Positions 1 to 32,680 of a DNA stretch of 32,680 nucleotides are shown here, in pieces. The translations under genes were made by a program, and so were the position numbers. The DNA comes from Candidatus Methylomirabilota bacterium (lineage in GTDB: Bacteria; Methylomirabilota; Methylomirabilia; Methylomirabilales; Methylomirabilaceae). Positions within the stretch are counted from its first letter, which is position 1, and each line of letters begins with the position of its first letter. The stretch spans positions 1 through 32,680 of the forward strand of contig JAGWQH010000073.1 of NCBI GenBank assembly GCA_028870115.1, given 5' to 3'. Under the pieces are notes generated by a model. It was given only the letters and a program-made list of their open reading frames with translations, did no database searches and was not told the origin of the DNA.

Positions 1-2
1 TG

Positions 3-95
3 AGGGTGCTGCTCCAGCGGATGAACATCTTGCTGCCCAACCGGCCCAAGATCATTGACAATGTAGTGCAGAAAACGGCCGAATCAGGGCTGTAA
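3..95 (+). CDS. 3' end of an unidentified gene, cut by the window edge
   Basis: An open frame enters from the left edge and stops at TAA 93-95. It gives 30 residues ending in KTAESGL. The composition (MNILLPNRPKIID and a mixed charged tail) looks protein-like, and the frame faces the 3' end of hsdM. I do not recognise the family, and 30 residues are too few to assign one. It could be a chance open frame. Confidence 0.35.
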   Translation, partial: RVLLQRMNILLPNRPKIIDNVVQKTAESGL

Positions 96-230
96 CTGTT
101 TGACGTTATTAGCGTCTCACTCTCAAACTGCGGAAGATGGGCTAGGGATGACGTAACCCCAGTGTACAGGGTTCCATTCTGACGACTCGCGAGGATATAC
201 ACCGCTGGCTGCTTCATGCACTGTCGGTCA

Positions 231-280
231 CTGGATTCCGGCTTTCGCCGGAATGACGCGAAGAGGGGCCGGAATGACGG
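231..280. repeat. REP-like palindrome between convergent genes
   Basis: An inverted repeat ATTCCGGC (235-242), loop TTTC, GCCGGAAT (247-254) is followed by a second half-copy, GCCGGAATGACGG, at 268-280. The same type of repeat (ATTCCGGG/CCCGGAAT and CGCCGGAATGACG) recurs inside hsdM at about 860-970. It sits in the 194-base gap between the plus-strand fragment and the hsdM stop. Sequences of this kind are widespread dispersed repeats. The rest of the gap (96-230) shows nothing recognisable. Confidence 0.7.
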
Positions 281-289
281 GTTGTGGGG

Positions 290-2584
290 TCATGCCCCCA
301 ACTCCTCGAAGTTCACCTGAATCTTCGCCGCCAGTTCCACCGCCTCCTTGTTGAGGTCTGCCAGTTCGGTGTGGATGTCGCGCAGGGTCTGCTCGAAGTC
401 GAAATCCTCGTCCTCCTCTGGCGGGGCGACGCCGACATAGCGGCCTGGCGTGAGACTCCAGTCCGCGGCCTCGATCTCCTTGCGGTCCACGAGCTTGACC
501 AAGCCGGGCACAGCCTCCAGTTCAGCCTTGGGGAAGCGGTCCTGCAGCCACGCGACCTGCCGGTGGAAGTAGACGGCGTGCTTCAACTGTTCCACGGCGG
601 CCTTGCGCTCCTCGTCAAGTTGCTTCACAAGTCGGCCAGTGGCGCGACGGTCGTAGGCCAGCCCCTCACCCCGACCCTCTCCCCCGTTTACGGGGGCGAG
701 GGGGATTTCGGCGCCAAGGTCGGCCACGCGAGCGGTGAGCTTGTAGAGCAGGTCCACCTGCTTCACGAGGCCACGGATCGCGTCCGCATTGGGGTCGAAG
801 GCGTGCCGTGCGGCGTGCTGTTTGTCGTTCTCACGAATGACGTCGTTGGCCTCCTCTTCGTCATTCCGGGCTTGACCCGGAATCCAGTGATTTTCCTTTA
901 CTTCAGAAACGGTTTCTGGATTCCCGCTTCCGGCTGACGACGTGCCGGGACAGATTTCGCCGGAATGACGGAAGACGAAGCTGTCGAGCGCGGCGAGCAG
1001 CTTGGCGCGGTCGGCCTCGTAAAGCGCGACCGCCTCGCGCAGTTCGGTCAGGGCGTCGGCAAGCGTCTGCTTCTTCGCAACGTCGAGGTCGGCGTACTTC
1101 GCCACCGCCTTGGCGAGCGGTTCGAATCGCTGGCGCAGATCGGTCAGCGTGGCATCGAAAGCCGTAAGCACCGGGGGAATCGCTGCACTCTCGATGCAGA
1201 CTTGGCGGAGGTAGTCCTTCACCAGTCCAAGGAACCGCTCTCGCTGACCGCGATAGAGCCAGACGATGGCGGAGAGGTTTCGCATCTGCTCGGGCGAGAA
1301 GTCGTAGATCTTGCGCGTGACCTTGCGGTAGACGTTGCGCGCGTCGAGCATCAGGACGGTGTCCGGCCCCCTCACCCTGGCCCTCTCCCTCAACGGGGGC
1401 GAGGGAAGAGAACTCTTGGCGCGATCGAAGAACCACAGCTCACAGGGAACGGTGCGAGTGTAGAAGAAGTTGGAGCGGATGGAGATCATCACGTCTACGT
1501 CGCCCGTCTCGACGATCTTGCGACGGACCTCCTTCTCGCCGTGCCCGGCGCTCGACGCCTGGGACGACATGACGAAGCCGGCGCGGCCTTTCTCGTTCAG
1601 GTAGCTCCAGAAGTAGGAGATCCAGAGGTAGTTGCCGTTGCTGACCTTCTTTTGCTTGTTTACCCCCGGCAGGCCGAAAGGCAGGCGTGGGTCGGTCTTG
1701 ATGCGCTCTGCATCTACCAGGTCCACGTTGAACGGCGGATTGGCCATGACGAAGTCGCACTTGCCGGCGAGGTTGTGCTCGTCCTGGTAGTAGGTGATGG
1801 CCTCGGCGATCTTTCCTTCCAGGCCGTGGACGGCGAGGTTCATTTTAGCGATGCGGATGGTGTCGCGGTTCTTTTCCTGGCCGTAGAAGACAACCTTTTT
1901 CGCCGTATCGCCGCCCTCGTGCTCGATGAAATGGCTGGACTGGACAAACATGCCGGCGGAACCGGACGCGATGTCGATGACGATGCCGTGTCCCGGCTCG
2001 ATGACGTTGACGATGGTCTGGACGATCGAGGACGGCGTGAAGAACTCGCCGTTGTCGTGCGCCTTCTGGATGGAGAACTTGGCGAGGAAGTACTCGTAGA
2101 TGCGACCGAAGACATCGCCGGTGGCCTGCTTGATTTGCTCGCTGTTGAACAGGCGCATCAGGTCTTCAAGGACCTTGGTCTCGAAGATGCCGTAGTCCTT
2201 CGGCAGCACGCCCTGCAGCGGCTCGAACTCTGCCTCAATGGCGGTCATCGCCTCGGTGATGAGCTTCGGCAGATCGCTCCCGCTGACGGCTGCCTGCTGC
2301 ATGATCCAGTCGTAGCGAGTGTTCTCGGGCAGGTAGAGCGCGCGGCGCGCGATGTAATCGGCGGGCAGCACCTTGCGTTTGGGCATCTTGCCGCTGGCCT
2401 GGTCGGCCTCGATCTGGCGGTGCGCCGTGTCGAAGCGATTGGCGGCGTGGCGGAGGAAGATCACGCCCAGCACTGGCATGAAGTAGTCGCTCGAAGTGAG
2501 TTTGGAGTTGGCGCGGAGGTTGTCTGCTGCCTCCCAGAGATCAGATTCGAGCTTCTCGATGTCTTTGAAGGTCTCGTTACTCAT
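290..2584 (-). CDS. hsdM: Type I restriction-modification system DNA methyltransferase subunit (HsdM)
   Basis: This is an N6-adenine methyltransferase subunit of a type I restriction-modification system; in the family it pairs with a specificity subunit HsdS. The N-terminal helical domain (about 5-150) is followed by the SAM fold, with motif I DIASGSAG near residues 204-211 and catalytic motif IV NPPF near 282-285. The C-terminus (SLTPGRYVGVAPPEEDEDF onward, with a helical tail) is typical of HsdM. At 764 residues it is long for the family, because three repeat-derived segments interrupt it near residues 393-407, 539-576 and 627-642, all in frame. No hsdS or hsdR is visible: downstream the gene meets a converging fragment, and upstream it diverges from selB. 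It is therefore solitary as far as the window shows. ATG 2584 is the natural start. Whether the protein still methylates DNA with the inserts is unknown. Confidence 0.93.
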   Translation of the reverse strand: MSNETFKDIEKLESDLWEAADNLRANSKLTSSDYFMPVLGVIFLRHAANRFDTAHRQIEADQASGKMPKRKVLPADYIARRALYLPENTRYDWIMQQAAVSGSDLPKLITEAMTAIEAEFEPLQGVLPKDYGIFETKVLEDLMRLFNSEQIKQATGDVFGRIYEYFLAKFSIQKAHDNGEFFTPSSIVQTIVNVIEPGHGIVIDIASGSAGMFVQSSHFIEHEGGDTAKKVVFYGQEKNRDTIRIAKMNLAVHGLEGKIAEAITYYQDEHNLAGKCDFVMANPPFNVDLVDAERIKTDPRLPFGLPGVNKQKKVSNGNYLWISYFWSYLNEKGRAGFVMSSQASSAGHGEKEVRRKIVETGDVDVMISIRSNFFYTRTVPCELWFFDRAKSSLPSPPLRERARVRGPDTVLMLDARNVYRKVTRKIYDFSPEQMRNLSAIVWLYRGQRERFLGLVKDYLRQVCIESAAIPPVLTAFDATLTDLRQRFEPLAKAVAKYADLDVAKKQTLADALTELREAVALYEADRAKLLAALDSFVFRHSGEICPGTSSAGSGNPETVSEVKENHWIPGQARNDEEEANDVIRENDKQHAARHAFDPNADAIRGLVKQVDLLYKLTARVADLGAEIPLAPVNGGEGRGEGLAYDRRATGRLVKQLDEERKAAVEQLKHAVYFHRQVAWLQDRFPKAELEAVPGLVKLVDRKEIEAADWSLTPGRYVGVAPPEEDEDFDFEQTLRDIHTELADLNKEAVELAAKIQVNFEELGA
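661..704. repeat. Dispersed GC-rich repeat, copy B1, inside hsdM
   Basis: The plus strand reads CCCCTCACCCCGACCCTCTC, then an imperfect palindrome CCCCCGTTTACGGGGG and a GCGAGGGGG tail. A close relative lies at 1365-1407 in the same orientation. Read through in the hsdM frame, it adds a Gly/Glu-rich segment (LAPVNGGEGRGEG) between two conserved stretches of the protein. Confidence 0.75.
860..970. repeat. Composite REP-like insertion inside hsdM
   Basis: A palindrome ATTCCGGG (863-870), loop CTTGA, CCCGGAAT (876-883) is followed by a diverged second unit, roughly 911-970, ending in CGCCGGAATGACG. It matches the 231-280 repeat outside the gene. In the hsdM frame it codes about 37 residues, including WIPGQARNDEEE, a peptide typical of translated repeats of this kind. 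It separates the helical segment ending in FVFRHS from AARHAFDPNADAIRGL. Confidence 0.75.
1365..1407. repeat. Dispersed GC-rich repeat, copy B2, inside hsdM
   Basis: This is the second copy of the 661-704 repeat (CCCCTCACCCTGGCCCTCTC, then CAACGGGGGCGAGGG). It is translated in a different frame from copy B1, giving SSLPSPPLRERARVRG between CELWFFDRAK and DTVLMLDARNV. The two DNA copies are alike while the two peptides differ, so the conservation is at the DNA level and marks them as inserted elements. Confidence 0.75.
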
Positions 2585-2728
2585 GCCGTGCTGATATTCG
2601 CGATCCTGTCAGTGACGGCAGCACCCTGGACGGCACCGTTGCCAGATCGGGTGGCCGCCACGGTGTGATGCCCGTTCCCGGGAGACCTAACGACGAGTAT
2701 GCTGGTCAGTATATGTCAGAGTTATGGC

Positions 2729-2737
2729 AGTATAGCA
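2729..2737 (-). promoter_or_regulatory. Candidate extended -10 promoter for hsdM
   Basis: Read on the minus strand, this is TGCTATACT, an extended -10 box (TATACT, five of six to consensus). It lies about 140 bases upstream of the hsdM ATG. No convincing -35 was found at 17 bases. CAGTAT occurs three times nearby, at 2707, 2728 and 2767. Confidence 0.4.
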
Positions 2738-2773
2738 CGGAAACTGAACCTTGCTGCCAAGAAGCCCAGTATG

Positions 2774-2782
2774 TGCTATGAT
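2774..2782 (+). promoter_or_regulatory. Candidate extended -10 promoter for selB
   Basis: TGCTATGAT is an extended -10 box (TATGAT, five of six). Transcription would begin near 2789-2790, only a few bases before the preferred selB ATG at 2793. No Shine-Dalgarno sequence precedes that ATG, so the message could be nearly leaderless. Confidence 0.45.
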
Positions 2783-2792
2783 GGCGCTCGTG

Positions 2793-4703
2793 ATGACGAA
2801 GCACGTTATCATCGGAACGGCTGGCCACATCGATCATGGCAAGACCGCGCTCGTCAAGGCCCTGACCGGCATCGACACCGACCGGTTGAAGGAGGAGAAG
2901 GAGCGGGGGATCTCCATCGAGCTGGGTTTTGCCAACCTGGCTTTGTCCGATGACCTCCAGCTCGGGATCGTAGACGTCCCGGGACATGAACGGTTCGTCA
3001 AGACGATGCTCGCCGGCGTCGGCGGGATCGATCTGGTGGTGCTGGTCATCGGCGCCGACGAGGGGGTGATGCCGCAGACGCGGGAGCACCTCCATATCTG
3101 CGAACTACTTCAGGTCAAGCGGGGCGTGGTGGCGCTGACGAAGGCCGATCTCGTCGAGCCGGATTGGCTGGAGATGGTGCAGGCCGATCTGAAACGGTTC
3201 CTGGTCGGGACCTTTCTTGAGGACGCGCCGGTTGTGGCGGTGTCCGCTGTTACCGGGCAAGGGCTCCCGCAGTTGCGGGCGGTGTTGCACGATGCGGCCG
3301 ACGCGATCGAGCCGAAGCGCCATGACGGGATCTTCCGTCTGCCGATCGACCGGGTCTTTACCATCAAGGGATTTGGCACGGTGGTGACCGGCACCCTCTG
3401 GTCCGGGACCGTGCGGGTCGGCAACGAGGTGGTCGTCCTGCCTGCAGGGCTGCGTTCGCGAGTCCGGCGGCTCCAGGTCCATGGCCAAACGGTGGAACAG
3501 GCCTGGGCCGGGCAGCGGATCGCCGTTAACCTGCCCGGTCTCGATGTGGATCAACTTGACCGAGGCAATCTCTTGGCGTTTCCTGGTACGCTCACGCCGA
3601 GTATGGCCTTCGACGTGTCGTTAGCCCTGCTGAAGGACGCCCCCCGTGCCTTGCGGAACCGGACGAGGGTCCGGTTCCACTTGGGAACGAGCGAGATCCT
3701 GTCCCGTGTCGTACTGCTGGATCGTGAGGAACTGAATCCTGGCGAAGAGACGTTCGCCCACGTGCGACTGGAGGAAATGGCTACGGGATTGGCCGGCGAC
3801 CGGTACGTGGTCCGAAGCTACTCGCCTGCCCTGACGATCGGCGGTGGGAGCATCCTCGACCCGAACCCTCCCGTGCGGCGGCGGGCCAAGGCATCGTTGC
3901 TCGAACACCTCAAGGTCCTGCAGGCCGGCACATCGGGTCAGCAGATCGAGCGCCTGCTGCTGCAAGCCGGTTCGGTGCCGATGACGTTGGATACGCTCAG
4001 GGTCTCAGCCGGCCTGGATGAGACCACGCTGCGGCGAGAGATCACGTGCCTCGTAGAGGGCGACGTGGCTGTAGCGTTGGGCGCAAAAGGTGATCTCGGA
4101 TACGTTCACCGGCTGAGCTATGATCGCCTGGCGGCGGAGATCCTTTCCCGTCTGGAGGAGTTCCACAGGCAAGAACCCCTCAAGGATGGGCTGCCGAAGG
4201 AAGAGTTACGATCCAAGCTGCGTCACGTTGGGCCGGTCCTGTTCGCTCGCCTGTTGCAGGGTCTCGTGGAGACGCAGCGAATCGCCATCGACCGGGAGAA
4301 GGTGCGGCATTTTTTGCACCGTCCTACTCTTTCAGCTTCGGAGCAGGCCATCAAAGACCGATTGGCCGCGATCTACCAGAAGGCAGGCCTTCAGCCGCCG
4401 GACTTGGAGTCGGCGCTTACCCAGGCCGGCGCGGACAGCAAAACCGGGATCACAATCTTTCGTCGCCTTGCCGATGAGGCGACAGTCGTAAAAATCAAAG
4501 ATAATCTCTATCTTCACCACGACCATTACCGCCGCGCGAAAGAGATGCTCCTCAATCACTTTACGCTCCATGCTGCCATTACGGTCCAGCAGTTCAAGGA
4601 GCTCCTGGGGGTAAGTCGGAAGTTCGCTATCCCCTTTCTGGAGCATTTCGACAGTGCCAGGTTGACCCGTCGGCATAATGATGAGCGGGTCCTCTACGTG
4701 TAG
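2793..4703 (+). CDS. selB: Selenocysteine-specific translation elongation factor SelB
   Basis: SelB is a GTPase that delivers Sec-tRNA(Sec) to UGA codons marked by a SECIS hairpin. The N-terminus carries the P-loop GHIDHGKT (residues 11-18), then a switch region with [17 protein letters not shown] (G3) and TKAD (G4). Beta-barrel domains follow, and the C-terminal third has the winged-helix repeats that bind SECIS RNA (ending [17 protein letters not shown]). The length of 636 residues suits bacterial SelB. The frame is open back to 2751, but ATG 2793 is preferred: it puts [18 protein letters not shown] at the terminus as in the family, and the upstream ATGs lie in the -10 box. Its presence implies the organism decodes selenocysteine, for example in formate dehydrogenase. 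selA, selC and selD are not in the window. Confidence 0.95.
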
Positions 4704-4726
4704 GAGGCCGCAAAGGAGGAAGGCGC

Positions 4727-4933
4727 ATGTTTGGGTTGGGGATTCAAGAACTGCTGGTGATTCTGGTCATTGTGCTGCTCATCTTCGGCGTCAACCGGTT
4801 ACCGGAGCTCGGCAGCGGCCTGGGCAAGGCAATTCGAGGCTTCAAGGATTCGTTGGCAGGAAAGGATGCCATCGATGTGACGCCGAAGAAAGAGAAAGGC
4901 GAGAAAAAGCGATCCGATGAGGGAAAGGCGTAA
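4727..4933 (+). CDS. tatA: Twin-arginine translocase subunit TatA/TatE
   Basis: This 68-residue protein forms the pore component of the Tat export system for folded proteins. It has one N-terminal membrane helix ([14 protein letters not shown], about 8-21), the [10 protein letters not shown] hinge, an amphipathic helix ([15 protein letters not shown]), and a short charged tail. That is the standard TatA layout. It starts at ATG 4727 with a strong ribosome site, GGAGG, at about 4715, and lies 23 bases after selB, so the two are probably co-transcribed. tatB and tatC are not nearby. Confidence 0.95.
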
Positions 4934-5357
4934 CGCGCTGTACGCGAAGCCGATTGCGCCTTGCCTCAGTCTCGCAGGCTTGCTCCAGCGCCTGTACGGC
5001 CCGTCAAGAAGCTACTGACCGTCATGCTTTCACTTGCGTGCTCAGCGGCTCCACGACGCCGATCACCTCCTGAAGTTATTCTGCTGGTGGCCCCGCCCGC
5101 TGCGTCCTATATTGCCTACTTGCTCCCTCGCTCGTTGTTGCGTGTTTCGTTCGATCGAATACTTGGTGGCCACCCGCTTGCCTCCTGCCATTCTGTGATG
5201 GGCGTTAAGGATGCGAGTGATCTCTAATAGCAGCGGGATATTGCCGTGGGATATCTTGGCGATCTCTCGCGGCAGCGCCTCATGGGCTGTTGCTCAAAAC
5301 TTCACTCGATAACTGAAGGTCCAGGCAGACTGAGTCGACGGGGAGGGGAGTCATCCG
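4934..5357. other. 424-base gap between tatA and ugd with no convincing gene
   Basis: No gene family was recognised on either strand. One plus-strand frame (4961-5227) is open, but its Pro/Ser/Arg-rich translation resembles no protein I know and it has no ribosome site. Two related segments occur, GGTGGCCCCGCCCGCTGCGTCCT near 5086 in part and GGTGGCCACCCGCTTGCCTCCT near 5167 in part, suggesting a degenerate direct repeat. GGGGAGGGGAG just before 5358 is the ugd ribosome site. No clear terminator was seen. Confidence 0.5.
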
Positions 5358-6680
5358 ATGAATATCGCCATTGTCGGAACCGGGTATGTGGGTCTTGTCA
5401 CCGGGGTGTGCTTTGCGGAGTTTGGTTTGCATGTGACTGGCGTGGACACGGATGAGGAGCGCATCGCTCAGTTGGCCAAAGGAGAGGTCCTTATTTATGA
5501 GCCGCAGTTGGGCGAAATGCTACGCAGAAATCTGCAGCAAGGTCGTATTCAGTTTACGACCGACACGGCGCGTGCTGTGAGAGAGTCGCTGGTCGTCTTT
5601 ATCGCCGTGGGAACCCCCTCAAAGGAGGACGGTTCCGCAGACCTCCGCTATGTCGAAGAAGTCGCCCGAACCGTGGCGAGGAACCTGAACGGGTATAAAG
5701 TGATCGTGACCAAGAGCACTGTCCCGGTAGGGACCGGACGGAGAATCCAGAGCATTATCCACGAAGAGAATGGAACCGGATCGCAGGGAGTATTCGATAT
5801 CGCCTCCAACCCTGAATTCCTGCGCGAAGGATCGGCTATTGAGGACTTCTTGCGACCCAACCGAGTCGTCATTGGGGCAGATAGTCCGCAGGCCGTTGCC
5901 ATCCTCCAGGACCTATATCGGCCCCTGTATCTCATCGAGGTTCCTTTCGTGATTACGACGATCGAGACTGCCGAACTGATCAAGTACGCCTCGAACAGTT
6001 TCTTAGCCACAAAAATTACCTTTATGAATGAGATGGCAAACCTTTGTGAGGTACTTGGGGTAGACATTCACGTTGTCGCCAAGGCGATGGGGCTCGATCA
6101 GCGGATTGGTCCAAAGTTCCTTCATCCGGGCCCAGGGTTTGGTGGTTCCTGCCTCCCGAAAGACACGTGGGCGCTTGTCAATGTTGCGAGGGAACATGGA
6201 TGCCGCACCCACTTGGTTGAGACCGTCATTGAGGTGAACGAGCAACAGAAGCTTCGGATGGCGCAGAAGATAATCAGCGCCTTGGGGGCCTCTCCAGATC
6301 CCGGCTCTCTGGAGGGAATCACTGTAGGGGTACTCGGCTTGGCTTTCAAACCGAATACAGATGACGTCAGGCAGGCGCCTTCCCTCGCTATTATAGGCGA
6401 ACTACAGCGGCTGGGAGCTCTGGTGCAGGCCTACGATCCCGCCGCGATGGAGCAGGCGCGACGTATCTTACCAGCGGTAGATTATCGGATAGACGCGTAC
6501 AGCGCGGCGGAGGGGGCGGATGTGCTGGTGTTGGCGACCGAATGGAATCAGTTTCGCAATCTCAATCTGGAGAAGGTCAAGAAGCTGATGCGCCGCCCGG
6601 TCTTAGTGGACCTGCGCAATGTCTATGAACCGGAGCGCGTGCGTATGTTGGGGTTCACGTATTGCGGGATCGGACGGTAA
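5358..6680 (+). CDS. ugd: UDP-glucose 6-dehydrogenase
   Basis: The enzyme oxidises UDP-glucose to UDP-glucuronate with two NAD+, supplying precursors for capsule, exopolysaccharide or modified lipid A. The N-terminus is a Rossmann fold, MNIAIVGTGYVGLVTG. The family signature GPGFGGSCLPKD carries the catalytic cysteine at residue 265; conserved NPEFLREGSAI and FLATKITFMNE lie upstream. The C-terminal UDP-binding domain includes GLAFKPNTDDVRQAPS. The length of 440 residues is normal. The start ATG 5358 follows GGGGAGGGGAG. It is a stand-alone gene here, with long non-coding sequence on both sides and no glycosyltransferases alongside, so its end product cannot be deduced from context. Confidence 0.96.
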   Translation: MNIAIVGTGYVGLVTGVCFAEFGLHVTGVDTDEERIAQLAKGEVLIYEPQLGEMLRRNLQQGRIQFTTDTARAVRESLVVFIAVGTPSKEDGSADLRYVEEVARTVARNLNGYKVIVTKSTVPVGTGRRIQSIIHEENGTGSQGVFDIASNPEFLREGSAIEDFLRPNRVVIGADSPQAVAILQDLYRPLYLIEVPFVITTIETAELIKYASNSFLATKITFMNEMANLCEVLGVDIHVVAKAMGLDQRIGPKFLHPGPGFGGSCLPKDTWALVNVAREHGCRTHLVETVIEVNEQQKLRMAQKIISALGASPDPGSLEGITVGVLGLAFKPNTDDVRQAPSLAIIGELQRLGALVQAYDPAAMEQARRILPAVDYRIDAYSAAEGADVLVLATEWNQFRNLNLEKVKKLMRRPVLVDLRNVYEPERVRMLGFTYCGIGR

Positions 6681-6773
6681 CTCAAAAATGTCATGGGGTT
6701 GAGAACTGCGCTCGGACTGCTCCTTTTGGGATTTTGTGTGCGATCTTGTGAGATCCTACGAAATTTTTTGTGC

Positions 6774-6803
6774 TTGACCTTGGGTGTTGCGTTTTAGTAC
6801 ACT
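6774..6803 (+). promoter_or_regulatory. Sigma70-like promoter of the pnt operon
   Basis: TTGACC (6774-6779), 18 bases, then TACACT (6798-6803). The -35 sits in the context GTGCTTGAC, which also occurs at the promoter at 19240. Transcription would start near 6810, leaving a leader of about 180 bases before pntAA. Confidence 0.55.
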
Positions 6804-6991
6804 GTGCCGCCACGGGTGATGCGAAAGCGCGTCAGACCCAAGCTGTTTGTTTACTAGCTGTCTCTTGCCTAGAAAATATCTATCGAGTCCATTGCGTCTG
6901 TTACGTCCGGGGGTCCCGGAGAGTCATGACTATGGTTGGGGTGAGATCGAGTGAAAGCCGGCAATCTAACTATATTCGAGAGAGCCGATAG
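6804..6991 (+). other. Structured 5' leader of pntAA (rest of the 311-base gap)
   Basis: Two hairpins are visible. One is GGGT-GATGCG-AAAG-CGCGTC-A-GACCC at about 6814-6840. The other is TCCGGG-GGT-CCCGGA at 6906-6920, followed by the palindrome AGTCATGACT. I could not match either to a riboswitch class I know. The 6681-6773 part, between ugd and the promoter, shows no gene and no convincing terminator. Confidence 0.35.
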
Positions 6992-8143
6992 ATGAGGGTC
7001 GCAGTCCTGAAGGAGATCGAGGTTGGAGAAAAGCGCATCGCGATCGTCCCGGAAACGGTCAAGCGATTGGTCAAGAAAGGGATCGAGGTGTGCGTCGAGT
7101 CCGGCGCCGGTGAAGGATCGTGCTTCCGGGATGGGGAGTATGAGGAGGCCGGCGCCGTAATAGAGCCCTCGGCGGAAGCGCTGCTTGCCGCCACCGATGT
7201 GATCATCAAGGTTCAGCGCCCTACCCCGGCGGAATTACTGAAGATTCGCGAAGGCACGACGATCATCAGCTTTCTGTATCCGCTGGTCAATCCGGACCTC
7301 GTTCAAACCCTTGCCGGCCGTAAGATCACCGCAATTGCGGTAGACAGCATCCCTCGGACTACGCTGGCCCAGATGATGGACGTCCTCAGCTCACAGGCGA
7401 CGATCGCGGGTTACTATGCGGTGATCATGTCTGCGTATGCGCTTCCGAAATTCTTTCCGATGCTGATGACCGCAGCGGGTACGATTGCGCCGGCAAAGGT
7501 GCTGATCCTGGGCGCCGGCGTCGCCGGCCTGCAGGCCATCGCCACCGCAAAGCGGCTCGGCGCCGCGGTGGAGGCGTTCGATACACGAAAGGTGGTAAGG
7601 CAGCAGGTAGAAAGTCTGGGGGCGCGGTTCGTTGAGGTGGACATAGCCGAAGATGCTCAGACAGCCAGCGGGTACGCAAAGGAGCTCTCTGAAGAATACA
7701 AACGGCGACAGACCGAGCTTATACACCGGCACATCGCCAAATCTGATGTCTGCATCACGACAGCGCTTGTCCCAGGCCAGCGCGCTCCGATCCTGATCAC
7801 AGAAGAGATGGTCCAGGCCATGAGGCCTGGGTCGGTGATCGTGGATCTTGCGGCGGAGCAGGGGGGCAACTGTGCCCTGACCGAGCCCGGCAATGAAGTG
7901 GTGAACCATGGGGTGACGATCATCGGCCGCTTGAATCTTCCGAGCCGCTTGGCGGTCCACGCGAGCCAGATGTACTCGCGTAATATGGAGAAGCTCCTTC
8001 TGCACCTGATGGGCGACGGCGGGCTGAAGCTCAATCTCCAGGACGAGATCACCCAAGGATGTGTGATTACTCTGGGGGGAGAGATTGTGCACCCGAAGGT
8101 CAAGGAACTACTGTCCCGGAAAGGGGAACCCCATGCAAACTGA
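6992..8143 (+). CDS. pntAA: NAD(P) transhydrogenase subunit alpha, part 1 (NAD-binding domain I)
   Basis: This is the soluble NAD(H)-binding component of the proton-translocating transhydrogenase, which couples hydride transfer from NADH to NADP+ to proton re-entry. It begins MRVAVLKEIEVGEKRIAIVPETVK, the AlaDH/PNT N-terminal domain. It continues with the nucleotide-binding fold VLILGAGVAGLQAIATAKRLGA and the conserved TALVPGQRAPILITEEMV. At 383 residues it is the length of the split alpha-1 subunit. No membrane segments are present, and those are supplied by the next gene. The end overlaps the pntAB start by 11 bases, indicating translational coupling. In a methylotroph the complex would supply NADPH for biosynthesis. 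Confidence 0.95.
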   Translation: MRVAVLKEIEVGEKRIAIVPETVKRLVKKGIEVCVESGAGEGSCFRDGEYEEAGAVIEPSAEALLAATDVIIKVQRPTPAELLKIREGTTIISFLYPLVNPDLVQTLAGRKITAIAVDSIPRTTLAQMMDVLSSQATIAGYYAVIMSAYALPKFFPMLMTAAGTIAPAKVLILGAGVAGLQAIATAKRLGAAVEAFDTRKVVRQQVESLGARFVEVDIAEDAQTASGYAKELSEEYKRRQTELIHRHIAKSDVCITTALVPGQRAPILITEEMVQAMRPGSVIVDLAAEQGGNCALTEPGNEVVNHGVTIIGRLNLPSRLAVHASQMYSRNMEKLLLHLMGDGGLKLNLQDEITQGCVITLGGEIVHPKVKELLSRKGEPHAN

Positions 8144-8429
8144 GATCCTGTTTGGCCTCTACATCTTCATGCTGGCCGCGTTTCTTGGATTGCAGGTCAT
8201 CTCAAAGGTCCCGCCGCTGCTTCACACGCCCCTGATGTCTGCGACGAACGCGATCTCCGGTATTTCGCTGGTCGGCTCGCTGGTGGCGGCTGGAGCCCAT
8301 TACAATCCGGTGAGCACGGCTCTGGGATTCATCGCGGTTACCGCTGCCACGATTAATGTGGTCGGCGGATTCATGATTACGGATCGGATGCTGAAGATGT
8401 TCAAGAAGAAGGAAGGGAAGAAGTCGTGA
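8133..8429 (+). CDS. pntAB: NAD(P) transhydrogenase subunit alpha, part 2 (membrane domain)
   Basis: A 98-residue membrane protein with three predicted helices (ILFGLYIFMLAAFLGLQVI; an HTPLMSATNAISGISLVGS segment; ALGFIAVTAATINVVGGFMI). The HTPLMSxTNAISG motif is characteristic of PntAB. It forms part of the proton channel (domain II) with PntB. ATG 8133 is chosen over the upstream open frame because MQTEILFGLYIF is the family N-terminus and GGAAAGGGG lies just before it. Its TGA overlaps the GTG start of pntB by four bases (GTGA). Confidence 0.95.
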   Translation: MQTEILFGLYIFMLAAFLGLQVISKVPPLLHTPLMSATNAISGISLVGSLVAAGAHYNPVSTALGFIAVTAATINVVGGFMITDRMLKMFKKKEGKKS

Positions 8430-9805
8430 GCGCCGCGCTGATACAGCTTACATACTTCATCGCATCCGCGCTGTTTATTCTGGGGTTGAAGGCCCTGGGC
8501 TCTCCGGAAACAGCCCGGCGAGGCAATCTCTTCGCCGCAGCGGGGATGTTTCTGGCCATCGTGGGGACGCTTGTTCACCGGGATATCGTCAGTTACGAAT
8601 GGATTATCATCGGGATGATCATCGGATCGGCGATCGGGGGCGCCATGGCGATTTTCATGCCGATGACGGCGATGCCCGAGCGGATTGCGCTCTCCCACGC
8701 ATTCGGAGGATTGGCCGCTGCGTTTGTCGGGGTATCCGAATATTATCGCCATGGCGCAGAGATGGAACTCATCCATACTGTGCCTGTCGGGTTTGAGGTC
8801 ATCTTCGGGGCTTTGACCTTTACGGGTAGTCTGATGGCCTTCGGGAAGCTGTCCGGGTGGGTCACCCAGGTTCCAGTGACATATAAGTTTCAGAATCAAT
8901 CAAATCTCTCCCTCTTTGGGATCGTGCTGGCGCTGTACATTGCGTGGCTGTTTACTCCGGCGTATCCAGTTTTATTCTACATCATGCTGGGGCTGGCCTT
9001 CCTGATTGGCGTGCTCATGGTGCTTCCCATCGGTGGGGCGGATATGCCGGTTGTCATCTGCCTGCTCAACTCGTATGCCGGCCTGGCTGCGTCGGCCACA
9101 GGATTCGTCCTGTCGAACAACATCTTGATTATTGCCGGCTCTCTTGATGGAGCCTCGGGCTTCATCCTATCGATTATGATGAGCAAGGCCATGAACCGTT
9201 CTTTCGCGAATGTGCTCTTCGGGGCCTTCGGCTCGGTGGCTGAGACGACTCCTGGGGCCGCGACGTCTGCCGTCGGGAGTGTCAATGAGGGGACGATCGA
9301 CGATGCGGTGACCGTCCTGCGAAACGCGCAACGGGTCATCGTCGTTCCGGGCTACGGAATGGCGGTATCCCAGGCCCAGCACGCTTTGCGGGAGTTAGCC
9401 GACCTGCTGGACTCGGACGGTACCACGGTGAAATACGCGATCCACCCGGTTGCGGGCCGCATGCCGGGCCATATGAATGTTCTCCTGGCCGAGGCCAACG
9501 TTCCGTATGACCAGATCTTCGATCTTGAAGATATCAATGACGAGTTTTCCAAGACGGATGCGGTGATTGTCATCGGCGCGAACGACGTCGTTAATCCTGC
9601 CGCGAAGACCAACCCGTCAAGTCCGATCTACGGTATGCCGGTCCTCAATGTGGAGGAGGCGCGTACGGTCATCGTGCTCAAGCGTAGCATGAGTGCGGGC
9701 TTTGCAGGCATCGACAATGAGCTCTTCGGGCTGCCCAATACCATGATGGTATTCGGTGATGCGAAGCAGACGCTCACAAAGATGGTGCAGGCGCTGAAGA
9801 GTTAG
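8426..9805 (+). CDS. pntB: NAD(P) transhydrogenase subunit beta
   Basis: This subunit contains the rest of the membrane domain and the NADP(H)-binding domain III. The first 270 or so residues hold about eight hydrophobic helices, with conserved segments such as SHAFGGLAAAFVGVSEYY and ICLLNSYAGLAASATGF. After a linker, domain III begins near RVIVVPGYGMAVSQAQHAL and continues with IHPVAGRMPGHMNVLLAEA, VIGANDVVNPAA and the C-terminal KRSMSAGFAGIDNELF. At 459 residues it is complete. The start is GTG 8426, overlapping the pntAB stop. The three genes form a compact operon. Confidence 0.96.
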   Translation: MSAALIQLTYFIASALFILGLKALGSPETARRGNLFAAAGMFLAIVGTLVHRDIVSYEWIIIGMIIGSAIGGAMAIFMPMTAMPERIALSHAFGGLAAAFVGVSEYYRHGAEMELIHTVPVGFEVIFGALTFTGSLMAFGKLSGWVTQVPVTYKFQNQSNLSLFGIVLALYIAWLFTPAYPVLFYIMLGLAFLIGVLMVLPIGGADMPVVICLLNSYAGLAASATGFVLSNNILIIAGSLDGASGFILSIMMSKAMNRSFANVLFGAFGSVAETTPGAATSAVGSVNEGTIDDAVTVLRNAQRVIVVPGYGMAVSQAQHALRELADLLDSDGTTVKYAIHPVAGRMPGHMNVLLAEANVPYDQIFDLEDINDEFSKTDAVIVIGANDVVNPAAKTNPSSPIYGMPVLNVEEARTVIVLKRSMSAGFAGIDNELFGLPNTMMVFGDAKQTLTKMVQALKS

Positions 9806-9929
9806 GGCGTAAGAAACCTTCGCAGCAGATGACCGGATCCTGCGCGCATACCCCTCCCGGGATGAGACAGTACCCGTACTCCACATAATCTGCTGTTGTA
9901 TGCTCCCGCCTCAGCAGAAAGAGGAATCG

Positions 9930-11084
9930 GTGGATATCCTGATCGCAGGAGTCAGCGCGCGCGGCCTGGCGGAGTCAGCGGTTCGGAGCGGACTGGAGCA
10001 TCGGATCGTTGCGATCGACTATTTCGGAGATTTCGATCTGGGGCTGCTGTGCCCGCATCGTTCGATCAAGAGGGACTTGAACCTTCCGTATGACACCCGC
10101 CATCTGATCACGGCATCCTCAGGACTGTCATTTGATGCCCTTGTCTATGTTGCGAATCTGGAAAACCATCCATCAGTGATCGAGGCGGTGGCGAGCGGGA
10201 AGCCGATCCTGGGTAACAGCCCCGCCGTCCTGGCGCCGGTGAGACACCCTGCTCGATTCTTCGGGTTCCTTGCGCAAGCCGGCATCCCTGCGCCTGAGAT
10301 CGCCTTTGACTCTAAGCCTCTCAATTTCGATTCCGACACCATCTGGCTATGCAAACCGCTGCGAAGCGGAGGTGGGCACGGGATCGCTCCTTACCTACCC
10401 GGAAGTCACCTTGGGGTTGATTGTTTTCTGCAAGAGTACCTGGACGGCCTGCCATGCGGCGCGGTGTTCGCTGCGAATGGCAGGGATGCATGTCTGTTGG
10501 GTATCTCCGAACAGCTTATTGGCAGAAATGAGTTCGGAGCGGACGGCTTTCGCTACTGCGGGAGTATTCTCGGACCCATCGGGGCAGGGCAGGCCGAATG
10601 GGGCGACCTCGTGGAGAGCATACGACTGATTGTTCGCGCCATCACCCGAGAGTTTCATCTTGTGGGCGTCAACGGGATTGATTTCATCCTGAAGGGCAAG
10701 ACCGTCTATCCGATTGAGGTCAATCCCCGCTACACCGCCTCGATGGAGCTGGTCGAATGGGCCTATAGCCTGAATATCTTTAAGACACATCTCGACGCCT
10801 GCCAGGGCAAACTCCCCGACTTTGACCTCCTGGCCCATCCCGGCGCGGGCTACTTGGGTAAAGCTATTTCCTTCGCTGTTCAGACGCTGGTCTTCCATGA
10901 TCCACGGTGGTGGTTCGATCGGGGCGCTCGAGATCTGCCGCTTGACGGGGAACAGATCGGACAGGGGAAGCCGGTCTGCACGCTCTTCTCACGCGGACAA
11001 AGCCGGTTGGAGTGCTATAATCGGCTCGCGCGCACCGCCGCCGAGGTGGAACGGACATGCCTGCAGGCTACGACGTTGATATGA
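9930..11084 (+). CDS. ATP-grasp carboxylate-amine ligase family protein
   Basis: ATP-grasp enzymes join a carboxylate to an amine or thiol via an acyl-phosphate. The ATP-grasp core is visible: a lysine followed by a glycine-rich loop (CKPLRSGGGHGIAPY), the adenine-contact region FLQEYLDGLPCGAVF, and the metal ligands in GVNGIDFILKGKTVYPIEVNPR (Asp, then Glu and Asn). The N-terminal half has a Rossmann-like start, VDILIAGVSARGLAESAV. The frame is open from ATG 9900, but GTG 9930 is preferred because AGAGGA lies four bases before it. The fold and motifs resemble the group containing the archaeal tyramine-glutamate ligase MfnD, but the substrate cannot be read from sequence. It overlaps the decarboxylase gene, so the two probably act together. 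Confidence 0.8.
   Translation: MDILIAGVSARGLAESAVRSGLEHRIVAIDYFGDFDLGLLCPHRSIKRDLNLPYDTRHLITASSGLSFDALVYVANLENHPSVIEAVASGKPILGNSPAVLAPVRHPARFFGFLAQAGIPAPEIAFDSKPLNFDSDTIWLCKPLRSGGGHGIAPYLPGSHLGVDCFLQEYLDGLPCGAVFAANGRDACLLGISEQLIGRNEFGADGFRYCGSILGPIGAGQAEWGDLVESIRLIVRAITREFHLVGVNGIDFILKGKTVYPIEVNPRYTASMELVEWAYSLNIFKTHLDACQGKLPDFDLLAHPGAGYLGKAISFAVQTLVFHDPRWWFDRGARDLPLDGEQIGQGKPVCTLFSRGQSRLECYNRLARTAAEVERTCLQATTLI
11013..11021 (+). promoter_or_regulatory. Candidate internal extended -10 promoter
   Basis: A perfect TGCTATAAT lies within the 3' end of the ATP-grasp gene, 36 bases upstream of the decarboxylase start. No good -35 is present, but an extended -10 may not need one. It could allow separate expression of the decarboxylase. 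Confidence 0.4.
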
Positions 11085-12388
11085 CAAAAAATGTGACCCG
11101 CGATATACGTCTTTTTGCGTCATCGGCTACGCGCCGCCTTCTCACTCAGGACGGCCCGTTTCACGTGGAGGGCGGAGAGGTGTGGATCGAAAACCTTTCA
11201 TGCCGGGAGCTTGTGAAACCGCTCGGCACGCCGCTCCTGGTCTATTCGGCAGCGCGCTTGCGCGATAACATTGCGGAGGTGACAGCCGCTGCCAATACGT
11301 CCGCTTGGCCGGTCCGCATCCACTTCGCCCTGAAGGCATGCTATCTGGCGGGAGTCGTATCACTTCTCCAGAAGGGCGGGTTGAATGTCGAGGTCATGTC
11401 GGAATATGAGTACCTGCTGGCCAGGCGGATCGGCTTTTCCCCGGCTCAGGTCGTCGTGAACGGTCCGGCCAAGCGATCGGAATTCCTGGAGCGCGCTGTC
11501 ACCGATGGCGTGTCGCTCATCAATGTCGAGTCGCTGTCAGAGATCGCGTTTCTCCAGAGCCTGGGCCGACGACTTGGGAAGACGATTGAGGTGGGCATCA
11601 GGATCAACCCTCTCCTGTCACGGCGCCACCGTGGACCATTCACCCCTCCTGGATCAAAGTTTGGCTTTGACGTGCCCGGCGGCGAGGCGGCAGGCGCGGT
11701 GCGAAGAATCGTCGCATCGCGTTCCCTCTCTCTTCGGGCGGTGCATTGCCACAGCTATACCAGGCAATACAGGCCCGATGCGCATCGGGCCTGCGTGGCC
11801 GCAGTGGTGAAGTTTCTTCGGCGGCTGGAGGCCGACCTGGGGATCCGGATCCCCGTTCTCGATTTCGGGGGCGGATTTGGCAGTCGCTATCTCATGGAGG
11901 CTCAGGGACAGACATTCCAACATTTCATTCGCGAGATGCTGGATCCGCTTCGCGGCCTGCCTGGCGAACGACAGGTAATCGTTGAGCCCGGACGGTATCT
12001 GGTCAACGACGCTGCCGCATGCCTGACGAGCGTACTGGCATGTAAGCAAACAGCTCACAGACGCTGGACACTGGTGGATGCGGGCCGAAATATCTTACCG
12101 CCTCGCGAAAACGCTGAATATGTCGTTACGGCGTGTCAAGTGTCATCGGGGCGAACCCTGTATCACGTCGGTGATTTCCTGTGTGTCCCGTCGGAGCCCG
12201 TTCCGCTTTTGCTGGTTAGCGGGGTGATGAGGCCAGGTGATCTGCTCGCGGTGTTCAACGCCGGAGCCTACACCTTTTCCATGGCCCACAACTTCGGGGA
12301 GCCGATTCCGAATGCGATTTTGGTCGACAAAGGTGAGCGAACCTGGCTGTTTAAGAAGCGATCCGTTGAAGAGCAATTCATGAGATAA
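11057..12388 (+). CDS. PLP-dependent decarboxylase, diaminopimelate/ornithine decarboxylase family (fold type III)
   Basis: This family decarboxylates amino acids using pyridoxal phosphate in an alanine-racemase-like barrel. The PLP lysine is K93 in HFALKACYLAGVVSLL. The phosphate-binding glycine loop is VLDFGGGFGSRY, EPGRYLVNDAA follows, and a C-terminal cysteine region, HVGDFLCVPSEPV, corresponds to the substrate-binding loop of LysA. The ending (NAGAYTFSMAHNFGEPIPNAILV) is typical. At 443 residues it is normal. ATG 11057 is chosen because GAGGTGG precedes it at the right distance; ATG 11081, forming ATGA with the upstream stop, is an alternative. The SGG and CESTD-type motifs of true LysA are altered, so the substrate may not be diaminopimelate. 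Context pairs it with the ATP-grasp ligase. Confidence 0.82.
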   Translation: MPAGYDVDMTKNVTRDIRLFASSATRRLLTQDGPFHVEGGEVWIENLSCRELVKPLGTPLLVYSAARLRDNIAEVTAAANTSAWPVRIHFALKACYLAGVVSLLQKGGLNVEVMSEYEYLLARRIGFSPAQVVVNGPAKRSEFLERAVTDGVSLINVESLSEIAFLQSLGRRLGKTIEVGIRINPLLSRRHRGPFTPPGSKFGFDVPGGEAAGAVRRIVASRSLSLRAVHCHSYTRQYRPDAHRACVAAVVKFLRRLEADLGIRIPVLDFGGGFGSRYLMEAQGQTFQHFIREMLDPLRGLPGERQVIVEPGRYLVNDAAACLTSVLACKQTAHRRWTLVDAGRNILPPRENAEYVVTACQVSSGRTLYHVGDFLCVPSEPVPLLLVSGVMRPGDLLAVFNAGAYTFSMAHNFGEPIPNAILVDKGERTWLFKKRSVEEQFMR

Positions 12389-12435
12389 GGCGATACGCTC
12401 ACTTGACACATAGGGAGGCGTACCACGTAACGGGG

Positions 12436-14625
12436 ATGAGGGAACGCATCGTGCTGGCAGCGAAGGCAAAGTCCAGGTCGTATTCAATGATCATCGCTGT
12501 AGCGGGGCTTGTCGCCCTCGGCGCCCTCATACCGCTGTCCCCAGTGGCGTGGGGAGCCGATGCCGACTCGCCGGCGGCAAGTGGACCAGAGGAGACGGTT
12601 CGCCTGGAACCGGTTGTGGTCTCCGCCAGTCGAGTCGAACAGCGACTACGGGACGTCCCGGCCAATGTGACGGTCATCACACGGGAAGATATCGAACAAT
12701 CACCGGCCAGAACGGTGGATGATCTGCTGCGACAGGTCCCGGGGTTCAGTCTGTTCCGGCGCAGCAGCAGCCTGGTCACCCATCCGACGACACAGGGGGT
12801 CTCCCTTCGCGGGATCGGACCTAGCGGGGTAAGTCGGACGCTGGTGCTGTTGGACGGGGTCCCGCTCAACGATCCGTTCGGCGGGTGGGTCTACTGGAGC
12901 AACGTGCCGCTGGAGAGTATTGAGCGCATTGAGGTGACGCGTGGCGGCGGCTCCGGCGTCTACGGCAACTACGCGATGGGTGGCGTCATCAACATCATCA
13001 CCAGGCGGCCGGAGGCGCGGGTCGCTCAAGCCAAGCTTGATCTCGGAAATCGGGACACTGTAGATGCCAACCTGTTGGCAAGCCACGTGACCGGCCCATG
13101 GGGTGTCTCTCTCGAAGGCCGGTTCTTTGATACTGATGGTTATAAGATCGTCCGAAAGGATCAACGTGGAAAGATAGATGTCAATGCCAACTCCAGCGAC
13201 AAGACCTTTAACGGCCGGGTAGAGTACACCCCTTCCCTGGCTTCCTCGCTCTTTCTCGCCGGTAGCTTTTTTCGAGAGGATCGCGGCAACGGGACCCCGC
13301 TTCAGAATAATGAGACTGAGACGGGCTATGTGGCGACCGGAGGCCGGCTAAAAACCGCCGACGGCAGCGACTGGCAGCTCACAACCTTCTCTCACCTGCA
13401 GACGTTTAACAGTACGTTCACCTCTGCGGCTCCCGATCGGAACTCGGAAACCCCGGCGCTCAATCAGTTCGATGTCCCCTCAGCCGATGCAGGGGCAAAC
13501 CTGCAGTGGTCGAAACAGATCTTTCAGTTTCATCTGCTGACGGCCGGTACCGATCTGAGATGGATCGAGGGCGAAACAAACGAAGACTTCACATTCAGCC
13601 AGACCCTGGGTGACTTCACCCGACGGCGGAAGGCGGGAGGAGAACAGCTCTTAACGGGCGCCTACCTTCAGGATATTTTCACCCCCGCACCTGGATGGCA
13701 GGTGACGATTGCCGGCCGATTCGACTCCTGGCAAAGTTTCAATGCCGCTCGTGTTGAGAGGAATAAACAGACGGGGGCGATCACCAGGGATAACCAGTTC
13801 GACAATCGGGATGAGTTCGCCTTTAGCCCCAAGGTGGCTCTTCTCTACCATGCTACCGATCAACTCTCACTGAGAAGCTCGTTTTACAAGGGGTTTCGAG
13901 CGCCGACCATCAATGAACTCTTTCGGCCATTCAGGGTCCGGAACGACATTACTGAAGCCAACGCAGATCTGAATCCGGAACGGTTGATCGGTGGAGAGGT
14001 CGGGATGGACTATGCCATTATGAGTAACCTTCTGAGTCGGCTGACCGCTTTTTGGAACGAGGTGAAGGACCCGATCGTCAACGTCACCAAGGGAATCGGT
14101 CAAGGGGCGACCGTAGATCCTTGCGGCTTTGTCCCGGCCGGCGGCGTCTGCCGCCAGCGGCAAAACCTGGACAGAACGCGGATCAGAGGGATCGAGGCCG
14201 AGTTGGAGTATCGTCCGTTTCTGCGTTGGACCTTCTCAGGCAGTTATCTCTATAACAACACTCAAGTCGTAAGCGCTCCAACCCAGCCGGAGTTGGAGGG
14301 GAAAAGGATCGCCCAGGTGCCGAGGCATCAGTTTACCTTGAAACTGGGCTATACCAACCCGGCCCTCATCAACTTTTACGTCCAGGGGCGATTTGTCGGG
14401 GACCAATTCGAGGATGACCTCAATTCGCTGAAGCTCGGCGACTACTTTGTGGTGGACCTCATGCTCTGGCGGCCGATCCCTCTCCCCAAGCTGTCCGCGG
14501 GAGAAATTTTCCTGGCGGTGGAAAACCTCTTCGACAGGACGTATGAGGCCGGCAAGACGGCCGATGGCGTCGTCACCATCGGCGCCCCCGTGCTGGTCCA
14601 CGGCGGTGTCAGGGTTCGGTTCTGA
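12436..14625 (+). CDS. TonB-dependent outer-membrane receptor (first of two)
   Basis: A 729-residue outer-membrane beta-barrel for energised import of a scarce ligand. After a signal peptide (hydrophobic segment MIIAVAGLVALGALIPLSPVAWG) comes the TonB-box-like EPVVVSASR. The plug follows: VPANVTVITREDIEQSPA, DDLLRQVPG, LRGIGPSG, VLLDGVPLNDP, IERIEVTRGGGSGVYGNYA and GGVINIITRR. The barrel ends in aromatic F (VHGGVRVRF). The plug resembles the BtuB/CirA group. The frame is open from TTG 12403, but ATG 12436 gives a normal signal peptide; the ribosome site is weak either way. It follows the decarboxylase by 47 bases and precedes a second receptor by 22 bases. The ligand is unknown: a lanthanide chelate, copper chelate or corrinoid would all suit the setting. 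Confidence 0.93.
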   Translation: MRERIVLAAKAKSRSYSMIIAVAGLVALGALIPLSPVAWGADADSPAASGPEETVRLEPVVVSASRVEQRLRDVPANVTVITREDIEQSPARTVDDLLRQVPGFSLFRRSSSLVTHPTTQGVSLRGIGPSGVSRTLVLLDGVPLNDPFGGWVYWSNVPLESIERIEVTRGGGSGVYGNYAMGGVINIITRRPEARVAQAKLDLGNRDTVDANLLASHVTGPWGVSLEGRFFDTDGYKIVRKDQRGKIDVNANSSDKTFNGRVEYTPSLASSLFLAGSFFREDRGNGTPLQNNETETGYVATGGRLKTADGSDWQLTTFSHLQTFNSTFTSAAPDRNSETPALNQFDVPSADAGANLQWSKQIFQFHLLTAGTDLRWIEGETNEDFTFSQTLGDFTRRRKAGGEQLLTGAYLQDIFTPAPGWQVTIAGRFDSWQSFNAARVERNKQTGAITRDNQFDNRDEFAFSPKVALLYHATDQLSLRSSFYKGFRAPTINELFRPFRVRNDITEANADLNPERLIGGEVGMDYAIMSNLLSRLTAFWNEVKDPIVNVTKGIGQGATVDPCGFVPAGGVCRQRQNLDRTRIRGIEAELEYRPFLRWTFSGSYLYNNTQVVSAPTQPELEGKRIAQVPRHQFTLKLGYTNPALINFYVQGRFVGDQFEDDLNSLKLGDYFVVDLMLWRPIPLPKLSAGEIFLAVENLFDRTYEAGKTADGVVTIGAPVLVHGGVRVRF

Positions 14626-14647
14626 AGTAAGGGTGTGTGATCACCCT

Positions 14648-16882
14648 ATGCCATGGCATCGGCTTCGTGCTGCGGCGGTGTTCGGGATCTGGCTCGTTCT
14701 CAGCCCCGCCGAGGCGCAAGCTCAGGGTGCGGAGGCAGAGCCTGAGATTGTCCCGCTTCCGGAGATCGTGGTTACCGCGCCGACCCGCCTTGCCGAGGTT
14801 CCGCTTCCACTGGCGGAAATTCCTGCCAGCGTCCAGGTCATTACGGGCGACGAGATTGAGCGATCGCAAGTGCTCACTCTCCAGGACGTGATGCAGCAGC
14901 TTCCAGGGGTGCATCTGAACGACCAACAGGGTAACTCCATCCAGTTTGATCTCTCCTTACGAGGCTTTACCGGGACCTCGGTGACCGGCGTCCCGCAGGG
15001 AATCAGCGTCTTCATTGACGGGGTTCGGGTAAACGAACCGGCCGTCGAGGAGATCAATTTCGATCTGCTTCCGCTTGACGACATTGAACGGGTCGAGCTG
15101 ATTCGCGGCCCGATGGCGGTCTTCGGCAGGAACAGCCTGGCTGGGTCCATAAACATTATCACGCGACGCGGTGGTGAGGAACGGGAGATTGTGCCCGAGA
15201 TGTCGGGCGGCAGCTTCGGGCGCCGAAAGGCTGAGGGGCGCATCAGCGGAACCGCCGGGCCAATCGACTACTATTTTTCCGGCAGCCAGTTCAATGAGGA
15301 TGGCTGGAGGGATCAGTCCGACGGCCGCCTCTCGAAAGGTTTCGGGAAGCTCGGATTCCGTCAGGGCGGCACCGACATCACCCTCTCCTACCAGTTTCAG
15401 AACAACAGGATTTCGCAGTCCGGGACATTGCCCGAGAGCATCCTGAAGATGGATCGAACGCAGAACTTTACAGCGGGAGATTTCTTTAATCCAAATCTCC
15501 ACATGGGTATTCTCAACATCCACCAGCGGCTCGGAGGGGGCTTCTCTCTTGCCCTCAACGGGTTCGTCAGAAAGCTCGACACCGAGCAGTTCAACGTGAG
15601 TCTTCTCAGCGAAAACACCCGCTTGTTTAACGACACGCGCTCAGGCGGTGGGACGGTTCAACTGGCGCATGAGGGGCGTTTCTGGGGGCGTAAAAATACC
15701 CTGACCTTTGGGGCTGAGGGTGCGCGTCACGACGTCGATATCCGGGTGTTCCAGGAGCAGAACGATCAATCTCGTCAGCAATGTCAAGCGGGGGCGCTCG
15801 CCGCAGGGCAAGATCCGAATAACGCATGTCCGGAGAAGGCGCTTACCTCCGTCCTCTCCGATAAGCAGGATACGGTTGCGGCCTATATCCAGGATACCGC
15901 CGAACTGGGCCGCGGTCTGTTGCTGTCCAGTGACAATCTGTTCTTCACTGGGGCGCTGCGAGCCGACTATGTGCGGCACAATATCACCGATTCAAGTCCT
16001 GAAGAGCCGGGCAAGGCCTCGGGGAGAGCCTCGTTTAGTCGGGTCCTCCCCAGGGCTGGTATCAACTACAATCTTTCGGATAGCTACGGGCTCTATTTCT
16101 CATATTCACAAGGGTTTCGAGTGCCGGCATTCCTGGAGTTGACCTGCGCTCAACCCGACTCTCCTTGCGTCGGTTTGCAGGCGGGAGTGGCCCCGGATAC
16201 CGGTTTCTTCAAGCTCAGTCCCGTCCGGGCCAACAACTACGAAGTGGGCTTCCGAGCGCGCCCCCTGCCTTGGTTGGAGGGGAGCCTTGCGCTCTACCGG
16301 ACCGACGTCAGGGATGACATCTTTTCGGTAACTGATCCAGCCAAGCTCACGGTCTTTTTCCAGAACGTCGGCAACACCAGACGGCAAGGAATCGAATTCG
16401 GTCTGCGCGGGATCTTTCGAAATGTTCTGGAACCGTACGTGAACTATGCACTCACCCGGGCGATATTTCGGAATACCATCCAACTCGCCTCGCCACGGAC
16501 GCCAGGTATTCCTCAGCAGGTGGACGCGGGGAATGACATCCCCATGACCCCAAACCATCGGGTGAATGCTGGGCTCCGCTACCATTTGTACCGATGGCTG
16601 ACCCTTTCGCTTGACCTGAGCTACGTCGGCGACCAGTTCCTCCGAGGCGACGAGTCAAACACCCAGCCGAAGCTCGACGACTATGTAGTCTTGAACGCCG
16701 GCCTCGATCTCCACTGGCGGCGCTTCGCGGGATTCGTGAAGATCAACAATCTGACCAACAACCGCTATGAGACGTTTGGGACCTTCGCTCCCAACGCGAA
16801 GGCTGTCGGAGAGCCAATCGAGCGCTTCCTGAACCCGGCTCCGCCCATCAATGTCCTGGTCGGCGCCAGTTACCGATTCTAA
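14648..16882 (+). CDS. TonB-dependent outer-membrane receptor (second of two)
   Basis: A 744-residue receptor with a signal peptide (AAAVFGIWLVLSPAEAQA) and a TonB-box-like segment, PEIVVTAPTRL. The plug contains IPASVQVITGDEIERSQ, LQDVMQQLPGVHLN, LRGFTGTSVTGVPQGIS, VFIDGVRVNEPAVEEINF and a closing SINIITRRGG. The barrel contains two long loops with cysteines (QQCQAGALAAGQDPNNACPEK and a CAQPDSPC segment) and ends in YRF. The frame is open further upstream inside the previous gene, but ATG 14648 (MPWHRLRAAAVFG) is the sensible start. The two receptors differ clearly in sequence, so this is not a recent duplication. It is followed by tonB. Confidence 0.93.
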   Translation: MPWHRLRAAAVFGIWLVLSPAEAQAQGAEAEPEIVPLPEIVVTAPTRLAEVPLPLAEIPASVQVITGDEIERSQVLTLQDVMQQLPGVHLNDQQGNSIQFDLSLRGFTGTSVTGVPQGISVFIDGVRVNEPAVEEINFDLLPLDDIERVELIRGPMAVFGRNSLAGSINIITRRGGEEREIVPEMSGGSFGRRKAEGRISGTAGPIDYYFSGSQFNEDGWRDQSDGRLSKGFGKLGFRQGGTDITLSYQFQNNRISQSGTLPESILKMDRTQNFTAGDFFNPNLHMGILNIHQRLGGGFSLALNGFVRKLDTEQFNVSLLSENTRLFNDTRSGGGTVQLAHEGRFWGRKNTLTFGAEGARHDVDIRVFQEQNDQSRQQCQAGALAAGQDPNNACPEKALTSVLSDKQDTVAAYIQDTAELGRGLLLSSDNLFFTGALRADYVRHNITDSSPEEPGKASGRASFSRVLPRAGINYNLSDSYGLYFSYSQGFRVPAFLELTCAQPDSPCVGLQAGVAPDTGFFKLSPVRANNYEVGFRARPLPWLEGSLALYRTDVRDDIFSVTDPAKLTVFFQNVGNTRRQGIEFGLRGIFRNVLEPYVNYALTRAIFRNTIQLASPRTPGIPQQVDAGNDIPMTPNHRVNAGLRYHLYRWLTLSLDLSYVGDQFLRGDESNTQPKLDDYVVLNAGLDLHWRRFAGFVKINNLTNNRYETFGTFAPNAKAVGEPIERFLNPAPPINVLVGASYRF

Positions 16883-16937
16883 GATCACTGAGGCAGATGT
16901 AAGGAAAAAACTCTTCTCTTGCTTTGGGCGTATCCGC

Positions 16938-16943
16938 TATAAT
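16938..16943 (+). promoter_or_regulatory. Perfect -10 box immediately upstream of tonB
   Basis: TATAAT in the context CCGCTATAATTATTGTATG. No good -35 was found. The expected transcription start falls on or next to the tonB ATG at 16950, which also lacks a Shine-Dalgarno sequence, so a leaderless message is possible. Confidence 0.45.
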
Positions 16944-16949
16944 TATTGT

Positions 16950-17948
16950 ATGGCTCCAAAGGATACCTTCGCACTTGGACATCAAGGAGGCCATACCGAG
17001 GTCGGCCAGGCTCCCGATGTCGTTCATCCTGCCATGTCGTTGCTGGTTGGATCGCAGGCCAGATCGATTCCGTTGGGCCGATTTCTCCTCAGCTCTACCG
17101 GGTTCCATCTGATCCTGGCCTGGATGATTATCAGCTTTGGGCTTCCCAGGGCCCCATCAGCTCCGCGGCCTCTTGTTGTAACTCTCATTGAAAGCGCAAG
17201 CTCTGAATCATCCGTTGGGTCGGGACACCTTGTCCGCGCCCCAGCCGGTCAACAGTCGGCGCCAAGGCAGGGAACCCCGCCTATCAGCGTGAAAGCGAAG
17301 GCCCAACCTCGCGTTGCGTCTCCGCCTCCTGCACCCGTGCCGTCTTCAGCGGCTCAGACGGTTGAATCGGTCAAGTCACCAGCTGTGGATGAGCGAGTTG
17401 CCGAGCCAAAGGCGGTCGGCATGTCTGCCGATGGCTCACACGCAGTGGGCGGTAGCCCTCCGGGCGTCTTTGCAGCAGGTGGCCTGCCGGCGAGGCCGGT
17501 TCCGCTTGGTGCCGGCGGGGATGGCGAAGTCGGCTCCGGCTCAGCCGGTCGGGGTGGAGCGGGTCGGCTTGACGCCGCGTTGGCTGCGCCGCTGACACCT
17601 TCAGTGACTGTTGGTTCCCCTCATGGCGGGGCAGGCGGAGGAACTGGTTGGACAGGAAGTGGGACGGCTGGAGGACGGTTCTCGGCCCCGAACTATGGAA
17701 TCAATCCGCTTCCCAAGTACCCTCTTTTGGCGCGAGAAAAAGGGTACGAAGGAACGGTCTTCCTGCGAGTCCTGGTTCGGGCGGATGGTCGCGTGGAGCG
17801 GCTTGCTGTCGATCGATCCTCCGGGTATGAGATCCTGGACCGGGCAGCGGTGGACTCCGTCAAGGAGTGGGCGTTTTTTCCTGCCAAAAAAGCTGGAAAG
17901 TCGGTGGAAAGCTGGGTGCTGCTTCCCGTGAAGTTCGCGCTCAATTGA
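16950..17948 (+). CDS. tonB: TonB family energy transducer
   Basis: TonB links the inner-membrane proton motor ExbB-ExbD to outer-membrane receptors. The protein has a cytoplasmic stretch and one membrane helix at about 45-65 (FLLSSTGFHLILAWMIISFGL). A long low-complexity periplasmic linker follows, rich in Pro/Ala and then in Gly/Ser. The C-terminal TonB domain spans about 255-332: NPLPKYPLLAREKGYEGTV, VLVRADGRVERLAVDRSSG and AVDSVKEWAFFPA. The frame is open from 16851, but the N-terminus before ATG 16950 would overlap the receptor's end; ATG 16950 is preferred and ATG 17034 is possible. At 332 residues it is longer than E. coli TonB because of the glycine-rich linker. ExbB and ExbD are not in the window. 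Confidence 0.9.
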   Translation: MAPKDTFALGHQGGHTEVGQAPDVVHPAMSLLVGSQARSIPLGRFLLSSTGFHLILAWMIISFGLPRAPSAPRPLVVTLIESASSESSVGSGHLVRAPAGQQSAPRQGTPPISVKAKAQPRVASPPPAPVPSSAAQTVESVKSPAVDERVAEPKAVGMSADGSHAVGGSPPGVFAAGGLPARPVPLGAGGDGEVGSGSAGRGGAGRLDAALAAPLTPSVTVGSPHGGAGGGTGWTGSGTAGGRFSAPNYGINPLPKYPLLAREKGYEGTVFLRVLVRADGRVERLAVDRSSGYEILDRAAVDSVKEWAFFPAKKAGKSVESWVLLPVKFALN

Positions 17949-17961
17949 TATGGGATAGGGT

Positions 17962-19197
17962 GTGACGGCTCCTTTGCAAACCTGGAAATCTCTCTCCAAA
18001 TGTGCGTCCCTTCCTTTCGCTCTTTTCTTACTCATCTCGTCCGCTCCTCCTGCAACAGGCGCCGAACCGGCAAGCAGATCTTTCTATGACGAAAAGGGGC
18101 AGGTCATCCGGGAGGAGGTCGATAGCGCCGGTTCCGGGCGGATTGATACATGGGTTACCTATCAGAATGGCCGCCCGATCCTCCAGGCCGTGGACACGAA
18201 TAAGGATGGTAAGCCCGATGCCTGGTATCACCTGTCTCCGGATCGTCAGGTAGAGAGGGCGGAGAAAGACACCAACGGCGATGGCAAGTCCGATGTCTGG
18301 ATTACGTACCAGCAGGGAGTCGCAATCAGGGCGGAGCAGGACCTGGATTTCGACGGCCGGGCCGATCGGTTTATCTTTTACGAAAAAGGGAAGGTCGTCC
18401 GGACCGAGGAATCGTTGAAACGTGATGGGAAGATCACGCTCTGGTCGTATTATGATGCTGCCGGCGCGCTCATCCGGGATGAGGAGGACAAAAAGGGGGT
18501 CGGTCGACCAACGCTCTTCTCCTACTACCAGGAGGGAAAGCTCTTGCGGCGCGAGGAGGATACCAACGGATCGGGGCGGATCGACCGCTGGTCGTATTAC
18601 GACAAGGACGAGCGCCTGATCCGGCGTGAGGCCGCTCGAAAGGGATCCGGACGGCCTGACGTCTGGGCCTACTATGAGAACGGACAGATCATCAAGCAGG
18701 AGGAGGATACGTTGGGCCAAGGTCGGCCGAATGTTACTTATTTCTTCCAGGCGGGCGCGCTTTCCCGGCGAGAAGAGGACACGCAGGGAGTTGGCCGCGT
18801 AAACCTGATCGACTGGTACGAGAACGACAAGCCGGTTAAGCGGCAACAGGATACCAGACGGCAGGGGAAAATGGATGTTGTGACCTACCTTCGGGAAGGA
18901 GCTATTCAACGGCAAGAGGTTGATACCAAATACGAGGGGCGATACGACCTGATTCGCATCTTTGAGAACGGCCGTCTTGCCAGAGAAGAGTACGACACCA
19001 ATGGGGACGGTCGATCGGACGTCTGGGTCTCTTACAATGAGACTGGTGAAAAGGTGATGCAGGAAGAGGATACTGATTACACCGGCAGGGCGCGTGTCCG
19101 TTTTCGCTTTGCAGGAGGGAAGGTTGTAAGTAAGGAGCTGCTACGCGAAGAGCGAGCGGACAGCCCGCCGCGCCTTCTGATACCTAAGATTCCGTAA
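17962..19197 (+). CDS. Secreted protein of fourteen 24-residue repeats with Ca-type Asp loops
   Basis: Family not recognised. A signal peptide (SLPFALFLLISSAPPATGA, about 16-34) precedes fourteen tandem repeats from about residue 53 to 392, each about 24 residues. The consensus is roughly xDTxxxGRxDxWxYYxxGxLxRxE. Four repeats keep a full DxNxDGxxD or DxDxDGxxD loop (DTNKDGKPD, DTNGDGKSD, DLDFDGRAD, DTNGDGRSD). Others have lost acidic positions (DTNGSGRID, DTRRQGKMD), so only some are likely to bind metal. The aromatic WxYY part suggests a beta-rich solenoid like MORN/YwqK-type repeats. The GTG start at 17962 lies 13 bases after the tonB stop with GGGATAGGG upstream, so it is probably cotranscribed with tonB. 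A role in periplasmic metal (Ca or lanthanide) handling is inference from loops and neighbours. Confidence 0.8.
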   Translation: MTAPLQTWKSLSKCASLPFALFLLISSAPPATGAEPASRSFYDEKGQVIREEVDSAGSGRIDTWVTYQNGRPILQAVDTNKDGKPDAWYHLSPDRQVERAEKDTNGDGKSDVWITYQQGVAIRAEQDLDFDGRADRFIFYEKGKVVRTEESLKRDGKITLWSYYDAAGALIRDEEDKKGVGRPTLFSYYQEGKLLRREEDTNGSGRIDRWSYYDKDERLIRREAARKGSGRPDVWAYYENGQIIKQEEDTLGQGRPNVTYFFQAGALSRREEDTQGVGRVNLIDWYENDKPVKRQQDTRRQGKMDVVTYLREGAIQRQEVDTKYEGRYDLIRIFENGRLAREEYDTNGDGRSDVWVSYNETGEKVMQEEDTDYTGRARVRFRFAGGKVVSKELLREERADSPPRLLIPKIP

Positions 19198-19239
19198 TAC
19201 TCAGCCTCTCAATACGGCGCGTTCTGAGAGAAAAAGTGC

Positions 19240-19269
19240 TTGACAGGTCTCGCGCGAGTGCGCTATATC
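19240..19269 (+). promoter_or_regulatory. Sigma70-like promoter upstream of the FG-GAP protein
   Basis: A perfect TTGACA (19240-19245) is followed by 18 bases and TATATC (19264-19269). The -35 context GTGCTTGACA matches that of the pnt promoter. It separates the downstream gene from the TonB group and leaves a leader of about 105 bases. Confidence 0.6.
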
Positions 19270-19381
19270 TCCACCGCGTCAAACGGCGTCTCTGACTGAA
19301 TAGTGTGGCTTCCCGGGGCGTAAGAGACGTGCACGGTCTCTCCTAGATGCAATCGAGTTGGTGCCGATCGCGTTCAAGGGC

Positions 19382-21544
19382 ATGAAGGTTTCCACCCATT
19401 TGGCAACGAACAGGAAAACGGGAAGAGCTGTCTCTTCCTGCGGCTGGCGCGGGCCGGTCTTTCTTTCGCTTGCTGCCACCTTCTCTCTCTCGCTCATTGC
19501 CCCTCAAGCTCACGCTCTGGAGCCGGCCTTTGGTCAAGCCGCTGAGGAGGCCGCCGCGAAGCTCACCGAAGCCTTCCCGGCCGTTCACGGGTCGGTTACC
19601 GGGGTCGAAAGGGACCGGGTCCTGATCGACCTGGGGGCCAAGCAGGTGTATCAGGGGATGGAATTGCAGGTCTACCGGGAAGGCGATGAGGTCAAACACC
19701 CGGTGACCGGCGAGGTGCTGGGGAGGCGAGATAAAAGGCTGGGTGTCCTCAGAGTTGTTGAAGTGAAAGAGAGATTCTCGGAGGCTACCATTGTCTCCAG
19801 GGAGGAGGGAGCTACCATTAGGGCCAAGGATCTGGTCCGGGTCAGTTCAGACCGTCTATTGGTTGCCCTTCCCCTTATCGATGCCGGTGGTGTGAAGGAA
19901 GCGAATGTCCAATCGGTTACAAAAGATCTGGCCATTGCGCTGGCCAAGACCGGCCACTTTATGGTAATCGAGGATCCTCTTCTCAGGGCGGCCCTTGGGG
20001 GGGAGCATGCTTCGCGGGTGGAATCATTCAGCGATCTTTCGACGCTGAAGCTGTTAGCGGAGAAGACCCATGTTCAGCTCCTCGTTCTGGGCAAACTCAC
20101 CCCCGGTCTCCAGGGACTGTTTCTGAATCTGCAGGTTATGTCGGTTTTCACCGGCGCGCCGTTGACCGTCGCGAGCGTCGAGGTGGCGGAACGTGGACCG
20201 ATGGTTATAGCCGCCCCCTCACCTCCGGCAAGGCCGACCCTCCGGTCTGGTTCAGGGCAGGCAGCCTCGGGAGCGTCACGGCCTTCTTTCGTCCATGCCG
20301 AGCGTCAACTCTCCGAGCCTTCGAGGACCGCTGAGCAACCGAAAGGCCCCCATTCAGAGATCGTATCATCCCGTAAGAGCCCTGGTGCCCAGGGAGCGTT
20401 GCGAGAGCCGGAGACGCCTTCGTTCCTGACTGCGGGTGAGAACGAAGCGGTGCGTTCTGGCGATAAAGGTTCACGCGAGTCCGTCACGTTCGAGCTGTCC
20501 GATCCGCTGCTCGCGCTGGCGGTGGGAGATCTGGATGGGGATCAGCGGCCTGAGATCGTTGGGATGACCTCTTCCGAGGTGATTGTCTATCGGTGGCAGA
20601 ATCAGCGACTGGCGCCAATTGCCAGGGTGAGCAGTCCCCGGTTTATTCGTCACCTACACATTGACGTCGGTACGATTAACGGCTCCGACCATGCCCAGAT
20701 TGTTGTGACGGCCCTGTCTGGGGCTCGGAACGATCTTCATTCCTTTATCCTGGAGCTTCAAGGCGGCCAGCTCGTCCGGATCGCCGATAATCTGGGCTAT
20801 TTCCTTCGCGTGGTCACTGGTCCAGGCATTGAGACGCCCATCCTGGTCGGTCAGCGGATGGGGGAACTCACCGCGTTTGAAGGGCCGATCGTCCGGCTGA
20901 CTTGGGAAGGCGGGCGGTACATTGAAGGGCGGCCCCTCACCCTTCCGGTCCAGGTGAAGAATCTCTATGAATTTGCGCCGATCAAGGCCGTTGGCGATCA
21001 GATTTCAGAGGTTGCTGTCATCAGCGAGCAGCGGGTCAAGACGTACGGGAGCGAGGGCAAGCCATCCTGGGAAGCCAAAGAGGATCTGGGGGACGTCGAT
21101 CACCTCGCCTTTTCCCACATTCCCACGTACCGGGCTCTTCAGGCGAAATACGGGCTTAAGTCGGGGATTGCGATCACGCCTGAAGAGTACGCAGTTCAGC
21201 AGATCCTGCCGCGGCGCGTCCTGGTCGAGGCGTCGCCCCTGTGGGGTAACGCCAGGACAGAGCTTCTCACCTTTACGAATCCGAAAAAGGTGGGAATGTT
21301 TCGGGTTGAGTCGTCCCTTCCTCCCAGTCAAGTCGTGGCGTTTGACCGTCAGGACGGAACCTTTGCGCGGGGGTGGGAGACGGTCCCTCTTGAGGGGAAG
21401 GTGCGTGACGTTGCCGTGGCTGATCTGAATGGCGCCGGTAGAAAGGATCTGATTGTACTATCGGCTGTCAAAGAAAAGGGTCTGGTCGCGTATCTGCAGG
21501 ACGGGTCGCACGGCATCATCAGTGTTTTTTCCTTCATCCGGTGA
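19382..21544 (+). CDS. Secreted protein with FlgT-like N-terminus and FG-GAP/VCBS-type propeller
   Basis: Function unknown. After a signal peptide (FLSLAATFSLSLIAPQAHA, about 23-41) comes a domain resembling the C-terminal domain of FlgT: GSVTGVERDRVLIDLGAKQVYQGMEL, then VTGEVLGRR. A segment like CsgG/FlgT middle domains (LLVALPLIDAGG, ALAKTGHFMVIED) follows, then a Ser/Pro-rich linker at about 280-370. The C-terminal half has FG-GAP style loops, ALAVGDLDGDQRPEIVGMTS and DVAVADLNGAGRKDLIVLS, suggesting a seven-bladed propeller that may bind calcium. ATG 19382 with CAAGGG upstream is preferred over TTG 19358. It has its own promoter and lies 234 bases before xoxF. It could be an envelope scaffold; a methanol-oxidation role is only suggested by position. 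Confidence 0.75.
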   Translation: MKVSTHLATNRKTGRAVSSCGWRGPVFLSLAATFSLSLIAPQAHALEPAFGQAAEEAAAKLTEAFPAVHGSVTGVERDRVLIDLGAKQVYQGMELQVYREGDEVKHPVTGEVLGRRDKRLGVLRVVEVKERFSEATIVSREEGATIRAKDLVRVSSDRLLVALPLIDAGGVKEANVQSVTKDLAIALAKTGHFMVIEDPLLRAALGGEHASRVESFSDLSTLKLLAEKTHVQLLVLGKLTPGLQGLFLNLQVMSVFTGAPLTVASVEVAERGPMVIAAPSPPARPTLRSGSGQAASGASRPSFVHAERQLSEPSRTAEQPKGPHSEIVSSRKSPGAQGALREPETPSFLTAGENEAVRSGDKGSRESVTFELSDPLLALAVGDLDGDQRPEIVGMTSSEVIVYRWQNQRLAPIARVSSPRFIRHLHIDVGTINGSDHAQIVVTALSGARNDLHSFILELQGGQLVRIADNLGYFLRVVTGPGIETPILVGQRMGELTAFEGPIVRLTWEGGRYIEGRPLTLPVQVKNLYEFAPIKAVGDQISEVAVISEQRVKTYGSEGKPSWEAKEDLGDVDHLAFSHIPTYRALQAKYGLKSGIAITPEEYAVQQILPRRVLVEASPLWGNARTELLTFTNPKKVGMFRVESSLPPSQVVAFDRQDGTFARGWETVPLEGKVRDVAVADLNGAGRKDLIVLSAVKEKGLVAYLQDGSHGIISVFSFIR

Positions 21545-21778
21545 GGTGTCGTATTACAGGGCGTTGATCGATCTGCCCAATCGCGAAGTAACTTGGTAAA
21601 AGAAAGGAGGGGTGACAGACAGTTTTGCATCTTGCTCGAATGAGTGTGTGGATTGCAATGCCTGAAAGCCGGCGTAGGTGAAGTAGAGGTAATAGTCGTA
21701 GTTGAGAAAAGGGCGAGATGGTTTTCTGAAAGAGAGTTCCTGGGAAGTAACAGGACCGAATGAAGAGGGAGGCATTCA

Positions 21779-23608
21779 ATGAGTGTGAAACGATGCACGT
21801 CACTGATCGGGGGTCTGCTGATCCTGGTTGGGGGCCTTGTCGTGACGGCGCCCATGGCCTCGGCCAACGACGAGTTGGTGAAGTTGCAAAAAGACGATGG
21901 CCAATGGGCGCAGCAGGGCAAGAATTATGCGGCGACCCGCTACAGCGGACTGAACCAGATTACATCCGATAACGTAAAAAACCTGAAAGTTGCCTGGTCA
22001 TTCTCGCTGGGGACCTTAAACGGCCAAGAGGGAGGTCCGCTGGTTGTCGGCGACACAATGTATGTCCACAGCTCCTATTCTTCGGGTAATTCGCATAATA
22101 TCTTCGCGCTTGACCTGTCCAAGGAGGGGGCCCCAATCAAGTGGAAGTACACAGCCAAACACGATCCGCGTGCGGTTCCGGTCGCCTGCTGCGACCTGGT
22201 TCATCGGGGCCTGAATTATGCGGACGGCAAGATCCTTTACCAGACGCTCGACGGCATCGTCATTGCGCTCGATGCGAAGACCGGTAAGGAGATCTGGAAG
22301 ACTCGGAATGCCGACCCTTCCAAGGGTGAGACCAATACCGGTGCCGGCATGGTAATTCACGACAACTATATCGTCGGCGTTGCCGGGGGCGAATTCGGGG
22401 TTCGCGGCTGGATCGCGGCCTACAGTATCAAAGACGGCAAGCAGGTCTGGAAGGCCCGCAGCATGGGGCCCGATGATGAGCTCCTGCTTGCATCCGACTT
22501 CAACGCTGCCAACCCGCATTACGGACGATTTGGCGAGGGAACGAAGAGCTGGCCCGGTGAGCAGTGGAAGAAGGGCGGTGGCACCACCTGGGGTTACTGG
22601 TCGTACGATCCCGAGTTGAATCTTCTCTACTACAGCACCGGCAACCCGGGGACCTGGAATCCTGCCCCGCGGAAAGGCGGCGACAACAAGTGGTCGATGA
22701 CCATCTGGGCTCGCAATCCTGATACCGGGATGGCCAAGTGGGCCTACCAGATGACCCCGTGGGACAACTGGGACTACGATGGGATCAATGAGTCCGTCCT
22801 GACCGAGCAGACGATCGGCGGCAAGAAGCACAAGGTGCTCACTCACTTCGACAGGAACGGCTTTGTCTACACCCTTGACCGCACCAACGGCACACTCCTC
22901 TCGGCCGAGCCGTTCGTTTATGTCAACTGGGCGAAGGGGATCGACCTGAAGACGGGACGGCCGATCGTCAACCCCGACAAATTAACCAAACAGGGTGTAG
23001 ACACCAAGAATATCTGCCCCTGCGCGATGGGTGGTAAGAACCAGGTGCCTGTTGCCTATTCCCCGGTGACGAACCTCTTCTATGCCTCCGTCAACAATAT
23101 GTGCATGAACTATGAGGGGGTTCTGGTTCAGTATACGGCAGGGGCTCCGTATGTGGGCGCCAACGTCCTGATGTTTAACGGCCACGAGGGCAAGGACAAC
23201 TGGTGGGGTGATGTCATTGCCTGGGATGCCGTCAAAGGGAAAAAGGTATGGGATATCAAAGAGCAGCAACCCCCATGGAGCGGACCTCTCGCGACCTCCA
23301 CGAACGTCGTCTTCTACGGCACGATGGACGGCTGGTTCAAGGCGGTTGATGCCAGAGATGGCAAGCTCCTGTGGAAGCATAAGGTCGGTTCCGGGATCAT
23401 CGGCAATCCGATGACCTTCAAGGGGCCTGACGGTAAGCAGTATGTCGCTGTGTACTCCGGGATCGGCGGGTGGTTCGGCGCCACCGTATCGCTCGATCTT
23501 CCGCCGGACGACCCGACCGCTGCGTTGGGCGGGGTGAATGCCGCCTACCTGTCCGGCTTGCCTAAGGCCTCAAGCAGGGGCGGGACGCTTTACGTTTTTG
23601 GTCTCTAA
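21779..23608 (+). CDS. xoxF: Lanthanide-dependent PQQ methanol dehydrogenase XoxF
   Basis: XoxF oxidises methanol (to formaldehyde or formate) in the periplasm with PQQ and a lanthanide ion, passing electrons to cytochrome XoxG. It has a signal peptide (LIGGLLILVGGLVVTAPMASA) and the PQQ propeller with tryptophan-docking repeats. Vicinal cysteines C137-C138 (VACCDLVHRG) form the disulfide ring over PQQ. The motif DNWDYDGINE has D332 and D334; the second aspartate is the one that distinguishes lanthanide XoxF (DYD) from calcium MxaF (DYA). At 609 residues it is full length. ATG 21779 follows GAGGGAGG. The clade cannot be fixed by eye; a type-2 XoxF would fit an NC10 host. A strong terminator follows, and PQQ genes are not in the window. 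Confidence 0.97.
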   Translation: MSVKRCTSLIGGLLILVGGLVVTAPMASANDELVKLQKDDGQWAQQGKNYAATRYSGLNQITSDNVKNLKVAWSFSLGTLNGQEGGPLVVGDTMYVHSSYSSGNSHNIFALDLSKEGAPIKWKYTAKHDPRAVPVACCDLVHRGLNYADGKILYQTLDGIVIALDAKTGKEIWKTRNADPSKGETNTGAGMVIHDNYIVGVAGGEFGVRGWIAAYSIKDGKQVWKARSMGPDDELLLASDFNAANPHYGRFGEGTKSWPGEQWKKGGGTTWGYWSYDPELNLLYYSTGNPGTWNPAPRKGGDNKWSMTIWARNPDTGMAKWAYQMTPWDNWDYDGINESVLTEQTIGGKKHKVLTHFDRNGFVYTLDRTNGTLLSAEPFVYVNWAKGIDLKTGRPIVNPDKLTKQGVDTKNICPCAMGGKNQVPVAYSPVTNLFYASVNNMCMNYEGVLVQYTAGAPYVGANVLMFNGHEGKDNWWGDVIAWDAVKGKKVWDIKEQQPPWSGPLATSTNVVFYGTMDGWFKAVDARDGKLLWKHKVGSGIIGNPMTFKGPDGKQYVAVYSGIGGWFGATVSLDLPPDDPTAALGGVNAAYLSGLPKASSRGGTLYVFGL

Positions 23609-23622
23609 ACAGTATGCCTGAT

Positions 23623-23660
23623 ACCGGCGCCGAAGGATTGCAGCTTCGGCGCCGGTTTTT
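23623..23660 (+). terminator. Intrinsic terminator of xoxF
   Basis: A perfect 13-base stem, ACCGGCGCCGAAG (23623-23635) and CTTCGGCGCCGGT (23644-23656), with an 8-base loop and a run of T. It lies 14 bases after the xoxF stop and should end most xoxF transcripts before xoxJ. Confidence 0.92.
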
Positions 23661-23662
23661 TA

Positions 23663-23671
23663 TGCTATAAT
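23663..23671 (+). promoter_or_regulatory. Extended -10 promoter for xoxJ-xoxG
   Basis: A perfect TGCTATAAT starts seven bases after the terminator stem. A -35 at 17 bases would fall inside the terminator and is not convincing. Transcription would start near 23678, about 54 bases before xoxJ. Confidence 0.5.
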
Positions 23672-23731
23672 TTCTCTGTTGTCTAGTCACCTAAGCATTG
23701 TACAAATCGCCTGGCTTAAGTTAAGGGAAGT

Positions 23732-24622
23732 ATGATGAACCGAAAAGTTGTCATTCTCAGCGGATTCGTTGTTATGATGATGCTGTTTCCCCTTGTCGGC
23801 AAAGCCTTGGGGAGTCACATCACACAACTGAAGGTCTGTGGCGATCCGGACAATCTACCCTTTTCCAATAAGAAATCAGAAGGGTTTGAGAATAAGATTG
23901 CAGACGTGATCGCTAAGGAATTGGGTGCAGAGCTCACCTACTTCTGGTGGCCTCATCAGCGGGGGTTGGTCCGGAGAGCGTTGCGACCTGGACTGTGCGA
24001 TGTCATGATCTCGATCCCGCAGGGTTGGGATCAGGTTCTCTGGACGAAGCCCTATTATCGGTCGGCATACGTTCTTATCTATCCAAAGAATCGGGGACTT
24101 CAAATCAAATCGCTCGACGACCCGATTCTGAAGCGGCTCAAGATCGGGGTCTATATCAATACCCCACCGGCGGAGGCGTTGGCCAATAGGGATATCAGAG
24201 CAAACGTTGTTGGCTACAGCCTCTTTGATACCTCCAAGAACGAGCGTTCAGATAAGATCATCCGAGACCTTGTTGCCGGTGAGATCGATGTTATGCTGGA
24301 TTGGGGGCCGATGGCCGGCTATGCTATGAAACGATTGAATGGATCGTCGCCTCTTGAGGTAGTCCTCCTTCAGGGCGGGGAACCTGGGAGCCCCTTCACC
24401 TTCGAGTTTTCCATGGGGGTGAGGGAAGGCGATACGACACTTAAGAAGGATCTTGAGGAGGCGGTCAGTAAGCGGCATGTCGAGATCAGAAAGATCCTGG
24501 AGGATTACGGCGTACCCCTTCTACCACTCCTGGCACGCGAGCAGTTTTCAAAGGTCGAAGAGAAGCCTGGGGAGGTCTTTTACCGTCGTTTCGATCGAGA
24601 CGATCCCCTTATCTCTTATTAA
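23732..24622 (+). CDS. xoxJ: XoxJ/MxaJ-like periplasmic substrate-binding-fold protein
   Basis: XoxJ is a periplasmic binding-fold partner of XoxF, thought to help its activation or assembly. It has a signal peptide (VVILSGFVVMMMLFPLVGKALG). The mature part begins LKVCGDPDNLPFSNKKSEGFENKIADVIAKELGAELTY, the classic family 3 solute-binding opening of MxaJ-type proteins. WPHQRGLVRRALRPGLCDVMISIP and LDWGPMAGYAMKR follow. At 296 residues it is typical. The start is one of two adjacent ATGs, 23732 or 23735, after AAGGGAAG. Its place directly after xoxF and before a c-type cytochrome is the standard xoxF-J-G neighbourhood. Confidence 0.9.
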   Translation: MMNRKVVILSGFVVMMMLFPLVGKALGSHITQLKVCGDPDNLPFSNKKSEGFENKIADVIAKELGAELTYFWWPHQRGLVRRALRPGLCDVMISIPQGWDQVLWTKPYYRSAYVLIYPKNRGLQIKSLDDPILKRLKIGVYINTPPAEALANRDIRANVVGYSLFDTSKNERSDKIIRDLVAGEIDVMLDWGPMAGYAMKRLNGSSPLEVVLLQGGEPGSPFTFEFSMGVREGDTTLKKDLEEAVSKRHVEIRKILEDYGVPLLPLLAREQFSKVEEKPGEVFYRRFDRDDPLISY

Positions 24623-24672
24623 AACAGGACGAAAGAGCAAATCTCACCTAATACGAACGAGGATAAGTCACT

Positions 24673-25152
24673 ATGGGACGTAAAAAGTCGCTTTTTGCCA
24701 TATCGATTCTTACCGTTATGATGTTGGGATGCGGCCAGAGTCTCACGGCTCAGGCCCAGCAAGAGCCGGCGAAGCCCGTAGAAAACGGTCAGCAACCGAA
24801 AGGATCGGAAGCCTCCGCAACCGTAGATCAGCAGAAACCGAAAAAGCTCAACCCGTTCACCGGCAACGCAGACGCAGTCACAGAAGGACGTCAATTGTAT
24901 CTGCAGTCCGGCTGTCCAGGCTGTCATGGCTCAGGCGGTGGCGGCGCGATGGCCGGGGCCACGCCACTGCTGGGAGGTCGCTGGAAGTTTGGAGGTGACG
25001 ACGAAACCCTCTTTAAAGTGATCAAGGGGACCTACCCGGGACAGACCATGCCGGCGGTTTTCGGGGCAGTTCTGAAAGATGAACAGATCTGGAAGATCAT
25101 TGCCTGGATCCGGTCGGTCTACAAAGGCGATCCTCAAGAGATCGTCTGGTAG
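24673..25152 (+). CDS. xoxG: c-type cytochrome, probable XoxG electron acceptor
   Basis: A single-heme class I cytochrome c that would accept electrons from XoxF in the periplasm. The N-terminus is a signal peptide with a possible lipobox at C17 (MMLGC), so it may be a lipoprotein; cleavage after TAQA is the alternative. A Pro/Gln/Lys-rich linker of about 40 residues follows. The heme site is CPGCH (C81, C84, H85), and the likely axial ligand is M126 in GQTMPAVFG. ATG 24673 follows a GAGGA site and lies 50 bases after xoxJ. At 159 residues it is compact. Sequence homology to other XoxG cytochromes is expected to be low, so the symbol rests on position. Confidence 0.85.
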   Translation: MGRKKSLFAISILTVMMLGCGQSLTAQAQQEPAKPVENGQQPKGSEASATVDQQKPKKLNPFTGNADAVTEGRQLYLQSGCPGCHGSGGGGAMAGATPLLGGRWKFGGDDETLFKVIKGTYPGQTMPAVFGAVLKDEQIWKIIAWIRSVYKGDPQEIVW

Positions 25153-25166
25153 GAGAGAAGGCAGGT

Positions 25167-25646
25167 TTGCCGGAGCTGGAACGGGCTGCCAGATCGATGG
25201 TCCTGGTCACTAACCCTTCGCTGCCATTCTTTGGTGAGGCGGTCAATCGCATCCCATTGGTCAGGCGGATGGTCGTGCTGTTGGCGCTTGCGCTCTCGGT
25301 CCTACCGCTTCTTACTTCACAGGCTCTAGCTCAGGACGACGTTGGCCTTCCGATTCATCCAGGGGTGATTCCGTCTACCATCGCGCGTCAGTCCGGCGCA
25401 GGAGAAGGAACGCGATGGGTTAAGGTTCACTTTAAGATCAACGCACCGTACAAGCAAGTCGTCAAATTCTATCGGGAGAAAGTAGGTAGAGGTGCGCAGG
25501 TTTCTCAGATCGACTCCGGCAAGCTCCTGAATACCCTTATTCTTTTCAGTCAGGACCCCGCGGATCAGTTCAACGTCAATATCAGTAGCGAACGTGGGGG
25601 AAAGGTAACTGAAGTCGAGCTATCCCGGAATTTTGTCCGTCCATAG
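25167..25646 (+). CDS. Small secreted protein of unknown function linked to xoxG
   Basis: Not recognised. A hydrophobic export signal (VVLLALALSVLPLLTSQALAQ) precedes about 105 mature residues. A plausible alpha/beta domain contains VKVHFKINAPYKQVVKFYREKVG and ends VTEVELSRNF. It starts only 14 bases after the xoxG stop. TTG 25167 has the best ribosome site (AGGAGAGAAGG), but gives a long N-region; ATG 25197 or ATG 25269 would give a more normal signal peptide. The spacing suggests co-expression with xoxJ-xoxG. No cysteine pair or cofactor motif is seen. Confidence 0.7.
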   Translation: MPELERAARSMVLVTNPSLPFFGEAVNRIPLVRRMVVLLALALSVLPLLTSQALAQDDVGLPIHPGVIPSTIARQSGAGEGTRWVKVHFKINAPYKQVVKFYREKVGRGAQVSQIDSGKLLNTLILFSQDPADQFNVNISSERGGKVTEVELSRNFVRP

Positions 25647-25748
25647 ATGCTGCGTACAATAATGTTTTGCTTCACCGCCAATGTGGGTAGAATTCACTCA
25701 TAATGTGTTAAAGTTTGATTTTTTGGATAGAAACGTCCAAAAAAGTTC

Positions 25749-25777
25749 TTGACATCGCGATGCATTGCCTTTACTAT
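25749..25777 (+). promoter_or_regulatory. Sigma70-like promoter of the cold-shock gene
   Basis: TTGACA (25749-25754), 17 bases, TACTAT (25772-25777). The -35 is perfect and spacing optimal. Transcription would start near 25784, about 125 bases before the csp ATG. Confidence 0.7.
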
Positions 25778-25818
25778 GCAACCGACTCCGTAGCACGCTT
25801 TTGTTGTGCAATTTCGAG

Positions 25819-25858
25819 AACCGCGAAAGCTGCTGAATGAGGCTTTCGCGGTTTTTGT
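25819..25858 (+). terminator. Intrinsic terminator within the csp leader (attenuator or sRNA end)
   Basis: A perfect 12-base stem, AACCGCGAAAGC (25819-25830) and GCTTTCGCGGTT (25842-25853), with an 11-base loop and then TTTGTTT. It lies between the csp promoter and the csp start. A transcript ending here would be about 75 bases. Read-through must occur for csp to be expressed. Confidence 0.85.
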
Positions 25859-25907
25859 TTATCGAGGCATCGCCTCGAGAATTCAGATGGAAGGGGGTGA
25901 GAGTTTG

Positions 25908-26114
25908 ATGCGAGTTACAGGTACTGTAAAGTGGTTCAACGATGCGAAAGGTTACGGGTTTATCGCGCGAGAAGATGGCGACGACGTATTCGTACATTAT
26001 TCTGCGATTTCCGGATCCGGCTTCCGGTCGCTCAATGAAGGGCAGGCTGTGGAGTTCGACGTCGTGGATGGGCCAAAGGGCAAGCAAGCTGCCAACGTGA
26101 CCAGAGCAGCCTAG
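25908..26114 (+). CDS. csp: Cold-shock protein, CspA family
   Basis: A 68-residue single cold-shock domain that binds single-stranded nucleic acid and can act as RNA chaperone or antiterminator. RNP1 is KGYGFIARE and RNP2 is DVFVHYSAI, both intact; the start [19 protein letters not shown] is standard. ATG 25908 is chosen because AAGGGGGTG lies eight bases upstream; the longer open frame before it runs through the leader terminator and is not coding. It is a single gene between its own promoter and a terminator. The leader terminator suggests control by antitermination, which cold-shock proteins are known to perform. Confidence 0.96.
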
Positions 26115-26140
26115 TCGGCTTACGTCCACTCTGAACCGTG

Positions 26141-26178
26141 ACGGCCTCTCGGAGGAATCTCTGAGAGGCCGTTTTCTT
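26141..26178 (+). terminator. Intrinsic terminator after csp
   Basis: A perfect 10-base stem, ACGGCCTCTC (26141-26150) and GAGAGGCCGT (26163-26172), with a 12-base loop, then TTTCTTT. It ends the csp transcript. Confidence 0.9.
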
Positions 26179-26295
26179 TCTCAGTGACCTGTCTGCTGGC
26201 GCGCGAGCAGGCGGCATCGTCGTCTCATCCGAAAAATCGCCTTCCCGCTGATAGCCAAACGGCCCATGTGGCGGGTCTCGCCGACCGCCTTCGAT

Positions 26296-26826
26296 TCAGC
26301 GTGTTATAGTGACCGGGCTCGCTTGGCGAGTAGAGCGAATCAGCAACCAGATACAGAGGGTCAGTTTAAGCAGATCGAGGGCGGTATAAGCCAGGTGGAG
26401 TTGCCGGAAGCGTACTAGCGCAGGAGGAGCCGGGATATGGGGAACGAAGTCAAGACTTCGACCGAGCGTTAGGAGCCACTGACTGAGCAGCAGCGCTACG
26501 ATGACGATGGCCAAGATCGTACCGGCGACAGTAATCGCCGTGCGGTCCACAGGCCTCAGCCCCAGGGCGGCAGCCACGACGGCCGCGCCGAGCACAAGTT
26601 GGGTGAATCCCCAGACGTTGAAATATAGTCGATTCAGTTCCGAAACGAGATAGCGCAGGACACTGCGGATCTCATCGTGCGCGATGGGAGTAATGGCGTG
26701 CGAGAACGCGGGAGTAGGCGTCGACAGCAACCGATCGACCGTGCGAAAATTCTGCGTCGCCACAAACGCGATCAGCAACGTACCGGCGATCCATCCACCC
26801 AGTAACATGATGAGCAGTGCTCTCAT
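26296..26826 (-). CDS. Small multi-pass membrane protein of unknown function
   Basis: A 176-residue protein with about four hydrophobic helices: LLIMLLGGWIAGTLLIAFVA (about 3-23), LVLGAAVVAAALGL (about 78-91), ITVAGTILAIVIVALLLSQWLL (about 97-118) and LLKLTLCIWLLI (about 152-163). A loop of about 45 residues lies between the first two. The family is not recognised; DUF4149-type proteins have a similar outline. The start ATG 26826 has TAGGAAAA just upstream. It is the last gene of the minus-strand run, 53 bases after sixA. Confidence 0.7.
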   Translation of the reverse strand: MRALLIMLLGGWIAGTLLIAFVATQNFRTVDRLLSTPTPAFSHAITPIAHDEIRSVLRYLVSELNRLYFNVWGFTQLVLGAAVVAAALGLRPVDRTAITVAGTILAIVIVALLLSQWLLTLGRSLDFVPHIPAPPALVRFRQLHLAYTALDLLKLTLCIWLLIRSTRQASPVTITR

Positions 26827-26879
26827 GGTTTTCCTATCGCTGATCTCAGCTCTTTTGTCTTGACGTTCATTCTGATGGC

Positions 26880-27362
26880 CTACGTCTGAGCCAGCTCAGG
26901 CGTGAGAACCCACAGCAGCCGAAAGCCTCTATCGGTCTTGACGAGACAGATCATTGTGCCTGTATCCGGTCGGATGATCTCAGTCTCACTGTTGCCCAGC
27001 ACCAGAGCCGAGATGAGGCGGCTCAGGTGCGGCAGGTGGCCTATAAGCATCAGTGGCTCCCCAGCAGCCTCCAACAGAGCGCGAACTCTGTCCGGGTCGT
27101 CGCCGGGCGCGAGACCTTCGCCCTTCCGGATACCGAACCGCGGTACCAGATATTCGGCCATGATCTCGGCGGTCTGCTGGGCCCGGAGTCTGTCTGAGTG
27201 ACAGATTTCGGCGACCTCCACTCCAATGGACGCAGCGTGCCTGGCCACGCGCATAACCTCCTCGCGCCCGTGATCGCTGAGCGGCTTAGTCGGATCCTCA
27301 CGCTCGGATTTTGACTCGCCATGCCGCACGAGATAGTGCAGTACGGCCCTCTCTGCGGCCAT
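26880..27362 (-). CDS. sixA: SixA-type phosphohistidine phosphatase
   Basis: A 160-residue histidine phosphatase of the branch-1 family. SixA removes phosphate from phosphohistidine on signalling or PTS proteins. The catalytic motif is LVRHGES near residue 13, with conserved PLSDHGREEV, SDRLRAQQTAEIM and the second histidine in LIGHLPHLSRL. ATG 27362 has GGAGATAG upstream, inside the end of the PEBP gene, two bases from its stop, so translation is probably coupled. The link of a phosphatase to the aromatic genes upstream is unclear. Confidence 0.9.
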   Translation of the reverse strand: MAAERAVLHYLVRHGESKSEREDPTKPLSDHGREEVMRVARHAASIGVEVAEICHSDRLRAQQTAEIMAEYLVPRFGIRKGEGLAPGDDPDRVRALLEAAGEPLMLIGHLPHLSRLISALVLGNSETEIIRPDTGTMICLVKTDRGFRLLWVLTPELAQT

Positions 27363-27364
27363 CT

Positions 27365-27901
27365 CTATCTCCGGCGATATGTGCCCATCAGTTCAGTCTG
27401 CGCCAGGATGTGACTGTGGATCGCTTTCTCCAGGTCCTTCTTGGTCGTACTGGACGGCAGATTTAGTGTTGTGTCGAGTGCGTACAGCTTGAAGAAATAC
27501 CGGTGCGTACCGGACGGCGGGCAGGGGCCGCCGTACCCAACCCGTCGGAAGTCGGTGGTCCCCTGTGTGGTCCCGTTCGGCAGCGACGCTGTCTTGGGGA
27601 AATTCTCTTTAACGGCGCGGACACTCGCCGGGATGTTCCAGATCACCCAGTGGACCCACGTCCCCATCGGCGCATCGGGATCGTCCGAGATGAGGGCAAA
27701 GCTTGTGGTTCCGGTCGGAGGGTCAGACCAGCTTAGCGGTGGGGAGATGTCTTGCCCATCACAGGTATACTTCGGGGGAATCATGTCACCGGGTTGAAAT
27801 GCCTGACTCTCTAATTTCATTGTCGTCCCTCCTGCGCCGATCAGCAGCGCGGTAAGCCCAACGGCGATAGCCAGCCTCGTCCCTACTCCGAATAGGATCA
27901 T
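27365..27901 (-). CDS. YbhB/YbcL-like PEBP (Raf kinase inhibitor-like) protein, exported
   Basis: Phosphatidylethanolamine-binding-fold protein. Function in bacteria is poorly known. Family motifs: FQPGDMIPPKYTCDGQDISPPLSW, ALISDDPDAPMGTWVHWVIWNIP and YGGPCPPSGTHRYFFKLYALD, with the anion-binding pocket intact. A hydrophobic N-terminus (GVGTRLAIAVGLTALLIGAGG) suggests export. ATG 27901 has GGAAGAG upstream and gives a normal signal; an in-frame ATG at 27931 abuts the HmgA stop and is possible. Confidence 0.88.
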   Translation of the reverse strand: MILFGVGTRLAIAVGLTALLIGAGGTTMKLESQAFQPGDMIPPKYTCDGQDISPPLSWSDPPTGTTSFALISDDPDAPMGTWVHWVIWNIPASVRAVKENFPKTASLPNGTTQGTTDFRRVGYGGPCPPSGTHRYFFKLYALDTTLNLPSSTTKKDLEKAIHSHILAQTELMGTYRRR

Positions 27902-27931
27902 GGTCTCTTCCAGCGCCTCACGACACCGCAT

Positions 27932-29173
27932 TCAGCATATCTCAATCGACTGCTGGTACCAGGATTGGTCATACCCTTTGACTTCCACCCGCTCCGCATC
28001 CTCCAGAACAACGAATGACGATCTGGATTCCACCATCACGGCCACTTCCTCCCGAAATGGCAGATCATGTGGTTTGGGGGCCTCTTGTCGAGCGGTGTTA
28101 GCCAGGGTTCGGAGGTCAGGGCCGTGAGGCAGACCGGCAGGGTGGACCGTCAGGAATCCATCCGTGATTTCGGGCCGCGCGCCGTACCCCTTATGATTAA
28201 AGAGTACTTCATCCACCCAGTTGAGATGGTTGTACGGCAGGCTGTGAATCCAGCGGGGGAGGAACACCTGCATCGCTACGCCCTCATCCTCGCTCGCAAA
28301 TACCGTAAGCTTCTTCGGATCGAGGTGCACGTTTGGCGAAGACAGTGCCACCAGATCGTTGAGCCGAAGGATGAAGGGCCACACCTCTCCCTCCCAGGCT
28401 ACGACATCGAAGAGCGGCGTTGCGTATGTGAGTAACGTGAAGCTGCCCAGCCGTCTTTTGACGATAACCTGTGTGGCCTCCTCACGACCGAGCGGCGGCC
28501 GAAGCTCGGCAAGAGGCGTCGGTTCCGGCGGAACCGGCGCAGCCGGTGAAAAGGGCCAGGGCTGCTGATCCCCCATCCAGTAGTCATAGGGGCGGAGCAG
28601 CCGTTTCGGGATTTCGTAGAGGAGGATGGACACCCTTCCAGCCAAGCGCAACGAATAGGTAGTGCCGCGCGGCAGAAAAAAGAAATCGCCCTCCCGAACC
28701 TCCTCGAGCAGCCCGAAGTCAGTAATGAGGCTGAGGGGGTGTTGGGCCCGATGGACAAAGTAGAGCTCATGGCAGTCGGCATGACGAGCGGGGGATTGCC
28801 ACTTCCCGGCTTCCTCGAAATCCCCATTGCAGACCCAAATGGCCACATCGTCGCTCGAAAGGATAGGGACGAAGGAGCCGGGCGTGGTCTTCTCTGCTAC
28901 GTGAAAGGCTCGTCTCCTGAGAGAACGATTCTCCTTCATTGGCTGTACGACGTGCGCTCTGAACAAGGGACAATGAGCGGGAATCGTCGAGCTTTCGACG
29001 ATGGCGGTTGGAGGACACTCCATCAGCAGTTCTGTACCGAACTCGAGCTTGTAGCTCGAAAGGCTCTTTGGGGAGCGTCCGCTGGAGTGCCAATTCTTGA
29101 GACGCGCTTGGTAGTCGGCTCGAATCCGCCGTTCGATCCGCGTCAGATTCACCATCTTTGGCACATGCGCCAT
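27932..29173 (-). CDS. hmgA: Homogentisate 1,2-dioxygenase-like protein
   Basis: Homogentisate dioxygenase is an Fe(II) cupin that opens homogentisate to maleylacetoacetate. The iron site is recognisable: SLPYNHLNWVDEVL aligns with the PYYHRNxMSE region (His, then Glu six residues later), and VHPAGLPHGPD corresponds to the final MTPHGPD histidine. At 413 residues the length is right. Several positions around the site differ from textbook enzymes (PYNHLNWVDE in place of PYYHRNCMSE), so substrate preference may differ. ATG 29173 has GGAG seven bases upstream. It lies 42 bases after the HPPD-like gene in an aromatic-pathway run. Confidence 0.85.
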   Translation of the reverse strand: MAHVPKMVNLTRIERRIRADYQARLKNWHSSGRSPKSLSSYKLEFGTELLMECPPTAIVESSTIPAHCPLFRAHVVQPMKENRSLRRRAFHVAEKTTPGSFVPILSSDDVAIWVCNGDFEEAGKWQSPARHADCHELYFVHRAQHPLSLITDFGLLEEVREGDFFFLPRGTTYSLRLAGRVSILLYEIPKRLLRPYDYWMGDQQPWPFSPAAPVPPEPTPLAELRPPLGREEATQVIVKRRLGSFTLLTYATPLFDVVAWEGEVWPFILRLNDLVALSSPNVHLDPKKLTVFASEDEGVAMQVFLPRWIHSLPYNHLNWVDEVLFNHKGYGARPEITDGFLTVHPAGLPHGPDLRTLANTARQEAPKPHDLPFREEVAVMVESRSSFVVLEDAERVEVKGYDQSWYQQSIEIC

Positions 29174-29215
29174 GTTTTGGCTCCGGTCTGAGGGCGCTTT
29201 ACTTCCACGCCCTTT

Positions 29216-29899
29216 TCATTCTGCGAACGGGTCCCAGTCCGGCGGGATGGCGTCGAAGTCGAGGACCCAGATCGGTTTGCCGGCCGCTTGCAACTCCTCC
29301 AGGCACCGATACAGCGCTTGAACCGTGGCATGGTGGAAGTGCGTAGGATCACGTTCAAACAGGTCGAGGCGTTGGTTGAGTTCGAGGAAGGGCCCCGCCG
29401 CCGGGTTCGGCGAGCGGAAGAGCGAGCCGGTGAACATCTGCAAGAGCTGACTGCGATCATCATACAGGATGGGGGTGGTATAGCGGACACCCAACTGCTC
29501 TGTGATCCGACGGTACGCTTCGATCGGTCCCCCCTCAATGCGGAGCGCGACGTGCTGGATCCCCTCCCCGCAGCAGTTAATGATGTGCGAGACCTGCGAT
29601 TCGCCCCTCCGGTCGATTCCCTCCACCGGCGCGATATAACCGGCTCCCGGCATCTTGCCGAGTTGGATGGCAACGGTCTTCATACTGGAAGGGGCCTTCG
29701 GATCAGCGACATCGTGACTTTTGTAGGTTACCGGACCTCCCTGAAGGGCGCGCATGAACAGATAGGCAGTCTCCCGGAGGCTTTGAGTTGCGAGTGCCGC
29801 ATGATCAAGTTTTAACGTGAATGTGCCCCACAGTTCTGCCAGGAGCAGATCCCTTTCCGCCTCGCTTAAGCCGCCTGGTCCGCGCTGTGCTCTGTCCAT
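29216..29899 (-). CDS. Single-domain HPPD-like dioxygenase (VOC fold)
   Basis: A 227-residue protein resembling only the C-terminal catalytic domain of 4-hydroxyphenylpyruvate dioxygenase (normally about 350 residues). The three Fe ligands can be placed: H33 in LDHAAL, H116 in EGIQHVALRIE, and E173 in PFLELNQR. Between them, TPILYDDRSQLLQMFTGSLFRS matches the HPPD stretch before the Glu ligand. The N-terminal non-catalytic domain is absent, replaced by a short helical stretch. ATG 29899 is preferred, after TAGGAG, four bases past the FAH stop; TTG 29941 would overlap it. In the setting of HmgA and FAH, it probably makes or uses a homogentisate-like compound. Confidence 0.75.
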   Translation of the reverse strand: MDRAQRGPGGLSEAERDLLLAELWGTFTLKLDHAALATQSLRETAYLFMRALQGGPVTYKSHDVADPKAPSSMKTVAIQLGKMPGAGYIAPVEGIDRRGESQVSHIINCCGEGIQHVALRIEGGPIEAYRRITEQLGVRYTTPILYDDRSQLLQMFTGSLFRSPNPAAGPFLELNQRLDLFERDPTHFHHATVQALYRCLEELQAAGKPIWVLDFDAIPPDWDPFAE

Positions 29900-29903
29900 T
29901 CTC

Positions 29904-30662
29904 CTAATCCCGTCTAGCGAAGCTGTTTGTAAGGATCCCAATCCCCTCGACTTCCATCTCCACGGTGTCCACCGTATCCCCTTCTACAAGCCAGGGGTAC
30001 TTCCTGCACGTCTCGGCGATAGAGCCGCCGGCGAAGGTCCCGGAGCCGATGAGCGTTCCGGCGTCGAGCATCAAGGGCTGTTGAGAGAGGTAGGCGCTGA
30101 TTTTCGGAAATGTCCATAAGGTCGAGTCGGTACAGGCTTGAGCTTCCAGACGAACCTCGCCGTTCACGCGGAGGATGATATGAGGGTTCCGCTTCGCGAA
30201 CTCCGCATACGGTACAAACCGTGTCCCCAGCGCCTTCCCGAGGATCGACTTGCTTCGCGCGGGGCCAAGCCCAAGTTGAACGTCCTCGGCCTGCAGACAC
30301 CGGCAGGAGAGGTCGTTGAGGATGGTCACGCGACCATGCTCCCGCAGGAACTCCTCTGCCTCTGCTTCGGTCCACCCCTCCTTGGTGCCTAGATCGAGCA
30401 GGAGCGCGAGTTCGAACTCGTAATCCGCTTTCCGGATCGAGCGCGGGATGGACACCGTCTCGCCGGAGTCATGGATCTCGTGCCGGCCAAGGGCGAGTGT
30501 ATAGTACGCCCACCTCACCCTGCGAAGTTCGAGGCTTCTTTGAATCTCCTCATCGCTGCGTCCCGAACTCCTGCCCATACCGATGATGTGCCTGGCATCG
30601 GAGACGCCATCCAGGAAACGGGCCGGATAGGTAAGATGATCTTTGACCGAGGCAGTAGTCAT
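29904..30662 (-). CDS. Fumarylacetoacetate hydrolase family protein
   Basis: FAH-fold enzymes cleave or isomerise beta-dicarbonyl acids with a divalent metal. Metal-site motifs are present: a DYEFELALLLD stretch (acidic ligands), RVTILNDLSCRCLQAEDV, the catalytic-lid region KSILGKALGTRFVPY, DAGTLIGSGTFAGGS, and VEGDTVDTVEMEVEGIGILTN. At 252 residues it is the small FAH type. ATG 30662 is six bases after the previous stop with GAGGA upstream. With the HPPD-like and HmgA-like genes it would complete a tyrosine-type catabolic route, cleaving the ring-opened acid. A maleylacetoacetate isomerase is not present in the window. Confidence 0.88.
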   Translation of the reverse strand: MTTASVKDHLTYPARFLDGVSDARHIIGMGRSSGRSDEEIQRSLELRRVRWAYYTLALGRHEIHDSGETVSIPRSIRKADYEFELALLLDLGTKEGWTEAEAEEFLREHGRVTILNDLSCRCLQAEDVQLGLGPARSKSILGKALGTRFVPYAEFAKRNPHIILRVNGEVRLEAQACTDSTLWTFPKISAYLSQQPLMLDAGTLIGSGTFAGGSIAETCRKYPWLVEGDTVDTVEMEVEGIGILTNSFARRD

Positions 30663-30668
30663 GCCGCT

Positions 30669-31349
30669 TCATCCTCTGAGGCGAGCGATGATCTCGGCAC
30701 TCGCCTCTTGCCATGGACGCAATGCAGACGCATTCGCGGGGCACGCATCCGGATTATGATTCGTGACGGCAACGTGGAACGCGATGTAGAGATTGTCGGG
30801 GAATCTACGTCGAAGCTCCGCGTTCAGTGATGAGGTCCCAAGGGCAATTGCGGCCGTGCCGATGATCTGACCGCCGTTTTTAGCGGCCGCGTCCGGCAGG
30901 CGAAATCCGATGCACCGACCGCCGGTCAGACTGGTCAGATTGAACGTCAACACCGATTCGCCGGAGGGAAGGCTCCCCTCAATGATGTCGCCGAATCGTC
31001 CGCTGGGCTTCGTCTCGAGATAGACCGGCTTGGCATCGACGGCTCTCGAAAGCTTCTCGACGAAGCGCCGGACCGGATCAGTTCCCGGAGCAAAAATGAC
31101 ATGAGGTCGAAGGTTCTTCACTGTCATCCATTGCATAACGTCTTCGATGAGCCATGAGACAGATTCCGGGCACTGCACGATCGCTTCGGTAGCGAAGTAG
31201 GCATCGAGATGCACCTGCGTCCCATCGCGATCCGAGGGATACGCCAGATGCTGCCCGGTCAAGAACGGTTCCGCCTCCCTGATGATCCTGCGCGCTCGCT
31301 CTGCGTCAAGAGTCGGCGATACGAGTGTCACGCCTTCAGCGATCCTCAT
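30669..31349 (-). CDS. Orotate phosphoribosyltransferase-like protein with a degenerate PRPP loop
   Basis: The layout recalls type I phosphoribosyltransferases of the OPRT kind: PVYLETKPSGRFGDIIEGSLPSGESVLTF is followed by a segment in the place of the PRPP-binding loop. Where active enzymes have VxDDVxTTGG, this protein has TFNLTSLTGG: both acidic residues are missing. That argues against normal transferase activity. The assignment is by eye only and the N-terminal half is not recognisable. At 226 residues from ATG 31349 (AGGGG upstream) it is slightly longer than OPRT; TTG 31373 is another start. It sits between the diiron oxidase and the FAH gene, so it may be a repurposed binding protein in the same pathway. 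Confidence 0.5.
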   Translation of the reverse strand: MRIAEGVTLVSPTLDAERARRIIREAEPFLTGQHLAYPSDRDGTQVHLDAYFATEAIVQCPESVSWLIEDVMQWMTVKNLRPHVIFAPGTDPVRRFVEKLSRAVDAKPVYLETKPSGRFGDIIEGSLPSGESVLTFNLTSLTGGRCIGFRLPDAAAKNGGQIIGTAAIALGTSSLNAELRRRFPDNLYIAFHVAVTNHNPDACPANASALRPWQEASAEIIARLRG

Positions 31350-31369
31350 CGAAGAATCCCCTGCGCCCC

Positions 31370-32179
31370 TCAAGCGAGCGCCTTTCTGGCCGAGTTAAGC
31401 CCTTCCCAGAAAATATAGAGGGCATCAAGCGCTCGTCGCCCGCCCTCTATAAACTTATCTTCATCGAACTTGGGGTGAGAAAAGGTTTCCAGAAGCTCCC
31501 CGTACACATTCTCCCCATGCCCCGTTTCAAGCGCGAAGTGATGCTCGAAAAAGCCGAGGGGGATCAGCTCCAGGCCATCCGGCAGACGCTGTGTTTCATT
31601 GAAGCTCTTCAGTCCGATGATCAGTTGCTTCCAGAAATTTGTGGATTCCGCCTCCTCGCCTTTCCCGATTCCCCACGCCGCCCACGTCTCGATTCCGTAA
31701 CTGGCGCCGCCGGCAATCCGCCAATCAAAGCTTCCATACGCCTTCTCAAGCTCAACCAGAAAGCGCCGTGTCGGTGGGGTGGCGGTTCTCCAGTCGCCCA
31801 ACCGCTCCGGATCCAGTTTGAGTGGCGCGCAGGTCTGGCGCAACCACTCGATATGGGCCCACTCCGTTCTAAACGCCTGGTTCTCCGGGGTCTTATCCGG
31901 GCCGAGTCTCACGCCGCATTCGTTGACGAGGATGTGGCGCGCTAGTTTTTCGCTTTCAAGGTTGGTTGCACGGGCGACTCGCTTGGCTTGTATCGGGACA
32001 AAATGCTTGGAAAAGACTGCGAACTGTTCGAGGAAATGGATGACTTGAGCGGTATTGGCTTTCCCGCAACTGAACCAGATACAGAACCTGTTGTTCCTGA
32101 TCACTTGATGCCGATGGACCTTCAGTTCAACCTTCTTCCAAAAGGCCTCAAATCGCTCCTGTCGGGCATTGCTCTGCAT
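31370..32179 (-). CDS. Heme-oxygenase-like diiron oxidase (HDO) family protein
   Basis: HDO proteins have an all-helical fold and a diiron centre for oxygen-dependent chemistry; CADD, UndA and SznF are known members, and PqqC has the fold. The expected six ligands can be placed: E87 (VNECG), H109 (EWAHIEWL), E164 (YGIETWAAW) and H214-x3-E218-x2-H221 (HHFALETGHGEN). The last triad has Glu where CADD has Asp. The 269-residue length and helical pattern fit. ATG 32179 has a GAGAGGG site and a promoter about 100 bases upstream. It is the first gene of the eight-gene minus-strand run, so its chemistry probably feeds the aromatic genes. Substrate unknown. Confidence 0.72.
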   Translation of the reverse strand: MQSNARQERFEAFWKKVELKVHRHQVIRNNRFCIWFSCGKANTAQVIHFLEQFAVFSKHFVPIQAKRVARATNLESEKLARHILVNECGVRLGPDKTPENQAFRTEWAHIEWLRQTCAPLKLDPERLGDWRTATPPTRRFLVELEKAYGSFDWRIAGGASYGIETWAAWGIGKGEEAESTNFWKQLIIGLKSFNETQRLPDGLELIPLGFFEHHFALETGHGENVYGELLETFSHPKFDEDKFIEGGRRALDALYIFWEGLNSARKALA

Positions 32180-32277
32180 GGCGCCCTCTCTCTACGGCAG
32201 AGGAGATCAATTACAGTTTGAGAGACCTGACAAGGATCAGGAAGGGTATTATAAGCCCTTATTTTGCAGTTATTTAT

Positions 32278-32306
32278 AATCTAATCTGTGACTTACGATA
32301 TGTCAA
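32278..32306 (-). promoter_or_regulatory. Sigma70-like promoter of the aromatic-pathway run
   Basis: On the minus strand TTGACA (32306-32301) is followed by 17 bases and TAGATT (32283-32278). The leader of about 90 bases contains two short inverted repeats, AAGGG/CCCTT around 32242-32260 and CCTGA/TCAGG around 32226-32241. No operator family was recognised. Confidence 0.55.
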
Positions 32307-32321
32307 GGAACTATACTCTCT

Positions 32322-32390
32322 CATACGACGATGATCTACACTCACGTGTTGAACCGAAGGGGGTAGGGGAATCCACACCCCTGCTTAAGA
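32322..32390 (+). pseudogene. Remnant of an integron-type tyrosine recombinase C-terminus
   Basis: The plus strand encodes TTMIYTHVLNRRG at 32325-32363, the very characteristic C-terminal block of integron integrases (TTMIYTHVLNRGG). A stop follows directly in that frame; shifting frame by one continues GVGESTPLL, which resembles the usual GVRSP ending. The sequence upstream of SHTTM does not continue as an integrase, so only the extreme C-terminus survives. Confidence 0.6.
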
Positions 32391-32559
32391 CTCGGATTGG
32401 ATTTGGGCGGGTCACTATCGGAAGACCGGATAGGCTGACATAGGTGCAGCCTTTGCCGTCGTCCGCCTTCAGACAAATTTCTTGTTGAGTGCCGGAAAAG
32501 GTTATAGAGTTTTGGCCAGCTTCGACAACGGTTGGTCGCGATAGCAACTGTCTTGGTTG

Positions 32560-32680
32560 TCAAGAGCTACGCGCAATATTTATGGTCCACGGGGTCTGAT
32601 GTTTGAGCATCGCATTCAGAATGGTCAGCAGCTTCCGCATACAGGCGGTCAAGGCGACCTTCTTCGCTTTCCCGGCTGCA
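32560..32680 (-). mobile_element. IS110-family transposase, C-terminal end, cut by the window edge
   Basis: Read on the minus strand from the window edge, the frame gives AAGKAKKVALTACMRKLLTILNAMLKHQTPW in part and ends at TGA 32562-32560. The pattern KKVALxACMRKLLTILNAMLK is the hallmark of the C-terminus of IS110/IS1111 transposases (DEDD N-terminus, serine C-terminal domain; only the last part is visible). The bulk of the gene lies outside. The element end should fall between here and about 32390. Confidence 0.85.

What the first reader, a model, noticed from the sequence alone, without database searches (positions are those of the whole stretch)
17962..19197. Secreted 14 x 24-residue repeat protein with Ca/lanthanide-type loops beside tonB and xoxF
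Seen: fourteen tandem repeats of about 24 residues (xDTxxxGRxDxWxYYxxGxLxRxE), four with intact DxNxDGxxD or DxDxDGxxD loops and others decayed. Known: such loops bind Ca2+ in EF-hand-like and dockerin-like folds, and lanmodulin shows related loops can select lanthanides. Inferred: this could be a periplasmic lanthanide or calcium buffer serving XoxF. I recognise no described family with this architecture.
Basis: partly seen in the sequence, partly recalled or inferred. Interest (0 to 1): 0.78.

Follow-up and report, generated by a model that had tools for sequence, protein, structure and literature searches.

The report
TonB-linked repeat protein, not lanthanide buffer
Next to a methane-oxidising bacterium's TonB gene lies a secreted protein built of 14 repeats, predicted to form a long flat rod with a few calcium-type loops on one edge; it follows TonB, not the rare-earth enzyme XoxF, across related bacteria, so it is more likely a structural partner of the TonB machinery than a rare-earth store.

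Summary
The ORF 17962-19197 (+) of this Ca. Methylomirabilis MAG encodes a 411-aa protein with a signal-peptide-like N-terminus and 14 repeats of about 24 residues; four loops are strictly D-x-[DN]-x-D-G-x-x-D. A confident AlphaFold2 model shows 30 strands in 15 hairpins. Foldseek's best matches are MORN-repeat, Rhs/YD-repeat and OspA-type hairpin sheets, not EF-hand or dockerin. The loops are therefore integrin/FG-GAP-like strand-loop-strand sites on one edge of a predicted rod.

The XoxF inference is weak. xoxF lies downstream in all 13 testable Methylomirabilis loci. In related families the orthologue instead sits in a Gly-zipper/TonB/repeat/repeat-lipoprotein/VWA/ExbB/ExbD cluster, and xoxF, where found, is on another contig. 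Eleven phylum genomes have XoxF without the repeat protein; two incomplete MAGs have the repeat protein without a close XoxF. A tonB gene precedes it by 1-113 bp in all 18 testable loci. Intact loops vary from 1 to 8 between orthologues while the scaffold stays, and the 'decayed' loops are mostly fixed non-chelating forms.

Best reading: a periplasmic MORN-like scaffold partnering a TonB system, with structural Ca2+. Lanthanide selectivity is untested.

The parts
17962..19197 (+). Repeat protein (REP), 411 aa, 14 x ~24-residue repeats; predicted MORN-like beta-hairpin sheet
17962..18063 (+). Signal-peptide-like N-terminus (residues 1-34, probable cleavage after TGA), no conserved lipobox
   Evidence: sequence by eye; pLDDT < 50 over residues 1-32
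18193..18219 (+). Intact loop 2, DTNKDGKPD (residues 78-86)
   Evidence: broken (DTGKHGKPD) in L044 and L045
18268..18294 (+). Intact loop 3, DTNGDGKSD (residues 103-111)
   Evidence: D1 and D9 invariant in 18 rows
18340..18366 (+). Intact loop 4, DLDFDGRAD (residues 127-135); ligand positions kept as D, D/N, D, D in 17 of 18 rows (E at position 5 in one)
18994..19020 (+). Intact loop 13, DTNGDGRSD (residues 345-353); ligand positions kept in 17 of 18 rows
16851..17948 (+). tonB; a tonB gene is directly upstream of REP in 18 of 18 testable loci
   Evidence: PF03544 1.6e-22; spacing 1-113 bp
14447..16882 (+). TonB-dependent receptor (TBDR2); ORF start overlaps the previous gene, so the true start is probably downstream
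   Evidence: PF00593/PF07715; synteny
12403..14625 (+). TonB-dependent receptor (TBDR1)
   Evidence: PF00593/PF07715
19358..21544 (+). Protein with FlgT_C-like and FG-GAP regions, between REP and xoxF in the genus
21779..23608 (+). XoxF-type PQQ methanol dehydrogenase (WDYD lanthanide-type motif)
   Evidence: TIGR03075 7e-194
23732..24622 (+). MoxJ/XoxJ-like periplasmic protein
   Evidence: TIGR03871 6e-85
24673..25152 (+). Cytochrome c (MoxG/XoxG-like)
   Evidence: PF13442, TIGR03872 below its cut-off

Best explanation
REP is a secreted, periplasmic MORN-like protein: about 15 beta hairpins stack into one long, single-layer antiparallel sheet (30 strands, roughly 14 nm if spaced at the usual 4.8 A; the length is inferred). 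Tight turns lie on one edge and the 9-residue D-x-[DN]-x-D-G-x-x-D-type loops on the other. The few intact loops probably bind Ca2+ to rigidify the edge; in many other loops Lys or Arg at ligand position 3 may take the place of the metal. It is made in an operon-like arrangement with TonB and most likely acts as an extended spacer or docking surface for the TonB machinery in the periplasm. In Methylomirabilis that TonB module has become linked to TonB-dependent receptors and xoxF. Shown here: the repeats, genomic linkage, loop conservation. Predicted: the fold. Inferred: location, Ca2+ as the metal, physical partnership with TonB.
For: Fold: pLDDT block means about 88-97 from residue 41 to 390, 30 strands in hairpin register, loops between hairpins; Foldseek top hits are MORN, Rhs and OspA beta sheets; sub-threshold MORN_2 match. 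TonB: tonB directly upstream, same strand, 1-113 bp, in 18 of 18 testable loci, in genomes of three families and although the two tonB types share no significant BLASTP similarity. Outside the genus the cluster is Gly-zipper/TonB/REP/REP2/VWA/ExbB/ExbD; REP2 is a paralogue with a lipobox-like motif, a glycine-rich stretch and a C-terminal array with the same hairpins. Structural metal: loops 4 and 13 keep their ligands in 17 of 18 rows; Dx[DN]xDG loops in strand-loop-strand settings, such as integrin blades, bind Ca2+ (PMC3123361); across 154 distinct loops K/R at position 3 is associated with loss of D/N at position 5 (Fisher p = 5e-5, not corrected for relatedness).
Against: No metal or TonB binding can be tested here. 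Gene neighbourhood shows a shared operon, not contact. The loop geometry could not be read from the model, and AlphaFold2 places no metal. TM-scores to single templates are low (0.1-0.4), so only the fold class is supported. In the genus no homologue of the cluster's VWA protein was found, and in the window's genome the MotA/ExbB family matches lie on other contigs.
Confidence: 0.5

Rival explanations
1. Periplasmic lanthanide or calcium buffer (lanmodulin-like function) serving XoxF.
For: Linked to a lanthanide-type xoxF in 13 of 13 testable genus loci; four Ca-type loops with Asp at position 9.
Against: Linkage is genus-only; orthologues in related families are linked to TonB/ExbBD, with xoxF, where found, on other contigs. 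XoxF without REP in 11 genomes; REP without a close XoxF in two incomplete MAGs. Only 1 to 8 intact loops between orthologues. Weakly acidic, net about -7. Beta-sheet fold, not an EF-hand switch.
Confidence: 0.08
2. Lanthanide-uptake accessory in Methylomirabilis: an older TonB partner protein recruited to a receptor/TonB module that imports a Ln complex or PQQ for XoxF, holding or handing over Ln3+ in the periplasm.
For: In the genus the order receptor(s)-TonB-REP-FlgT-XoxF-XoxJ-cytochrome is conserved; an ATP-grasp gene and a PLP-decarboxylase gene precede the receptors in the window and L035. A TonB-dependent transporter belongs to the lanthanide chelation cluster of Methylorubrum extorquens AM1 (PMC10875860).
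Against: The receptors' substrates are unknown; TBDR2 matches PqqU and siderophore models only below cut-off. Two of the four intact loops are variable even within the genus.
Confidence: 0.17
3. Cell-surface adhesin or binding repeat protein like Leptospira Lsa25.6.
For: NCBIfam NF050087 matches at 9.6e-18 (window) and up to 9.8e-24 (L051), best relative by profile.
Against: 64-84 bits against a cut-off of 150; short, shifting matches, as expected of shared repeats; always in a tonB operon, which suggests a periplasmic role.
Confidence: 0.12
4. MORN_2/YwqK-type protein annotated as an antitoxin, acting on a neighbouring toxin.
For: MORN_2 sub-threshold match and fold matches to MORN proteins, some named YwqK antitoxin.
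Against: Signal-peptide-like N-terminus; no toxin-like neighbour among the genes examined in the window or the relatives' clusters.
Confidence: 0.02

Closest known systems
MORN repeat variant (Pfam PF07661, MORN_2; YwqK-type proteins)
   Same: 22-24-residue repeats with a W/Y-x-YY...G core, beta-hairpin sheet; sub-threshold profile match and top fold matches in the viral library
   Different: Below the Pfam cut-off (20.7 of 29.6 bits); D-x-[DN]-x-D-G-x-x-D loops between hairpins; probable signal peptide; tonB operon
Lsa25.6 family adhesin of Leptospira (NCBIfam NF050087)
   Same: Same kind of D-rich hairpin repeat by profile, 1e-17 to 1e-24
   Different: About half the curated score at best; longer; different genomic setting; no evidence of surface exposure
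Integrin-type calcium blade / FG-GAP loops (PF01839; PMC3123361)
   Same: Nine-residue DxDxDGxxD loop in a strand-loop-strand setting; marginal FG-GAP match over the loop
   Different: Not a beta propeller; loops line one edge of an open sheet
Lanmodulin
   Same: D-rich loops with Asp at position 9; periplasmic; methylotroph
   Different: Lanmodulin is a helical EF-hand protein with Pro at loop position 2 (own knowledge); here the model has beta strands, the intact loops have T or L at position 2, and the number of loops varies
Rhs/YD repeats and Borrelia OspA single-layer sheet
   Same: Best solved-structure matches: stacked hairpins, OspA having an open single-layer part
   Different: No closed Rhs shell, no sequence relation found, no toxin or core-associated domain

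Membership tests
EF-hand / lanmodulin | Helix-loop-helix fold | tested here: not met
   All hairpin strands, no helix in the repeat region
EF-hand / lanmodulin | 12-residue loop with Glu/Asp at position 12 | tested here: not met
   In the four intact loops position 12 is Y, I, I, V, in the following strand (sequence)
EF-hand / lanmodulin | Very high Ln3+ affinity and Ln over Ca selectivity | not testable with these tools
   Needs protein titration
MORN_2 (PF07661) | Score above Pfam gathering cut-off | tested here: not met
   20.7 bits against 29.6
MORN_2 (PF07661) | Tandem hairpin sheet of 22-24-residue repeats | tested here: met
   15 predicted hairpins, period 24-25; MORN proteins lead the viral fold matches
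Lsa25.6 adhesin (NF050087) | Score above curated cut-off of 150 bits | tested here: not met
   64.5 bits for the window, 84.0 at most among the orthologues scanned; none over cut-off in 95 genomes
Integrin-type Ca loop (Dx[DN]xDGxxD, strand-loop-strand) | Loop consensus in a strand-loop-strand setting | tested here: met
   Four loops, each between two predicted strands
Integrin-type Ca loop (Dx[DN]xDGxxD, strand-loop-strand) | Bound Ca2+ | not testable with these tools
   No metal in AlphaFold2; coordinates not readable
TonB-system component | Conserved operon-like linkage with tonB | tested here: met
   18 of 18 testable loci, gap 1-113 bp
TonB-system component | Physical or functional dependence on TonB | not testable with these tools
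   Needs pull-down or deletion
XoxF accessory protein | Co-occurrence and linkage with xoxF beyond the genus | tested here: not met
   xoxF, where found, on another contig in related families; XoxF without REP in 11 genomes

The most novel reading that the evidence does not exclude
A TonB-dependent lanthanide-uptake module in Methylomirabilis in which a MORN-like periplasmic rod with integrin-type loops, recruited from an older TonB/ExbBD/VWA cluster, holds or relays Ln3+ from the outer-membrane receptor towards XoxF: a non-EF-hand lanthanide-binding protein.
Probability: 0.1. Interest if true: 0.85.

Novelty: new variant of a known kind. Interest (0 to 1): 0.38.

Why it matters
If right, it describes a repeat-protein partner of TonB systems that has no model of its own in the Pfam and NCBIfam libraries searched here, tied to tonB in genomes of three families of one order and, outside Methylomirabilis, part of a TonB/REP/REP2/VWA/ExbB/ExbD cluster. 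It shows why a neighbour of xoxF should not be read as lanthanide-related before the linkage is checked outside the genus. The genus-specific join between this TonB module and xoxF still makes the receptors and the TonB here good candidates for studying rare-earth uptake in nitrite-dependent methane oxidisers.

Tried and rejected
EF-hand/dockerin fold: rejected by the model. Close solved-structure homologue by sequence: only marginal protoglobin matches, E 0.005-0.8, judged spurious because protoglobin is helical. Loops as recent decay of an all-Ca array: rejected, because most non-canonical loops are fixed across the genus. Wider spread: a profile search over 94 phylum genomes finds it only in the window's own order; plasmids give one weak Gloeothece hit; the genome-contig scan gave only Methylomirabilota. 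Phyla outside Methylomirabilota were not searched with a profile, so 'order-restricted' means within this phylum. Structured RNA in the window: none by Rfam. Promoter scan uninformative. Literature: no mention of TonB or a repeat protein in the Methylomirabilis genome comparison (PMC6094997); the 2015 paper on the M. oxyfera XoxF enzyme is not held. A first script for TonB spacing failed and was redone. A first loop count by loose regular expression was replaced by one on registered loops. REP2 model: only its C-terminal hairpin array is confident.

Full report
What is there. The ORF 17962-19197 (+) encodes 411 aa with a signal-peptide-like N-terminus (judged by eye) and 14 registered repeats of about 24 residues. 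Self-similarity at lags 24, 49 and 73 is 0.70-0.74 per residue against a best of -0.42 in 200 shuffles. Four loops are strict D-x-[DN]-x-D-G-x-x-D. The window lies in a Ca. Methylomirabilis genome: the close relatives by DNA scan are Methylomirabilota MAGs, two of them named Methylomirabilis, and 13 of 14 other genomes of the genus carry an orthologue, 69-83% identical.

Fold. AlphaFold2 with 18 natural sequences gives mean pLDDT 86.9, with block means of about 88-97 over residues 41-390: 30 strands in 15 hairpins, tight turns alternating with the Asp loops. Foldseek against PDB returns Rhs/teneurin/Tc-type hairpin shells and OspA single-layer sheets; against viral models it returns MORN-repeat proteins, best E 2.5e-17. 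TM-scores are low, so I claim the class of fold, not a template. Pfam shows a sub-threshold MORN_2 match, plus an FG-GAP match just over its cut-off (23.0 against 22.1 bits) whose best stretch is 17 residues at loop 3. A helical EF-hand or dockerin is not supported. The Dx[DN]xDG loop is known in strand-loop-strand settings, including integrin blades, where it binds Ca2+ (PMC3123361).

Loops. Across 18 orthologues, loops 4 and 13 keep their ligand positions in 17 rows each; loop 2 is lost in two genus members and loop 3 in one. The strict count is 3-4 in the genus, 7-8 in four relatives, and 1 in L051, although the repeat scaffold stays. Most other loops are fixed in the genus in a non-chelating form, such as loop 12, DTKYEGRYD. 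Over 154 distinct loops, Lys or Arg at position 3 goes with loss of D/N at position 5 (Fisher p = 5e-5, uncorrected for relatedness), which suggests a charge substitute for the metal. This looks like structural metal use rather than storage; net charge is about -7.

Neighbourhood. In the genus: receptor - TonB - REP - FlgT/FG-GAP - XoxF - XoxJ - cytochrome c, with xoxF downstream in all 13 testable loci. XoxF carries the WDYD motif, typical of lanthanide-dependent enzymes (own knowledge). In the other families of the order the orthologue lies in Gly-zipper - TonB - REP - REP2 - VWA - ExbB - ExbD, complete in L049 and L050 and partial on shorter contigs. REP2 is a paralogue with a lipobox-like motif and a C-terminal hairpin array. 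Where found in those genomes, xoxF lies on a different contig, without tonB or REP in the stretch read. A tonB gene precedes REP by 1-113 bp in all 18 testable loci, although the two tonB types share no significant BLASTP similarity.

Co-occurrence. By profile, REP is in 19 of 94 phylum genomes, all in the window's order. XoxF homologues at 48% identity or more without REP: G026, G035, G039, G043, G045, G049, G052, G062, G063, G075, G088. REP without a close XoxF: G023 and G031, 88% and 85% complete, so absence there is weak evidence; G019 has only PQQ dehydrogenases at 43% or less. G026, 99% complete, has XoxF and a divergent FlgT homologue beside it, no REP, and one MotA/ExbB-family match; G029 and G031 have two, one of them in the REP cluster.

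Verdict. The sequence finding is real and was described carefully. The lanthanide-buffer inference leans on a genus-only neighbourhood. The more general partner is TonB. I commit to a MORN-like periplasmic scaffold with structural Ca2+ in a TonB system (0.5), and keep a Ln-uptake accessory as the main rival (0.17).

Noticed in passing
window 9900-12388: An ATP-grasp enzyme (PF02655) and a LysA-like PLP decarboxylase (TIGR01048 and FslC-like matches below cut-off) precede two TonB-dependent receptors and tonB; the same order is seen in L035. Possible small metallophore synthesis and uptake set next to xoxF.
   Followed up: partly
window 19358-21544: 728-aa protein with FlgT_C-like and FG-GAP regions between the repeat gene and xoxF throughout the genus; a homologue lies divergently beside xoxF in G026 (L068), so it, unlike REP, may be tied to xoxF beyond the genus.
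   Followed up: partly
L050 5613-13481; L049 3958-11213: Gly-zipper/TonB/REP/REP2/VWA/ExbB/ExbD cluster in related families: a TonB-type module with a VWA protein for which I found no description.
   Followed up: partly
window 14447-16882: TonB-dependent receptor with a below-cut-off match to the PQQ receptor PqqU (1.1e-46, 159.5 of 1200 bits); siderophore models match as well, so the substrate is open.
   Followed up: no
L040 336-16775: The complete genome G005 has a second PQQ methanol dehydrogenase set (43% identical to the window's XoxF) about 7-9 kb upstream of REP, in addition to the xoxF downstream of it.
   Followed up: no
window 31370-32179: Weak match to Haem_oxygenas_2 (PF14518, iron-containing redox enzyme), below its cut-off.
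   Followed up: no
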